A stretch of DNA of 64,000 bases from the NCBI RefSeq assembly GCF_032854445.1, contig NC_088300.1, forward strand, positions 35,321,608-35,385,607. The letters are read 5' to 3'. Made by a program: the position numbers and the translations under genes. This stretch comes from Liolophura sinensis. Lineage: Eukaryota > Mollusca > Polyplacophora > Chitonida > Chitonidae. Below the pieces are notes generated by a model. The model was not told the DNA's origin and did no database searches. It was given only the letters and a program-made list of their open reading frames with translations. Positions 1 through 64,000 of the stretch are shown in pieces. Each line of letters starts with the position of its first letter. Position 1 is the first letter of the stretch.

Positions 1-2690
1 GAATGAAATCAGCTGTTATATTAGTAATAGAACAGTATATAACATGCATATATGGTACACGGGACGGTTATGTGCAGGTCGCTTTTTGTTTCTTTGTTTG
101 CTGTTATAACGTAATGTTATTAGTGATCGTCTTATACTAGGTTCCTGCTCTACGAAAGCAAATTTGTGCAAAAACTGCACCACAGGTGCAAAATAATTGT
201 AACAAATTCGCACGGGAACGTTAATGTGTACTTTGCATACCGCATCTGCATGTGTCCACAAGATAACCAAATTATGTACCACAGTTTTTGTTTACATCGC
301 GAGCTATATATACAAAATGCACACATTTGCTTTTGGGGTGTGTATATATATATGGCTTGAAAATTACTCTGCGCTGTTCTTTAGCAAGGAAACGTTTATC
401 CTTGTATGTTAGCATTCACCCCCGCACGCAAAATAATAATATTTTTCACCACACACTAAGCCATTCGTTGTGTTAACACCAACATTGTTCGTGGCAGACC
501 TTGCCACTCCCACTGCATGGCTTGCATATAGTCATCCTGATTTTGATTCATTCTGCTTCTGTAAATATTGTTCTTTCTTTTTATCTCTCTCCCAAATTGT
601 ATTTTATTGCAATCCTACAATTTTAAGGACGATACCGTATCGCCAGTATAAACGTAACGCACCTGCAGACACGACGTCGCCCAGCAAGCTGCAGAGAACA
701 TTTTGTGACGTCATACTTTCATATGTATCAGTGCCTATTCCATCGCTATTCCAGAGCCGAATAGGGAAGTTCAAGGCATGACGTCGCCATACTACACAGC
801 GAACAAAGTGAATGCTGAATGTAATCTTATTCACCTTTTACGCATGTAATATACGAAAAAAGCTAAATGTTTTTTCCCAAGTTTATTTTTTCAGTTTAAC
901 TATACCCCATCAAATGAAATGGAATATTTTTGTCAATATATCCGAAAATGTATTCTTAACGTTGTTGGTGTTCGTATTTCTTATGTATGATGCGTATATG
1001 TGTGCATCATCGGATAAAAATAATGTATAAGACAAGCAGGGGAAGTGCGTTTAGTCTTATTATATACCAGTTTTATATATTCTTTGAGCAATATCATAAA
1101 GGTGTTCGGCAACTGCAAGTGTTCGCTTTCTGCGCAGGATGATAATTAACATTGTCTCTGTATAGAAGTAATGCATATGGGTTCCCGTCCGAAAGAAATC
1201 AGAAATTGCCTGGTCCTTAATTTACAGAGAGCAGTAATGTTTTTTTTAAAAGGAAGTATATATTCTGCAATTGTTATATGGGCTGATTATTGCATGCCAT
1301 CTGATGAAACTAAACCATAGAAGAAACCATGTGACCTATCCTAGATATTTCATTGTCATTAGAAGAAAAACGTATTAATTACTCCCAGTATCAAGTTGTT
1401 ATATGGAGTGTGAGCGTCATATTATTGTGTTGAAGAGGGAAATTGTTACTGACGTGGCGTATGTGCGAATGAGTTGTATTTTGATGACGTCCATTTGCAA
1501 CATCCCCGCTTGAGAGCATTATTATCAGTTCTGTTTAACCATACAACTTTGTTAGCTCCTGAAGTAGTCAGTCTAACTAGCAAGATTATGAAAATGTTTT
1601 TATTTTATTAACATTAGGCCTATTTATGCGTTCTGTCCACAGTACTGCGATCCATATCCATGTCTCTTTTGTTATACATTCAAATTCATACTTTATGGAT
1701 TTTGATGATGTTTGGTAATTTTTATTGAATTGATATTCCGAAATAAACGCACCTGCAAAAAGGTCACGCTCTGGACAAAGCTGCAGAACGCCTGAATGTG
1801 ACGTTGTACCTTCCGCACCTCAGTTCCGATTCGTTTGGCGTTCCACGTCTATGCACATGGTGTTCAGTGATGACGTCATAACAAGGCTGCTGTTTGTATG
1901 AGGGTCAAGGTCGAACCGTGAGCGCACCGCCGATAAACTGCTCCACATGTTACATGGTATATATAGTCTTTGGACAAAAATGAAACACTCTCGTTTAAAT
2001 TTGATTTGAATTTTTGCCATTGTTGCTTTGTTTAATTGCAGTTTTTGATATAGTACACCTACCCTTGAATTTCAGTATACAGGCTGTAAATACGAGATGC
2101 TTGACATGCACCAAATAACAATTGTATTAAAACTAACGTGATTGTGGTTTGCCTTCTGCATTAGATTAGTTGTAAAAAGGCCTCTTTGACTCCCAGTTGG
2201 TTGTTTGAATGGGTGTTATAACATGACATACACCCATGCGCAAGTATATTTATGGTAAGGTACTATATACGTGAAAGAGATCGATACTTCGGTACACGAT
2301 AAATTGGCTCCTACTGAAAAAAAATTAGTACAATAACACTGGCTGTACCTATATCCAATGCATTATCTGTGCAAGCCATATGCTTTCAGATGCAGCATAT
2401 AGGGCCTGTATAGGTGTATGCGGTGACCATTGTTGTTTTAAGATGGCGTAAATGTAGATATTAAAATAATTGACATTATTGAAACTCCGTCATTCAGAGC
2501 TTACATGAATAATCAAGCCTTGTTTGTACTAATTTTCATGGAATTAATTTTTTCTTTAAGATTTAGCATTTCTGCGGAACCAAGTTATGACTTTTGTTTT
2601 TAGGGCGCTAGAACTTTGTGATATAGTTTATTTTGAACATATTTTAATACATGTAAATGCTGTAAGATGTTGTTAAACATGATGCTCAGC
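1..2690. other. AT-rich intergenic stretch, no gene seen
   Basis: No convincing exon on either strand: the open frames are short, lack splice context and resemble no family I know. It contains two perfect TGACGTCA palindromes (706-713 and 1,871-1,878). Both sit inside vaguely similar blocks that start with an AACGCACCTGCA-like string (about 655-760 and 1,745-1,880), which suggests an old dispersed repeat. Confidence 0.5.
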
Positions 2691-2784
2691 GTCAGATTTA
2701 CGAATCAGTGTGTATGTTGCAAGTCATCATGAAACATTTGAACACGGAACCAGATGTAGCCATTTTACAGGACTGCGTCGGCAT

Positions 2785-2930
2785 CTTATGGTTGCCGTGG
2801 TAACCAGAGAAACCAGCTGATGAGTGAGAGCCGTGGGAACTAAGTCAGCGTCTGACTCACGTGCGCGTTCTCTCCCACATGCTAAGGTTACAGCGTCTGT
2901 GGACCAATGGGAGGCGAGTGTGAGCGACAA
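2785..2930. promoter_or_regulatory. Possible promoter or enhancer: X-box, AP-1/E-box, CCAAT
   Basis: Several well-formed sites lie within 130 bp. GTTGCCGTGGTAAC at 2,791-2,804 fits the RFX X-box consensus (two half-sites, 2-bp spacer). TGACTCA at 2,853-2,859 overlaps a CACGTG E-box at 2,858-2,863. A CCAAT motif lies at 2,904-2,908. Local GC is higher than in the surrounding DNA. No downstream coding exon was identified, so the target gene and even the direction are unknown. This is inference from motif clustering. Confidence 0.3.
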
Positions 2931-3009
2931 CTGAAGCTGTTATCTCCAGAGGATGTCGAGACAAAAAATAAAGTCAGTCCGCGAGAAGATAGGATGAAGA
3001 TGACAGTTT

Positions 3010-4560
3010 TTATTGACAACTTTCCTAAATGTCAAAATGACCAAGCGGTCGCAGTGTCTTGGGAACAGGATCTTTTTAAGTGCCGTTACTCATCGTGTGA
3101 ACTGTTCGTTTTTTATCTGTCTTTCTTTATTATTTTTTTTTTTAAATTTCACATGTAGATATATATGTAAACATAAAAGTAAAATTTAAGTGGCAACATG
3201 CAATGAAGCCGCTGTGCTCATAAATTAGCAGCCACGAAAAAACACTTTACGGCAAAATTACCTTTCATTTGGAATAGATGTTTACGTTCACGTTGGCGAA
3301 ATTTAATTGGTTGTCGCATACTGACACGGACTGTGCGCTCAATGTTACAATGCTTCACTCCAACGTAGTATCATCACTTGAGGTAAGGGTTCAATCCCGG
3401 TCTGGAACTTGAAATTTGTAGCTTAAGCCGCTCTCAGTGTTCGTGGGGCCTTGGGGTCATTGTTTATAAATGCAGTCCTACTTTCATAATTAAGACCACT
3501 TGCCTTCCACCTGTATAGTATGGTTGTCAGACTAGGAAAAATTCACCACAGGTTTTCCCAAGCACGCCGGTTCCATCGCCATATAACTAACTACAATCGT
3601 ATAAGAGAAAAAAGTCTTGAGTGTTAAACAACTATCAAATAAATAAGTAAAGAACAAACTTATGACATTGTCTACGTGTACAAATATTCCGTGTAGTGTT
3701 TGCCATGTGAATGGATGTAGACTTTGACGTCCGCTGGTTCGAATCCAACTGTTTCAGCTTTGCCCTCACTGGCTCGTAGGGAAGTTTCGAGTGCGAACAC
3801 GTATGAAGGTAGAAAAAGTCCAGCTGTATCATGCGACCCCTCAAAAATGTTAGGCAACTATTTTTGATCACATTCACTAAAACACGAGTGTGGTAAAAAG
3901 CCATTTAGAATAGACGAATGATTGAGAAAATAGAGAATCACAACGTTTGTGAAGTTGAGAAGTTTCTATAGGTAAGAAGTGTCATTTGTACCTGTCGAAA
4001 ATGTTAAGACAAGTGAGCAGTAAATTGTCACCATGACACAGCAGGCCTGCTTGTAACTTTGCCGACAAAAGAGTTCCAACTCGAAACTCCCCCCCTATTA
4101 CTGTAAAGCGCCGTTCAGCTGAGCATCCCATCGGGTCTTCGCCGTTGAGGTCACGTGCTCAAATTCTTACCTCGCTGGTTGCGCTGCAGCTTTAAGTCAG
4201 GAGGTTTGTCAGATACATGCAGTGTGAAGAGCGGAGGCTTTCTGCTGCACCCATAAACTTGATCACCCGTCGTGTGTGATACATAGAGGAGTATACAATT
4301 TACTCTCTGCGAAGGATAGAGCTAATACTTTTGACGCAGGTTTAATGCACGCCCCAGAAGTGTTTGTTTGTTATATAGGTGATCTCAATTCTTAACGAAA
4401 CCCGGCATTTATTTCATGAAAACTTGTATACAGAGTGCAAAAATGCATGTTTTCGCTGACATTTTATTAATTCAGATTGCGTGGTGAATGTTGCACAGAA
4501 GTGACTTAAGAAACAATGTTATCATTATTATGGATTTACACTTTTTAAATCACTGAAAGA
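3010..4560. other. Intergenic, scattered tRNA-like B-box remnants
   Basis: No gene seen. GGTTCAATCCC near 3,388 and GGTTCGAATCC near 3,738 match the B box of RNA polymerase III promoters. They probably mark decayed tRNA-derived SINEs; similar B-box strings recur near 4,772, 5,019 and 17,390. No cloverleaf can be folded around any of them, so they are not called as tRNA genes. Confidence 0.35.
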
Positions 4561-4566
4561 TTCTGT

Positions 4567-4720
4567 ATGGTGCTGAATCACCGTGACAGATTCTATATGG
4601 CGCTGAATCACCGTGACAGGTTCTATATGGTGCTGAATCACCGTGACAGATTCTATATGGCGCTGAATCACCGTGACAGATTCTATATGGTGCTGAATCA
4701 CTGTGACAGATTCTATAGTG
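4567..4720 (+). repeat. 30-bp minisatellite, about 5 copies
   Basis: A unit reading GCTGAATCACCGTGACAG followed by ATTCTATATGG is repeated five times with only T/C and A/G changes between units. Because 30 is a multiple of three, one frame stays open across the array, but nothing around it looks coding. Confidence 0.9.
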
Positions 4721-5590
4721 CTGATATCTGGCTGAGACCAGTCCGTGCCTAAATCTGAAATATAATCAGTTCGAATCCCGTAGTGATTTTAGTCAAGTTT
4801 AAAAAACTAGAATCTGTGCTGCATATATACCTAGGAAGTGTGAATCCCAAGTAATGATAATACTTCTAATTATTAGTCATTTTCGTTTTATCGTTTTGTG
4901 ATACAACGGTTCTAGTCTACTGGATTGATCTAAAACATTCAGATCATGTTAACCAAGTTTGGAGTTATAAGTTTTGTTCTACATACAACTATAGTCCTGA
5001 AGATCAGTGAGGCTGAGTGTTCGAATCCATGTAGATCCCTGTGGAATGAACAGAGAGTTATGGAGGTATATAGCAAGGTTTTTCGATATCTGAAGATGAT
5101 TTAACATTTAAAGCTGATTGTTTCCTTCCGGGATCTGCCAAGTTTCCTGGAACCATAAACCTCGTGTCGCCACAGAGGTGAATCATGTATTACATAATAA
5201 TGCGTGAAACTAATGCTTATAATGAAAGAAATTAGTAATTATAACATATATCCTATTCAGTCTCTGATAAAATCATGTATAACCCCGGTTCGTGGATGAA
5301 AAGGCCATGTTAAAGTTTGGAGAGGAAAGTCTGCAAATCGACCATTTCCGCTCTGTGATGATGATTGAATTGTGTATATCAACGTTTATAGATATATGTA
5401 TTACACGTTATCTCGACATAGCCCAGCCCGTCGTTTGTCGTTAGCTTGCAAGTAACCAAATTCCATCTCTAACCCACGGGCGATGCAGCCGTTCGGAGGG
5501 CATGGGAAAATCTTAGGTTTGTCTAAAAACTTCTCTGTCCGTGGCTATATTTTGTTAGGTTGTATTTTTTTTAAGTCACCGTTGTCATAT
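4721..5590. other. Intergenic, nothing recognised
   Basis: AT-rich DNA without coding exons that I can support. B-box-like strings near 4,772 and 5,019 suggest SINE decay products. Confidence 0.4.
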
Positions 5591-6120
5591 AACGCAGCGC
5601 GGTGACTGAAGCGCGCGAGCGGGTATAGAGACTTTAGGTTTGGGAAAGTTACCAAAGTGAACAGCATCTTCCTCCATCCACCAGATGTGAACGCTCTGTA
5701 AACATTGGATGGCACGTCACCACGGGGAGCACAGCTATCATATAAAGATGTTGTGCATTATCCGACTTTTCTCACGGCGAATTTTCCCACGCTGTATGTT
5801 GGTGCTAAAACATACATGTAAGACAACATAAAGTATTGCTGCGGTTTCTAAGAGCCGGTCGGCGGCCGAAATTTCTACGAAGCGTGTCAGAGAGGCCCCG
5901 AAGAGTTGCCGCGGACGAGACCTGCTCGACGGGCGGCTAAATATCGCTTAACGCGAGAGAAGCACGATTAATGAGCAATTTCTGTTCACTTAACAGATGT
6001 GACCGTTCCGGTGCAGTGGGAAGGCCCGAGCACGTGCATCGGTGGCCTGTCCGTAAGACCGACGAAGGCCCACAGTCGCCTTGTCGCCAACCAATCACTA
6101 GCAATTACTGAGAAGTTGTA
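5590..6120. promoter_or_regulatory. CpG-rich island-like stretch
   Basis: CpG dinucleotides are far denser here than in neighbouring DNA, for example around 5,596-5,626 and 5,852-5,945. The stretch has no long open frame and no identified exon. It may be the promoter, first non-coding exon or conserved enhancer of an unseen gene. A CCAAT motif lies near 6,092. Evidence is base composition only. Confidence 0.3.
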
Positions 6121-6800
6121 AACTCGTACATTATCACCACGGAATCAGTTGAAGCAAGTTGTCTCAATTACTAATGAATCCTTAGTAACTGTTTACCACT
6201 GGGTCCTTTGAAAGAGAGGACGGACTTTATGGAGACTTGATTTTAATTGTTTGGGAATATTCTAAGCTCAAGGAATCAAGGGCATATGATGCAAGCGATG
6301 TTTATCAACAATGGAATGTTGGTCAGGACTGGTATATTGCATGACTGATGTATATACGAAGCAAAACCCAACGTCATAGCACGGATGAAGCTCATAGTGT
6401 TGCATATACAAGCCAATTTCAAAATTTCATCATTGTAAGACAGATGTGCGCAACAAATCCATATATAGTCTATATATACATGTATACTGCAGTCTTTTAA
6501 AAAAAATTTGGAAATGTCAGCTTTTGACATTATGGCCGAATATAATTTCGCATTAATGCTACATGAGATGTATTGCACAGAGAACTTTGATTCCTGTTTT
6601 TCACGAAAACAACACGTAAACATATATCACCCAAGTTTTGTAAGTCCATGCACATATATGGCGTTGAGTATTGGCGTCGGCGGCTGCATATTCGTATACG
6701 GCATATAGTCGAACCATGTAGTGTTTTTAGCGTTCACATAACGTAATGTAATTTACAGTACAGTGATCTTACGTTTGAAATATTTTAATTTCTTTCCAGG

Positions 6801-6918
6801 ACGACGCAGTGATAGACTATCCAACTGGACACACATATTTAATGTCCAAGTTTTGTCGGGGAAGATGCCGAAGAAGCACAAGGCATATAGATGTCTTGCG
6901 TCAGTTGCACTGCTGACT
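6801..6918 (+). other. Possible terminal exon, small Cys/Arg-rich peptide
   Basis: A good acceptor (TTTCTTTCCAG) ends at 6,800 and is followed by an open frame of 38 codons to a TGA at 6,916-6,918. The encoded tail includes the basic, cysteine-containing string SKFCRGRCRRSTRH. No upstream partner exon with a signal peptide was found, so this may be chance. Very uncertain. Confidence 0.15.
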
Positions 6919-7800
6919 TAAATAGAAACCATCTGTGCGACACTTAGCCGAATATGTGACCGAGAAAAGGCGGGAAAAGATCGAATATCACATCAACAAC
7001 CCACATACAGCGGAAAGACATTCCAGAAAATACGCGTTCCAGGATAACCCCCCTCAATACTATTACACCATGCCTGCTGCTCTCTATATGCGACTCTAGT
7101 GGCAAGATAAGGGTTTATGTATGTGTAAAAGACGGCTCCTACGGGGGTATATGTGACATGTAAATGGTGTAACAGACCGTAATTGATGACCAAGAATGAT
7201 GTTGTGCGTGTGTAAACATGTATATAAACGCGTTGGTGTCCAAAAATGACATGGTTAATGATGCTACTGACTTAAGGGAAATAAGTCTGTATATAGTGAA
7301 GCAGCACGGCATACATGGTAATATACATCACACATACATCTTCCTACATACCTGTATATTCAGAGTTATGTCTCAATGCCTTATTTCTTAAACTGATTTC
7401 ATCACGAACGGGACTGTGTGTGTGTTTTTGTTTTGTTGTTGTTTTTTTTTATTTTTTTATTTTTTTTTTTGGAGAAATTTTCTCGACGGCTAAGTTCATT
7501 TAATTTCTAGATCGACACATGTAGGCCTACTTTTATTGTGCAATATGAAATTTTCGTTTTTATCAATTGGACATCTCCATACACACAAATCCCGCTTAAT
7601 TTTACTTACCACAGCGTAAATTTACGTTATTATGCTATACAAGTGTTTCCAACCACCCAAAAAGTTAATTAATTTCAGTTGCGTAAAATAGCCAAAACAC
7701 ATTGATTATGTAAATATTAAGACGCTTCTGATTCAGTCTACCAAACGTTTAATCATATTATATCTGTGACTACACTGAAAAAGCAAATGTTTATTATTTA
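6919..7800. other. Intergenic, nothing recognised
   Basis: AT-rich, with a T-run near 7,440-7,472. No exon, RNA gene or element could be supported. Confidence 0.4.
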
Positions 7801-7820
7801 AACATATCTCCGCGACAGAT

Positions 7821-7954
7821 TTATTTATTTATTTATTTGGATTAGTGTTTTACGCCGTACTCAAGAATATTTCACTAATACGACGGCGGCCAGCATTGTG
7901 GTGGGTGGAAACCGGGCAGAGCCCGGGGGAAACCCACCACCATCCGCAGGTTGC
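7821..7954 (-). mobile_element. 5'-truncated tRNA-SINE with 14-bp target-site duplication
   Basis: This is the 3' half of the SINE family seen repeatedly in the window, lying in minus orientation. It runs from an (AAAT)n tail at 7,821 through the conserved body, whose plus-strand text contains TTTTACGCCGTACTCAAG. The tRNA head is missing. TCTCCGCGACAGAT occurs at both 7,807-7,820 and 7,955-7,968, a clean duplication of the target site. That proves retroposition of a truncated copy. Confidence 0.85.
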
Positions 7955-7969
7955 TCTCCGCGACAGATA

Positions 7970-10280
7970 ATAAACGTGATTAACAAATGCTTTTCAGTAT
8001 ATCGGACTCGTACCAATACTGTTTAGAGCGTTAAAATGATTCCTTTCAAAAAGATATAAGTTGATCCGTTTTATACATTTTAGGCAATTCATAAACTATT
8101 TTGAACGTTAACATGTTGCACACACTATAAAGAATGCTTACTTTTAACATGTTCAGGGTGTGTTTATTTTTCAAAATGCACGCGTATGTTCATAAATATA
8201 TTGATTTATTTTATAAATACTGACATTTATTGCATAAATGTAATAATTTATGTAGTAAATTGAATGGGTTTATTGTTTAAACGGAGCGATTCAAAGTTTC
8301 AATGTATATGACCAACATAATAAAGCAGTCTTATTGTCAGTTGTTAGGTAAACATGTTTAAAAGTTTAAGTATTAAACATGTTAAAGTTAAACATTAAGC
8401 ACGTTTATTATCTGTTGCAAAGAGATATTTAAATGTTAAACATTTGTTTTTCAGTGTAGCGGATAAAATGATATAACTGCATATGCTTCAAACTTCTCCA
8501 ACGACCAGTGTCACCTCTGTGTTATTCCTGTTTCTAGAAAAAATGTACTTGTTACACACTATCTAATCTATAGAAGAGAGGATATGGGGAGGTGGGGAGA
8601 GAATTGTTCGTACAAATATAGTTTCTGAGGTACCAACGTAACTGAAGTTAATTTCGTGGATTGAAAAGCTTTCTTAATATGTGTCTCGCAGTTTCTTAGA
8701 CAAGAACTGTATATATGTACACGTAGTTGGAAACATTATAGCTTTGCTGGCCATGTGTGGCTGAGACACCTGAATGAGGGATTGACTGAATGCATAAAGA
8801 GAGGACGAGGCTAGTTAAACACCACCCTAGGGAACATCATTTGACATGGTCTAGCATGCATGGTTTAGCTGGTCGGAATTATCAAAGACTTCTTAAATGA
8901 CCAATGGTAAATTAACCCGGATACTCTTGATCATTAGCAAGGAGGTGTAACTTATACCTCTATCGCTTTTAACGACACCTCTCTAAGATCGCTTCTGCAG
9001 TAACAACAGCGTAACGGCGTCCCCTTATAACTGGCGAAATTAACCGATTCTTCCTCAAATTGACTGCTTAAACTGCCCATGGGGACACATGTATAGAGGG
9101 TTCGATTCGAGAACCATTCAAGTAAACGGAAGCGTAAAGTTACGTCAACGCTGGATAGACTATACATGATGTTTCTGAAATCTCTCAAGATCCATGTTAT
9201 GAGCAAATTAAATAATATGAAGTCGAGAGGGTTACACCAGGAGAAGATCATATATTATCGTTTTGGTGCAATTAAGCTTTCAAGTTACCTACAAAAATGA
9301 TTTTATTATGTACGTATAGTTCAGAGAAATGGTTTTTCACGATTTATATCACACTGGACACTTTTATATATAACGCCAAATATACTTTTTAACCGTTCAT
9401 TCTTTGTCGTTCTAGAGCGTTTTGTGGTAAAATTGCATGCCATTTCGCAAGGAATAACCCCATCTCAATCTTTTAGAGCCCATATCTGATGTAGACTAGC
9501 TTAGACGTTTTGATGAGCTGGCATTTTCCTACAATTATAAATACGCAAATTCATAGTTCCAAGGATAGTTCAAGTATATGCTGTGTCCTGTTCGGAGCAC
9601 GTGCACCAAACTGATTTGATTATTCTTAGATATTAGAGAGTTCCTGTTCAAGGGTAATAACCCTCTAACAAAATATCCTCCCAGGTGACTGTCTATAACA
9701 TTCTGGATTTGGTCTTTGAACTCAAGTCATTATGATATTGAATGAAAACTCATGTAAACCATATCTGTGCGTAACCAATTTATTTTGGTTACAACGATTG
9801 AATATAAGGCGAATTAAGGTCTGGTGACGGCGTGATAATCGGTATCTGATCACGTGTACCTAGTAACGTACAACCACTTAACATTTTCACTCCCTTTAGC
9901 TTGAAGCGGACTCTATAATGACGAAGTAAAATTCGCAGGGTATTTAGATAACGCATCATGCTCGGTACTATATGTGAAATGACATGTTGATTCCGTCCGT
10001 GAAAGCTGCTTACGTAGTGCCATATGGTGTCAAGAAAAGGGAGAAAAACAATCTTATCGTGGTTTTAATCAATGGCTGGCCTTTGTAAACAATATGGCCT
10101 TATTGGCTTAATGACTTGATCCTCTAGCTTTGAACGTTCTTGGTTACATCTGTACATGTGTGAGCATGCGCTATATAGCGTAAAGACAGTTCACCATGGA
10201 CAAACAGTTACCAGAGAGACGTGCTTGTGTTTGGCCATCCCTTAGACGAATAACTTGTCACCATATTGGAGAAATATGAA
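7970..10280. other. Intergenic, nothing recognised
   Basis: No exon or RNA gene found. Repeated AACATGTTAAA-like strings at 8,340-8,450 are low-complexity, not a structured repeat. Confidence 0.4.
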
Positions 10281-10297
10281 CTTGGGTTGTTGGTATA

Positions 10298-10497
10298 TTT
10301 ATTTATTTATTTGATTGCTGATTTACGCCGTGATCAAGAATATTTCACTTATACGACGGCGGCCAACATTATGGTGGGTGAAAACCGGGCAGAGCCCAGG
10401 GGAAACCCACGACCATCCGCAGATTGCTCCCGGACCTTCCCACGTACGGCCGGAGAGGAAGCCAGCATGAGCTGGACTTGAACTCACAGTGACCGCA
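10298..10497 (-). mobile_element. 5'-truncated tRNA-SINE with 13-bp target-site duplication
   Basis: Same SINE family in minus orientation. It is more complete than the 7.8-kb copy, reaching the region just 3' of the tRNA B box (plus-strand text GGACTTGAACTCACAG). GGTTGTTGGTATA is found on both sides, at 10,285-10,297 and 10,498-10,510, so the ends are exact. Divergence from the other copies is low, so the insertion is probably fairly recent. Confidence 0.88.
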
Positions 10498-10894
10498 GGT
10501 TGTTGGTATAACAACACTGCTCCAATGTTTATGCATGAATGGCCGACCAATGTTTGTCAAGCTTATAGTCATGTGTATATGTCTATGTATATTGCATCCA
10601 CATACTTGGTCTCAATTGTTATGATTATATTGTTCTATACAATGTCCACTTATATCAGCTACATGCACGGGGCTGAGTTATGGACAAACCATGTGACAGT
10701 TAATGTTCTGGTTGAGTCGATTACCTTATTTGATTGAAGTTTCGCAACGTGTACTCGAAAATATTTCCACTATATGATGACAACCAACAAGGTCTAGACA
10801 ACTTTGTATAAAACCCACCCTAGTCGGAAATGGAACCAATAAACCAAATCACTTCGCTCTGAATATTAAAATGTTGCCTCTTTCAAAAACAATG

Positions 10895-10898
<4 letters not shown>

Positions 10899-10991
<93 letters not shown>
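10899..10991. repeat. (TA)n microsatellite, about 46 units
   Basis: Nearly uninterrupted TA dinucleotides with one GTA interruption near the right end. Such tracts extrude cruciforms easily and are usually length-polymorphic. Confidence 0.97.
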
Positions 10992-10999
10992 AAGCAATT

Positions 11000-13280
11000 A
11001 ATCATCATAATCATCGCCGTTCTTCTACAAATTAAGAGAGTCGTTGAAGATGTAGTCAAGGTTGGTTTCGCACATGTAAGGTGAATGTGACGAATGCCTT
11101 TGTTTGGAATATTCAGTCATAATATTGTATTATCAGTCCAGTAACTGATCACAAGATAAGTCTTCCCGTCCATCTCTCCCAATAAATGTTTCCGCAAGAC
11201 ATCTTCATTCAGACTCCGTCTCCATGTTTGTTGAAATTTTCGTTTCCGTATGATATGTCACATTAAACATGACGTATTCAACTTAATACTTCCGGTAATG
11301 TCATGATACCTTGCCTGGGCAATTGATATTGTGCATTCCTCCCAAGTTTTGATTGGGCACGATATCTCAGTCAGTTAAAACTTTACCATTGTCATAAAAT
11401 TTTGTTTGGGCTTGCGATAGGCTATATCAAAACATATGCAAAATCTGATCGTAAATGTATTGTGGTATCACTAAACTAGTATATTGTCTTAGCTTTTCTG
11501 AAAGACATTTACCTCACACTGCTCTAGTTTTTCCTGTTTTTGTAAGTATAACATGTGGAGATACATAATTGCCATCGATCTGCGATTTATAATATACAAG
11601 CAAAGACTTAATTGTACATATTGGTACAACGTATATACATACTATTGCGTTGCGAAAGAGCTTATTCCATTGCAAAATTAAATAAAGCTGGGCCATCCTG
11701 GACAAAGGTGAAAATAGGGAGTGCGATTATAAACATATAAAAGCATACAAGCGCGGACAAATTATAGTGATTTTTTTGAAATACTGTTCTGCATTAAGAT
11801 ATGAAGTTAATTATAGCGCAGGTCCACTGTTACATTCAAGTTGAATTAATACCCCAGTGAAATAATTATCTTCACCCCCTATAGTGGACGCCCCTGACCA
11901 TGACGGGAGGGGCTGGTTTTACTTACTCCGTTACGCCTGACCACGATGTGTTTACAAACAGTTACCCAGCACAGGTTCTCTGATCCGGTACCCATTACTT
12001 ATATAATAAATGTTCACGGGCCTTTACGCTCCCTCTTCTGAAGTTATCCCGGTACCCACGAGGGCAATAAACGGACCGATGGGTGGTGAGGTGCAGGGGA
12101 ACGAGGTGTAAGTAGATAGGCTTTACAGTGTTAGGTGTTTCAAAGAGATGCGACCACGAAGCGGCAGATGGTGGCGTTGAGAGGTTCAAACCAGCCGCTA
12201 GTTAACGGTTCATTGATGTTAGAGGAGATTTCTGATCTAACCAGCGTTTTATTTGTTGTTGTACGTCAACGATAGACGGCTTCTGTGTATATACTCACTG
12301 TCACACGATGACCGCCGTTAGTTCGGGAGACACATAGACATCCGTATCTGCTGATGACGTCATCACTAAACTAAGCCACGTGGATAAGCTTGCGTTTGTT
12401 TCCAAGTACACAGCATCAAAATCACACGAGTTAAGTGTGCAGTACGATACAATCAAAAATTCACAAAGTACATTCGAATCCATCCAGGAATCAATTGATT
12501 CAAGTTGAAACAAAATGAATAAATGTCAAAATGCAACATACTGAATCAATCAGTTTTACATTGAATCCATCCACGAAACAATCAATCGATCTGAAACAAC
12601 CTCTTTGAACATCTTTGTTCCACACGATCTAATTCCTCTCGGCATATACCATCTACACGAACCTTTCCTTCATGCAACCCTGTACCTGTAGCCATATAGC
12701 TATACACGTCATGACTGCATGGAATATACGCACGTTATCATATTGGTTATTGGTTTATGTCCGTTAGTTTAGTTCATCACTTCGAAATAACATCAATATA
12801 TTTCAACACGTAACCATCCGAAACTGACACTGGTACATCAGGTCGTTTATTGCATGGTGACCAGTCTGACTGCGGCTTTACGTCGGGAAACTTGCCTTGT
12901 ACCTGTCAGAAGGCGGTGGTTACATGAATACAACTTCGGACAACTGGTCCCTGACTATGACGTACCACCTTATAAAATACAAATCAAATAAAAAAATATA
13001 CACATTTATAAGCTATATATGCGTACATTTTATATATAAGTGAGATTACATAAACATGTATAAATGTTTTTTACACCTCGTTGTATGCTCTTTACACGTA
13101 GTTTCTTCACCTACATATAAATATAGATACCTGAGCACCGTCAGAAGTGCAATATTCTTAGGTAAAACACCAATCAAAGAAATAATTACACAAGTTTATG
13201 CCTTGCATTGTACCAGGCTGAGATTGCACGCAGTGTATACACATTTTTTACCCTGCTATAGACGTACACGGAAAGACATA
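11000..13280. other. Intergenic, nothing recognised
   Basis: No supportable gene. A perfect TGACGTCA palindrome lies at 12,355-12,362. A string near 12,891-12,932 (AACTTGCC through AGGCGGTGG) is the reverse complement of the dispersed family whose units form the 116-bp array at 34.3 kb. Confidence 0.4.
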
Positions 13281-13284
13281 CACG

Positions 13285-13423
<139 letters not shown>

Positions 13424-13429
13424 TTACAC

Positions 13430-14235
13430 GAAAACACGCAGTTAAAAACAGTGACCAGTCCTAAATTAAGCACGTCAGTTGTCGTTTGGGTAAAATATAT
13501 CATTTCTCAACAGGGGACCTTTAAATGCGGAATAAGTGAATTCTTATCGCTTACTTTCATCTAGAACATTACAGGTTCATTCCGACCTTTACTAAGTATA
13601 CTAAATGTAGAAAGGATTGTGACAGACATGCAGAAAGACACACCGAATCAGTTCCGGTCCGACAACTAGCCAGTCTGGTGCCAGACACTGTCAAGGAATA
13701 ACCCACTGCAGATTTCACATATACAGCGAGCTATAGGCCCTGTATTAAGAGGACCGTTCACTTAACAGCGACCGTATCTGTTATCGCGTTCGAGTAAACC
13801 TTGACGAAAATGCTGACAAATGGTTTCTGATTTTAGCAAAGACAGTTTTATCAGATTAAGTAAAACTTGAGATATCAAAGCTGGAATATTTCCATAAAAC
13901 CGAATGTAGAATTAAATGACATGAGTTGATGATGTCATGCACGCGATTTATTAATATTGCTGGAGTGCTGATTGGCCATCCTCGTGTGGGAAATAACGAT
14001 CGTTCCATTCCGAACATCGATGTGTGCCAGTTCAACAATTACGCACAAATACGAAAATACGAAAGACGTGGTGAGATTGCAGTTGTGTTGACAGTTCAAG
14101 GCACTTCAAGTCATATGTACATGTGTTTCCAAAACTCGGCTGGTTCAATGATAAGTACTGCACGGTGCACAGCCTATTGCAGTACTTAAAGCTGTACTTA
14201 GACTGGTCACCATGCAATAAACCACCTGATGTACC
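13430..14235. other. Intergenic, nothing recognised
   Basis: Short open frames only, none with recognisable domains or consistent splice sites. Confidence 0.4.
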
Positions 14236-15150
14236 ATATGTGACGTGATGTACGACGGGTATAGCTGTATGTAGTGTATAGTGTATACCATGTACTCACG
14301 ATGTGTATAACTATATGTAGTGTATATCAATCACTCACGATGTGTATAGCTATGTCTTGTATAGTGTATACCATGCACTCACGATGTGTATAGCATATGT
14401 AGTGTATACCGTGCACTCACGACGTGTATAGCTATTTGTTTTGTATAGTGTATACCAATCACTCACGACGTGTACAACCATATGTAGTGTATAGTGTATA
14501 CCATGCATTCCCGACGTGTATAGATATATGTCGTGTATACCAATCACTCACGACGTGTATAGCTGTATGTAGTGTATAGTGTGTACGAATCACTCACGAC
14601 ATGTGCAGCTATATGTAATGTATAGTGTGTACCATGCTCTTACGACATGTATAGATATATGCCGTGTATACCAATCTCTCACGATGTGTATAGCTATATG
14701 TAGTGTATACCAATCACTCACGATGTGTATAACTCTACGTAGTGTATACCAATCACTCACGATGTGTATAGCTATGTATTGTATAGTGTATACCAATGAC
14801 TCACGACGTGTATAGCTACATGTTATGTGTAGTGTATACTAATCACTCACGACGTGTACAACTATATGTAGTGTATAGTGTATAGTGTATAACATGCACT
14901 CACGACGTGTATAGCTATATGTCGTGTATAGTGTATACCAATCACTCACGACGTGTATAGCTATATGTAGTGTATAGTGTATACCAATCACTCACGACGT
15001 GTACAGCTATATGTAGTGTATACCATGCACTCACGATGTGTACAGCTATATGTAGTGTATACCAATCACTCACGATGTATATAGCTATATGTCGTGTATA
15101 GTGTGTACCAATCACTCACGACGCGTACAGTTATATGTCGCATATAGTGT
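14236..15150. repeat. 39-48-bp minisatellite, about 20 degenerate units
   Basis: Units read roughly CAATCACTCACGACGTGTAT then AGCTATATGTAGTGTATAC (39 bp). Longer forms carry an extra TAGTGTATA. Within the unit CACGACGTG/CACGATGTG alternates and is close to palindromic. Both strands show open frames of 60-78 codons through the array, which follow from the repeat and are not genes. Confidence 0.92.
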
Positions 15151-15159
15151 ATAGCTACA

Positions 15160-16216
15160 CTTTTAAATTCATGTGTATGCATGGAAAAGTGTATATATGT
15201 GTTAAAAGGTACGTGTAATGATATATATTTTTTCAGTGATCGTGGTGGTGATACATGTTGCGCATCCGTTTCCCTTTAATGAAGAATACGTTTCAGTGGC
15301 GAATCCAGATTACAAAATAATCTCGTCGTCCATCCGGATGGCAGATTCCAAGTAAATACAGTTTAATAAGGAATTAAAGGGACTGAGAATTTACCGTTAT
15401 TGCGTTGTTCACTCATGACACTTAAATCGTGTAGTTTCATGTACAATATGTTGTCCATGATTGTACATCGGTATGAATGCTTTTATGTGATAAACGGCGA
15501 TACAACCACGTGTGTAGCCGTGCTGTACAAGTCGCATACCGTGCGGATATGATCCGGCAGACAGACGTACACGTTTTGCTGTGTATAAGAGGCACCATGG
15601 GCAGTGGGTTTCATGTATTTTATGTCTGCAGGTGTCAATATTGAAATAGACACTGGAAGCCAAGAAAAAGATGACTATACAGAATTTAACTGGAAATGCA
15701 TGGAATGTATGTACTATACCACCTATCTGAAGAAACAAACATGGGTATATATGTAAATAAGAATTTGTAAAATGAATTTCTCGGCAGCATTATAAAAGCA
15801 TCTACATACTGTCTGTCCACTTATCTATATATATAGGCTCTTCTTGCTGGATGTGCTTTTCCACATCCAGTATTAAAATGGCCCGATTAAAACTATATAT
15901 ATTTAACTGTATACCTGTGACAAATTAAACTCACTTAATAATAATGAAGAGCACAAAATGGCGTCATGCATTTGGAAAAGAAGAAAAGGTGTTGGTGACG
16001 TCATATTTTAGCCTCACATTATAAATCATGATGGAAAACGAAATCTGGCGTACGTTTAGGGCCTACATCAAACTGTTAAAGGCATTGAAATCTGCCACAT
16101 CAACTAGAAAGAAAATATAGGAGAAATAGAAAATAAAGGTATCCATATTTTTGCTGATATACTTTCCAGTTTTTCCCTTTCGCGTGGTAATTTTATTCTT
16201 CAATTTTACTACACTC

Positions 16217-16255
<39 letters not shown>

Positions 16256-19200
16256 CGGCTATAGAGACTTTGTCTGGGTGATACTACAGTGTCTCCTGTT
16301 ATATTACAACCCATACACTGTGTCTTATTCAACATAATGTCCTGTTAGTCTAATACCATCTATTCATTAATTGAATTGAATATGTGTGTTATCTTTAACA
16401 GAAAAATCTGCTATAAGTGCAGAATAATCGGCTGCAATTACAGAATACATCCAGATAGCACTATATTCAGACAATTAACTTTCTGTTAAATTTAACAAAT
16501 AGCTTGGGTGAGAGTATGTGCATGCCGTTTATTAAGAACACTGGAGATTATACTAAATAATCTCCTCATTTTTACAGTATCTGAATGACAACATTAAGTT
16601 AATGCATGTTGGTCTGGTATGAGAAGAGAGAATGTACCGTTACTTCACGGTCTACTCATGGAGATCACGTGGCAAGTGTGTGGTTTTATGTCGGTATTAA
16701 ATGAGACTGCAGAGTATATGTATCAACGTTTTTATGTGATAAACATCTACATGTGTACAACCACGTGTGCAGAGGTAGCATAAACCGTATATACACGTTT
16801 TTCTTTCATCATCTGTTTCACGCTTCTGGTTGTGGGCCTATTAAAATAATCATTATATATACACGCAGTTCCTATTGTCGGAGTGAAGACGATATTATGA
16901 CTGGTAATTAATGTATTTTTATATATATAAACAAAATAACACAATTTATGCAGTGTTCACAAATTAAAGAAGAAGTGTGCATGCAGCATACACACTGCCG
17001 TCTGCCTGAACATTTAGACAAACGCGAATATAATTTGTAAACTGAATCTTTGTCTTATATGGTATTTTATCTCCTGCACCTATATAAAAGCCCACCCAAC
17101 TACGCCCAAATATCAAGAAGACCCTTCCCCAATACCACATATATTCATATTTGCCAGTGAATGTCAGTTGTTACATATATATTCCTACGTCTTTCTAATG
17201 TCTCTCCTCTTAATTCCGCATATTTCTGTTATTCGGTTCATTCTTTTCAAAAACATATCAAACTACCCCTTGCATTTAACTTTGACGAAATGTCTCGTGT
17301 ATTCACCCAGTCGCATGGATAAAGGCTATATTTATATAGGAGTCATCGGAATTCACCGTCTTTTGTCATGGACGTCCTGGGTTCGAATCCTTCTCATGCT
17401 ATATCTCGATACGTGACTAAACGCATGTATACACATGTGAGGTTAACGGAAAAGTTTGTTTGGTGCAGAACAACTTTGTCCTCATTTTTTGCGCCGGATA
17501 TACAATTTATGTCGCAACTATATACGTTCATGTCAAACGATCACTTTACGTTTACATCGCCCTAGTCATACACAGCATTATACAAGTGTCCATGCAAGCT
17601 GTGGGTTCATCAATGACCTGTGTCTATCGTTATATATACGTGTGTAGGCTATTTAATTTATACCTCATTATCACACAAACATACACAGAAACAACGATAC
17701 ACTTCGTCGACACCACAAAAAAATCACTCCTCGCTTGAGTATTGAGAAAAACAACAGGACTTGTTTTATTTCACATTTATATATATAAGTACATAAGTAC
17801 AGCTGTAGACGGAGGAATTTGACAATAAGCAGCCGCATGTTTTTTCATCACCGCTTGTGGTTTCCGGGATCTGTATATACTGTGAACACAGCGCCCGCGA
17901 GTGCATGCGTTCGCGACATAACAGAAATTGCGTGTGCTTGGCAAATACAAACAGCTCTCTGATCGGCCACTAAGTTATTACCTGTTAGCTCTGATAATCC
18001 ACAGATCTATTTCAGCTGTGTTGGCATTTTGACTCTCGGCAACCTTCAAACGCGATTTCGTCTATATAGGACACGCGAAATATATATGTATCAGTTTTTA
18101 CAGTGAGTCGAGTCTACATGTATATAGCCCACGCAAATTCCGGCTGGGTATGTACTTACACACATGTACTTACACATAAATTGTTGTTTAATGCCAAGTT
18201 TTAGCATAATGTATGTCCAATGTGGACATCGTAACAGCACAATGATAATGAACGCTCACGCCACAGATAAATTATTAACTGCAATGTCAGAAAAGACTAT
18301 ACTGTTGAAAAAGTTCACTTAATACATACATGATTAGAAGAACTTCTGGCCCTATGATCACGAACTTTTCTTAAACTTCATTCATACCTAGCTTAGTCTT
18401 ATCTTGTGGCATTGTTTCTCTACTTGTGCTATTCAAACTTAAATGCTGTAAGTTTTAATTCTGAGTTTTGCTTGAAAATTTACTCTATCTCTTTGTAACG
18501 AAATAAAAATTTCAAAGTAAACTCACAATTTTCCCTGAACTGATCCTGGGGCTAGCTGTTTCAAACACATGCATGTGGCTCGTAAAGAAACAGGCATAAC
18601 TGAGTGGTTGATTGAACGATTGAACCAGGATATGAATTTCCTAAGTTGTTTATTTTCCACTAATCTGCTTTTACTAACTTTTTTGGGGGGTAAGGTTCTA
18701 TCCAGATGCAGTCAGCTGGTGCATGAGACTGTATAGCTTACTGATGTATATTTTGACGTGGAATCTATATCACAGTACGCCCATGTACGTAAAGCACTCA
18801 ACTGTGTCCATTTGGAATTCATTAAGTCGAAAGCTTATTCCACTTTTTCCCATGTTCAACTCAAATGTCGTCAGCGTAATAGATCGAGGGATGTGAAAAC
18901 CGTGGTAGAGAAGGGAAGAGGGAATTATTCTGACTAGGGTGGGGGAAAGGGGAGGGGCTCGAGTTCACTGCAGTCTAGACTTCAGCATATAAGCCAGTTA
19001 CACTTTGCATATTTCACCGAATTCCACCGTGACAAGTAAAGCAGTTACAACGGAAAAGCAAAAGCACATTCTATATTGAAGAACCAAAGGAGAGCGTGTC
19101 TCCCACCCTACGCTCATCATATAACACTAGCCAACAAAAGCAAAAACAATATAACAATAAACGAAATAATCAATAAAATTAACGGGAAAGATAAGAAAGA

Positions 19201-19900
19201 AAACACATCTCCACCGCCTTGAGTTTCGTATACCTTGACTCATTTGCACCAATCTTCAGATGTTCATGTTTGGATAATGATAACAGTTTCCGTAAAGGAC
19301 ATTGACTCTTGGTTAGAATCTCGTATACGGCGGCGTGATTTACGAGCTAAGATGTTTTGAAAAAATGACATAGTTTCGAGAAAGAGGTCCCACATGGGCG
19401 TGGGAGTGGTTGCAAGTGCAGGCCTCGCATAGCTAGCCTATATGCACAAGACATTACGACACAAGACCCAACATTGCACACACATACCCCAAGTGTACCC
19501 AATCTGCACCCAGGAAAGCGGGAAAGATGTCATACAATACGAGTAGCCTTCTTCAGCTTGGCGCGTCTTTAGAGAGCCACGTGACTAGGTATAGTTTTCT
19601 GAAAACAAGTCAGAAGCGGAAAGCTACTTCTAAAAAAATGCCCCCATTTCCGGTGGAAACAATTCTTTGACTAAAGTAATTACAGCTCTCATGGTAAAAC
19701 ATCTTTTTTTCCCCCTCTCTCTTCCTCTCCCTCATTTTTCACGTCTCCTATATATTCAATATTTCATGAAGAAAGGCTAATCGAATCGCCATCTTTCCTT
19801 CGAATCACTAAATAAATCTATCTTCAGTACCACTCATTATAGCACACTGACATAATGTGCGAATGGAAAAAACAGACGAAAATGGACAGGACATTAAAAA
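15160..19900. other. Intergenic, with an (AAT)n tract
   Basis: No gene seen. Contains an (AAT)n microsatellite at 16,217-16,255, a perfect TGACGTCA at 15,996-16,003 and a B-box-like GGGTTCGAATCC near 17,389. Confidence 0.45.
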
Positions 19901-19921
19901 ATCCTTCGCTGTGATATAATA

Positions 19922-20112
19922 GATCAATTACTGCCAGAACAGTCATACGTGTAGGTCTTCGCATCTCCCGCCTGGCATGTGTCAAGTGGACACTTCCAGT
20001 ACATCTCTATATATATACCTATCCCGGATTCACCTACGTGCTTTTGACCAGACCATCCAGTGACATTGCAATATGACAAATTAACAGTTTTCAGTACCAA
20101 AACCGATACCAT
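19922..20112 (-). other. Possible Cys-containing terminal coding exon
   Basis: A minus-strand frame of 62 codons ends in TGA or is part of a longer exon. Its last third has spaced cysteines and a composition typical of secreted proteins (tail KCPLDTCQAGDAKTYTYDCS). No signal peptide or upstream exon was found in the next 2 kb. It may be a lone exon of a secreted protein, a pseudogene fragment or chance. Confidence 0.18.
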
Positions 20113-20119
20113 GCAAAAA

Positions 20120-21800
20120 GCTTGTTCATTTCTGGTCGGTTATTATTATTTTTATTATTATTATTACACTCTTAGACACTATATATATAGGGAGAGAAAA
20201 AAAGCACATAGAGTTTGTTTCTGCAGTTATATCGACACAGCTTAAGGCATATACTAAACGGATAACAGGTCTTCAGTATTTGCGGAACAAACATGTACCG
20301 GTACTGTCGAACTAACAGTTGGGTTTGGTAAACTAAGTTTACAATACTAAACGATACTGAATACCCATAAGCACACCGGAGTGTTTGTCTGACATCGAGT
20401 GGAATTTAAAAAAAAGGCGATAGTACAGTTCTCACTACATCCCACGTATGTTGATTAGGTCCACAATAAACGCATGATAAGTGTGAAGTACGGTACACGT
20501 GACGCTGTGGCCTGTCGCGCACCAACAATGTGCCCTCAAACATGAGTGAAATCCGGATGTGTATGTAGCACTACCTGGGATGTTCTGTTAAATATTCCAT
20601 TGTATAAAACCTCCACCCATCACCCATGCACCCCACGCCCCCCCCCCCCCCCACGCCCCTCCACACCAGCCAACCCTAGCCTCTTAACATATCTTTCAGA
20701 TTAATTCATGTTAAAGGGTACTGATTTGGCAATACACTATACTCCCCGCATCTCACCTGACAGTGTATATTGCCTCATTCCAAGTGAAGCGAGCAAATTT
20801 TACCGTGATACCGTATCAGATAATAGCGTTTGACGACAGCTGTACGGAGATTCTGTGGTGAGGAGTGCCAATAACTGTTATCGGCAGGTAAAGAGTCCAG
20901 GTATTGTCCAGAGACAACATGGCTTTGAAACAATTCCAAGTGTATAGCACGGTAACTTACACCTTTATTCTGTCACAATTAACAGCACGCTAATTTCCCG
21001 AACCCCATTCAAACGAACACATTAACAATGTTTCCAAATGGATTTTTTTTTTTTTTTTTTACTTTTTTTACTATTATTGATATTTTTTAACGTAAGACTT
21101 ACGTATTTTAAGTGGCGTTTACTTTTAATTTCTTAAAAGAAACAAATGAAAAACTATTAGTATTTTCGAGACCATGTCTGCAGTTTCATCTGTAGTCCTC
21201 TGGAGGGACACTTTTTGAGCTACTATCAGGCGTGGGCAACTAAAGAGCGACAACTGTGTGTTATATCGTGTATCACAAAATACGTTTAGAGTGATCTCCC
21301 CTTGGTTGCACAAGAGCCGTGCATTGTCATTCTCCCTGTAAAGCTCGGTACGTCTGTAAAATAAACACAATATGTCTACTCAGGATTCCCAATGGTCATG
21401 GCCTGTGAACGGCCTAGCAGTCTACACCTACACCAGCGGCATTTGGCCTAATATCAACTTACAAGCATTTCTATACCGATACCATCAACCACAGCTAACT
21501 AGCTACTGCATGTACGTGAGTACATGTACATTGTTGTTTATAACAAATGATATGTCAACTGTGACAGCATTCACTTCCGGTACGGTGCTGGAATCTGAAG
21601 CTATCACATTCATCCCACTGGTTCTTGTGGTGCTAGGCCAGTGGCCGGCTGACACAAATTCGGACATCAACACATCCACCAACAGCTCAGATTTTGTGAT
21701 CACTTCCTCACCCAGATAATCCGAACGTCCCTGTTAAACTTCACATTTCACGCACACTGCAGAAGATACCAACAAAACTCCATAAAGATGTGTGTATTAA
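20120..21800. other. Intergenic, homopolymer and ATT runs
   Basis: Contains a TTA-rich microsatellite near 20,142-20,166, a run of C at about 20,638-20,652 and a T run near 21,043-21,060. A plus-strand frame at 21,372-21,719 (115 codons, Ser/Thr-rich C-terminus) has no recognisable domain and is not called as a gene. Confidence 0.45.
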
Positions 21801-21809
21801 TAATAATTT

Positions 21810-22979
21810 TTTATTTAACAATAAAATACCATTTACGGTTGACTTATTCTGAATACAAACAGAATCACCCTGAACTGTGACATCTAGATGACTTAAAAAT
21901 TGCATGTATAATTCAACCATTGTAAAAACGGTCCAGATCTAGATCATTACATTGTGAGTCACAGAGTTTACCTTAAAAGTGTCATATATTCAAATACACT
22001 GTATATCAAAATCTTAAATATTTGTTCATTCTTATTGTAAGTGATTTTTTTTCTATACTGCCTTTGGTCATCGTAATTAAAATGAGAATACCTGGCAAAG
22101 TAGAATTCTAAGCAAAGTAACAGCATGATACATTTAAGGTATAAATTCAACTTACAATTATTTTGAAAAATTACCTCAAACAACATACAACTAAGGGCTG
22201 TTTGTATGGATGTTGCGTACCTAATTCTTCTAATTTTTGGGACTGATAATAGTAGTGCTGAAAGCAAAATATTGCATTTCTTCCCCAACTTTTTGGAAAG
22301 TAAAGATATGAGCATGTTGTTCATTAAATTGTCTAGCCATGTGAGAGAGAAAAAAAAACCTAAATATTCCTGCTACAATCACATGTACATTGGCTAAAAA
22401 GATCAGGCAAGGTGTCTCAAAAATTAGAAGAAATATGGTAATTCTGCCAGGTCTTTACATTTTCAAAAATATCAGACGGAAAACTGAAATTATTTCTTGC
22501 TAACAAGCAACTTGAGCAGTACCAAATTTTCCATTGCCAGAATCTGCCTGCATTTCTTACTTTTTTCAACATTGTTTTCGTCTAAATTTGACTAGAGGCT
22601 GAAAACATTATTACATGCATATGAATCTGTTATGTTGCATATGAAAAATAGTTTATATTTTCTGTAAATTAGGTATAAAAGGAAATATATTTTGAATCAA
22701 AAATCAAACAAAAACACATTATTTCATAGCTTAACTGCCATGTGAATTTGTCTACATAGAAACTGACAATTTTAAAGCGTCGGAATATGAAAAAAGTTTT
22801 CTATTTTCTATAAATTCTTATAAATTAGGCAATAAAAAACTATCTTATTTTTTTTCACACCCCCCCCCACTCACCCCCCCCCCCCCCCCCAAATAACTTT
22901 TTTGTATATATCAACTCACGTCTGCATCCAATTAAAACTATATGGAAAACTTAAAAATTTAGGGCTTCAAAAGGCTTTA
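21810..22979 (-). other. Probable THADA 3' UTR and downstream flank
   Basis: This lies directly downstream of the THADA stop codon. The first canonical AATAAA that I find on the minus strand is at 21,810-21,815, about 1.16 kb after the stop. Non-canonical AAATAAT-type signals closer to the stop could be used instead. A C-rich run (22,861-22,890; G-rich in the transcript) lies about 100 bases after the stop. UTR extent is inference. Confidence 0.35.
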
Positions 22980-23552
22980 CTATAAACTTTGAGATAGGTT
23001 TGGCTGTTGGCTCAATAGAGTCAAGTGTTCTGCCATCAAGTTATTACAGGTCTGTGAGCCAATCACATCTATCGCCTTCTGAAAAACTCTTTGACTGTAG
23101 TCTGTATGTCTGAACACTTCCGCACAGGTCAAGATGGTCAGAGTGAGGACTAAGCGAGACATCAGACATACTGACCACTCATACTGGCCAGTCCTTAGGT
23201 ACACATCCTTCAAACAGCAATGGCTGTTATACTCTGCCAGCAATGTCTCTAATTTCTCACATACATTTGCCACAGCTTCCTTCACCAAAAGAGTTAGTAA
23301 TTCTTCTGAAGCAAATGCATACACTTTTCTTTTCAAATAATCCTCAGTATTTCTTAATGTTACGCAACTTTTCATTTTGTGGTTGCTTCCATCTTGGCCT
23401 GCTGAATCGCCATGGCAATATTCTCTGTCATCAGTTACCTCCCTTTCGCCTCTGATGACAGCCTCAAGGTGTTTCGCAGCAATGGCTGCCATAGTGACAT
23501 TCTCACTATATGTATTAATTTCGCTCTTGTCAAACACTCCAACTTTCCCATC
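22980..23552 (-). CDS. THADA: THADA last exon (40) with stop codon
   Basis: 573 nt, phase 0. Begins [20 protein letters not shown] after acceptor TTTATCAG and ends LSQSL before TAG at 22,980-22,982. It is a helical C-terminal region with the Cys-rich patch [20 protein letters not shown]. No domain beyond the HEAT-like fold is recognised. The upstream part of the same open frame (to about 23,576) is intronic. Confidence 0.88.
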   Translation of the reverse strand, partial: DGKVGVFDKSEINTYSENVTMAAIAAKHLEAVIRGEREVTDDREYCHGDSAGQDGSNHKMKSCVTLRNTEDYLKRKVYAFASEELLTLLVKEAVANVCEKLETLLAEYNSHCCLKDVYLRTGQYEWSVCLMSRLVLTLTILTCAEVFRHTDYSQRVFQKAIDVIGSQTCNNLMAEHLTLLSQQPNLSQSL

Positions 23553-26500
23553 CTGATAAAGGGAAGAACAGAACACATATGTTTACAGAAGTTCCAGTAT
23601 ACAGAATGCAGAAGCATAACACTGATACAGAAATCAATAATAAATGACAAACTAGAAGGCAATTCAAGAGCCCAAACCTCCACTACAGCTAAATATAGAA
23701 ATTCCCCTGCTACAGCAAGGTAAAAGAGAAATATGCATTTGTGTCCTATCTGGAAACGAAGAAGAATCCTTAAAGTAAAAGAGAGCAAAAATAGGATGTA
23801 AGGTTCATCAGACAGACAACTGAAAACTATGTGTAAAAATACTTATTTAATACTTATTTATTTCTACAGATTTTTAAAGTGTTGAAAGGCATTCAAATAT
23901 TTGAGTACTACGGTGGGCTTAATGAGCCATACTGATGGTATACAGGAAATCTGATGTCACATCGTCTTTTTTTCCTAATTTTTTCACCAAAAGAATGGAA
24001 TTTTTGGGAACATTATTTCACTCATGTTTTACTCATGGGTAAAAATCGTTATTCAGTGTTATTCAGTGTAAATATTCAGTGTTGATTAGAGTTGGAATAC
24101 CTTCCTGTGACATCAGAGATCCTAAACTCTGATAGTATGGTCCATAAAGCCCACCTTACAATTCAAATGTTTGAATGCCTTCAACTCTTTTAGGTCTTTT
24201 CCTTTAAACAAAATTCCTGGAGCCGAATGACTACCAAAATACAATGTACTGGTGCTTGCCCACGGGTAAAAAATTTCATACATATCAGTGCATAACTTTT
24301 TTAGTTAGGCTGCTTAGAGACAGGCAGAGAAATAAATGTTGACAAAAGCCTATCCACCAAATCCCATCAGATACCTGTCAAACCACCTGTTCATATGCTA
24401 TATAGTATACACCTTGGGATACATGCCACCTGTGAAGACTGACCTGTAGACAGCTGGCGTCTCTGGTGATGAGATCCAGCAGCAGGGTGACACAGCCTCG
24501 GGGGTCAGGGCACAGCCGAATGTCCAACATCTTCTCCAGGAGTATATCCACTGTCAGCACAGCAGGAGCTGGGTCTGTGCAAACACACACATACATGGGG
24601 GCATTAGACATTTCATCAATGTTTTTTTTTTTTTTCCCAACTATTTTACTGTTATTTAATGTCAAGAATATTTCATTTACATTTCTGTCAGCTTTTTATG
24701 AGTGGTGGACTAAAAACATAGGCCTGTGGCAAGCTACTGCCAAACTTTCCCAGGATGATGCATAGTACTGATGGAATTGTACATTCACAACGCGTGCACT
24801 AATGCAAAATGGTTACGCAAAATGCTACGCAGTGCAGTAGGTAAATCGCATGGCTTACTAGGATATGTTACCTGACAGCCAAACAAACCTAATCTGCCTA
24901 ACTCTATACTACGTGTTTGACGTGCACACTGTTCCCCAGCCAGACCTCTCCTATTCCATTCATCCCATACTACACTCACCCATCATTATCCACCTCCTCC
25001 CCTATCCCTGGCCTCCATATCTTACCTGTAACCTTCAGATCAATAGCTGGGAGGATGGAGGTCATCTTCCCCATGACCTCTGCATCCCCCTCCCATCCTG
25101 GGCCTCCATATCTTACCTGTGATGTTGGAGGTCATTCTCCCCTTGACCTATCCACCCTCCCCTCTGTCGACCTCCATATCTTACCTGTGATGTTGTGGTC
25201 AATAGCAGGGAGGATGGAGGTCATCCTTCCCTTGAACTCTGCATCCTCCTCCCCCCTTGTCCCTGATCTCCATATCTTACCTTTGATGTTGGGGTCAATA
25301 GCAGGGAGGATGGAGGTCATTCTCCCCCTCACCTCTGCATCTTCCTCCTCCAGTAAGAGGAAGGTCATCTGCCATATCCTCAAACACGCCAGCCCTGGAG
25401 AACAGGATACAAACCACTGTGGCCATCATTTTCGGTCATGTTCTTTTGAAACTGTATGGTAATAACTCTGAAGTGCGATGCCTGACACCTTTGACCAAAC
25501 ACTTCGTAGATGACAAGGTTAGTCACTCTGAGAGTCCTGTTGATCCTAGAAAGGCTTTGAGGTTTGTTTGCAAAGTATGATGATATTTTGCTGGAAAAAT
25601 GTTTCATTACTAAAAGTAATATTTTATGACCTGTAACGATCTCTAAAAATGTACTTTTTTTTGGTCCAGTTTTAGGGTCATAAACAGTAACAATGGTAAA
25701 TACGAGCAAAGATATAGATGTGGTAAACAACAGATATTCTCCAATGATAATTTTTAAACTTTATTGAAGTTATTATCGCTTAAAAGATCCCTGAAAACTA
25801 CATGAGGAAACCTTAATTCATTTTTCAGCCCCATCAAACATTTGCTTTCTGCAGAGCATATAAACCATGCAGATTGCATCTGGTCCTCTGACATCAAATA
25901 TACTTATTTTCAAACTCAAAATTTATGAGTACATGTAACATTAATAAAAGCCACAACATTATGTTTTTAAGTAAATGTAAAAGAACAAAGCCCACCTAAA
26001 AATTCAAACATTTCACTCCATTTATTTCTATCCAAAAATATTTTTGAAAAAAAAAAAACATAAACAAAAGTATTTTCAGATATTTTTTGCAACACTTTCT
26101 TAGGTCACAATTGTTTTTTACTTGAGGTTTATCTTTATCAGCTTGAATAACATTTTAGTTGACATGAATATTATAATAACAAGCTACATTCTGGCTCATA
26201 CTTAAATATTTGTTGAACTAAATTATTTGATACAAAAAAAATAAAAAGCTTCTGCATCAGAAAAACCTTTTTCCTGACTGATGCTTTTCCTACCTAAAAC
26301 AGCTTGTGGGTCAATCAGTAGGTGATGAGCGTTTGACACAATCACTCCTGCCACGATCAGTTTAACCTCCTCACTCTGCTCTGACTGGCAACAGTCCTCC
26401 AACAACGAAACCCAACGCTGAACCAGGTCACCAGCAGTGGCATTCCCAGCCTGAGTGGATCAAATATTTATGTATATATTGTTTTTATTTGCAGGTGTTT

Positions 26501-29500
26501 TGCTCTGAATTAAAGAACATTTCATTTTTACGATGGTGGCCAGGTGTCCGGGGGAAAACCACCACCGCTGGTTACTGGCAAACCTTACTGTGTGCGAGAG
26601 GAATTCAGCATGAGCTGGACTTGAACTCACAGCAATTATACTGGTGAGAGGCTCCTGGGCAATAGCGCTGTCTTAGCATTCTATCTACTAGGCCACAGAG
26701 GCCTCTTGGACAAGAAAGGGCTGTTAGTTATAATAGTTATAATATACCAAGAACAAGTTCAACAATATCAATTATAATGTGCATCTTAAAATAATCACAC
26801 ATGCAGAAGATTTTCATTATATTATATCTTATCTTGTACTGATGTATGCCTGATAAGAAAATGATGACTACAGAAAGTGATTGGATATAGTGAACACAAA
26901 AAACACTAACCTGAGTAGCTCCCCTTTGATAAATGAGACTGAAGATGGCGTTGTTGAATAATATTGCAGAGCACTTCAGGTCATAACTGAAAATATTAGG
27001 CACATGTCAGAATGAGGGTAAGATCTTTTACAATCACAATTATACTCAAATTTCTTCAAATGGGCGTAATATGACTTGGCAGAAAATTTTTTTTTTTTTT
27101 TTTTTTTGTCATTCCACCTTGTGAAAAAAGATAGGCGTTTTAATATTTTTTTTAATGAAGGCCCTGTCAATTATTGTTAAATCCAGATAATGTAACTGAG
27201 TTCATGGCTTTGAGTCTATGCTGCGACCCTTATTTTCAGGGGTGTGACTATTCACATCGTCATTGGTCACCTTGTTTTCATGGGAAATAAACACACTCTG
27301 ATAAATTACCTGATCAGGGTCAAGAGAAATGCACACCAACAATAATGTTCAACTGATTTTGGAGACACGTGTATTATTTTTTTAGTAAACTCAACGTGGG
27401 AAAATTTAACTAAGGCATCTCAATGATAGTTGTACAGCTACTGAAAACAGAAATGAGTTAATGTTGGTCTGCTATCTGGTCTTTTTTTTTTAGCTATTGT
27501 ATACTTACTCACATATAAAGAATTCAGGTAAGTACATTTTCTACCTGAATAAAAGTGTCATCAGTCAGTGTTCATACATCAGTCTGTGATGCAGTCATTA
27601 GGACCAAATTTGGAGAATAGCCAATTAAACTGGTGTTAACCTATCCTGGGACAAGACTGGGACAAAAGAACTGTCCAACCTTATGATAGTTTAAGATACA
27701 GGTGAAATGTGCACATATGCACACCTGTTTCAGATGAAATGCACATCAATCTAGACATATGCTGAATGTAATCTTAGTATGTCACATGTCCTGCAATTGT
27801 TAACAATCAATTTCAAGCCCATTGGTGTCAAAACCAGCAGAAAGTTTTTAATTACAACATACACATACTTACTTGTCAGTGCCTTGGGCAAGGCCCATAA
27901 CTCTGCTGAATATCTGTGAATAAAAATCACAAGTCATTTATTTATTTCATTGGTGATTTATGCCGTAATAAAGAATGTTTCACTTATACAACGGCAGCCA
28001 GCGTTAAAGCGGGAGAAAACTGGGCAAAGCCCAGGAGAAACCCACAACCATCCACAGGTCTGCCATTTTGAATTTTCACACAAACCACCCACAGCCAAAA
28101 AATTCCTTTCAAATATTAATTTGATCCTCTGGAATATGAAATTAGCAGAAGAACAGCCACAGCCATTGCTATAAACATTAATACAATCATTCCGAAATTG
28201 TGATTTGCACATTGTGAAGTTTTACATGCTTTGTATATATTTACAGATTTATCCGGTGTAAATTCTCATGGATTTTGCTGGATGAGGGGGGGGGGGGGGG
28301 GGGGTGATTGGGGATGGGGGATGGGCTAGAGAGATGATATCAATGTTTAATACCTTAGTGGTGTCATATTTTCCAGTTTCCAATGCTTCAGACAGACAGG
28401 GGTACGCACTTAATACCTCCAACACCTGGGGGATCAAGCGAGGGATGAGGGTGGGGGGATGGGTTAGAGAGATGATATCAATGTTTAATACTTTAGTGGT
28501 GTCATATTTTTCAGTCTCCAATGCTTCAGACAGACAGGGGTACGCACTTAATACCTCCAACACCTGGGGGATCAAGCGAGGGATGAGGGTGGGGGGATGG
28601 GTTAGAGAGATGATATCAATGTTTAATACTTTAGTGGTGTCATATTTTTCAGTCTCCAATGCTTTAGGCAGACAGGGGTACGCACTTAATACCTCCAACA
28701 CCTGGGGGATCAAGAGAGGGATGGGGGTGGGGGGATCAAGAGAGGGATGGGGGTGGGGGGATGGGCTAGAGAGATGATATCAATGTTTAATACTTTGGTG
28801 GTGTCATATTTTTCAGTCTTCAATGCTTCAGGCAGACAGGGGTACGCACTTAATACCTCCAACACCTGGGGGATCAAGAGAGGGATGGGGTGGGGGGATG
28901 GGCTAGAGAGATGATATCAATGTTTAATACCTTAGTGGTGTCATATTTCTCAGTCTCCAATGCTTCAGGCAGACAGGGGTACGCACTTAATACTTCCAAC
29001 ACCTGGGGGATCAAGAGAGGGATGGGGGTGGGGGGATGGGGTAGAGAGATGATATCAATGTTTAATACCTTAGTGGTGTCATATTTTTCAGTCTCCAATG
29101 CTTCAGGCAGACAGGGGTACGCACTTAATACCTCCAACACCTGGGGGATCAAGAGAGGGATGGGGTGGGGGGATGGGTTAGAGAGATGATATCAATGTTT
29201 AATACCTTAGTGGTGTCATATTTTTCAGTCTCCAATGCTTCAGGCAGGCAGGGGTAGGCACTTAATACCTCCAACACCTGGAGGATCAAGAGAGGGATGG
29301 GGTGGGGGGATGGGTTAGAGAGATGATATCAATGTTTAATACCTTAGTGGTGTCATATTTTTCAGTCTCCAATGCTTCAGACAGACAGGGGTACGCACTT
29401 AATACCTCCAACACCTGGGGGATCAAGAGAGGGATGAGGGTGGGGGGATGGGTTAGAGAGATGATATCAATGTTTAATACCTTAGTGGTGTCATATTTTT

Positions 29501-32500
29501 CAGTCTCCAATGCTTCAGGCAGGCAGGGGTAGGCACTTAATACCGCCAACACCTGGAGGATCAAGAGAGAACAGCAGATTAACAGGTCGCAAGTCATTAG
29601 AGGGAAGGCACAAAGCGTAATTTACACCTGGTGAAATTGGATTATTTACAAAATTTTAACTAACTTTCACACAGTCCCTGGGAATGAAACATGTGATATC
29701 AAGACATACTACATTGTATGAGACATGGGATGTCATGCTAGACAGCAGTCAACAGATACATCATCAGAACAAAAGCCATTGTTATTGCTCTTGCAATTAT
29801 CTCAAGTACTGTCCTTGATACTGCTAATCTGACCATGAACATGGACGTCACAGGGTTCAAATCCAGTACATGCTGATTCAGGTGTGGTTTTAAAGGGATA
29901 CAAACTCAACGCTGATTGGCCAATAGTGCAGATACAGTTGTCCGGGTTAAATCAGCCTTGATCACACTTGAATAAATCTGCCAAACCTAAAATTCTGCAG
30001 GAAAAAGCCAGGGCACACTTGCACAAAGCCCTCTAAACCTTAAGAGCACATATGTAACTACTATGGCAACGTAATGCCTACAGTGCTGTTTGCCATGGTA
30101 GTTATGTGCTCTTAACGTTAAGAGGGCTTTGCGGCAGTGGGCCCTGGACTTGCCTTTCTTTCACACCAGCCAATCAGAATAGATTCTGCACCCCTTTAAG
30201 TCAGGTTCTTGGAGAAGGAACATCAGTGGTTTACTCTGATGGCTACAGTTTCCTCTACTACTGCCCAAGTGAGAAAACGATGTTAAACCCCAGTCAGATA
30301 ACAAATTCACGTTCTGGAAAAGCTGATCTTTGCCACTCACCTTAGACAAGCAGGGCTCCCATGTTTCTTGTCCAAAAACCATGGCAATGAGATGAGCAAA
30401 CAAGGACGCCGTATGTTGCCAGTTTACTGAATCTTTGTGACAGGCGTAACTTTTGTTGTCTGTACAGGAATCCATGAAGGTGTTGGCCTGTCGACCTGGT
30501 GTATTATTTGTGGCCTCTATGTTAGCATCCATCCTGGAGATATCTCCACTCTCCACCCCAGTGACTGTGACCTCTGTCAAACAGTTGTGCAGGTGCTCCA
30601 GCACAGCCATTCTCACCTCATAGTGTTCACAGGTGAGAAGACTGACGAGGTCTGGAGGTGCACGGGGTGGGGAAGTGCTCAGGTACAGCTGTGTCACCGT
30701 GACCAGGTACTCTGTCAGGGCAGGGGTCTGGGGGTTGTAACACCTGAACTGGCTTAGCTCAGTGGCTAGGGTTTCACTGATCCGCAGTCTCAGTACCTCA
30801 TGATGGGTGTGGTCAGTAGGGGAGGGAAGCCTTAACACCCTAGCCACTGTCTGCAGCATCACCTTACGAGTTAGCACACAGCTGTTAGATCTGCAAAGGG
30901 AGAGAACTGCAGACTGGAATCCATACCCAGGTTGACAGGATTGAAACAGAGGAATCGATGTGACGTTCAGAAGGGCATGAAAATGAGCATTTTATGTCAA
31001 CCCTTGGTTTCTGAACCGGCAGCTTAAAACCGCTCACCAGAATATTGTGATTCTTTCGTGTTAATTGATACTTTGTATAGTCCGATCCTTTGCTATGTGA
31101 AAATTAGCGTAGTGCCTCTAGTAGTTTGCAGGTACTTTGTTTTAACAGATGATGTGTAAAACTGACATGCTTATATTTACTTTATTTACTTATCTGACTG
31201 TTACACCATACTTTTCTTCCCTCATATGATGTCAGTCAGTTTCATGGGTGGAGGAAATAGGTATCATGAATACATGTAACTATAAAATAATGAAACTGCA
31301 TGCAGTTTTTGGTACGAGGATATTATAAGATATATCTGCGAGTTTTCTATCCATTCTCACAGCAAACATAATACATGTACATATTTTTTGTCTGACTGCT
31401 TTAGAAATACAAAAGAATTTTATTTTATTCATTTGATTGTGTTTTACGCTGTACTCATCAGTATTTCACTTACATGACGGCGGCCAGCATTATGGTGGGA
31501 GGAAACCGGGCAGAGCCAGGGGGAAACCCATGACCCTCTGCAGGTTGCTAGAAGGCCTTCCCATGTACAGCCGGAGAGAAAGCCAGCATGAGCTGGATTT
31601 GAACTCACAGCGACCACACTGGTGAGAGGCTCCTGGGTCATTACACTGCGCTAGCACTAACCCACTGAGCCACAGAGGCCCACAAAATACAAAAATAGAA
31701 AGAAGGCCATAACTGCATTATGTTTTACAATGCTAATGGTCTATATACTTATGTGTAGCCCATGCTGCATGCCGTGTACTGACCTGCCTAGCAGCCACAA
31801 CTTTGGCATAATTCTCTGTGGTAACTCCCCTGCCAGCCTCTCCCTGAGGACGGGAGACAACTGGTCCTGGTAGCACAGCACTTCACAGATCTGAGCAGGG
31901 AAAAATCAGGATTCTAACTGTATATAGATTGTGGTCAACTGTTATTAATATTTCTATGGGTGTATCTTACACTATGTGACTGGCTGCGACAAAGAGCTTG
32001 TTAAGTCACCCTAGTTTGTTAGTTGGCCAGTTAGGCCAATTCTTGACATCCTACCTTTTGACATGGCTCATTCACTTATACAGGGGTCTAGGTGTAAGAT
32101 GACATCAACACTTATGCCGGATATCACGACTAAGGGTATTCTGAATTTGTGATTGAATAGTGACGATGATGTCTTGCATCCTCAAATGGCTTTAGGGGAT
32201 ACTCCTCTTCAATTACTCTCATTCAAATCTCACCGAAAAATTTATCACTAAGAGTTTATATGAAAATTAATATAAACTAGAAGACCAAAGTTCCATGTAC
32301 ACAGACATAAGCCAAGACAACAGAATTTTCTGGGGTTTTTTTTAGTTTTTTTTTCTTCTAGCAAATAGCAAAATCAAAGACTGGAAAGTTGACCATTTCA
32401 GGGTGGTCAGTACTGAAGTAAACACTCCATGGACATTTGATCAAACATCTCTCTCCATGGACATTTGATCAAACATTTCTCTCCATAGACATTTGGTCAA

Positions 32501-35500
32501 ACAATATATCTTTGGCATCCTTGGTCGACATCTTACTTTTTCATCCAATTTTATATACAATTCTTCAGTGTTCTTTCTAGGTAGCTCCTAATAAGGAAAC
32601 AGAATTAATTATGATTGGTTGATTTGTGTAGATACAATTCTATGTTATGCTGTGCTATTTGTACTTTACACATATCGAAGAAGTCAAAGATAACAGCCAG
32701 AAGATTTAACACAGGATCTTGTATCTATACTATCGGCCAATCAGAATGCATTCTTCTCATCTGACCTGTAGCAGTAAGCCATGTATGTGGCTCTGCGTTG
32801 CCACCCCTGGGGCACTGGGTAGTCTGTCCGTGAGATCAACCAGTACACTGATCACCTGGTCCTTAAACACCAATGGCTGAAGAGCACGGGCCGCTATAAG
32901 ACGGATCTTCAACACCGGACTGCTGGAGCATCTGTACAGAGGGGGTAATATGATCACATATGGGAGTGAGTCACAGAAATCAGGCCTAGATTAACACTAC
33001 ATTGATTTCCATTGGCTGCAGCCTGATGTCAGGAGGTTTTCCGTGCAGTTGTTTTCTCTATATACAACAGATTTTAACAAGTGTACAGTAGTCTACACAA
33101 AATGCTGTGAGCTAGTCTTCGAAGAATTCATTCCAAATCAGATTTTGTTTCAACGACATAGTTTAATCAATCATATAAAATTCTGGGTCCTGTTCCAAAA
33201 AAAATTCTTCTGACAACTACCAGTGAAACGTAGGTCTTTACCATATGTTGCTGTGGTAGTTACAATCTACTTAATGGCCTGTCATACTTTGTGGAACGGG
33301 GCCCCGGGTCATTATTATTTTGTGGGATACTTAAAGTTAAATTTAAAGTAACTGAAAACTATGAATAAAATGATTTTTATTTATTTTTTAAAGATGTTGA
33401 AAGGCATTCAAATATTTGAATACTATGGTTGACTTTATGAGCCATATTGATGGTATCTAGGAACTCTGACGTCACATCGCCATATTTTCTTGATGTTCAC
33501 CAGGAAGAAGGAATACCTGGGAACATTATTTCAGTAATGTTTTACTCTATGGCAAAGAGTTGGAAAAACTTCCTGTGACGACAGAGTTCCTAAGTTCTGA
33601 TAGTATGGTCTATAAAGCCCACCCTAGAATTCAAATGTTTGAGTGCTTTTAACTCTTTTCACAAAAATCTAGAAAAATAAATGAAAGTATATTTTTGCAT
33701 AGTTTTAAGTGGTGAATTTAGTGAGGCCTACTTCTATTTTTAGAGGTCTTTTCCTTTAAACTCACAGTACTACTATAACCCTTCAACCATGTCGCTATAT
33801 ATTTAGGCAATTTTTTTTTCTTCAATATAGAGTCATAATATTAAAATTACTTTAAAATTTGAAGTAAAACACCCATACAAATAAGGTGCATGAAATACCA
33901 TCTCGTCAAAATGGCCAAGGATTAAAAACTACATTCTTAAGTTAATCTTTACTATGCAAAAGGGTTGAGGAATTTTCATACCTGATGATATGAGGGACAA
34001 ACGTGGCCATGTTCAGACTGGTGTCTCCCCCCTCCATGACTGAGGGCACCAGGCGCCCCAGTACCATCAGAACAGGGTAGAGGCCAGGGTGCAGTTGAAG
34101 ACAACCTGAGTTCCTGCATAGAAACATAACAACAGTTTCTTCAGTGATATATTTTATTTGAAGTTTGTTTTATGCAATACTCAAGAATATTTTATTTATA
34201 CAAATTTTATCAGTGATTTTATCAGCAATGTTCATATAAGACCACACAAGACCATTGACCAGAGTAAACCACCAACCTAGGGCCAGTTAGTGGTGCACTT
34301 TTTCACGTGTGACATATGTTGTACTGACGGAAGGCAACTGGTCATCAGAGTTCTTCATGGAGGAAACCAGAGTGGCAGAGTAAACGACCAACCTAGGGCC
34401 AGTTAGTGGTGCACTTTTTCACATGTGACATATGTCATACTGATGGAAGGCAATCGGTCATCAGCGTTCTTCATGGAGGAAACCAGAGTGGCAGAGTAAA
34501 CCACCAACCTAGGGCCAGTTAGTGGTGCACTTTTTCACGTGTGACAAATGTCGTACTGATGGAAGGCAACTGGTCATCAGTGTTCTTCATGGAGGAAACC
34601 AGAGTGGCAGAGTAAACCACCAACCCATGGCCAGTTAGTGGCGCACTTTTTCACGTGTGACATACGTCATACTGATGGAAGACAACTGGTCATCAGCGTT
34701 CTTCATGGAGGAAACCAGAGTGGCAGAGTAAACCACCAACCTAGGGCCAGTTAGTGGTGCACTTTTTCACATGTGACATATGTCATACTGATGGAAGGCA
34801 ATCGGTCATCAGCGTTCTTCATGGAGGAAACCAGAGTGGCAGAGTAAACCACCAACCTAGGGCCAGTTAGTGGTGCACTTTTTCACGTGTGACAAATGTC
34901 GTACTGATGGAAGGCAACTGGTCATCAGTGTTCTTCATGGAGGAAACCAGAGTGGCAGAGTAAACCACCAACCCATGGCCAGTTAGTGGTGCACTTTTTC
35001 ACATGTGACATATGTTGTACTGATGGAAGGCAACTGGTCATCAGTGTTCTTCATGGAGGAAACCAGAGTGGCAGAGTAAACCACCAACCCATGGCCAGTT
35101 AGTGGTGCACTTTTTCACGTGTGACATATGTCATACTGATGGAAGGCAACTGGTCATCAGTGTTCTTCATGGAGGAAACCAGAGTGGCAGAGTAAACCAC
35201 CAACCTAGGGCCAGTTAGTGGTGCACTTTTTCACATGTGACATATGTCATACTGATGGAAGACAACTGGTCATCAGTGTTCTTCATGGAGGAAACCAGAG
35301 TGGCAGAGTAAACCACCAACCTAGGGCCAGTTAGTGGTGCACTTTTTCACATGTGACATATGTCATACTGATGGAAGGCAATCGGTCATCAGTGTTCTTC
35401 ATGGAGGAAACCAGAGTGGCAGAGTAAACCACCAACCTATGGCCAGTTAGTGGTGCACTTTTTCACGTGTGACATATGTCATACTGATGGAAGGCGATCT

Positions 35501-38500
35501 GCATGTAAGACAAAACAAGACAGCACCATCAACAAATTACTGTCCTCTAGGCCCTGTGAATGGAAATAGTCTGAGAATAAGATTGAACTGATGTCTCTTG
35601 TAACCTACATGTATATTTAGTGTTTGTTTGGTTGTTTGTTTGATTGGTGTTTTACTCTGTACTCGAGAATATTTCACTTATACCACGGCAGTCAACATTA
35701 TGGTGGGGGGAAACCTGGGCAGAGACTGAGGGAAACCTAGGACCATCTGCAGGTTACTGACAGACCTTCCCACGTACAGACAGAGAGGAGACCAGAATGA
35801 GGCCTTCATGTAGTGACTGAAAGGTAGGTGCTTACCAAAGTTTATGGATCATAAGAATAGCTAAATAGCAAAATGACTTATTTTTTTATTTGACCACAAT
35901 CAAGAATATTTCACTTAAACAACTGCCATCTTAATTGGTATCATAATGGCATTGTTGTCTGCATCAGCAGTCAACATACTGGAGACATAACTGTGCGCAA
36001 ATGTTACGTAACTGGTGACTGATCGAAACTTTTCAAATAGGATATGTTGGAAGCTCACTGAGGTATGCTACAGGTATATTTTTGGTTTTTATCCTGAAAT
36101 TGGTTTAAGGCACTGACTCTGACTTCTCAATGATTTGTCAGTGACAATAAGATCAAGAAACCATGAAATATCAGAATCTAGATAACATCATTTGCGATTC
36201 GCACTTAAGAGGCAGGCTTGGATGCTTTCTGATTTATCTGCATTTAGTGCAGATGAACCCCTCTGCACATAAAATTACAACATTTTGGAAAAGTTTCTTT
36301 GTGCAAAACTACTATTTCAAAAGCAAGTCATTCAACATCACCCCATATAATATTCATTTGATGAGTTGTTATATAGTTTGTTATTTTATGCATAAAATAC
36401 CTTTACATGAATGCAGAACTTCTTTCTTTTAAAATGAAACTAAAATGTAATGCTAGCTCGAACATTTCTCAGGCTAACATATCTAAGATTAAATTTACTC
36501 ACCCAATATTGGAGGTGGCGTCTTCAAGCTGCTTTAACAAGAATGGATAGAGTGATGGAAAACGCTGGAAGAAGTTCCTACCTGTAAGACTGAACAGTAA
36601 AAGAAGAACTTTACCTTCCGCTCATTGACTTTATGCATTATCCTGCACAACAGTACTTAAATGTGGCAATGTGACTGTACATTAACCATGTGTTCTTCAA
36701 TGACTGTAAGACTGTGTGCATCATTAAGTGCTCAGTGTCACTAAGGCCCCACAATTATTGAATCTCCGTCCACAACTTCTTTATCCAACACCGGGTTTAA
36801 AAGCATGTGCAAAGTATTACATGTTACCTTAACAGGTACAAAGATAATTTTTTTCCTAAGATTCTTTGTAACACAATTCCTAGTGATATAAATAACAGTG
36901 TTAGAATATTAGACATACCAGTTTTTTCTCACCGTGCCAGACTGATCCTTGCTGCGCTTCACCCCAAATATTCGCGTTATCAGAGCACTGAATAATAATG
37001 TGGAAGAATTTCTGATCTGGAAAAATATGAGAAACAAATGAACACTAAGTTGTGCCTCCAAGAAATTCTCCACCATTCAGGGTTTGTTTTTGCTGTATTT
37101 TATCACAACTATGAGATGGTAACTCCCGCATCCTAGAGAATACACGGTGTCGCACCCAGAGTTCAATATCTCTGGAAGATTGAACAGGTCAAAAAGTTTC
37201 ACATAAATATGCGAAAAAGGTTGAAGAAATATGGACATTAACATTCAGGCAGTTTTTTGAAAAATTAAGGTCTTTGAATGGATTTAGAAGTTAGGACATA
37301 AAAAAAACAACCAGCAGTTCAGTATTTCCTCACACCCAGCATTAATCATGTATTACTCTGAAGGGCCTCATGGTTAGCATGCAAGCGGTGCAATGACCCA
37401 GGAACCTCTCCCCAATGTGGTCGCTATGAGTTCAAGTCCAGCTCATCCTGGCTTCCTCTCCAGTCGTATGTGGAAAGGTCTGCCCCAGGCTTTGCCCAGT
37501 TTCCTCCCACCATAATACTGGCTGCCACAGTATAAGTGAAATGTTCTTGAGTACGGCGTAAAACACCAATCAAATAAATAAATAAATGAATAAATTACTC
37601 ATTATGTTCCTTTGTTATGTTCAGCATATGTAAGCAGAGTTACGTCATTACATAACTGTAACATAATGTTTTAAAACATGAGTACTGTCTGGTTACAACT
37701 GTTTACATGTAACTGAATGAGCCATTGTTATCCTAAAACTACAAGCTTTTTGTTATTACTTTGAAAACTTTATAGTGCCTCTGCACTCCTTTGTTTACAC
37801 TTTAAACCCTATATTAAACCCTCCAGTCAATGTTACAACATTGCCATACTTGGTGAAAAATTAGTTGAATTTTGTAATTAGTATTTTATTACAATATCAC
37901 CCACAGGACAATTATGTTTACACATGTTAGAATGATGGCACCACTAAACCAGGGGTACTTACAGCCCAGTCTGGTGAGGAGAAGCCTAGAACAGCCACCC
38001 TGAGCCCATCCGCCAGGTATGGAGTGACATCCTTACTCAGCTGACTGTCACAGTACAGAGCCCTCAAGATGTTCACAGCATGCACCTGTACAACACACAG
38101 GTAAGCCTAAAAACCAGGACCTTGTTTTCAGTCTTTTTTTTTTTTTCAATATATGGCCTGCCTGACATGTATGGGTCATGTGAAAATGCCTTTTCGTCCA
38201 AAAGACGATAAACATGAAAAACCTCACAATACAACATGCGTGTCATATTACATGTTATTGTATGACATCAGTTATGAGCCAATCAAATTTCTGGCTGTGA
38301 CGGTTTAAAATCATAGGAGAACAAGGTAGTGTTTGATGCTAAGATTCCCAACAAGAACACAGAGGTCATTTGTACAGGACTTTCTCGTTTTCCAAGGAAT
38401 TTCACACTTGAGATACAGATCTTAAATTTCCATACAGTACTAAAATTTTTCAGGTTTTATATTCTTGGATAACAATTTTTATAAATCTAATATTGACTGA

Positions 38501-41500
38501 TATTCATGATATATTATGATACTGATTTCTTACTAATGAAACTTCTGTGTGTCACACATGAGACAGTTCATCAATAACAGTGGTTATTATAACAGCACTC
38601 TGGATTCTTGCACTTGTAACCATGACAGTCATTGTATATGTGAACAGTTCTGGAGTATAGTGTCCGACAACAATCAAATAAATAAATATTAATGAAACTT
38701 GCCTTTGGGAATTTGCCTTCAAATACACGTTACCAGCTGCTAACCAGAAATGCAATTTGGATACTTCATTCACCAAAATGAATAAATATATATTCCTGTG
38801 AGGTAATTTGTGTATTGGGATAAACACCTGAGCATCAGTGTTAGGCCGTAGATATTCCTCAGTCTGTAATGCTAGCCCTAGCAGCTGTGTCATCGTCTCC
38901 ATGAACTTTGACCTCCCCATCACGTCAGGCTCTGTCCCCAGAACAGCCTGGTAGGAAAACAATATTTATAATAATGACAGGAGAAATCAGATCATTCTAT
39001 TGGAAATGAAATGCAAAAGTTTTCATAATTTTTCTGTTAAAAAAAAAATGCAAGCGTTCAAGGGCAGGAAAGCAGGCAAAAGCTGTACATTTCCGAGGAT
39101 AGCCATACTGCAATCAAATAAGAAGATCTGTGTCATACGTTGACAAAAATTACATAGTATCCTCTTACAGCTGACAATTGACAGTAGACATGGAGAGCTA
39201 GAAGAATAAGCTGAATCAGTATTTCAGGAGTCTCACGAGTTCACGCAGGCCCCAAATCTATTACACGTATGTCTCCTAAACCTGCATGAATTTGAGACAC
39301 TCCTGAAATGTTTATTCAGCTCATACAGAAAGCACATCAAATCCATACATAATTACCTCCAGCAACTGAAGAGTTCAGGGTTCTAGTAGGGTCCAACATG
39401 TTCTTACCTGAATAAAGAAGGGAACCCCAGCACTTCTTCGTGTAGCGCAGAGTTTTGACATGCCATCTTCTGATTGGATGTCTTGCATCACCTGACTGAG
39501 CCATTTCTCTGGAAGCTCTCTCACACAATCTACTGGGCTCCTACAGGCACAAAGTAAACTGCTCATGTATTCACATTAATATCTAATGATTTGAGTTAAG
39601 AAATAATTTGGCCGATCGTCAAGAGGAGCCTATATCGTGAAGATAAAAATTCCCTACCACTGCATATATCCACACCCCTCCAACCCCCATACACAAACAC
39701 ACACTCCTTCCCTATACTCACCTCCACAACATGCCCATCATAGTGATAAACCCGGCATATGCCATCTCAAACGCACCTCGGTGTTTCGACTCCAGGAGCT
39801 GGTTGATGAAATACTCGCCTATGTCCAAAATCTGTTAACAAACACCTCACAGTTGAGAAAACAGCATTTCTAAGGGCAGGTGAGTGCAGTTAACTCCCAA
39901 CTTTTCCCAATGCATTTCTGCTTGATGAAACTAATTCTATAACAGCATCAACTAATAGCAATTTTAGGGGTATCTCATATACCAATCACAATGCTCATTA
40001 TGTTTCTTTCAAAACTTATATAACACTTTTCATTCCATATGTAGCTGTTTTCTTTTGTCATGGATTCGGCACTGTTCTGTCATCCATAAAAATTTGGAAG
40101 ATTCACAAAAACCACTTTGTAAAATATGGTTCTGTGGAAAAAATATTCAATTCACTTTTTGAATATATCTTGTATCTATTAATTACCCCCTCTGTTTTGT
40201 GCATGTTTTCTGTTAAAGGTCAGAAATTTTCAGAACTGACCAGAGTTGTTTTGATACCAATCATGTAGATTCCAGACTGACCACTGTAGCCTTAGAAGGA
40301 GTACAGTTTAAACCCAGAAGGCTGAGAAGAACATTTGTACATTTAAATGTTAAGACAAATCCTAAACAGCATACTAAGAAATAAATTCCATCAAATGTAA
40401 ATCCATGTGTCGCTCTAGCTGAGTTATCTCCCTTGATGCACCTGATGTCTGATTATCAGAGTTATCTCCCTTGGTTCACATATTGTTTTATAGTTCTCTC
40501 CATCTGTTTTCTAACAGTATCAGAATTATTACCCTTAGTCTACCTGTTTTCTGACTATCCGCATTATCTCCAATGCTCCACCTGTTGTCTGACCTTATCA
40601 TGGTTATTACCTGCTGATATGAGATCATCCCTTGTGTCTGCTCCTCCTCTCCAGGGGGGATGACAGGAGCCTGGACAGCTACTTGTCCTAACAGAAGGGA
40701 CACTTCCTTAGTGGTCCTCCAGCAACAAACAACCAGGTATTCGGGCATCAACCCCACCTGACCCTCCCCTGTGCTGCCTTCAGTCGGGGTGGTGCCTCCT
40801 TCCTCAGAGCCACACACCAGCCCCAGGTCTCCCCCTGTCATAATAAACACACATACTGGGCTACAACTCTGTCCAACTAGAAATCATACAGGTGGTCAGC
40901 TACAATAAAAAAACTTGGCCTAGTTTTGGTGTGATTTTATGCATCTAGCAGCTGGTTAGTTGAGAAACATAACAGTATTGTTGGAGACTTGGAAGCAATT
41001 TGTAAAAGAGTTTCAATCTGACAGATGTCAGCAAGACGCCAGTATATATTGTCACATATTTAATAGTTTTAACTGCTAATGTATACAGGTCTCAGAAGGG
41101 CTGAGCATTAAGAATAAGTGGTACCATTTCCAAATTAACATAATATTGATTTTACTCTATATAGTATATTAATGCTTAATGTAAAATTTGTTTGTTTCCT
41201 CTCAACACAATTAGGTCACATGAAAATCAAGCTGAAAATGAGTACCATTTTACTTCTTCTTCTTCTAGCACTCAAATAAATTTTCCTGATAAGAACGGAT
41301 AAATGTTTATGTCAGACTATACAAGCATGGTAAATCATTTCTAACAATGAGTAAGTAACCATTCTATGATTATATATAACACTGTCTCAATCTAATCAAT
41401 TCTCAATCAATTTTCACCTTTAATGACCTCCAATGGAATATTTCCCTCTGGTGAGGAATTCTGCACAATAGGGGAGACAACCTCAGCAGCATCACAACAG

Positions 41501-44500
41501 CACTGAATCAAGTCTGCCAACAGACCCCTCCATCTTACATCAGTCTTCACACTGCTGGAATTTCACATTCATATTGTTATTTACAGTCCGAAAAAAGCAT
41601 CAATGAGTCAGTTTATCTGAACATGCATATTTCTTACAGTATCTTTCCTCACCTGACCAAATTTACAGGTGAAACAAGTAATAGTTATTTTACATTGACC
41701 TATTCGCTCGCTCATTTTACACTAGATATTTCACTTAAACAATCACAATCAAGTTCAGACATGGAAGAAAATAAGAATGAAAACCAAATTAATAGGAAAC
41801 TGACAAACCCCCAAATGTAGAGGCCAGCATGGAATGTATCTATGTATGGTTGGAGTTTAACGTCATACTTAACAACTTGCCTGGCATGAGAGCATAATCT
41901 CATTTGTCAATAGCAACTTCACCACGTATACTAACAGTGACTAGTAAGTTATTTATTTATTTGACTGGTGTTTTACGCCGTACTCAAGAATATTTCACTT
42001 ATATGACGGCGACCAGCATTATGGATGGAGGAAACCGAGCAGAGCCCGGCAGACACCCACGACCATCCACAAGTTGCTACCAGACCAACAGTGAATATCG
42101 ACCACTATCAAAATACAAAGGTCATGTCATAATGTAGTGTGTCACAATGACAGAGATGTGTATTGACATGAAAGTTCCCAAACAACTTTCATGATAGAAG
42201 CCGGGTGTGCTGATATGCTGCTTACCTGAGCGGTAGATCCGTCAGGATGTAGCGAATACAGTGTATGACTGGATAGAGTGGGCCAGAGGCAGCTGCCCTT
42301 AACAGGTTACTCCTGGCCACGGTTACCTGCTCACTCAACCTCTTCAACAACAACCTCAGCAACAGGTAAACTGTGTGTTGCGGAGAGGATTGATCAAGTT
42401 CGTGGTCAAGTGACAGACCACCAGGTGAATGGTCAGAAGAAATGGACTTGTGTGTACCAGCATTGAAGCCAGCCTTGTCAAAACTGTCTAAGATGAGTGT
42501 GAGAAAGCGTGGGTGTTTGACAACCAGAAGGAAGATATAGGCGGCAGTCGTACAGTCCTGGGGCTTGGTGCTCACACACAACGTCAATGCAGACTCAAAC
42601 ATAGCCCTTGGCCAATTAGTGTCCCACTGCAAAAAAATTACACTCTGTTCTTAATGTGAGAATATTAAGAATTAAAAATATTTTTGCTAACTACATGTAT
42701 TAAATTGACAGAAGATGGATCTGGAATGTATAAAATTTGAAAGTCCCTTTACCACCATGCAAAAAAAAAAATATTACGTTCTTATATATCTTTTAATATC
42801 TTTTGAAGACTTCCAAAACAGCACACATATTTAGTAGTTTACCTTGTCAATGAAGTTGGCCTTCAACAGATGACAGAGAATCTTGTAACTCTGGGTTTTG
42901 TTGTCTTCAAACTTATCTGTCAGACATTCCAGCAGTGAGCGGATGTCGTGACCAGAGATCAACGTCTCCAGCACCAAAAACTCACTAAGCAAGGCTGAAA
43001 CACATCAGAAACTCAATAAGCAATACAGAAACACACAAGAAACTCACAGAGCAAGACACACGCCAAAAACTCATTAAGCGTGGCTGAAACACACCAGAAA
43101 CTTAGTGATCAAAGATAAAACACACCCGACACTTGCTGATCAAAGCTGAAACATACCAGAATATTGCTGATCAAAGCTGAAACACACCAGAAACTCAATG
43201 AGCAAAGCTGAAACACACCAGAAACTCAATGAGCAAAGCTGAAACACACCAGAAACTCAATGGGCAAAGCTGAAACACACCAGAAACTCAATGAGCAAAG
43301 CTGAAACACACCAGAAACTCAATGAGGAAAGCTGAAACACACCAGAAACTCACTGTGCAAGGCTGAAGCACACCAGAAACTCACTGAGCAAAGGCTAACA
43401 CACACCAAAGTCTCACTGAGCAAGGCTAAGACTCACCTACCACTCAATGAACAAAGATGAAAGAAACTGAATGAGCAAGGATGAAACACACCAGAAACTG
43501 AGTGGGCATGACTGAAACACACCAGACACTCACTTCAGAGGAAGGCTAACACACACCAGAGTCTCAGTAAGCAAAACTGAAACTCACTTAAAACTCACAG
43601 AACAAAGCTGAAATACTCGGGAAACTTACTGAGCATGGCTGAAACACACCAGAAACTCACTGAGCTAGGTTGAAACACACCAGAAACAGTGCATAAATAA
43701 TGATTGCTTGTACTCACATGTTTGTGTCTTGTTCTTTTTGAAAAGCATATCCATGAGTAGAGACAGGGCAGAGAGGGCTGTGGTTCTCCTGGCAAACCCT
43801 GCGCCAGGGAAGAGACAGCTCAGCAGGTGTCTCACTAACCAGTCAATGAACACCTGAGGGGGGTGGGGAATGAAGACTTATAATAAATAGAGCTTAGAAA
43901 CGTCTTCCACTGTGCGCCATTCCTATTGTCTCTGTCATGGCTTTGTGAAAACATGTTATATTTTGAAAAGCTTATGAAGTTAATATATTAATTAACTGAT
44001 ATTAGCAATTTTCCATTTCTATGATGGAGTGAAGGGTTCTAGGAGGAGCAAGCCTGAGTACTCGGGATAAACCACTGGCATTCATCATGAACCTGACAGC
44101 CCTCCTGATTGAGTGAGTGAGTGCTTGGGGTTTAACGTCGTACTCAACAATTTTTCAGTCATATGACGACGACCCCTCCTGATTGAAAGGCAAGGCCAAA
44201 AGATGACCATCTTTAAAAATCTACTAACACAATATTATGGTAAGTTCAGACTGTGCTTACTCCTGGCATCATACTAACTTGAGTTTTGCTTGTTTATACT
44301 ACCAATTTGTACAATGACATTTTGAATCAGTTCTGAGCTTTTTCATTTTGCAATGTCAGCTATCAAGGTTGTCAAAACACTCTGCAGATGAATATATTTG
44401 GTTCACCATTTAACACAGTTAACTTTTTAAACATTAATACTTGAAGGAAATATACCCTAAAGCATGTAGCTACACCTAATATTTCATCCCCATATCCCCA

Positions 44501-47500
44501 TGAGGCAAACAAATCTCTTACAAAATTACCTTTGCTGCAGAAACGTACATTTTGCCATCACCCATGATATCACCCTACCTTCCAGCTAAACCTCAAAACA
44601 CCATTTTAAGCGGTGCCTCTATGGCTCAGTTGGTTAGCACGCTAGTGCAGCATAATGACCCAGGAGTCTCTCACCAATGCGGTCGATGTGTTTAAGTCTC
44701 ATGCTGGCTTCCTCTCTGACCGTATGTGAGAAGGTCTTCCAGCAACCTGCGGATGGTCGTGGGTTTCCCCCGGGGCTCTGCCCGGTTTCCACCCACCATA
44801 ATGCTGGCTGCCGTTGTATAAGTGAAATATTCTTGAGTACGGCATAAAACACCAATCAAATAAATAAATAAACAAATAAATAAATAAATAAATAAACCTT
44901 TCTAAGGTCAATACAACCCTCAGAATCACAAAAAATGTTGGAAATCTAAAATTTTTGGTTATTTACCATGTAGTGGCCTATGCCTTTGCCCTTTGCTTGG
45001 CTCCCAGGAGAGCTCCCAGACTTCCTTAAGATGGCTGCTGCACTTTCTCCCATACGAACCAACAACTACAAAAGATTCAAAGATCCAAAAATCCATGAAT
45101 CTCATAAACAGTAAATGGACTGAATTGACCCTAAACCAATCTGGATCTGAAACCTATATACTGTATGAAATGAAGAGTAAAAAACCAATTTGGTACTATA
45201 TGACTCTGGGTCTGAACACTGTATAAGGTATGAATCTGTGTCAAGACACTGCTTCTGGTATGAATCTGTGTCAAGACACTGCTTCTAGTATGACTCTGTG
45301 TCAAGACACTGCTTCTAGTATGACTCTGTGTCAAGACACTGCTTCTAGTATAACTCAGTGTCAAGACACTGCTTCTAGTATGACTGTGTCAAGACACTGC
45401 CTCTAGTATGACTCTGTGTCAAGACACTGCTTCTAGTATGACTCTGTGTCAAGACACTGCTTCTAGTATGACTGTGTCAAGACTGCTTCTAGTATGACTC
45501 TGTGTCAAGACACTGCTTCTAGTATGACTCTGTGTCAAGACACTGTTTCTGGTATGACTCTGAGTTTGGACACCATATGTGGTTTGACTCCGAATCTGGA
45601 CACAGTACATAGGTATAACTCTGGGTCTTGATACTCTATAGTGTAATAGGTATGAATCTGGGTAAGGACACTGTGTATGGTATAACACCAGGTTTGGAAC
45701 TCCTATGTAATACAAGTGCATATCTGGGCTTGTGACCAGTACTTGCAATGAATCCAGGTAACAGTCCCATAATTACCCATTTGTGTGCAACCTTTTCCAT
45801 TTTTTCAGGTTTTCCCGCAGGTGAAGCACAGCTTCACTGTTCTTACCCTTTTCAGGAAGGAGAGCAGCGCCTGTCTGAAGGAAGCTGATTGGTTGTTCAT
45901 GTTGAGGCTCAGGAAGAAGCGAATCAGCTCCAGCTCCCTCCCCTCTATCGACTCGGAAGTCTTCTTGTTCTCACATAACAGAGCAAAGGCATCAAGTCTC
46001 ACCTGGTCGAGGTGAAGCAAAATATCAGCACACATGAGGGGGAAAATAGTGGGAAATACTGTTATTTTATCCAGCATAATTTAACCAATTTTGAGACTGC
46101 TGTATTTCATGTAAGGTTTAGTATTCATCGCAAGACACATTTTGCTTCACTCTGATGGATTCATTCACTTTATAGAGTTTTTTTGTGAAAACATGGACAA
46201 AATTTGTGGTCATTTGGGGTAATTTACTTAAGGTTTATTGTCCAAAAGGATCATTTTAAGGCCCCTATGTGTTTCCAAATGTGCACTTTTGTATACCAAA
46301 CATTAGGTGAAACACAATACTTTATGTAAGCACTAAGTGAAAGTGAAAGTGTTAAAGTGTTAAATGGATAATAAACAGTCTAGGGAAGAGTGGCTCATTC
46401 CTGCAAGGCACACAGAAACAAAGAGGTCTGTTAAAAAATAGCAAAAAACACCACCAAATTTTCTCTAGAAGTGCCTCAAATGATGGCTTATCATCAACCT
46501 GGACTGGGGACTACTGAAGTCATACCAAGTGCAAACAAGTTGTCTAAACCAGTGTTTTATGAATGTGTAGGGAGTAAGGATATACACATAATGACTGTTT
46601 TAGAGATCATTAATTCAGATGTATTTCCTTCACCTGGTCATCATAACATGACAAAGCTCTTCTCAGCAGGCCTGGATCTATCACATCAAAGATCTTGTTT
46701 CCGTTGTTAGCTCCATGTCCTGCTCCCAACTGTTCCAACTGTCCCACAGCTCTGGATCTTCTCATACACATAACCAAGGCACCCAGGTTCACATTGTCCC
46801 AGTAACCTGAACAGAAGCAATTCATCTGCTCAGTCATTTTATTTATTTACTTGATTGTTCTTTAAGACCATAGAAATTTTCACTTGTCCGATGGCAGTTA
46901 GTTTTGTGCCCAGGGTAAATCAATCCCCTTTGGCAAACTTTGTCACCTGTGACATACAGGTATGCCAAAGGCTACACACACGTCCCCAACAGCTTACTTA
47001 GCTGTTACTCGTTAACTCAAAAGGTGTTAAATGCTGTACTTACAAAGGTAATATGATCCCTGAAATGAGACTTACAAAATGACTATCTTACAATGGAAAC
47101 ACCAAGTTACAGAGCATATTCTGTAACTTACAAAATGACTGCCTTACAATGGAAACACCAAGTTACAGAGCATACTCGTTGTTAAAATGTACTGTGAAGG
47201 TACAGTATGTAGGTCAATTCTGCCTTTGATATTGCCCAAAAGTAACAAACATTCAGCATACTTCAGCAGATTGATGAATTTCTTTTTCAATAAGTTTTTG
47301 TTTCTTATCAAATCCACTGTTTATAGTGTTGCTAAAAAATTGTACAGGATAAACTCACCAGAGCTCTGAGCTGATAAACGTTCAATCATACTGCTCAGCA
47401 CATCTTTTTTTATCTTCAACAATCGTGGAAGCACATACTGTCAATCAGATACATCCCCAATTAACTCCTTGTCATGTCTCATTAAATTCTGACACTTTTT

Positions 47501-50500
47501 TACACTTTTTAATGGAATATTGAATTTTAACATAGCACCACCACAGCAAACAAAAACGATTCGTTTACTGTATATTTAAGATTCTGTATCAGAATAACTT
47601 TAAGTGATATTAAATTAATTATTATATAAAAATAATTAACCAAGAAAATCTTCACATGAGGCAATTACATGTGACCCCATGTGAAATTTACTATTTCCTT
47701 CTTTGTGAATTGGATTTAATGCTGATGAACAGAACTCCAGTGCAGTGCACTTGAATGACACTCGATAAGTTCTACACTCTAGATCATTTTGTTACCTCCA
47801 GCACATTGACCTTCTGTACACGGTTCTTGCCACATAGTACGGCCAAAACCGGATCAATCCAGTTCTTCTCCCATGCACCGGTGACCTCTTTACCTTGTTG
47901 GATTTCATCCAGATTTACCTGACAAAGCTTCTCAAATAATTCACTTGCCTGAAAATAGAGCATTATTTCACCTCATGGGGGAGCGTCTGGTGTAAACAAC
48001 AGACCTTTGGCAAGTTGCCAGCAAACTATCTCACATGTGACATACATGTACAAATATTTACATATTATTTTTCAGTCATACATTCAATCCACTTCATGTG
48101 GCCTATGCTTAAATCTCAAATATGACACCATTACCAAATCGAAATTGTTTGTAGAAACGTTACCAGAATGACTTTCTGCTCAAATTTACATCAGTTTAGT
48201 TAACACCAAACTCATTCACTTGTGAAAATTAGACACAACAAGATCCATGTTTATATGTACGTACATAACAGGCTAGTGCATGCTCCTGTAGTGCTCCCAG
48301 TATGCTGTCAGGCAAATTAGGGTGGAGCTTGAGCAGGTGACTGGCACCTATATATTCCACCAGACAGATCAAAGGTCCATATTTTCCCTTCACAGACCAG
48401 CTGAGTGACAGGAGGGGTGTGGCCAAAGACAACAAGAAAGGGTCATCACTACCTGCAACACAAGTTTCTTCTCTCAAAGTAACTGTTCCACATATTTACA
48501 TTATAGGATTATTTTTGCGGTCAATTTTAGGGATTGAAACAACCAAAGTACTGGGAGTAAACCACCGACCGTTGGACACTTACTGACAAACTTCCCCACA
48601 TGTAAAATACATATATATGCACATCATAATGATAAAAGACATGTGGTCCTCAACTTATTATACAAACCATTATTTAAGCATTGTTTAAAACCTGTTGCCA
48701 TTAACACTCCACAAATACTGAGACCAAGAGGATGTATAAATTTCCAGTCCAGACATTAACCCCTTACATTGTGTGTCTCTGTGATTTTGTAATTCTAACA
48801 AGGCAATTAAATACAGTGGTAAAAAAAAATGACTAGACAAACAAAATTGTCTACTATGTTCATCAAAAACTCCACTTTCAATACTTTCAGATGTTTCTCT
48901 TTTCAGTGTTTCAGGTGATATCTATGATAAGACCAAGGGTAAAACAATAAAAATTCAGGTTTACCCCATTCCTGTATGGTTCGTCCACCAGTAAAAAAAG
49001 ACCTTATGAATAAACCCTGATAAAATGCGTGAATTAGTGACACAGCACCAAAAGTATTCACACATCCCATTACACCACCCACAGATAACAAAGAAAGGTT
49101 AACAAACAGAGTTGTCCTACCTGACTGGCATGCCAGGAGATGAAGCTTCACTGCCTTGTCAAATATCTGCCTGCTGTTGGCTCGGATTGCCTGACACAGA
49201 ATAAAAACACAAACAGTGGTAAACCCTGCATTGTGATATTTATTTTTCCGTTTCATTATTGTTTAATGATTATATACGCCAGAATTTTGCTCTTAAGCCA
49301 GGCGTAGATCGACCTTGCAGCTGGGAGTAATTAAGGTTGGGCAACTAGGAGCAAATGGAAGCATACGATTGGATGCTGGTTTTAATCAATCTAAGCACTC
49401 TTGCGATCACTGGCAACTGCTGACTCAGCAGTTTCTCAGAGTTGAACATGTTCTACTTTTCTGCGGCTAGAAGCATCCAGTTGTACCCAGTTCCGTCAAT
49501 CTATGCATGCTTGCGTCCACTTGGTCACAGTTGCTCCCTGTGAAGCGTCCCATGATGCATCACATGCACCACGTTTTGCATCACTTGTATGAGTTACACT
49601 ATGAAAATGGTGACCACTGAGTGGAATGAGGTGGAAAATAAGCCCACCGATATGTGGAGGCTTGTACGACACATCTTAGTTGACCTATGTGCACCAAAAC
49701 TGAATATGATTAGACGCCGACAGTTGCTCACAATCGTATGGTTTTGTCAAACTTTTCGACATAAGCGCTACACATACATCAACAACGTCGAGTTGTACCC
49801 AGTTGCTTATGATCACAAGTCGACCTACGCCCTGCTTTAGATGGCAGCGGTGAGATTTATGGCAAAAGAACCACAAGGCCTAGTACATACCACTGACCTA
49901 TGCCAAGCAACCGACAAACCCCTTGATTTACTCGCGACCGAAGCAGCAAGGGTAAGATTCGAATATCAGACCTCATTAGTCAAGGGCCTGATGGTTCCAG
50001 TGAGCCAGCACATTACGATACCCTTATGGCAGTCAACAGAAGTATGAGGACAAGAGTTGGTTTTATGAAAGCACAAATTATAGGCCTACCATTATTAACA
50101 TCAAGCACATTCAAAACACTCTCTCATATCAATTTCTGGCAACAGCATATAATGAGATTATACAGGAACTCAAGCTTAAATTCAACTCCAGATTTACATG
50201 TGAGAGAATATGTGTCAGAAAGCGAGATAATGTCTGGCCTACGAAATGTTGGCTGATCCTATAAATCAAACTGCACTTATGTATTAGAAAAAACAATCTT
50301 AAAGTATATAAATACATTACAGGAAGATACAGGAAAACAGGGAATACTGCAATGAGTAAAGTTGCTACATGTAGGTAAAAATGAGACATCCCAGATATTG
50401 TGACATGTTCACAGTGAAATATTAAAATGTCAAATTTTATTTGATACATCTGTAAGGAGACCAGTATTCATGATTATACATGAGTGTGTGTAAGAATTAC

Positions 50501-53500
50501 ACACTTACATCCACAGGATCTTCCCAGTTGCTCCACGCATAGTTCAGCAGCTGTTGTATAACTGGTCCATCACCATGAAATCTCTCAGCTGAGTACCCTC
50601 CTTCTAATGCACTCTCCAACATAGACCTGAAAATACAATAAAATATAAGCCATTATAGGAACAATTGCAGCGTATCCAATCATAATTCCTTTTTGTTTTA
50701 TTCATTTTCGCATTAAAATCAGAAAATGTCCGTTATTAAGAAAATTTGTAGCTTATAATTTTTTTGAAAAACCACTTGTCAATTGTGAGTGCTTTAATTT
50801 ATGATCAAAAAGGCGTTTATTATTGTTTATTAAGCTGAATCGTCATTTCAGAAGTCAGACAAGTTCAAGCATCTTTGGGCAAGACAAGGGGGACCTCTTG
50901 CATACTAACGCACCCAAAGGATGTGATTTTACTCAGACAGGTGCTGTTGAGCTAACAGAGCTGACAAAGTTGACAGGGCTGACAGAGCTGACAGAGCTGA
51001 CAAAGTTGACAGAGCCGAAAAAGCTGACAAAGCCAAAAGAGCCGACCGAGCTGAGAGACTTGACAGAACTGACAGAGCTGATAGAACTGACAGAACTGAC
51101 AGAGCTGACAGAACTGACAGATCAGGCTATGGCAGATGTGTACTCAATCGAGCAACTACTATAAAATCATTTGTGAGAGCCCCCACCACGTCTCCCCCAG
51201 AGCTCCCTGAACTTATGAGACTCCTGAAATGCTGATTTGGCTTATACAAAAAAACATGTCACAAGAACATGTACATAAAACTGAAAACTATACATATTGC
51301 TTCATACAGGGCTCTTGTGGTCCACAGAACTAGGGATTTGGCAACAAGAAGCTTGGGTACACTGTCTCTGAAACACATACATGTAAGCCATCATCATGTA
51401 GGTTCGAAGATCATAACAGAGCATAACAATACATTATAACATCAGGCCATACAAAAATTAATGACCATTACAAGCACGGGGGATTGCATAATGTGTACAC
51501 AATAGCACTTCATGCTACCAGGTATTTAACTTACCACTGCTGACACTTTCACCTTTGTTGAGGTACAATAATTAATTAATTTAACAGGAATTGGCCGTTA
51601 TTCATAACAATTAAATTAATTATTATTATTATTACTAGTACTGCATGTACTGCAGAGATTACCTTAGCAATGGAGGTAACAAGAAAGTAACTACTATCAT
51701 TGAATGCATAAATGATTTGGGTTTAACGCCATGTAGTATAGCACAAATAATGTTACAGACATTGTAAATACCCTGAAAAGTGGAACAACAAAAACTTGGA
51801 CATTACAATGTACAACATCTTTGTGCTTATTTCTTTTATACTATGTTCAGCAAAATCACTCTGATGTAAAATACATTATTAACACAATATTGGCAGTATT
51901 CAGCCACATCATGCTAAGACAGAACTATAGCTACTCAAAAGTTTTCACTTGTTTGTTTCATGACATACACATTTGTTTGTGACAGAAGTTCCTGGAGCAG
52001 CACATCAATCAGGAGACATTTGTCTGGGGAAAACTCTGATAACAGATCATCTCCTTCAAGGACAGCCAGGAGACCTTGACAGACACAGAGGTGAGAGGTC
52101 GGGGAAAGGTTAAAGCTCCCCAGCTGATCCGACCCTGATGCCATCAACCAATGAGGAATTGGTTTAGGTGTACTGTTTTCAACCTGGAACCCTTGGAACA
52201 CAGAGTGCAGAACCTAAAGCAGAAAAAAGGGTAAATTTGGAAAAATAAAACCACAATTTGACCTAAAATTTGTTGATGACTAATTTACTCTTTCTTTTCC
52301 TGATACTAAAATTTCTTTTGACCTTAGCAAGTTTGTTTGGACAACAGGGTGGTATTCTACTGGAAGAATCTAAGTTTCGGCACCAGGAGTACTATTTCAT
52401 GAAATGCAACTTTTTGGGGGCAAATTTTTAGGGCAAACACAAATACCTCCCATCCTTGTGATATTAAACTGTATATGAAATGTCAGTTTGACATGCAGAT
52501 TTGTTTGTGGAACTGCGGTGAATATCTTTGTACCAGAACTTGTGGCAAATGAGTTCTTACCAGCGAAACAACATCCTTCTTAGATAACAGATTAAGAAGG
52601 AGACCTAGAGATATCCCAGCACCACAGCGAGTGTCCAGCAAAAACAAATCTGTAAAGATGCAAACAACACAGTACTACTCAAAAGAAAGTAAAATATGAC
52701 AATTTACAGAAGATATGTTCATAACATATGGGATTTTCAATTCCTCTGAACACGAGCACTATACGGCATTCTGGGATGTTTACGTTTGGTTCATTTGGGC
52801 TGGGGGAAAATAAGTCCCTTGGATGATTTTAAAATTCTTCTGGTACATAATGCGGAGCACATGTAATTGGCAGTGAAAATAGGGTTTTTGTTGCACAAGA
52901 AATCAGAAAGATTGTTCAGTTTGGATAACAAGAAGTTCAGAACAAAAGCACTGTGGTCTTACCTTCATGTAATATCTTGGTGGAGCACGTCAGAAAATGG
53001 CAAGCCACATCTTCCATTAGACTAGCCTTGCCAATGTCAACTGATGTGACACATTTCTGTAGCATCTTATTGGTGGTTTGCTGTGTCACATGGCAATGCG
53101 TCATCATTTCATTGAGTTCAATTGGTGGCAGAGAAGGGCTGCAAAATACGATATCAATGAAGAAAACAAAATCCAAGGAATACGTCACTACAATGACAGC
53201 TTTAGACTGACCCTCACCTTCACATTATTTGGGAGCCGGTTGTTCAAAAGCATGCAAGAAGGTTAGTCAGGCTTAAATGTTAATATCAGCCTTATTCTAA
53301 TACAAATCCAACTGGAATTTAGTCCAAACCAAAGTTAATATCTGGATCAAGCGCTAATACACTTCTGAACAACTGTACCCAGCTGATCATCACAATGACT
53401 TCACAGAATGGCCCAAATTCTACCATACTTATACTAAGTGCTGCATCACTACAATATCATTTGCATGCTTTCCTCCTGAATACTGATTGATGAATGGAAA

Positions 53501-56500
53501 ATATAAAAACAAAACAATAACAGAAATAACAATTCTGTTGTCTTTTGTATGGTAACTGTATGATTTGTGACTAGACTTTGGATTCTGACACACAAGGCTC
53601 CTAATCTAGCCAGTGACCTCATCAATGGGGTCGCTATGAGTTCAAGTTCAACTCATTCTGGACTCTTCTCTGGTAAGGTCTGCCAGCAACCTGTGCATTT
53701 CCCCTAAGGTTTGTTTTTTCCCATAATATAATGCTGGCCGCTGTTGTACAAGTGAAATGTTCTTGAGTACGGCATAAAACACCGATCAAATAAATACATA
53801 AATCTAATCTAGCCATGCATTTAAAATGCTTGTATCTACAGCTAGTTCAATACTATTGTGAATGTAAACAATAGGGAAATGCCTGTTGAAAATACATGTA
53901 ATTCATATCTGTCATGTAAAAGCCTGAAAATAAGTGTCTGAGATTTTTGAACACTCCTCGAAGACAGTGGTCAGCACCATGTTGCCCTTGTTATAGAATA
54001 CTAATCAAAGGTTACTTGGGTGACACATGGGCATTCTGTGTCTTACCATTTTCTCAAAAGGGGTGTTTTCAAAAATATTCACAGTCAGATGTAATACCTG
54101 TATGCATGTAGAAATGTTTCCAGGGCCATGGCTAAATATTTGAAAACTGCAACAAAAGAGAATAGCATATTACACTATCAATAGTTAATGATAATATTCT
54201 TAACAATTTCAATAGGTATCCATGCAGGGATGGCATGGACCCTTAATGGCCTTAAAAATACTTCTTTTACCATAATCAAAGTGATACATTATTTAATTTT
54301 GATATCTGACTTTCCAAAATCAGATCAGATATGTACAGTCAATCTTCTATATTTCTCTATATGAAATTAAAACAGTAGGCAGCATTATACTAATATGTGT
54401 ACAACGGAAAAAAAATAATCTCAGGTTCTGAATAATTTATAGTTCAAACTAAATTTTAAGAACTCAGCTTTTTGAGTTCATCAAACTGATTTACTTTACT
54501 AGATCAGATAACTTTACTGATATTAGTAAATTTTAAGAAATACAAAATGAAAACTGTTACCTTCAATGAACATTTCTTGGATACAAATGTCACCTGTAAT
54601 AGATGGAAGGAATTTGATAAAATGAAAACGTCTCATTCTAGAAAGTATTAATATTTAATAAAACATATTTTAACTATTTTTAAATTTTTTTTTTCTTTGA
54701 CTGTTGATGCTTTATGTTTAATTTTAAATTATTTTCACATCATGTAATACAGGGCAGGTTAATAGGTGGGCAGAGATCTGCAAGGTTACACTTCACCTTC
54801 AAACACGTCTTAACATCAAAGTCATAACAAAGAGGGCTTTAATAACTTATGAGCACACACCCTCATTGGTCAGGTGATACAATCATGTCTAGCTTAATTC
54901 TTCATCCAGTGAAGGCATTCACCAGTAAGGTCAGATGTTCAAGAGCACGACATTAAACCCCAAGCTCTCACTCACTCAGAGGTTCAAATCAAGATCCTGC
55001 TAATGGTGGCTTTGACTGGATGTTTTTCCTAGTACCTAGATAAGTTGGTCATTTCCTCCTGGCTATACAGATTTGAAATATTACAAAATAATGACATAAA
55101 TCACATTTATATTGGATGAATCCTGTCATGAAGTAATAGCACATAACAAAATAGAACAACATGAAATGAAAAGATTTTTCTTACCAATGCTGAAGTTATC
55201 CAGCAGTCCTGAGATAATGTTCACATGATGCCGTAACTGACCAACTGAAATGCTCCGACAGTCAGAACTGAATACATAGTGCTTAAGTCTTCTATAAAAG
55301 GTGTCTTTTACACAACTGTGAAGGCATTCTGGTAGGGACTGCAAACAACTAAAAAAATATCAATTACATTATAAACAACTGTTAAAAGAGATACCATGAA
55401 TGAGTTGACATTCAAAGCTAAAAAACAACAGGACCTTAAAATGCACAACATTCACTGAATTGAGTGTGACTGTGTAGGGTTACAATGTTACAGCTTTTTC
55501 ATCTGCCCCGAGACCTGGAAGTGACATGCATACTTTACTATACACAGAAATGAAAGTTTCAGCACACTGCACCTGGTGATAACTCGTTTAATAGGATGCT
55601 GCGGGTCCACCTCTAAATATATGTTGATGAAAACATCGATGGCTATCACCACAGCTGGACAATAACTATGAGCCTTTTCTTTGTCACTCTGCTTGATTTG
55701 TGTTGTTACCTGGAAAACAAAGAAACAAAAAAAATGAAAAATAATATACACAATAAACGTAAGTTCTCTGTCTATTTACAGAAATCCTAAATAGTAAATT
55801 TATCCCTGCAGCAATATGAAAAAATGTAGAATAAAACAACACTTAAATTTGACAGCTTAAAATTTGACTGAAGCCAATTAGGTTAATCACTAAGTAATTT
55901 ATGTTGCGTCTCTAAACTGCAGTTAGTATCACAAATCTTCAGTATTGTGAAAATTTACATGTCCTTCAAAGAGGGCCTTACCCAGTATGTTTTTTTTTTT
56001 ATTATTTATTTGTTTCCTCCCTAGAATGCAGTTAGTATCACAAATCTTCAGTATTGTGAAAATTTACACGTCCTTCAAAGAGGGCCTTACCCAGTGTTTT
56101 TAATGCACAATAGCGATCAGTTTTGTGAGTGTAGGAAACTGAAGTGCCCAGGTTAAACCATCCACCCTTGGCAAATTACAGACGATCTTTCCCATATGTG
56201 ACATAGAGATATGCACGCACGCCATACTGGTAGCTTACAAGTGCTCTTCAACACACGTTGGACTGCACTAATATTGTCACCAAAGCTGTTAGCTCAATTG
56301 AATAAAATGATGAAGTCAATTTTCAATGAAAGTAAGGGAATCCCCAAAATCCCTGTCTAATTCCGGAGTGGGGGGCCTCCGTGGCTCAGTTGGTTAGCGC
56401 GCTAGCGCAGCGTAATGACCCAGGAGTCTCTCACCAATGCAGTCGCTGTGAATTGATGTCCAACTCATGCTGGCTTCCTCTCCGGCTGTACATGGGAAGG

Positions 56501-57694
56501 TCTGTCAGCAACCTGCGGATGGTCATGGGTTTCCCCCCAGGCTCTGCCCGGTTTCCACCCACCATAATGCTGGCTGCCGCCATAGTATAAGTGAAATACT
56601 CTTGAATACGGCGTAAAACACCAATCAAATAAATAAATAAATAAATAATCCCGGAATGGAACCTGGACCTTGTGTATCCTAGCAACTGAAAGACAGAAGT
56701 CTTAACTACTGGGATACAGCCTGATCCTGATTTCTAAGGTGTCATAATTTGTTCTGAGACTCACAGATTTCACAATCTCCAACTGCTGCTTGGCATCCTG
56801 CAGAGTTAATAACTCCTTCAGGTACATTACAATCATCTGTTCACCTACAGAAAAGAGAAAAAATTTATTATAATTAACTTACAAATTGAACGCTATAGTG
56901 ACAAATAAATTTAAATCATTAATATTTCTAGATACTACAAAAATTTTTTTTTTTTTTTTTTTTTAGCTTTTTAATTTGTCTCATACATTGTAGACAACTA
57001 CATATAAGATTCAAGGCAACAGGCAAATCTTGGGGGCCTCCGGGGCCAAGATGGTCAGCATACCAGTAGAGCACAATAACCGAGGAGCCTCTCACCAATG
57101 TGGTCGCTGTGAGACTGAGTGAGTTAAAGTCCAGCCCGAGCTGCCTACCTCTTTGGCTGTACGTGGGAAGGTCTGACAGCAATCTGGGGATGGTAGTGGG
57201 TTTCCCTCAGGCTCTGCGTGGTTTCCTCAAACCATAATGCTGGCCGCCATCATATAAGTGAAATGTTCTTGAGTACAGCGTAAAACACCAATCAAATAAA
57301 TACCAGTAAATAAATAAATAACAAGGCACATCTTACACACCACTGTTTAGGTTCAAAAAAGTCTTGGACTTAAAAGTTTAAACACTGGGAGACTGAAACA
57401 GAAAGTGACGTAAAACTGAATAGCATGGTGTAACGGAACTTTGGTATGACCCCACCGAGGTTATATCCTGGGGTCTCTCGACTTCGAGGAAAACGCTCTA
57501 ACCACTAGGCCACCGAACAGCGGCCTGTGTAATATAGCAGCCTAATGAGTAGGCCTACAGGGATGGTCCTAAATTTTCATCATACATATTCATCTTTCTT
57601 TACCTGATGTCATCCCTGCCAACCTAGCTATCAGTTCATCATCTAATAACTTCAAGGAACCTGAAAAGTCTCTAGTACGTTTACTTCCACGCAT
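22980..57694 (-). CDS. THADA: THADA orthologue (Trm732 family), complete, about 40 exon classes
   Basis: Large HEAT/ARM-repeat protein of the THADA/Trm732 family (DUF2428). The yeast orthologue activates Trm7 for 2'-O-methylation of tRNA position 32; human THADA is the partner of FTSJ1 and has been linked to energy balance. Exons by position, 5' to 3': 57,604-57,694; 56,765-56,844; 55,573-55,709; 55,185-55,348; 54,561-54,593; 54,098-54,146; 52,963-53,138; 52,561-52,649; 51,969-52,213; 51,308-51,367; 50,509-50,626; 49,121-49,190; 48,265-48,452; 47,796-47,948; 47,359-47,437; 46,634-46,806; 45,847-46,002; 44,967-45,065; 43,718-43,853; 42,843-42,994; 42,226-42,626; 41,418-41,551; 40,611-40,834; 39,722-39,831; 39,408-39,540; 38,828-38,947; 37,963-38,085; 36,919-37,016; 36,503-36,589; 33,982-34,113; 32,766-32,931; 31,784-31,890; 30,341-30,890; a 72-nt exon present nine times (28,354-29,552); 27,873-27,913; 26,911-26,986; 26,294-26,450; 25,281-25,394; 24,444-24,574; 22,980-23,552. 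Phases match at every junction and the total is 5,997 nt with one 72-nt copy. Family signatures include [25 protein letters not shown] and [13 protein letters not shown]. Confidence 0.95.
23818..24209. mobile_element. Foldback/MITE-like element, copy A
   Basis: Two arms of about 85 bp are inverted repeats of each other: 23,879-23,965 (TTGAAAGGCATTCAAATATT...) and 24,105-24,190 (...AATGTTTGAATGCCTTCAAC). Each arm ends with a TGATGTCACA-like string toward the centre. A second copy lies at 33,350-33,761, and a fragment at about 25,985-26,035. Located in the last THADA intron. No transposase. Confidence 0.75.
25013..25268 (-). repeat. Three partial tandem copies of exon 38 3' end with donor
   Basis: Each copy holds the sequence for MTSILPAID or a variant, the donor GTAAGATATGG and the start of the intron. 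Donor positions are 25,185, 25,117 and 25,026. The middle copy has an internal deletion. The 25,185 copy is reachable in frame from exon 38; the other two lie beyond a stop at about 25,132 or in another frame. Whether any donor is used is unknown. Confidence 0.85.
25281..25394 (-). CDS. THADA: THADA exon 38
   Basis: Encodes [20 protein letters not shown] then [18 protein letters not shown], with donor AAAG|GTAAGATATGG in phase 1. Three partial copies of its 3' end and donor follow in the intron (see the repeat at 25,013-25,268). The copy ending at 25,185 is in frame with the true exon. Using its donor would add 32 codons without changing phase. Confidence 0.87.
26465..26705 (-). mobile_element. 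Degenerate tRNA-SINE
   Basis: Minus-strand copy with tRNA-like head at the right (plus-strand text ending TAGGCCACAGAGGCCTC) and divergent body with deletions. In THADA intron 36-37. Confidence 0.7.
27938..28060 (-). mobile_element. 5'-truncated tRNA-SINE
   Basis: The 3' half only, minus orientation, tail at 27,938-27,950, about 15% diverged from the other copies. It lies between exon 35 and the exon-34 array of THADA, 300 bp from the array. Confidence 0.75.
28286..28304. repeat. Poly-G run beside the exon array
   Basis: A run of about 19 G lies 50 bases below the last exon-34 copy (in the transcript, a C-run just after the last donor). It could form a quadruplex on the plus strand and may promote slippage or recombination of the array. 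Confidence 0.85.
28354..29552 (-). CDS. THADA: THADA exon 34: nine tandem copies of a 72-nt exon
   Basis: Nine 72-nt exon copies lie at 28,354-28,425, 28,492-28,563, 28,630-28,701, 28,794-28,865, 28,931-29,002, 29,069-29,140, 29,206-29,277, 29,343-29,414 and 29,481-29,552. Each encodes 24 residues of the type [20 protein letters not shown] plus DTTK. Each keeps an acceptor (GATCCCCCAG or GATCCTCCAG) and a donor (AAG or AAA then GTATTA). Spacers are 65-66 nt (one 92). All copies are open, phase 0-0; changes are few, e.g. E-to-A in the first-transcribed copy, P/S and E/K in others. Exon 33 ends and exon 35 begins in phase 0, so 0 to 9 copies keep the frame. Which copies are actually spliced cannot be told from sequence. 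Confidence 0.75.
30008..30147. mobile_element. Palindromic hairpin MITE
   Basis: The left arm reads CCAGGGCACACTTGCACAAA and the right arm is its imperfect reverse complement (about 60-bp arms, loop around 30,075). Both arms include AAGAGCACATA and CTACTATGGCAA-type strings. It sits in the THADA intron between exons 33 and 34. The structure suggests a non-autonomous DNA element. Confidence 0.75.
30341..30890 (-). CDS. THADA: THADA exon 33, 550 nt
   Basis: Starts [19 protein letters not shown] after a split Arg codon. It runs through [19 protein letters not shown] (a HEAT-like helix pair) and a low-complexity linker, and ends WEPCLSK at AAG|GTGAGT, phase 0. It is the immediate upstream partner of the repeated 72-nt exon, which also starts in phase 0. 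Confidence 0.9.
31415..31684 (-). mobile_element. Full-length tRNA-SINE with target-site duplication
   Basis: Minus orientation, with the tRNA-like head at the right (plus-strand text CACTGAGCCACAGAGGCCC is the reverse of the A-box region), body, and T-rich tail at left. AAATACAAAA occurs at 31,405-31,414 and 31,685-31,694 as the target-site duplication. Length about 270 bp. In THADA intron 32-33. Confidence 0.88.
32766..34113 (-). CDS. THADA: THADA exons 30 and 31
   Basis: Exon 30 (33,982-34,113) encodes [20 protein letters not shown]. Exon 31 (32,766-32,931) encodes [20 protein letters not shown] and SHIHGLLLQ. The SPVxxxRxxAARALxPxV and HIHGxLLQ strings match the HEAT repeats that follow DUF2428 in vertebrate THADA. 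Confidence 0.93.
33184..33308. mobile_element. Palindromic MITE-like element
   Basis: Ends GGGTCCTGTTCCA and (reversed) GGGGCCCCGTTCCA face each other, with inner ACTACCA/TGGTAGT strings. It has the same general design as the hairpin at 30.0 kb. In THADA intron 30-31. Confidence 0.6.
33350..33761. mobile_element. Foldback/MITE-like element, copy B
   Basis: Collinear with copy A from AACTGAAAACTAT to GGTCTTTTCCTTTAAAC. It has the same inverted arms (33,390-33,475 and 33,565-33,660) and an extra segment of about 100 bp near the right end that copy A lacks. It lies in the intron between THADA exons 31 and 30. The inner arm carries a perfect TGACGTCA. Confidence 0.75.
34263..35497. repeat. 116-bp tandem array, about 10.6 copies
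   Basis: Units of 116 bp begin AGTAAACCACCAACCTAGGG and include CACTTTTTCACATGTGACAT and TTCTTCATGGAGGAAACC. Copies differ by only a few bases. Single diverged relatives of the unit occur near 46,900-46,960, 48,545-48,620 and 56,150-56,235, so the array grew from one dispersed element. It fills much of THADA intron 29-30. Confidence 0.95.
35628..35805 (-). mobile_element. Degenerate 5'-truncated tRNA-SINE
   Basis: Minus orientation, body only (GGTGTTTTACTCTGTACTCG onward on the plus strand). It lies just to the right of the 116-bp array in the same intron. Confidence 0.75.
36503..38085 (-). CDS. THADA: THADA exons 27-29
   Basis: Exon 27 (37,963-38,085) encodes [20 protein letters not shown] and FSSPDWA. 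Exon 28 (36,919-37,016) encodes [20 protein letters not shown]. Exon 29 (36,503-36,589) encodes [20 protein letters not shown]. For exon 28 I use the donor AACTG|GTATGT rather than the nearer GTGAGA. Only this choice, with acceptor TTCAG before TCTTACAGG, keeps the frame and gives the conserved TGR-FF junction. The nearer GTGAGA could be an alternative donor but would break the frame. Confidence 0.85.
37362..37597 (+). mobile_element. Full-length tRNA-SINE
   Basis: Plus orientation. Head GGGCCTCATGGTTAGCATGC, B-box-like GAGTTCAAGTCC near 37,429-37,440, body, and (AAAT)n tail. In THADA intron 27-28. Confidence 0.85.
39408..39831 (-). CDS. THADA: THADA exons 24 and 25, DUF2428 core
   Basis: Exon 24 (39,722-39,831) encodes [20 protein letters not shown]. 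Exon 25 (39,408-39,540) encodes [18 protein letters not shown] and ends with [23 protein letters not shown]-like and TRRSAGxPFxIQ strings are nearly invariant in THADA homologues. The intervening intron is 181 nt. Confidence 0.95.
40611..40834 (-). CDS. THADA: THADA exon 23, DUF2428 signature
   Basis: Encodes [20 protein letters not shown]. The [13 protein letters not shown] motif identifies the family from yeast Trm732 to human THADA. It falls at about residue 1,045, the expected middle of the protein. An acidic, Gly-rich stretch (GEEEQTQG) follows before the donor. Confidence 0.96.
41418..41551 (-). CDS. THADA: THADA exon 22, start of DUF2428 core
   Basis: Encodes [20 protein letters not shown] followed by [10 protein letters not shown]. 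VVSPxVQxSSPEG is among the most conserved segments in animal THADA. Splice phases are 2 at the start and 1 at the end, matching exons 21 and 23. Confidence 0.93.
41947..42080 (-). mobile_element. 5'-truncated tRNA-SINE
   Basis: Minus orientation, 3' half only, tail at 41,947-41,962. In the THADA intron between exons 22 and 21. Confidence 0.8.
42226..42626 (-). CDS. THADA: THADA exon 21
   Basis: One of the longest exons (401 nt). It encodes [20 protein letters not shown] through [20 protein letters not shown]. The AAASxPLYxxxHC pattern is shared with vertebrate THADA just before the DUF2428 core. It ends in phase 2 at CTCAG|GTAAGC. Confidence 0.92.
42843..42994 (-). CDS. THADA: THADA exon 20
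   Basis: Encodes [20 protein letters not shown] and onward to ANFIDK. The acceptor GTGTTTCAG|C is the first of about twenty near-identical acceptor-like strings, because the intron side is filled by a 31-bp minisatellite copied from this border (42,980-43,680). The true acceptor is the one adjoining the conserved reading frame. Confidence 0.85.
42980..43680 (-). repeat. 31-bp minisatellite seeded by exon 20 acceptor
   Basis: About twenty units like AAACTCAATGAGCAAAGCTG plus AAACACACCAG. On the minus strand each unit reads GTGTGTTTCAG followed by CTTTGCTCA, which is the exon 20 splice acceptor and first exon bases. The array runs upstream from the true acceptor into intron 19. It is more degenerate toward both ends than in the middle (43,190-43,340). 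Confidence 0.9.
44113..44173 (+). mobile_element. 61-bp repeat insertion with 13-bp target-site duplication
   Basis: The insert reads GTGAGTGAGTGCTTGGGGTT then TAACGTCGTACTCAACAATT and TTTCAGTCATATGACGACGA. It is flanked by CCCTCCTGATTGA at 44,100-44,112 and 44,174-44,186. It belongs to a second short dispersed family; an opposite-strand fragment lies near 54,950-54,978 and weaker ones near 41,850 and 51,715. Confidence 0.82.
44611..44896 (+). mobile_element. Full-length tRNA-SINE with A box
   Basis: Plus orientation. The A-box string TGGCTCAGTTGG lies at 44,622-44,633, followed by a degenerate B region, conserved body and an (AAAT)n tail of about 10 units. In THADA intron 18-19. Confidence 0.9.
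45195..45575. repeat. 30-bp minisatellite, about 12 units
   Basis: Unit TAGTATGACTCTGTGTCAAG plus ACACTGCTTC, with occasional 4-bp deletions. More diverged related units continue to about 45,730. It lies in THADA intron 17-18 and has no relation to the adjacent exon borders. Confidence 0.93.
46845..46975. repeat. Dispersed repeat fragment related to the 116-bp unit
   Basis: Contains the left end (TTATTTACTTGATTGTTCTT) and a CCCAGGGTAAATCAATCC...GTGACATACAGGTATGCC segment shared with 56,145-56,230. Single copy in THADA intron 15-16. Confidence 0.55.
47066..47175. repeat. Two-copy tandem duplication of about 57 bp
   Basis: CTTACAAAATGACTATCTTA through CAGAGCATA is repeated once with a few changes. 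Intronic. Confidence 0.85.
50949..51127 (+). repeat. 9-bp minisatellite GAGCTGACA
   Basis: About 19 units of GAGCTGACA or GAACTGACA. One plus-strand frame reads (LTE)n for some 60 residues. It lies in THADA intron 10-11, antisense to the gene, and has no supporting splice sites, so it is treated as a simple repeat, not a gene. Confidence 0.9.
51308..51367 (-). CDS. THADA: THADA exon 10
   Basis: A 60-nt exon encoding [19 protein letters not shown]. Two donors are possible. I chose CCCT|GTATGA (exon end 51,308) because only it gives the phase 2 that exon 11 needs. It also demands that exon 9 end at 51,969 (phase 2), not three bases earlier. Confidence 0.7.
52561..52649 (-). CDS. THADA: THADA exon 8
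   Basis: Encodes [20 protein letters not shown] and following residues. The [16 protein letters not shown] string is a recognisable family landmark in the N-terminal HEAT region. Acceptor TTTACAG and donor CTG|GTAAGA are both strong. It joins exon 7 in phase 1 and exon 9 in phase 0. Confidence 0.85.
53580..53802 (+). mobile_element. Degenerate tRNA-SINE
   Basis: Plus orientation. Damaged head (AAGGCTCCTAATCTAGCCAG), B-like GAGTTCAAGTTC at 53,638-53,649, body with deletions, tail ATAAATACATAAAT. In THADA intron 6-7. Confidence 0.75.
55909..56099. repeat. 81-bp direct duplication, 112-bp spacing
   Basis: CTGCAGTTAGTATCACAAAT through GGGCCTTACCCAGT occurs twice, at 55,917-55,987 and 56,029-56,096, about 97% identical. 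Intronic, recent. Confidence 0.88.
56372..56648 (+). mobile_element. Full-length tRNA-SINE, best-preserved head
   Basis: Head GGGGCCTCCGTGGCTCAGTT with A box TGGCTCAGTTGG at 56,382-56,393 and GCGCGCTAGCGCAGCG stem-like string, then body and (AAAT)n tail. Flanks TAATTCCGGAGTGG and TAATCCCGGAATGG look like an imperfect target-site duplication. The head is the clearest evidence that the family derives from a tRNA and is transcribed by RNA polymerase III. In THADA intron 2-3. Confidence 0.9.
57031..57320 (+). mobile_element. Full-length tRNA-SINE
   Basis: Head GGGGGCCTCCGGGGCCAAGA, with a damaged A box, B-like region with a small insertion, body and tail. AACAGGCAAATCTT and AACAAGGCACATCTT flank it as a probable diverged target-site duplication. 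In THADA intron 1. Confidence 0.85.
57425..57525 (-). mobile_element. tRNA-like SINE head of a second family
   Basis: On the minus strand TGGCCTAGTGG (57,502-57,512) is an A-box match, continuing GTTAGAGCGTTTTCCTCGAA. The expected B box is decayed (CAGGATATAACC). This head differs from the main SINE family in the window. In THADA intron 1. Confidence 0.6.
57604..57694 (-). CDS. THADA: THADA exon 1 with start codon
   Basis: The ATG at 57,692-57,694 opens a 30-residue N-terminus ([20 protein letters not shown]...), ending at donor CAG|GTAAAG in phase 1. Exon 2 then restores the frame. I chose this start because no upstream in-frame coding sequence joins it and the exon lies a few hundred bases from the divergent neighbour. 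The transcription start was not determined. Confidence 0.8.
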
Positions 57695-58120
57695 GATTCA
57701 AGTCATTTAGTTTTCTCCTTCGGAGTCAGTCTGCTGCATTTCCCAAATCAAAACAAACTCTACCGCGTGGCGAGACAAGCCACAAGCAACGTATGGGTCA
57801 TGCTACTCCGGGACTTTTTAATCCATCAGTACCCATCAGTGCAATAGATGTCCGACAGAGGACTCAGTTCAACGCTGATACATTGCTTCTTGGGTGTCAT
57901 TCATCGAAGTAGAAGACTAATTCACCATTAAATAAAACAATGTGTACATGCGACAGTAAATGTATAAAAACCGTCGCTTTAAGGTGTTTTTATTGTGGTT
58001 AGTGGCGACCAGTCGCAGCGTGAAGCAGTTCCCTCACCACCGGTCCCAGATTAATACACTGATGAACCTTTCTGATGTTCGGATTAACCCTCACCTACCT
58101 GTCTATCTAACGCAGTTTTG
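57695..58120. promoter_or_regulatory. Divergent THADA / ZC3H11A promoter region
   Basis: The THADA start codon lies at 57,694 on the minus strand, and the plus-strand gene must begin to the right. TATAAAAA at 57,963-57,970 is a TATA-like match for the plus strand. A possible first non-coding exon could end at a GTGAGTAC donor near 58,120. Initiation sites and sharing of elements are inferred from head-to-head layout only. Confidence 0.4.
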
Positions 58121-58498
58121 TGAGTACTGTACTATCATATGATCTAGATATCTTTGATTACTTTTGAAAGAATCGGACTTTGCTGACCATGAAAGAATAG
58201 GGATGTTGATCTGATCATGTATGTTTTGATATGTTGATGTTTGCGTGTAAATGTTAATAATGTTGTTGTTGTAGTTGTTTTGAATCATTCACTAATTCTG
58301 ACGATTTTCCAGTAATTAATTTTCGAAAAGCAGAAATGGGTACTTAGTTTATTTCTCTCCCACATGACTGTTAGTTTCCAAAAGTTATTTATTGAATACT
58401 CAAGGAGTAGTGGAGAGAAATTGAGAAATATATATTTGGTAAGTTACAACGTTACTGTGTCCAATCGGCTTCTCAAGGCCTCTTCTAGTGAGTCCCAC

Positions 58499-59175
58499 AG
58501 GTTGTACATCACTTCATGTATAGTTGCGGAATGTAAGGCTGAAATCAAGCAGAACAAATTGTTGGGAGAGTTACAGAAAATAACTGCTTCTAATGTGTTG
58601 GATCAATGGTAAGCCACATTTACCGCATCTTCACACACACATTAAATCTTCCGTAACATAAATCGATGTCAAAATAAATACATTTTCACCGACACTACAC
58701 CCACTGTGGTCGTATATATAAGTCATGTGATTGATGTGAGCGCAGAAGAGAATAAGGTCATTAAATGGAGATAATACCTATGGCAATCATTATAGTAACT
58801 CTGGGCAAGTCTAGTCGTCCAGTTGGCTGGTTCACTCCCCCTGTCATCAGATGGCGCTAATCGCTTCAGCCTTGTTCATTCTCGCAAGTGATCAAAATGG
58901 TGACAGATGGCTTATAGTCACAGTGGGTGTCGCATCAGGAAATGTATTTATGTTGTGAATTTGGTTCGGCTTGACTCAGAACAGGTTAGTCGATTATAGG
59001 GACCACTTAGTTGACAGCGATTTAGGCTAAGGAAGATTTAATGCATGTGAAAATGCAGTAAATGTGGCTTACCGTCAATCCGACATGTTAGAAGCAGTCA
59101 TTCTTTGTAACTCTCCCAACACTTCATGATGGCCGATTTCAGAGTTACATTTGGCAACTAGTTGATGTAGAGCAA
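58499..59175. repeat. Large imperfect inverted repeat, arms about 150 bp
   Basis: The left arm (58,499-58,652) contains TTGGGAGAGTTACAG and GGTAAGCCACATTTAC. The right arm (59,031-59,175) is its reverse complement at roughly 75-80% identity. They are separated by about 380 bp, and both arms keep the donor-like GGTAAGCC string. It lies in the 5' region of the plus-strand gene. The left arm overlaps an 82-codon open frame (58,364-58,612) with no recognisable domain. Confidence 0.75.
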
Positions 59176-59199
59176 CTCTCCCAAACTTCTGTGATTAAG

Positions 59200-60440
59200 A
59201 TTCGGAAGATTAATTGTACTGCTGTATACAGAATCAGCCTTTACTTCCTTGGAAATAAACAAAGTGTTTCTTTCCATAGATTTCAAACTTCATCCGCTTT
59301 CTGGAGTACTTTTGTATGGCACAATTCCAGGGCTAATTATGGCCTATACTGTCGACCAATAGTGTGAGTTTTTGATGTGTTAAACCTTGAGAAGTGGGAT
59401 CTCACTTACATGCTTATTACAGTGCTGTAGCTCTCCTACTAATAAGCTGGTGGATGGATAGCTACAGCGTAAGAGCTAGTGACTGGAGAGGTCGGATTTG
59501 AGAAGGATCAGCTAACTGAGTATATTTGGAAATATACTATAGGCTACATTATGATTTATCTTTATTTTGTGCCTACATGTGTTTCTTGGACTGGATGAAA
59601 GAAAAATGTGACCACAAATGGTGTCCTGGAATGCCATTTTAAACTGTTCATAGGAGAGCTATGGCACTTTATCTGGTTCGTGCCTGGTGAAGTATTAGAT
59701 CCATAGGTTATGTTGTGACAGTAACATCTATTATGTAGGCAGGAATGTAGTTAAAAGCCATGATATGAGTTTTTCAGAGTCGTAGAAATGTGAAGAGATT
59801 TTGTTTAAGTGGATATTTTCCAGCTCTGGTAGAATGTTCACATGTGATACAGTTCACCAAAGATGTGCATTGAAAGTATTTCATTATGGATTTGTTTCAA
59901 ATCTTAAATTTTCTGCAAATGGCAAAAAAGTAAATAAGAAAATAACACATGTCCAGGACTGTGAAATTAGTGTACAGAAATGTAGTCGATGAAATATTTT
60001 TTTGAGTCACCAAAATGATTTCATTTGTAGAAAACCGTGTGCATACAAAGTATGGTGATCCTTGGCTTTGAATGTCTGAGCCAGTGCAGGGCCAATTATA
60101 TTTATATACTCCTGTTTTCCATGTATGACAGTTCTTCTCTTTTCTGTTTTCAGATTTGAGCTCAGCTGGTTGCTTGGAAACTATAAACAATCATTTGTGT
60201 ACAGCAGAACAAAGCTCACCTGAAAAGCTTGTATATTCAGTTTGTGATCAGTGGATTAAGTAAATTTCAAGTGACGGATGTCGGTTGTTTCCCCAATTTA
60301 CTTCCACACACATTTATCAACAACATTCAGTGAAAATTTAAACATGCTGTGTTGAAACCACATGTAAATCAGTGCTGAGTCCTTCGTAGACAGGTGTTTG
60401 TAATCTGAGGACCCCTTTGATCTTGGACCTTATATTGAAC
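59200..60440. other. Upstream region or intron of ZC3H11A, nothing recognised
   Basis: No element or coding exon supported. It may contain 5' UTR exons; splice-like AG/GT pairs exist but cannot be ranked. Confidence 0.4.
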
Positions 60441-60443
60441 ACA

Positions 60444-62401
<1,958 letters not shown>

Positions 62402-62430
62402 GTAAGTTATTAGTTAAAGTATCTTAAGAA

Positions 62431-63650
62431 GTGCACTTGTTTTCTCCAGGTGATGTCCAGTACCTTGAGAGATCCTCTGGTTTTCTTCAGGTCATGAGCA
62501 GTACCTTGAGAGATCCACTGGTTTTCTTCAGGTTACGTCTAGTACCTTTAGCGGTCCACTGGTTTTCTTCAGGTGATGAGCAGTACCTTAAGAGACCCTC
62601 TGGTTTTCTTCAGGTGATGAGCAGTACCATTAGCGGTCCACTGGTTTTCTTCAGGTGATGAGCAGTACCTTGAGAGGTCCACTTGTTTTCTCCAGGTGAT
62701 GTCCAGTACCTTGAGAGATCCTCTGGTTTTCTTCAGGTTCTGTTCAACAACTTGAGAAGTGCGCTGGTTTTCTTCAGGTTCTGTCCAGTAAGTTGAGAAG
62801 TGCACTGGTTTTCTTCAGGTTCTGTCCAGTAAGTTGAGAAGTGTACTGGTATTCTTCAGGTTCTGTCCAGTAACTTGAGAAGTGTACTGGTGTTCTTCAG
62901 GTTCTGTCCAGTAACTTGAAAAGTGCCCTGATGTTCTTTAGGTTCTGTTCAATAACTTGAGAAGTGCACTGGTTTCCTTCAGGTTCTGTCCAGTAAGTTG
63001 AGAAGTGCACTGGTTTTCTTCAGGTTCTGTCCAGTAAGTTGAGAAGTGCACTGGTGTTCTTCAGGTTCTGTCTAGTAACTTGAGAAGTGCCCTGGTGTTC
63101 TTCAGGTTCTGTTCAATAACTTGAGAAGTGCACTGGTTTTCTTCAGGTTCTTTCCAGTAAGTTGAGAAGTGTACTGGTATTCTTCAGGTTCTGTCCAGTA
63201 AGTTGAGAAGTGCCCTGGTGTTCTTCAGGTTCTGTTCAATAACTTGAGAAATGCACTGGTTTTCTTCAGGTTCTGTCCAGTAACTTGAGAAGTGCATTGG
63301 TTTTCTTCAGGTTCTGTCCAGTAACTTGAGAAGTGAACTGGTGTTCTTCAGGTTCTGTTCAGTAACTTGAAAAGTGCCCTGATGTTCTTTAGGTTCTGTT
63401 CAATAACTTGAGAAGTGCACTGGTTTCCTTCAGGTTCTGTCCAGTAAGTTGAGAAGTGCACTGGTTTTCTTCAGGTTCTGTCCAGTAAGTTGAGAAGTGC
63501 ACTGGTGTTCTTCAGGTTCTGTCTAGTAACTTGAGAAGTGCACTGGTTTTCTTCAGGTTATGTCCAGTAACCTGAAAAGTGCACCGGTTTTTCTTCAGGT
63601 TCTGTCCAGTAACTTGAGAAGTGCACTGGTTTTCTTCAGATTTACTTCAG
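62431..63650 (+). repeat. 41-bp minisatellite, about 29 units, acceptor-like
   Basis: Units read AGGTTCTGTCCAGTAACTTG plus AGAAGTGCACTGGTTTTCTTC. Every unit thus contains a TTTTCTTCAG|G string, a good match to a 3' splice site. The first units (62,431-62,700) carry GGTGATG instead of GGTTCTG, so the array has two subfamilies. A block of several units is itself duplicated (compare 62,930-63,080 with 63,380-63,520). It begins 30 bp after the exon 4 donor of ZC3H11A. Confidence 0.95.
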
Positions 63651-63659
63651 TGCTCTGGA

Positions 63660-64000
63660 TTCTTCTGGAAACCATATCCTGCTATTATCACACAACAACC
63701 AGATCAAAATGAATCCCTTTTGGTTCCATTTCTGTGTATGGTCACATTACTCTTAACTGGATCAGATGTTTACTCTCTGAATTTATCAAAAGTCTTTAAA
63801 TTGTTTGGTATAAACCTGTTACAGTTAGATGGTGGACTGCTGTGTTGTAGTTTATGGTAAATTTCAGTATGACCTGTATCAGAAAGAAATCTAATATTTT
63901 AAAATTTTGTTCAATCTTTGACATGCTGTTTCATATGTACCTGAACATTTCTTGAAATGAGTGATAGTTTAGTTCAGTTGTTATATTTCTGTCTACAGTA
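63660..64000 (+). other. ZC3H11A intron continuing past the window
   Basis: No exon seen. The last bases, TTTCTGTCTACAG|TA, could be the acceptor of the next exon at 63,999, but two exon bases are too few to judge. Confidence 0.3.

Follow-up and report, generated by a model that had tools for sequence, protein, structure and literature searches.

A minisatellite carrying nine copies of a THADA exon in the chiton Liolophura sinensis

In the SmPoMuc mucin genes of Schistosoma mansoni, a small frame-neutral exon of 27 bp is repeated in tandem together with its flanking introns, and the units of one gene number about 20 at most (PMC2576457), and the array in the THADA gene of the chiton Liolophura sinensis that we describe here has the same layout. 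The SmPoMuc units are about 1 kb long, however, and belong to a mucin gene family whose transcripts contain many repeats, whereas the chiton unit measures 137 bp and lies in the gene of a single, conserved tRNA-modification cofactor for which one module is annotated. The kringle IV-2 VNTR of LPA likewise has a repeat unit that carries entire coding exons and their introns (PMC11201333). That unit is about 5.6 kb in size, holds two exons (160 and 182 bp) and is translated in all its copies, giving 2–36 units in a plasma protein, in contrast to the single exon of the 137-bp chiton unit and its spacers below normal intron size.

Duplicated exons can also be alternatives to each other. In human OGDH, mutual exclusion is enforced by branch points that lie 25–41 nt away from the 5' splice site (PMC7969005), and the best branch-site match of the chiton spacers, with 28 nt between it and the upstream 5' splice site, falls within this range of the OGDH 4a/4b pair (alpha-tropomyosin is cited in the same source). 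Unlike that pair, the chiton array consists of nine near-identical exons without a known isoform difference, exclusion is read from the geometry, and joins between non-adjacent copies are permitted. Nine homologous tandem exons are likewise found in Drosophila hydra (PMC9013439), but these are mutually exclusive, alternative initial exons located in the UTR, and transposons flank several of them, whereas the chiton copies are internal coding exons in a minisatellite. With the minisatellites CEB1 and CEB25 (PMC5491262) the array shares a G-rich unit with a short-loop quadruplex motif once per repeat. Among the papers listed in literature searches, no description of the chiton THADA exon array was found. 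The CEB1 and CEB25 units are not known to carry an exon.

The locus offers a natural test of how a genome copes with a conserved exon multiplied into many near-identical copies and, with spacers well below the sampled introns, a case for whether intron size alone enforces a choice of one out of nine. It also illustrates how a minisatellite can take in a whole exon, possibly a first step towards a cluster of mutually exclusive exons.

Organization of the exon array

The window (the whole stretch of 64,000 nt that was analyzed) originates from the chiton Liolophura sinensis/japonica and encodes exactly the NCBI THADA-like protein of Liolophura sinensis, here referred to as P0001. The exon structure was taken from an exact spliced walk of this protein along the window. 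P0001 is a THADA homologue with the Pfam domains PF10350, PF25150 and PF25151; it matches the THADA/Trm732 family in sequence and fold over its length, and the best solved match of its structure model is human THADA (8y2o).

A THADA exon of 72 nt is present nine times on the minus strand, at positions 28354..29552, exactly where the sequence-only reading had placed nine complete copies. Numbered in the order of transcription, these are copy 1 (29481..29552, 24 residues, located by the copy scan and the P0001 walk), copy 2 (29343..29414), copy 3 (29206..29277), copy 4 (29069..29140), copy 5 (28931..29002), copy 6 (28794..28865), copy 7 (28630..28701), copy 8 (28492..28563) and copy 9 (28354..28425). 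All are open, in phase 0 and flanked by an intact AG acceptor and GT donor, and the array is a tandem duplication of a complete exon, head to tail with its splice sites. No two copies are identical, and pairwise differences amount to 1–6 of the 72 positions. The spacing of 65–66 nt that had been proposed applies to seven of the eight spacers but not to that between copies 6 and 7 (28702..28793, minus strand), which is 92 nt long and contains an internal 26-bp duplication. The donor common to the copies, AAG/GTATTA, is weak, with a simple consensus score of 0.8 versus approximately 5 for their acceptors.

The walk places the upstream THADA exon (550 nt, ending in phase 0) at 30341..30890 and the downstream THADA exon (41 nt, starting in phase 0) at 27873..27913, both on the minus strand. 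They meet the module at codon boundaries (CLSK / VLAV...DTTK / IFSR), so that the earlier assignment of phase 0 to both sides of the module and to its flanks is right, and the frame is kept at any copy number. The suggested position near residue 1,612 is about right as well, the module starting at residue 1603 in the Haliotis rufescens orthologue.

Tandem Repeats Finder delimits the entire array, without assignment to a strand, at 28309..29569, with a period of 138 (137 over part of the array), 9.0 copies and a score of 1865; this head-to-tail unit of 137–138 bp is at the upper end of the minisatellite range, which runs from tens of bases to around a hundred. The array DNA gives a single match in the 609-Mb assembly, which is collapsed. 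A coding repeat without introns, read through the spacers, is ruled out: parts of the 66-nt spacers have an open reading frame in register with the exons, but the three 65-nt spacers and the 92-nt spacer shift the frame.

Among the copies, 12 exon positions are variable, with 7 silent and 5 amino-acid-changing differences. In favour of the view that most changes are silent or mild, silent changes mildly exceed expectation (P = 0.011, 0.026 or 0.051, depending on the transition bias), which could reflect protein-level constraint on several copies. Variation in the spacers, however, affects 4 of 66 columns (excluding the 92-nt spacer) and is no higher than at the amino-acid-changing sites; this weakens the selection signal, and nothing firm follows from it. 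Similarly, all nine copies are free of stops and retain their splice dinucleotides, as had been observed before, but the chance of finding no stop after 12 random exon changes is 0.42–0.65, and the stop-free copies therefore carry little weight as evidence.

The module in THADA proteins

P0001 contains exactly one module, encoded by copy 1 alone and joined directly to the flanking exons, and the intron that it implies spans copies 2–9; P0001 is an annotation rather than a transcript, is incomplete at both ends, and homologues with a single module may have steered its prediction. A search with the long query scored 7992 candidates and found 169 proteins, of which 120 were listed and aligned, 111 of them with both flanks. 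Among these listed matches, which include one protein of Liolophura sinensis, a single module is present in 108 of the 111, none in three, and more than one in none. The three module-less proteins with both flanks are molluscan models, from Argopecten irradians (P0007, isoform X2), Batillaria (P0011) and Nucella (P0017). Of 7998 candidates scored against a 297-residue query composed of the nine spliced modules and their flanks, none matched at E <= 0.001, in a search that reached only proteins of about 163–520 residues, a range outside which P0001 and full-length THADA lie. A repeat region of variable length (0 to 216 residues), as had been envisaged, is not supported by P0001, which has one module, or by the aligned homologues among the matches listed, which have one or none.

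In the predicted structure, both exon edges cut through helices of the solenoid, and the module is modelled with high confidence as completing two helices. The model thus assigns the module to the helical solenoid itself and not to a side loop, contrary to the HEAT-side loop suggested by the sequence-only reading; the sequence alignment to 8y2o does not reach the module, ending at human residue 1490. Modules spliced to each other would be joined as TTK-VLEV, much like the last junction TTK-IFSR, at a predicted helix start.

Spacer length, branch sites and copy usage

The 65–66-nt spacers are far below the sampled introns of Liolophura sinensis, the shortest of which measures 162 nt. The THADA introns of the annotated model range from 181 to 2389 nt (n = 18), the intron estimates for kinesin genes of Liolophura sinensis are all at least 165 nt (n = 51), and the introns that could be read exactly are 162, 165, 186 and 237 nt long; one further intron, at locus L004, has two alternatives of 227 or 233 nt. 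Hidden short introns, sought as a read-through surplus of 49–146 nt inside 132 kinesin matches, were not found.

In human extracts, about 50 nt are required between the 5' splice site and the branch point (PMC6692369), a distance limit that is a mammalian measurement. In the chiton array, introns 1, 2, 3, 7 and 8 have the best branch-site match, CTCTAAC, at a distance of 28 nt from the 5' splice site, and introns 4, 5 and 6 have lost it. Only one of the eight spacers has a yUnAy motif separated by 50 nt or more from the 5' splice site and by 15 nt or more from the 3' splice site, as judged from a motif scan rather than mapped branch points. This is the 92-nt spacer 6, the only one with a comfortable candidate (58 nt and 34 nt from the 5' and 3' splice sites, respectively); spacers 1, 7 and 8 have a borderline candidate at 46/20. 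Shorter introns are spliced in other animals. Splicing of neighbouring copies across the 65–66-nt introns is doubtful in Liolophura sinensis.

The 137-bp minisatellite unit with its whole THADA exon stands nine times in the gene, and we infer that about one copy is spliced into each transcript, like copy 1 in the NCBI model, because the 65–66-nt spacers would be too short for splicing between neighbours; we assign this reading a probability of roughly 0.6. Neighbouring copies would exclude each other by distance, like the mutually exclusive exons of alpha-tropomyosin or OGDH, so that THADA would mostly keep its one ancestral module. Joins between non-adjacent copies (e.g., copy 1 to copy 3) are permitted by the geometry and could yield minor longer forms.

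Inclusion of many or all copies, which would give THADA an enlarged helical insert of variable copy number, is consistent with nine open phase 0 copies with intact AG and GT, with the silent changes above expectation, and with module joins that would resemble the native junction at a helix start. We nevertheless consider it unlikely, given the single module of P0001, the lack of a second module in any of the 111 aligned homologues among the matches listed, spacers outside the sampled intron range, poor branch-site geometry in seven of the eight spacers, and a spacer variation that weakens the selection signal; up to 192 extra residues would moreover probably be disruptive at a structured position of the solenoid. 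Somewhat less likely still is that the exon is often skipped entirely, in which case its copy number would be of little consequence. The weak donor would suit such skipping, as would the three molluscan models that lack exactly this exon between both flanks, but these models are predictions themselves, the exon is kept in 108 of the 111 homologues among the matches listed, and the module is predicted with high confidence to complete two helices.

A highly speculative reading is a THADA solenoid tuned by a VNTR, in which the G-quadruplex minisatellite would change the number of exons between individuals and spacer length would impose a parity rule. Joining would then be confined to non-adjacent copies (1-3-5-7-9) or to the 6-7 pair, and the transcripts would encode from one up to five or six helical modules of 24 residues, tuning the tRNA 2'-O-methylation cofactor. 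Exclusive use of copy 1, with copies 2–9 as decaying pseudo-exons, would be favoured by a proper long intron and a better branch site upstream of this copy (TGTTAAT at 26 nt and CTCTAAT at 44 nt from its acceptor) and by the use of copy 1 in P0001, and lesion-free copies 2–9 are expected by chance anyway. As the splice sites of copies 2–9 are still usable, CTCTAAC is kept ahead of the acceptors of copies 2, 3, 4, 8 and 9, and the copies show an excess of silent changes, we regard it as quite improbable. Finally, assemblies are known to go wrong at tandem repeats, and the HiFi coverage is 14x, but an assembly error that expanded one exon into the array is scarcely credible, since all nine copies differ, spacer lengths differ, and the 1.26-kb array is much shorter than the mean HiFi read of 8,347 bp behind the published assembly (PMC11068029).

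Growth of the repeat

With about one copy spliced in per transcript, the most likely reading, expansion of the minisatellite would be tolerated, because the captured exon is frame-neutral (72 nt, with phase 0 at either end) and brings its own splice signals. Replication slippage or unequal exchange may have enlarged the repeat, promoted by the G-rich, quadruplex-prone tract that each spacer contains. Minisatellites with short-loop quadruplexes are unstable in yeast (PMC5491262), and the quadruplex motif of each unit is a plausible cause of the expansion. By pattern scan, nine G-quadruplex consensus motifs lie on the plus strand at 28286..29452; every one of the eight spacers holds one, and the ninth lies just past copy 9 (28286..28325). 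They are of the short-loop type, occur once per unit and account for 9 of the 12 G-quadruplex motifs in the window.

Layout of the exon array and its host gene

Nine copies of a 72-nt exon lie on the minus strand between positions 28354 and 29552, each directly preceded by CAG and directly followed by GTATTA, which confirms the nine-copy array proposed from the sequence-only reading. In transcription order, the spacers between the copies measure 66, 65, 65, 66, 65, 92, 66 and 66 nt, the 92-nt spacer containing an internal 26-bp duplication. No two copies are identical (pairwise differences at 1–6 of 72 positions), and a single place in the 609,464,459-base assembly containing the window matches the array DNA.

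The array is genuine and unusually compact. In the annotated THADA model, the 18 introns range from 181 to 2389 nt, and the smallest of 51 intron estimates from kinesin motor exons (132 matches), our sample of intron size in this genome, is 165 nt. As a control for introns concealed within these matches, the length surplus of each was determined; the largest values were 402, 393, 231, 171 and 147 nt, the next at most 48 nt, and none of the 132 fell between 49 and 146 nt. Introns read at individual kinesin loci were exactly 165 nt (alternative 161 nt) at L002, 186 nt at L003, and 162 nt (alternative 153 nt, with a weaker donor) and 237 nt at L005; L004 allowed either 227 or 233 nt, and L006 gave none. 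The 65–66-nt spacers are well outside the sampled intron range.

Among the matches listed, the protein nearest to the gene is the NCBI record P0001, 'tRNA (32-2'-O)-methyltransferase regulator THADA-like [Liolophura sinensis]' (1042 aa). A spliced walk through the window reproduces its residues 13–1042 exactly; the first 12 are encoded at 44565. The gene looks intact by sequence comparison, as Haliotis THADA-like exons are colinear with it from approximately 53 kb to 23 kb. P0001 represents part of THADA only: its model spans 26226–44565 (minus strand), its first exon (44565) is non-THADA, its 3' end runs into the intron after 26294, and the Haliotis-like exons extend past it on both sides.

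Number of modules in the protein

P0001 contains one 24-residue module, encoded by copy 1 (29481–29552) alone and fused straight to the flanking exons, with an intron of 788 nt before it and one of 1567 nt, spanning copies 2–9, after it; P0001 is an annotation rather than a transcript, and homologous proteins may have guided the model. Of 169 homologues the best 120 were aligned, 9 of which were too partial for a module count; among the 111 with both flanks (P0001 included), 108 have 9–27 residues at the module site, three have none and none has more than one module. In view also of the spacer lengths given above and the branch-site positions given below, the array is likely an exon-bearing minisatellite that is tolerated, with splicing taking in about one copy, rather than the length-variable repeat domain of 0–216 residues envisaged earlier.

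The three models lacking the module, from Argopecten irradians (P0007, isoform X2), Batillaria attramentaria (P0011) and Nucella lapillus (P0017), miss exactly the orthologous residues with both flanks present, and the orthologous exon may be a skipped cassette in other molluscs.

Silent changes are mildly in excess among the copies (7/12; P 0.011–0.051), a possible sign that several of them matter. The selection signal is ambiguous, because the spacers (variable at 4/66 columns) vary no more than amino-acid-changing sites.

Introns 1, 2, 3, 7 and 8 carry the spacers' best branch-site match, CTCTAAC, at a distance of 28 nt from the 5' splice site; introns 4, 5 and 6 have lost it. Introns 1, 7 and 8 have a borderline candidate at 46/20, and only the 92-nt spacer holds a comfortable one (58/34). 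Approximately 50 nt are required in human extracts (PMC6692369), and branch points at 25–41 nt impose mutually exclusive exons in human OGDH (PMC7969005). We infer that the limit of about 50 nt would also be valid in chitons.

Structural context of the module

In the AlphaFold2 model of P0001 (mean pLDDT 80.3), whose best solved-structure match is human THADA (8y2o), the module corresponds to residues 905–928, with a pLDDT of 88–96 in ten-residue blocks from 901 to 940. It spans the second half of helix 899–910, a short helix (915–921), a turn of four residues and the beginning of helix 926–939. As it runs across modelled helices, the exon is predicted to belong to the folded solenoid, at odds with the suggested HEAT-side loop. 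None of the tRNA- and FTSJ1-contacting residues named in the accessible part of PMC12145424 has a human residue number above 1449, and P0001 residue 735 already aligns to human residue 1490; the alignment places the module beyond these named contacts in sequence.

Origin of the array and related repeats

Whole-exon arrays are already known: SmPoMuc has a 27-bp exon in units of approximately 1 kb (PMC2576457), LPA kringle IV-2 has units of approximately 5.6 kb holding two exons (PMC11201333), and Drosophila hydra has nine first exons that are mutually exclusive (PMC9013439). Compared with these, the chiton array differs in its very short unit, its spacers under the sampled intron range and its host, a conserved single-module solenoid protein.

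On the plus strand, a G-quadruplex consensus is present in every spacer and also in the flank that follows copy 9 (28354–28425) (for example GGGATGGGGTGGGGGGATGGG, loops 2, 1, 2), and 9 of the window's 12 such motifs, counted on both strands, lie inside the array region. In yeast, minisatellites with short-loop quadruplexes are unstable (PMC5491262). The array may have arisen as a slippage-prone minisatellite whose unit chanced to span a whole phase-0 exon.

Further minisatellites are present within the same gene. A 31-bp minisatellite (23.3 copies, 42972–43687) extends into THADA exon 42994–42843 at its 5' end, and a 116-bp tandem repeat (34260–35495, 10.7 copies, 95% matches) occupies about half of a 2,389-nt THADA intron. 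In another THADA exon (24979–25425, minus strand), the 3' end and donor are repeated with a 96-bp (32-codon) period; with four occurrences of the donor core GTAAGATATGG (25280, 25184, 25116 and 25025), alternative in-frame donors are possible there.
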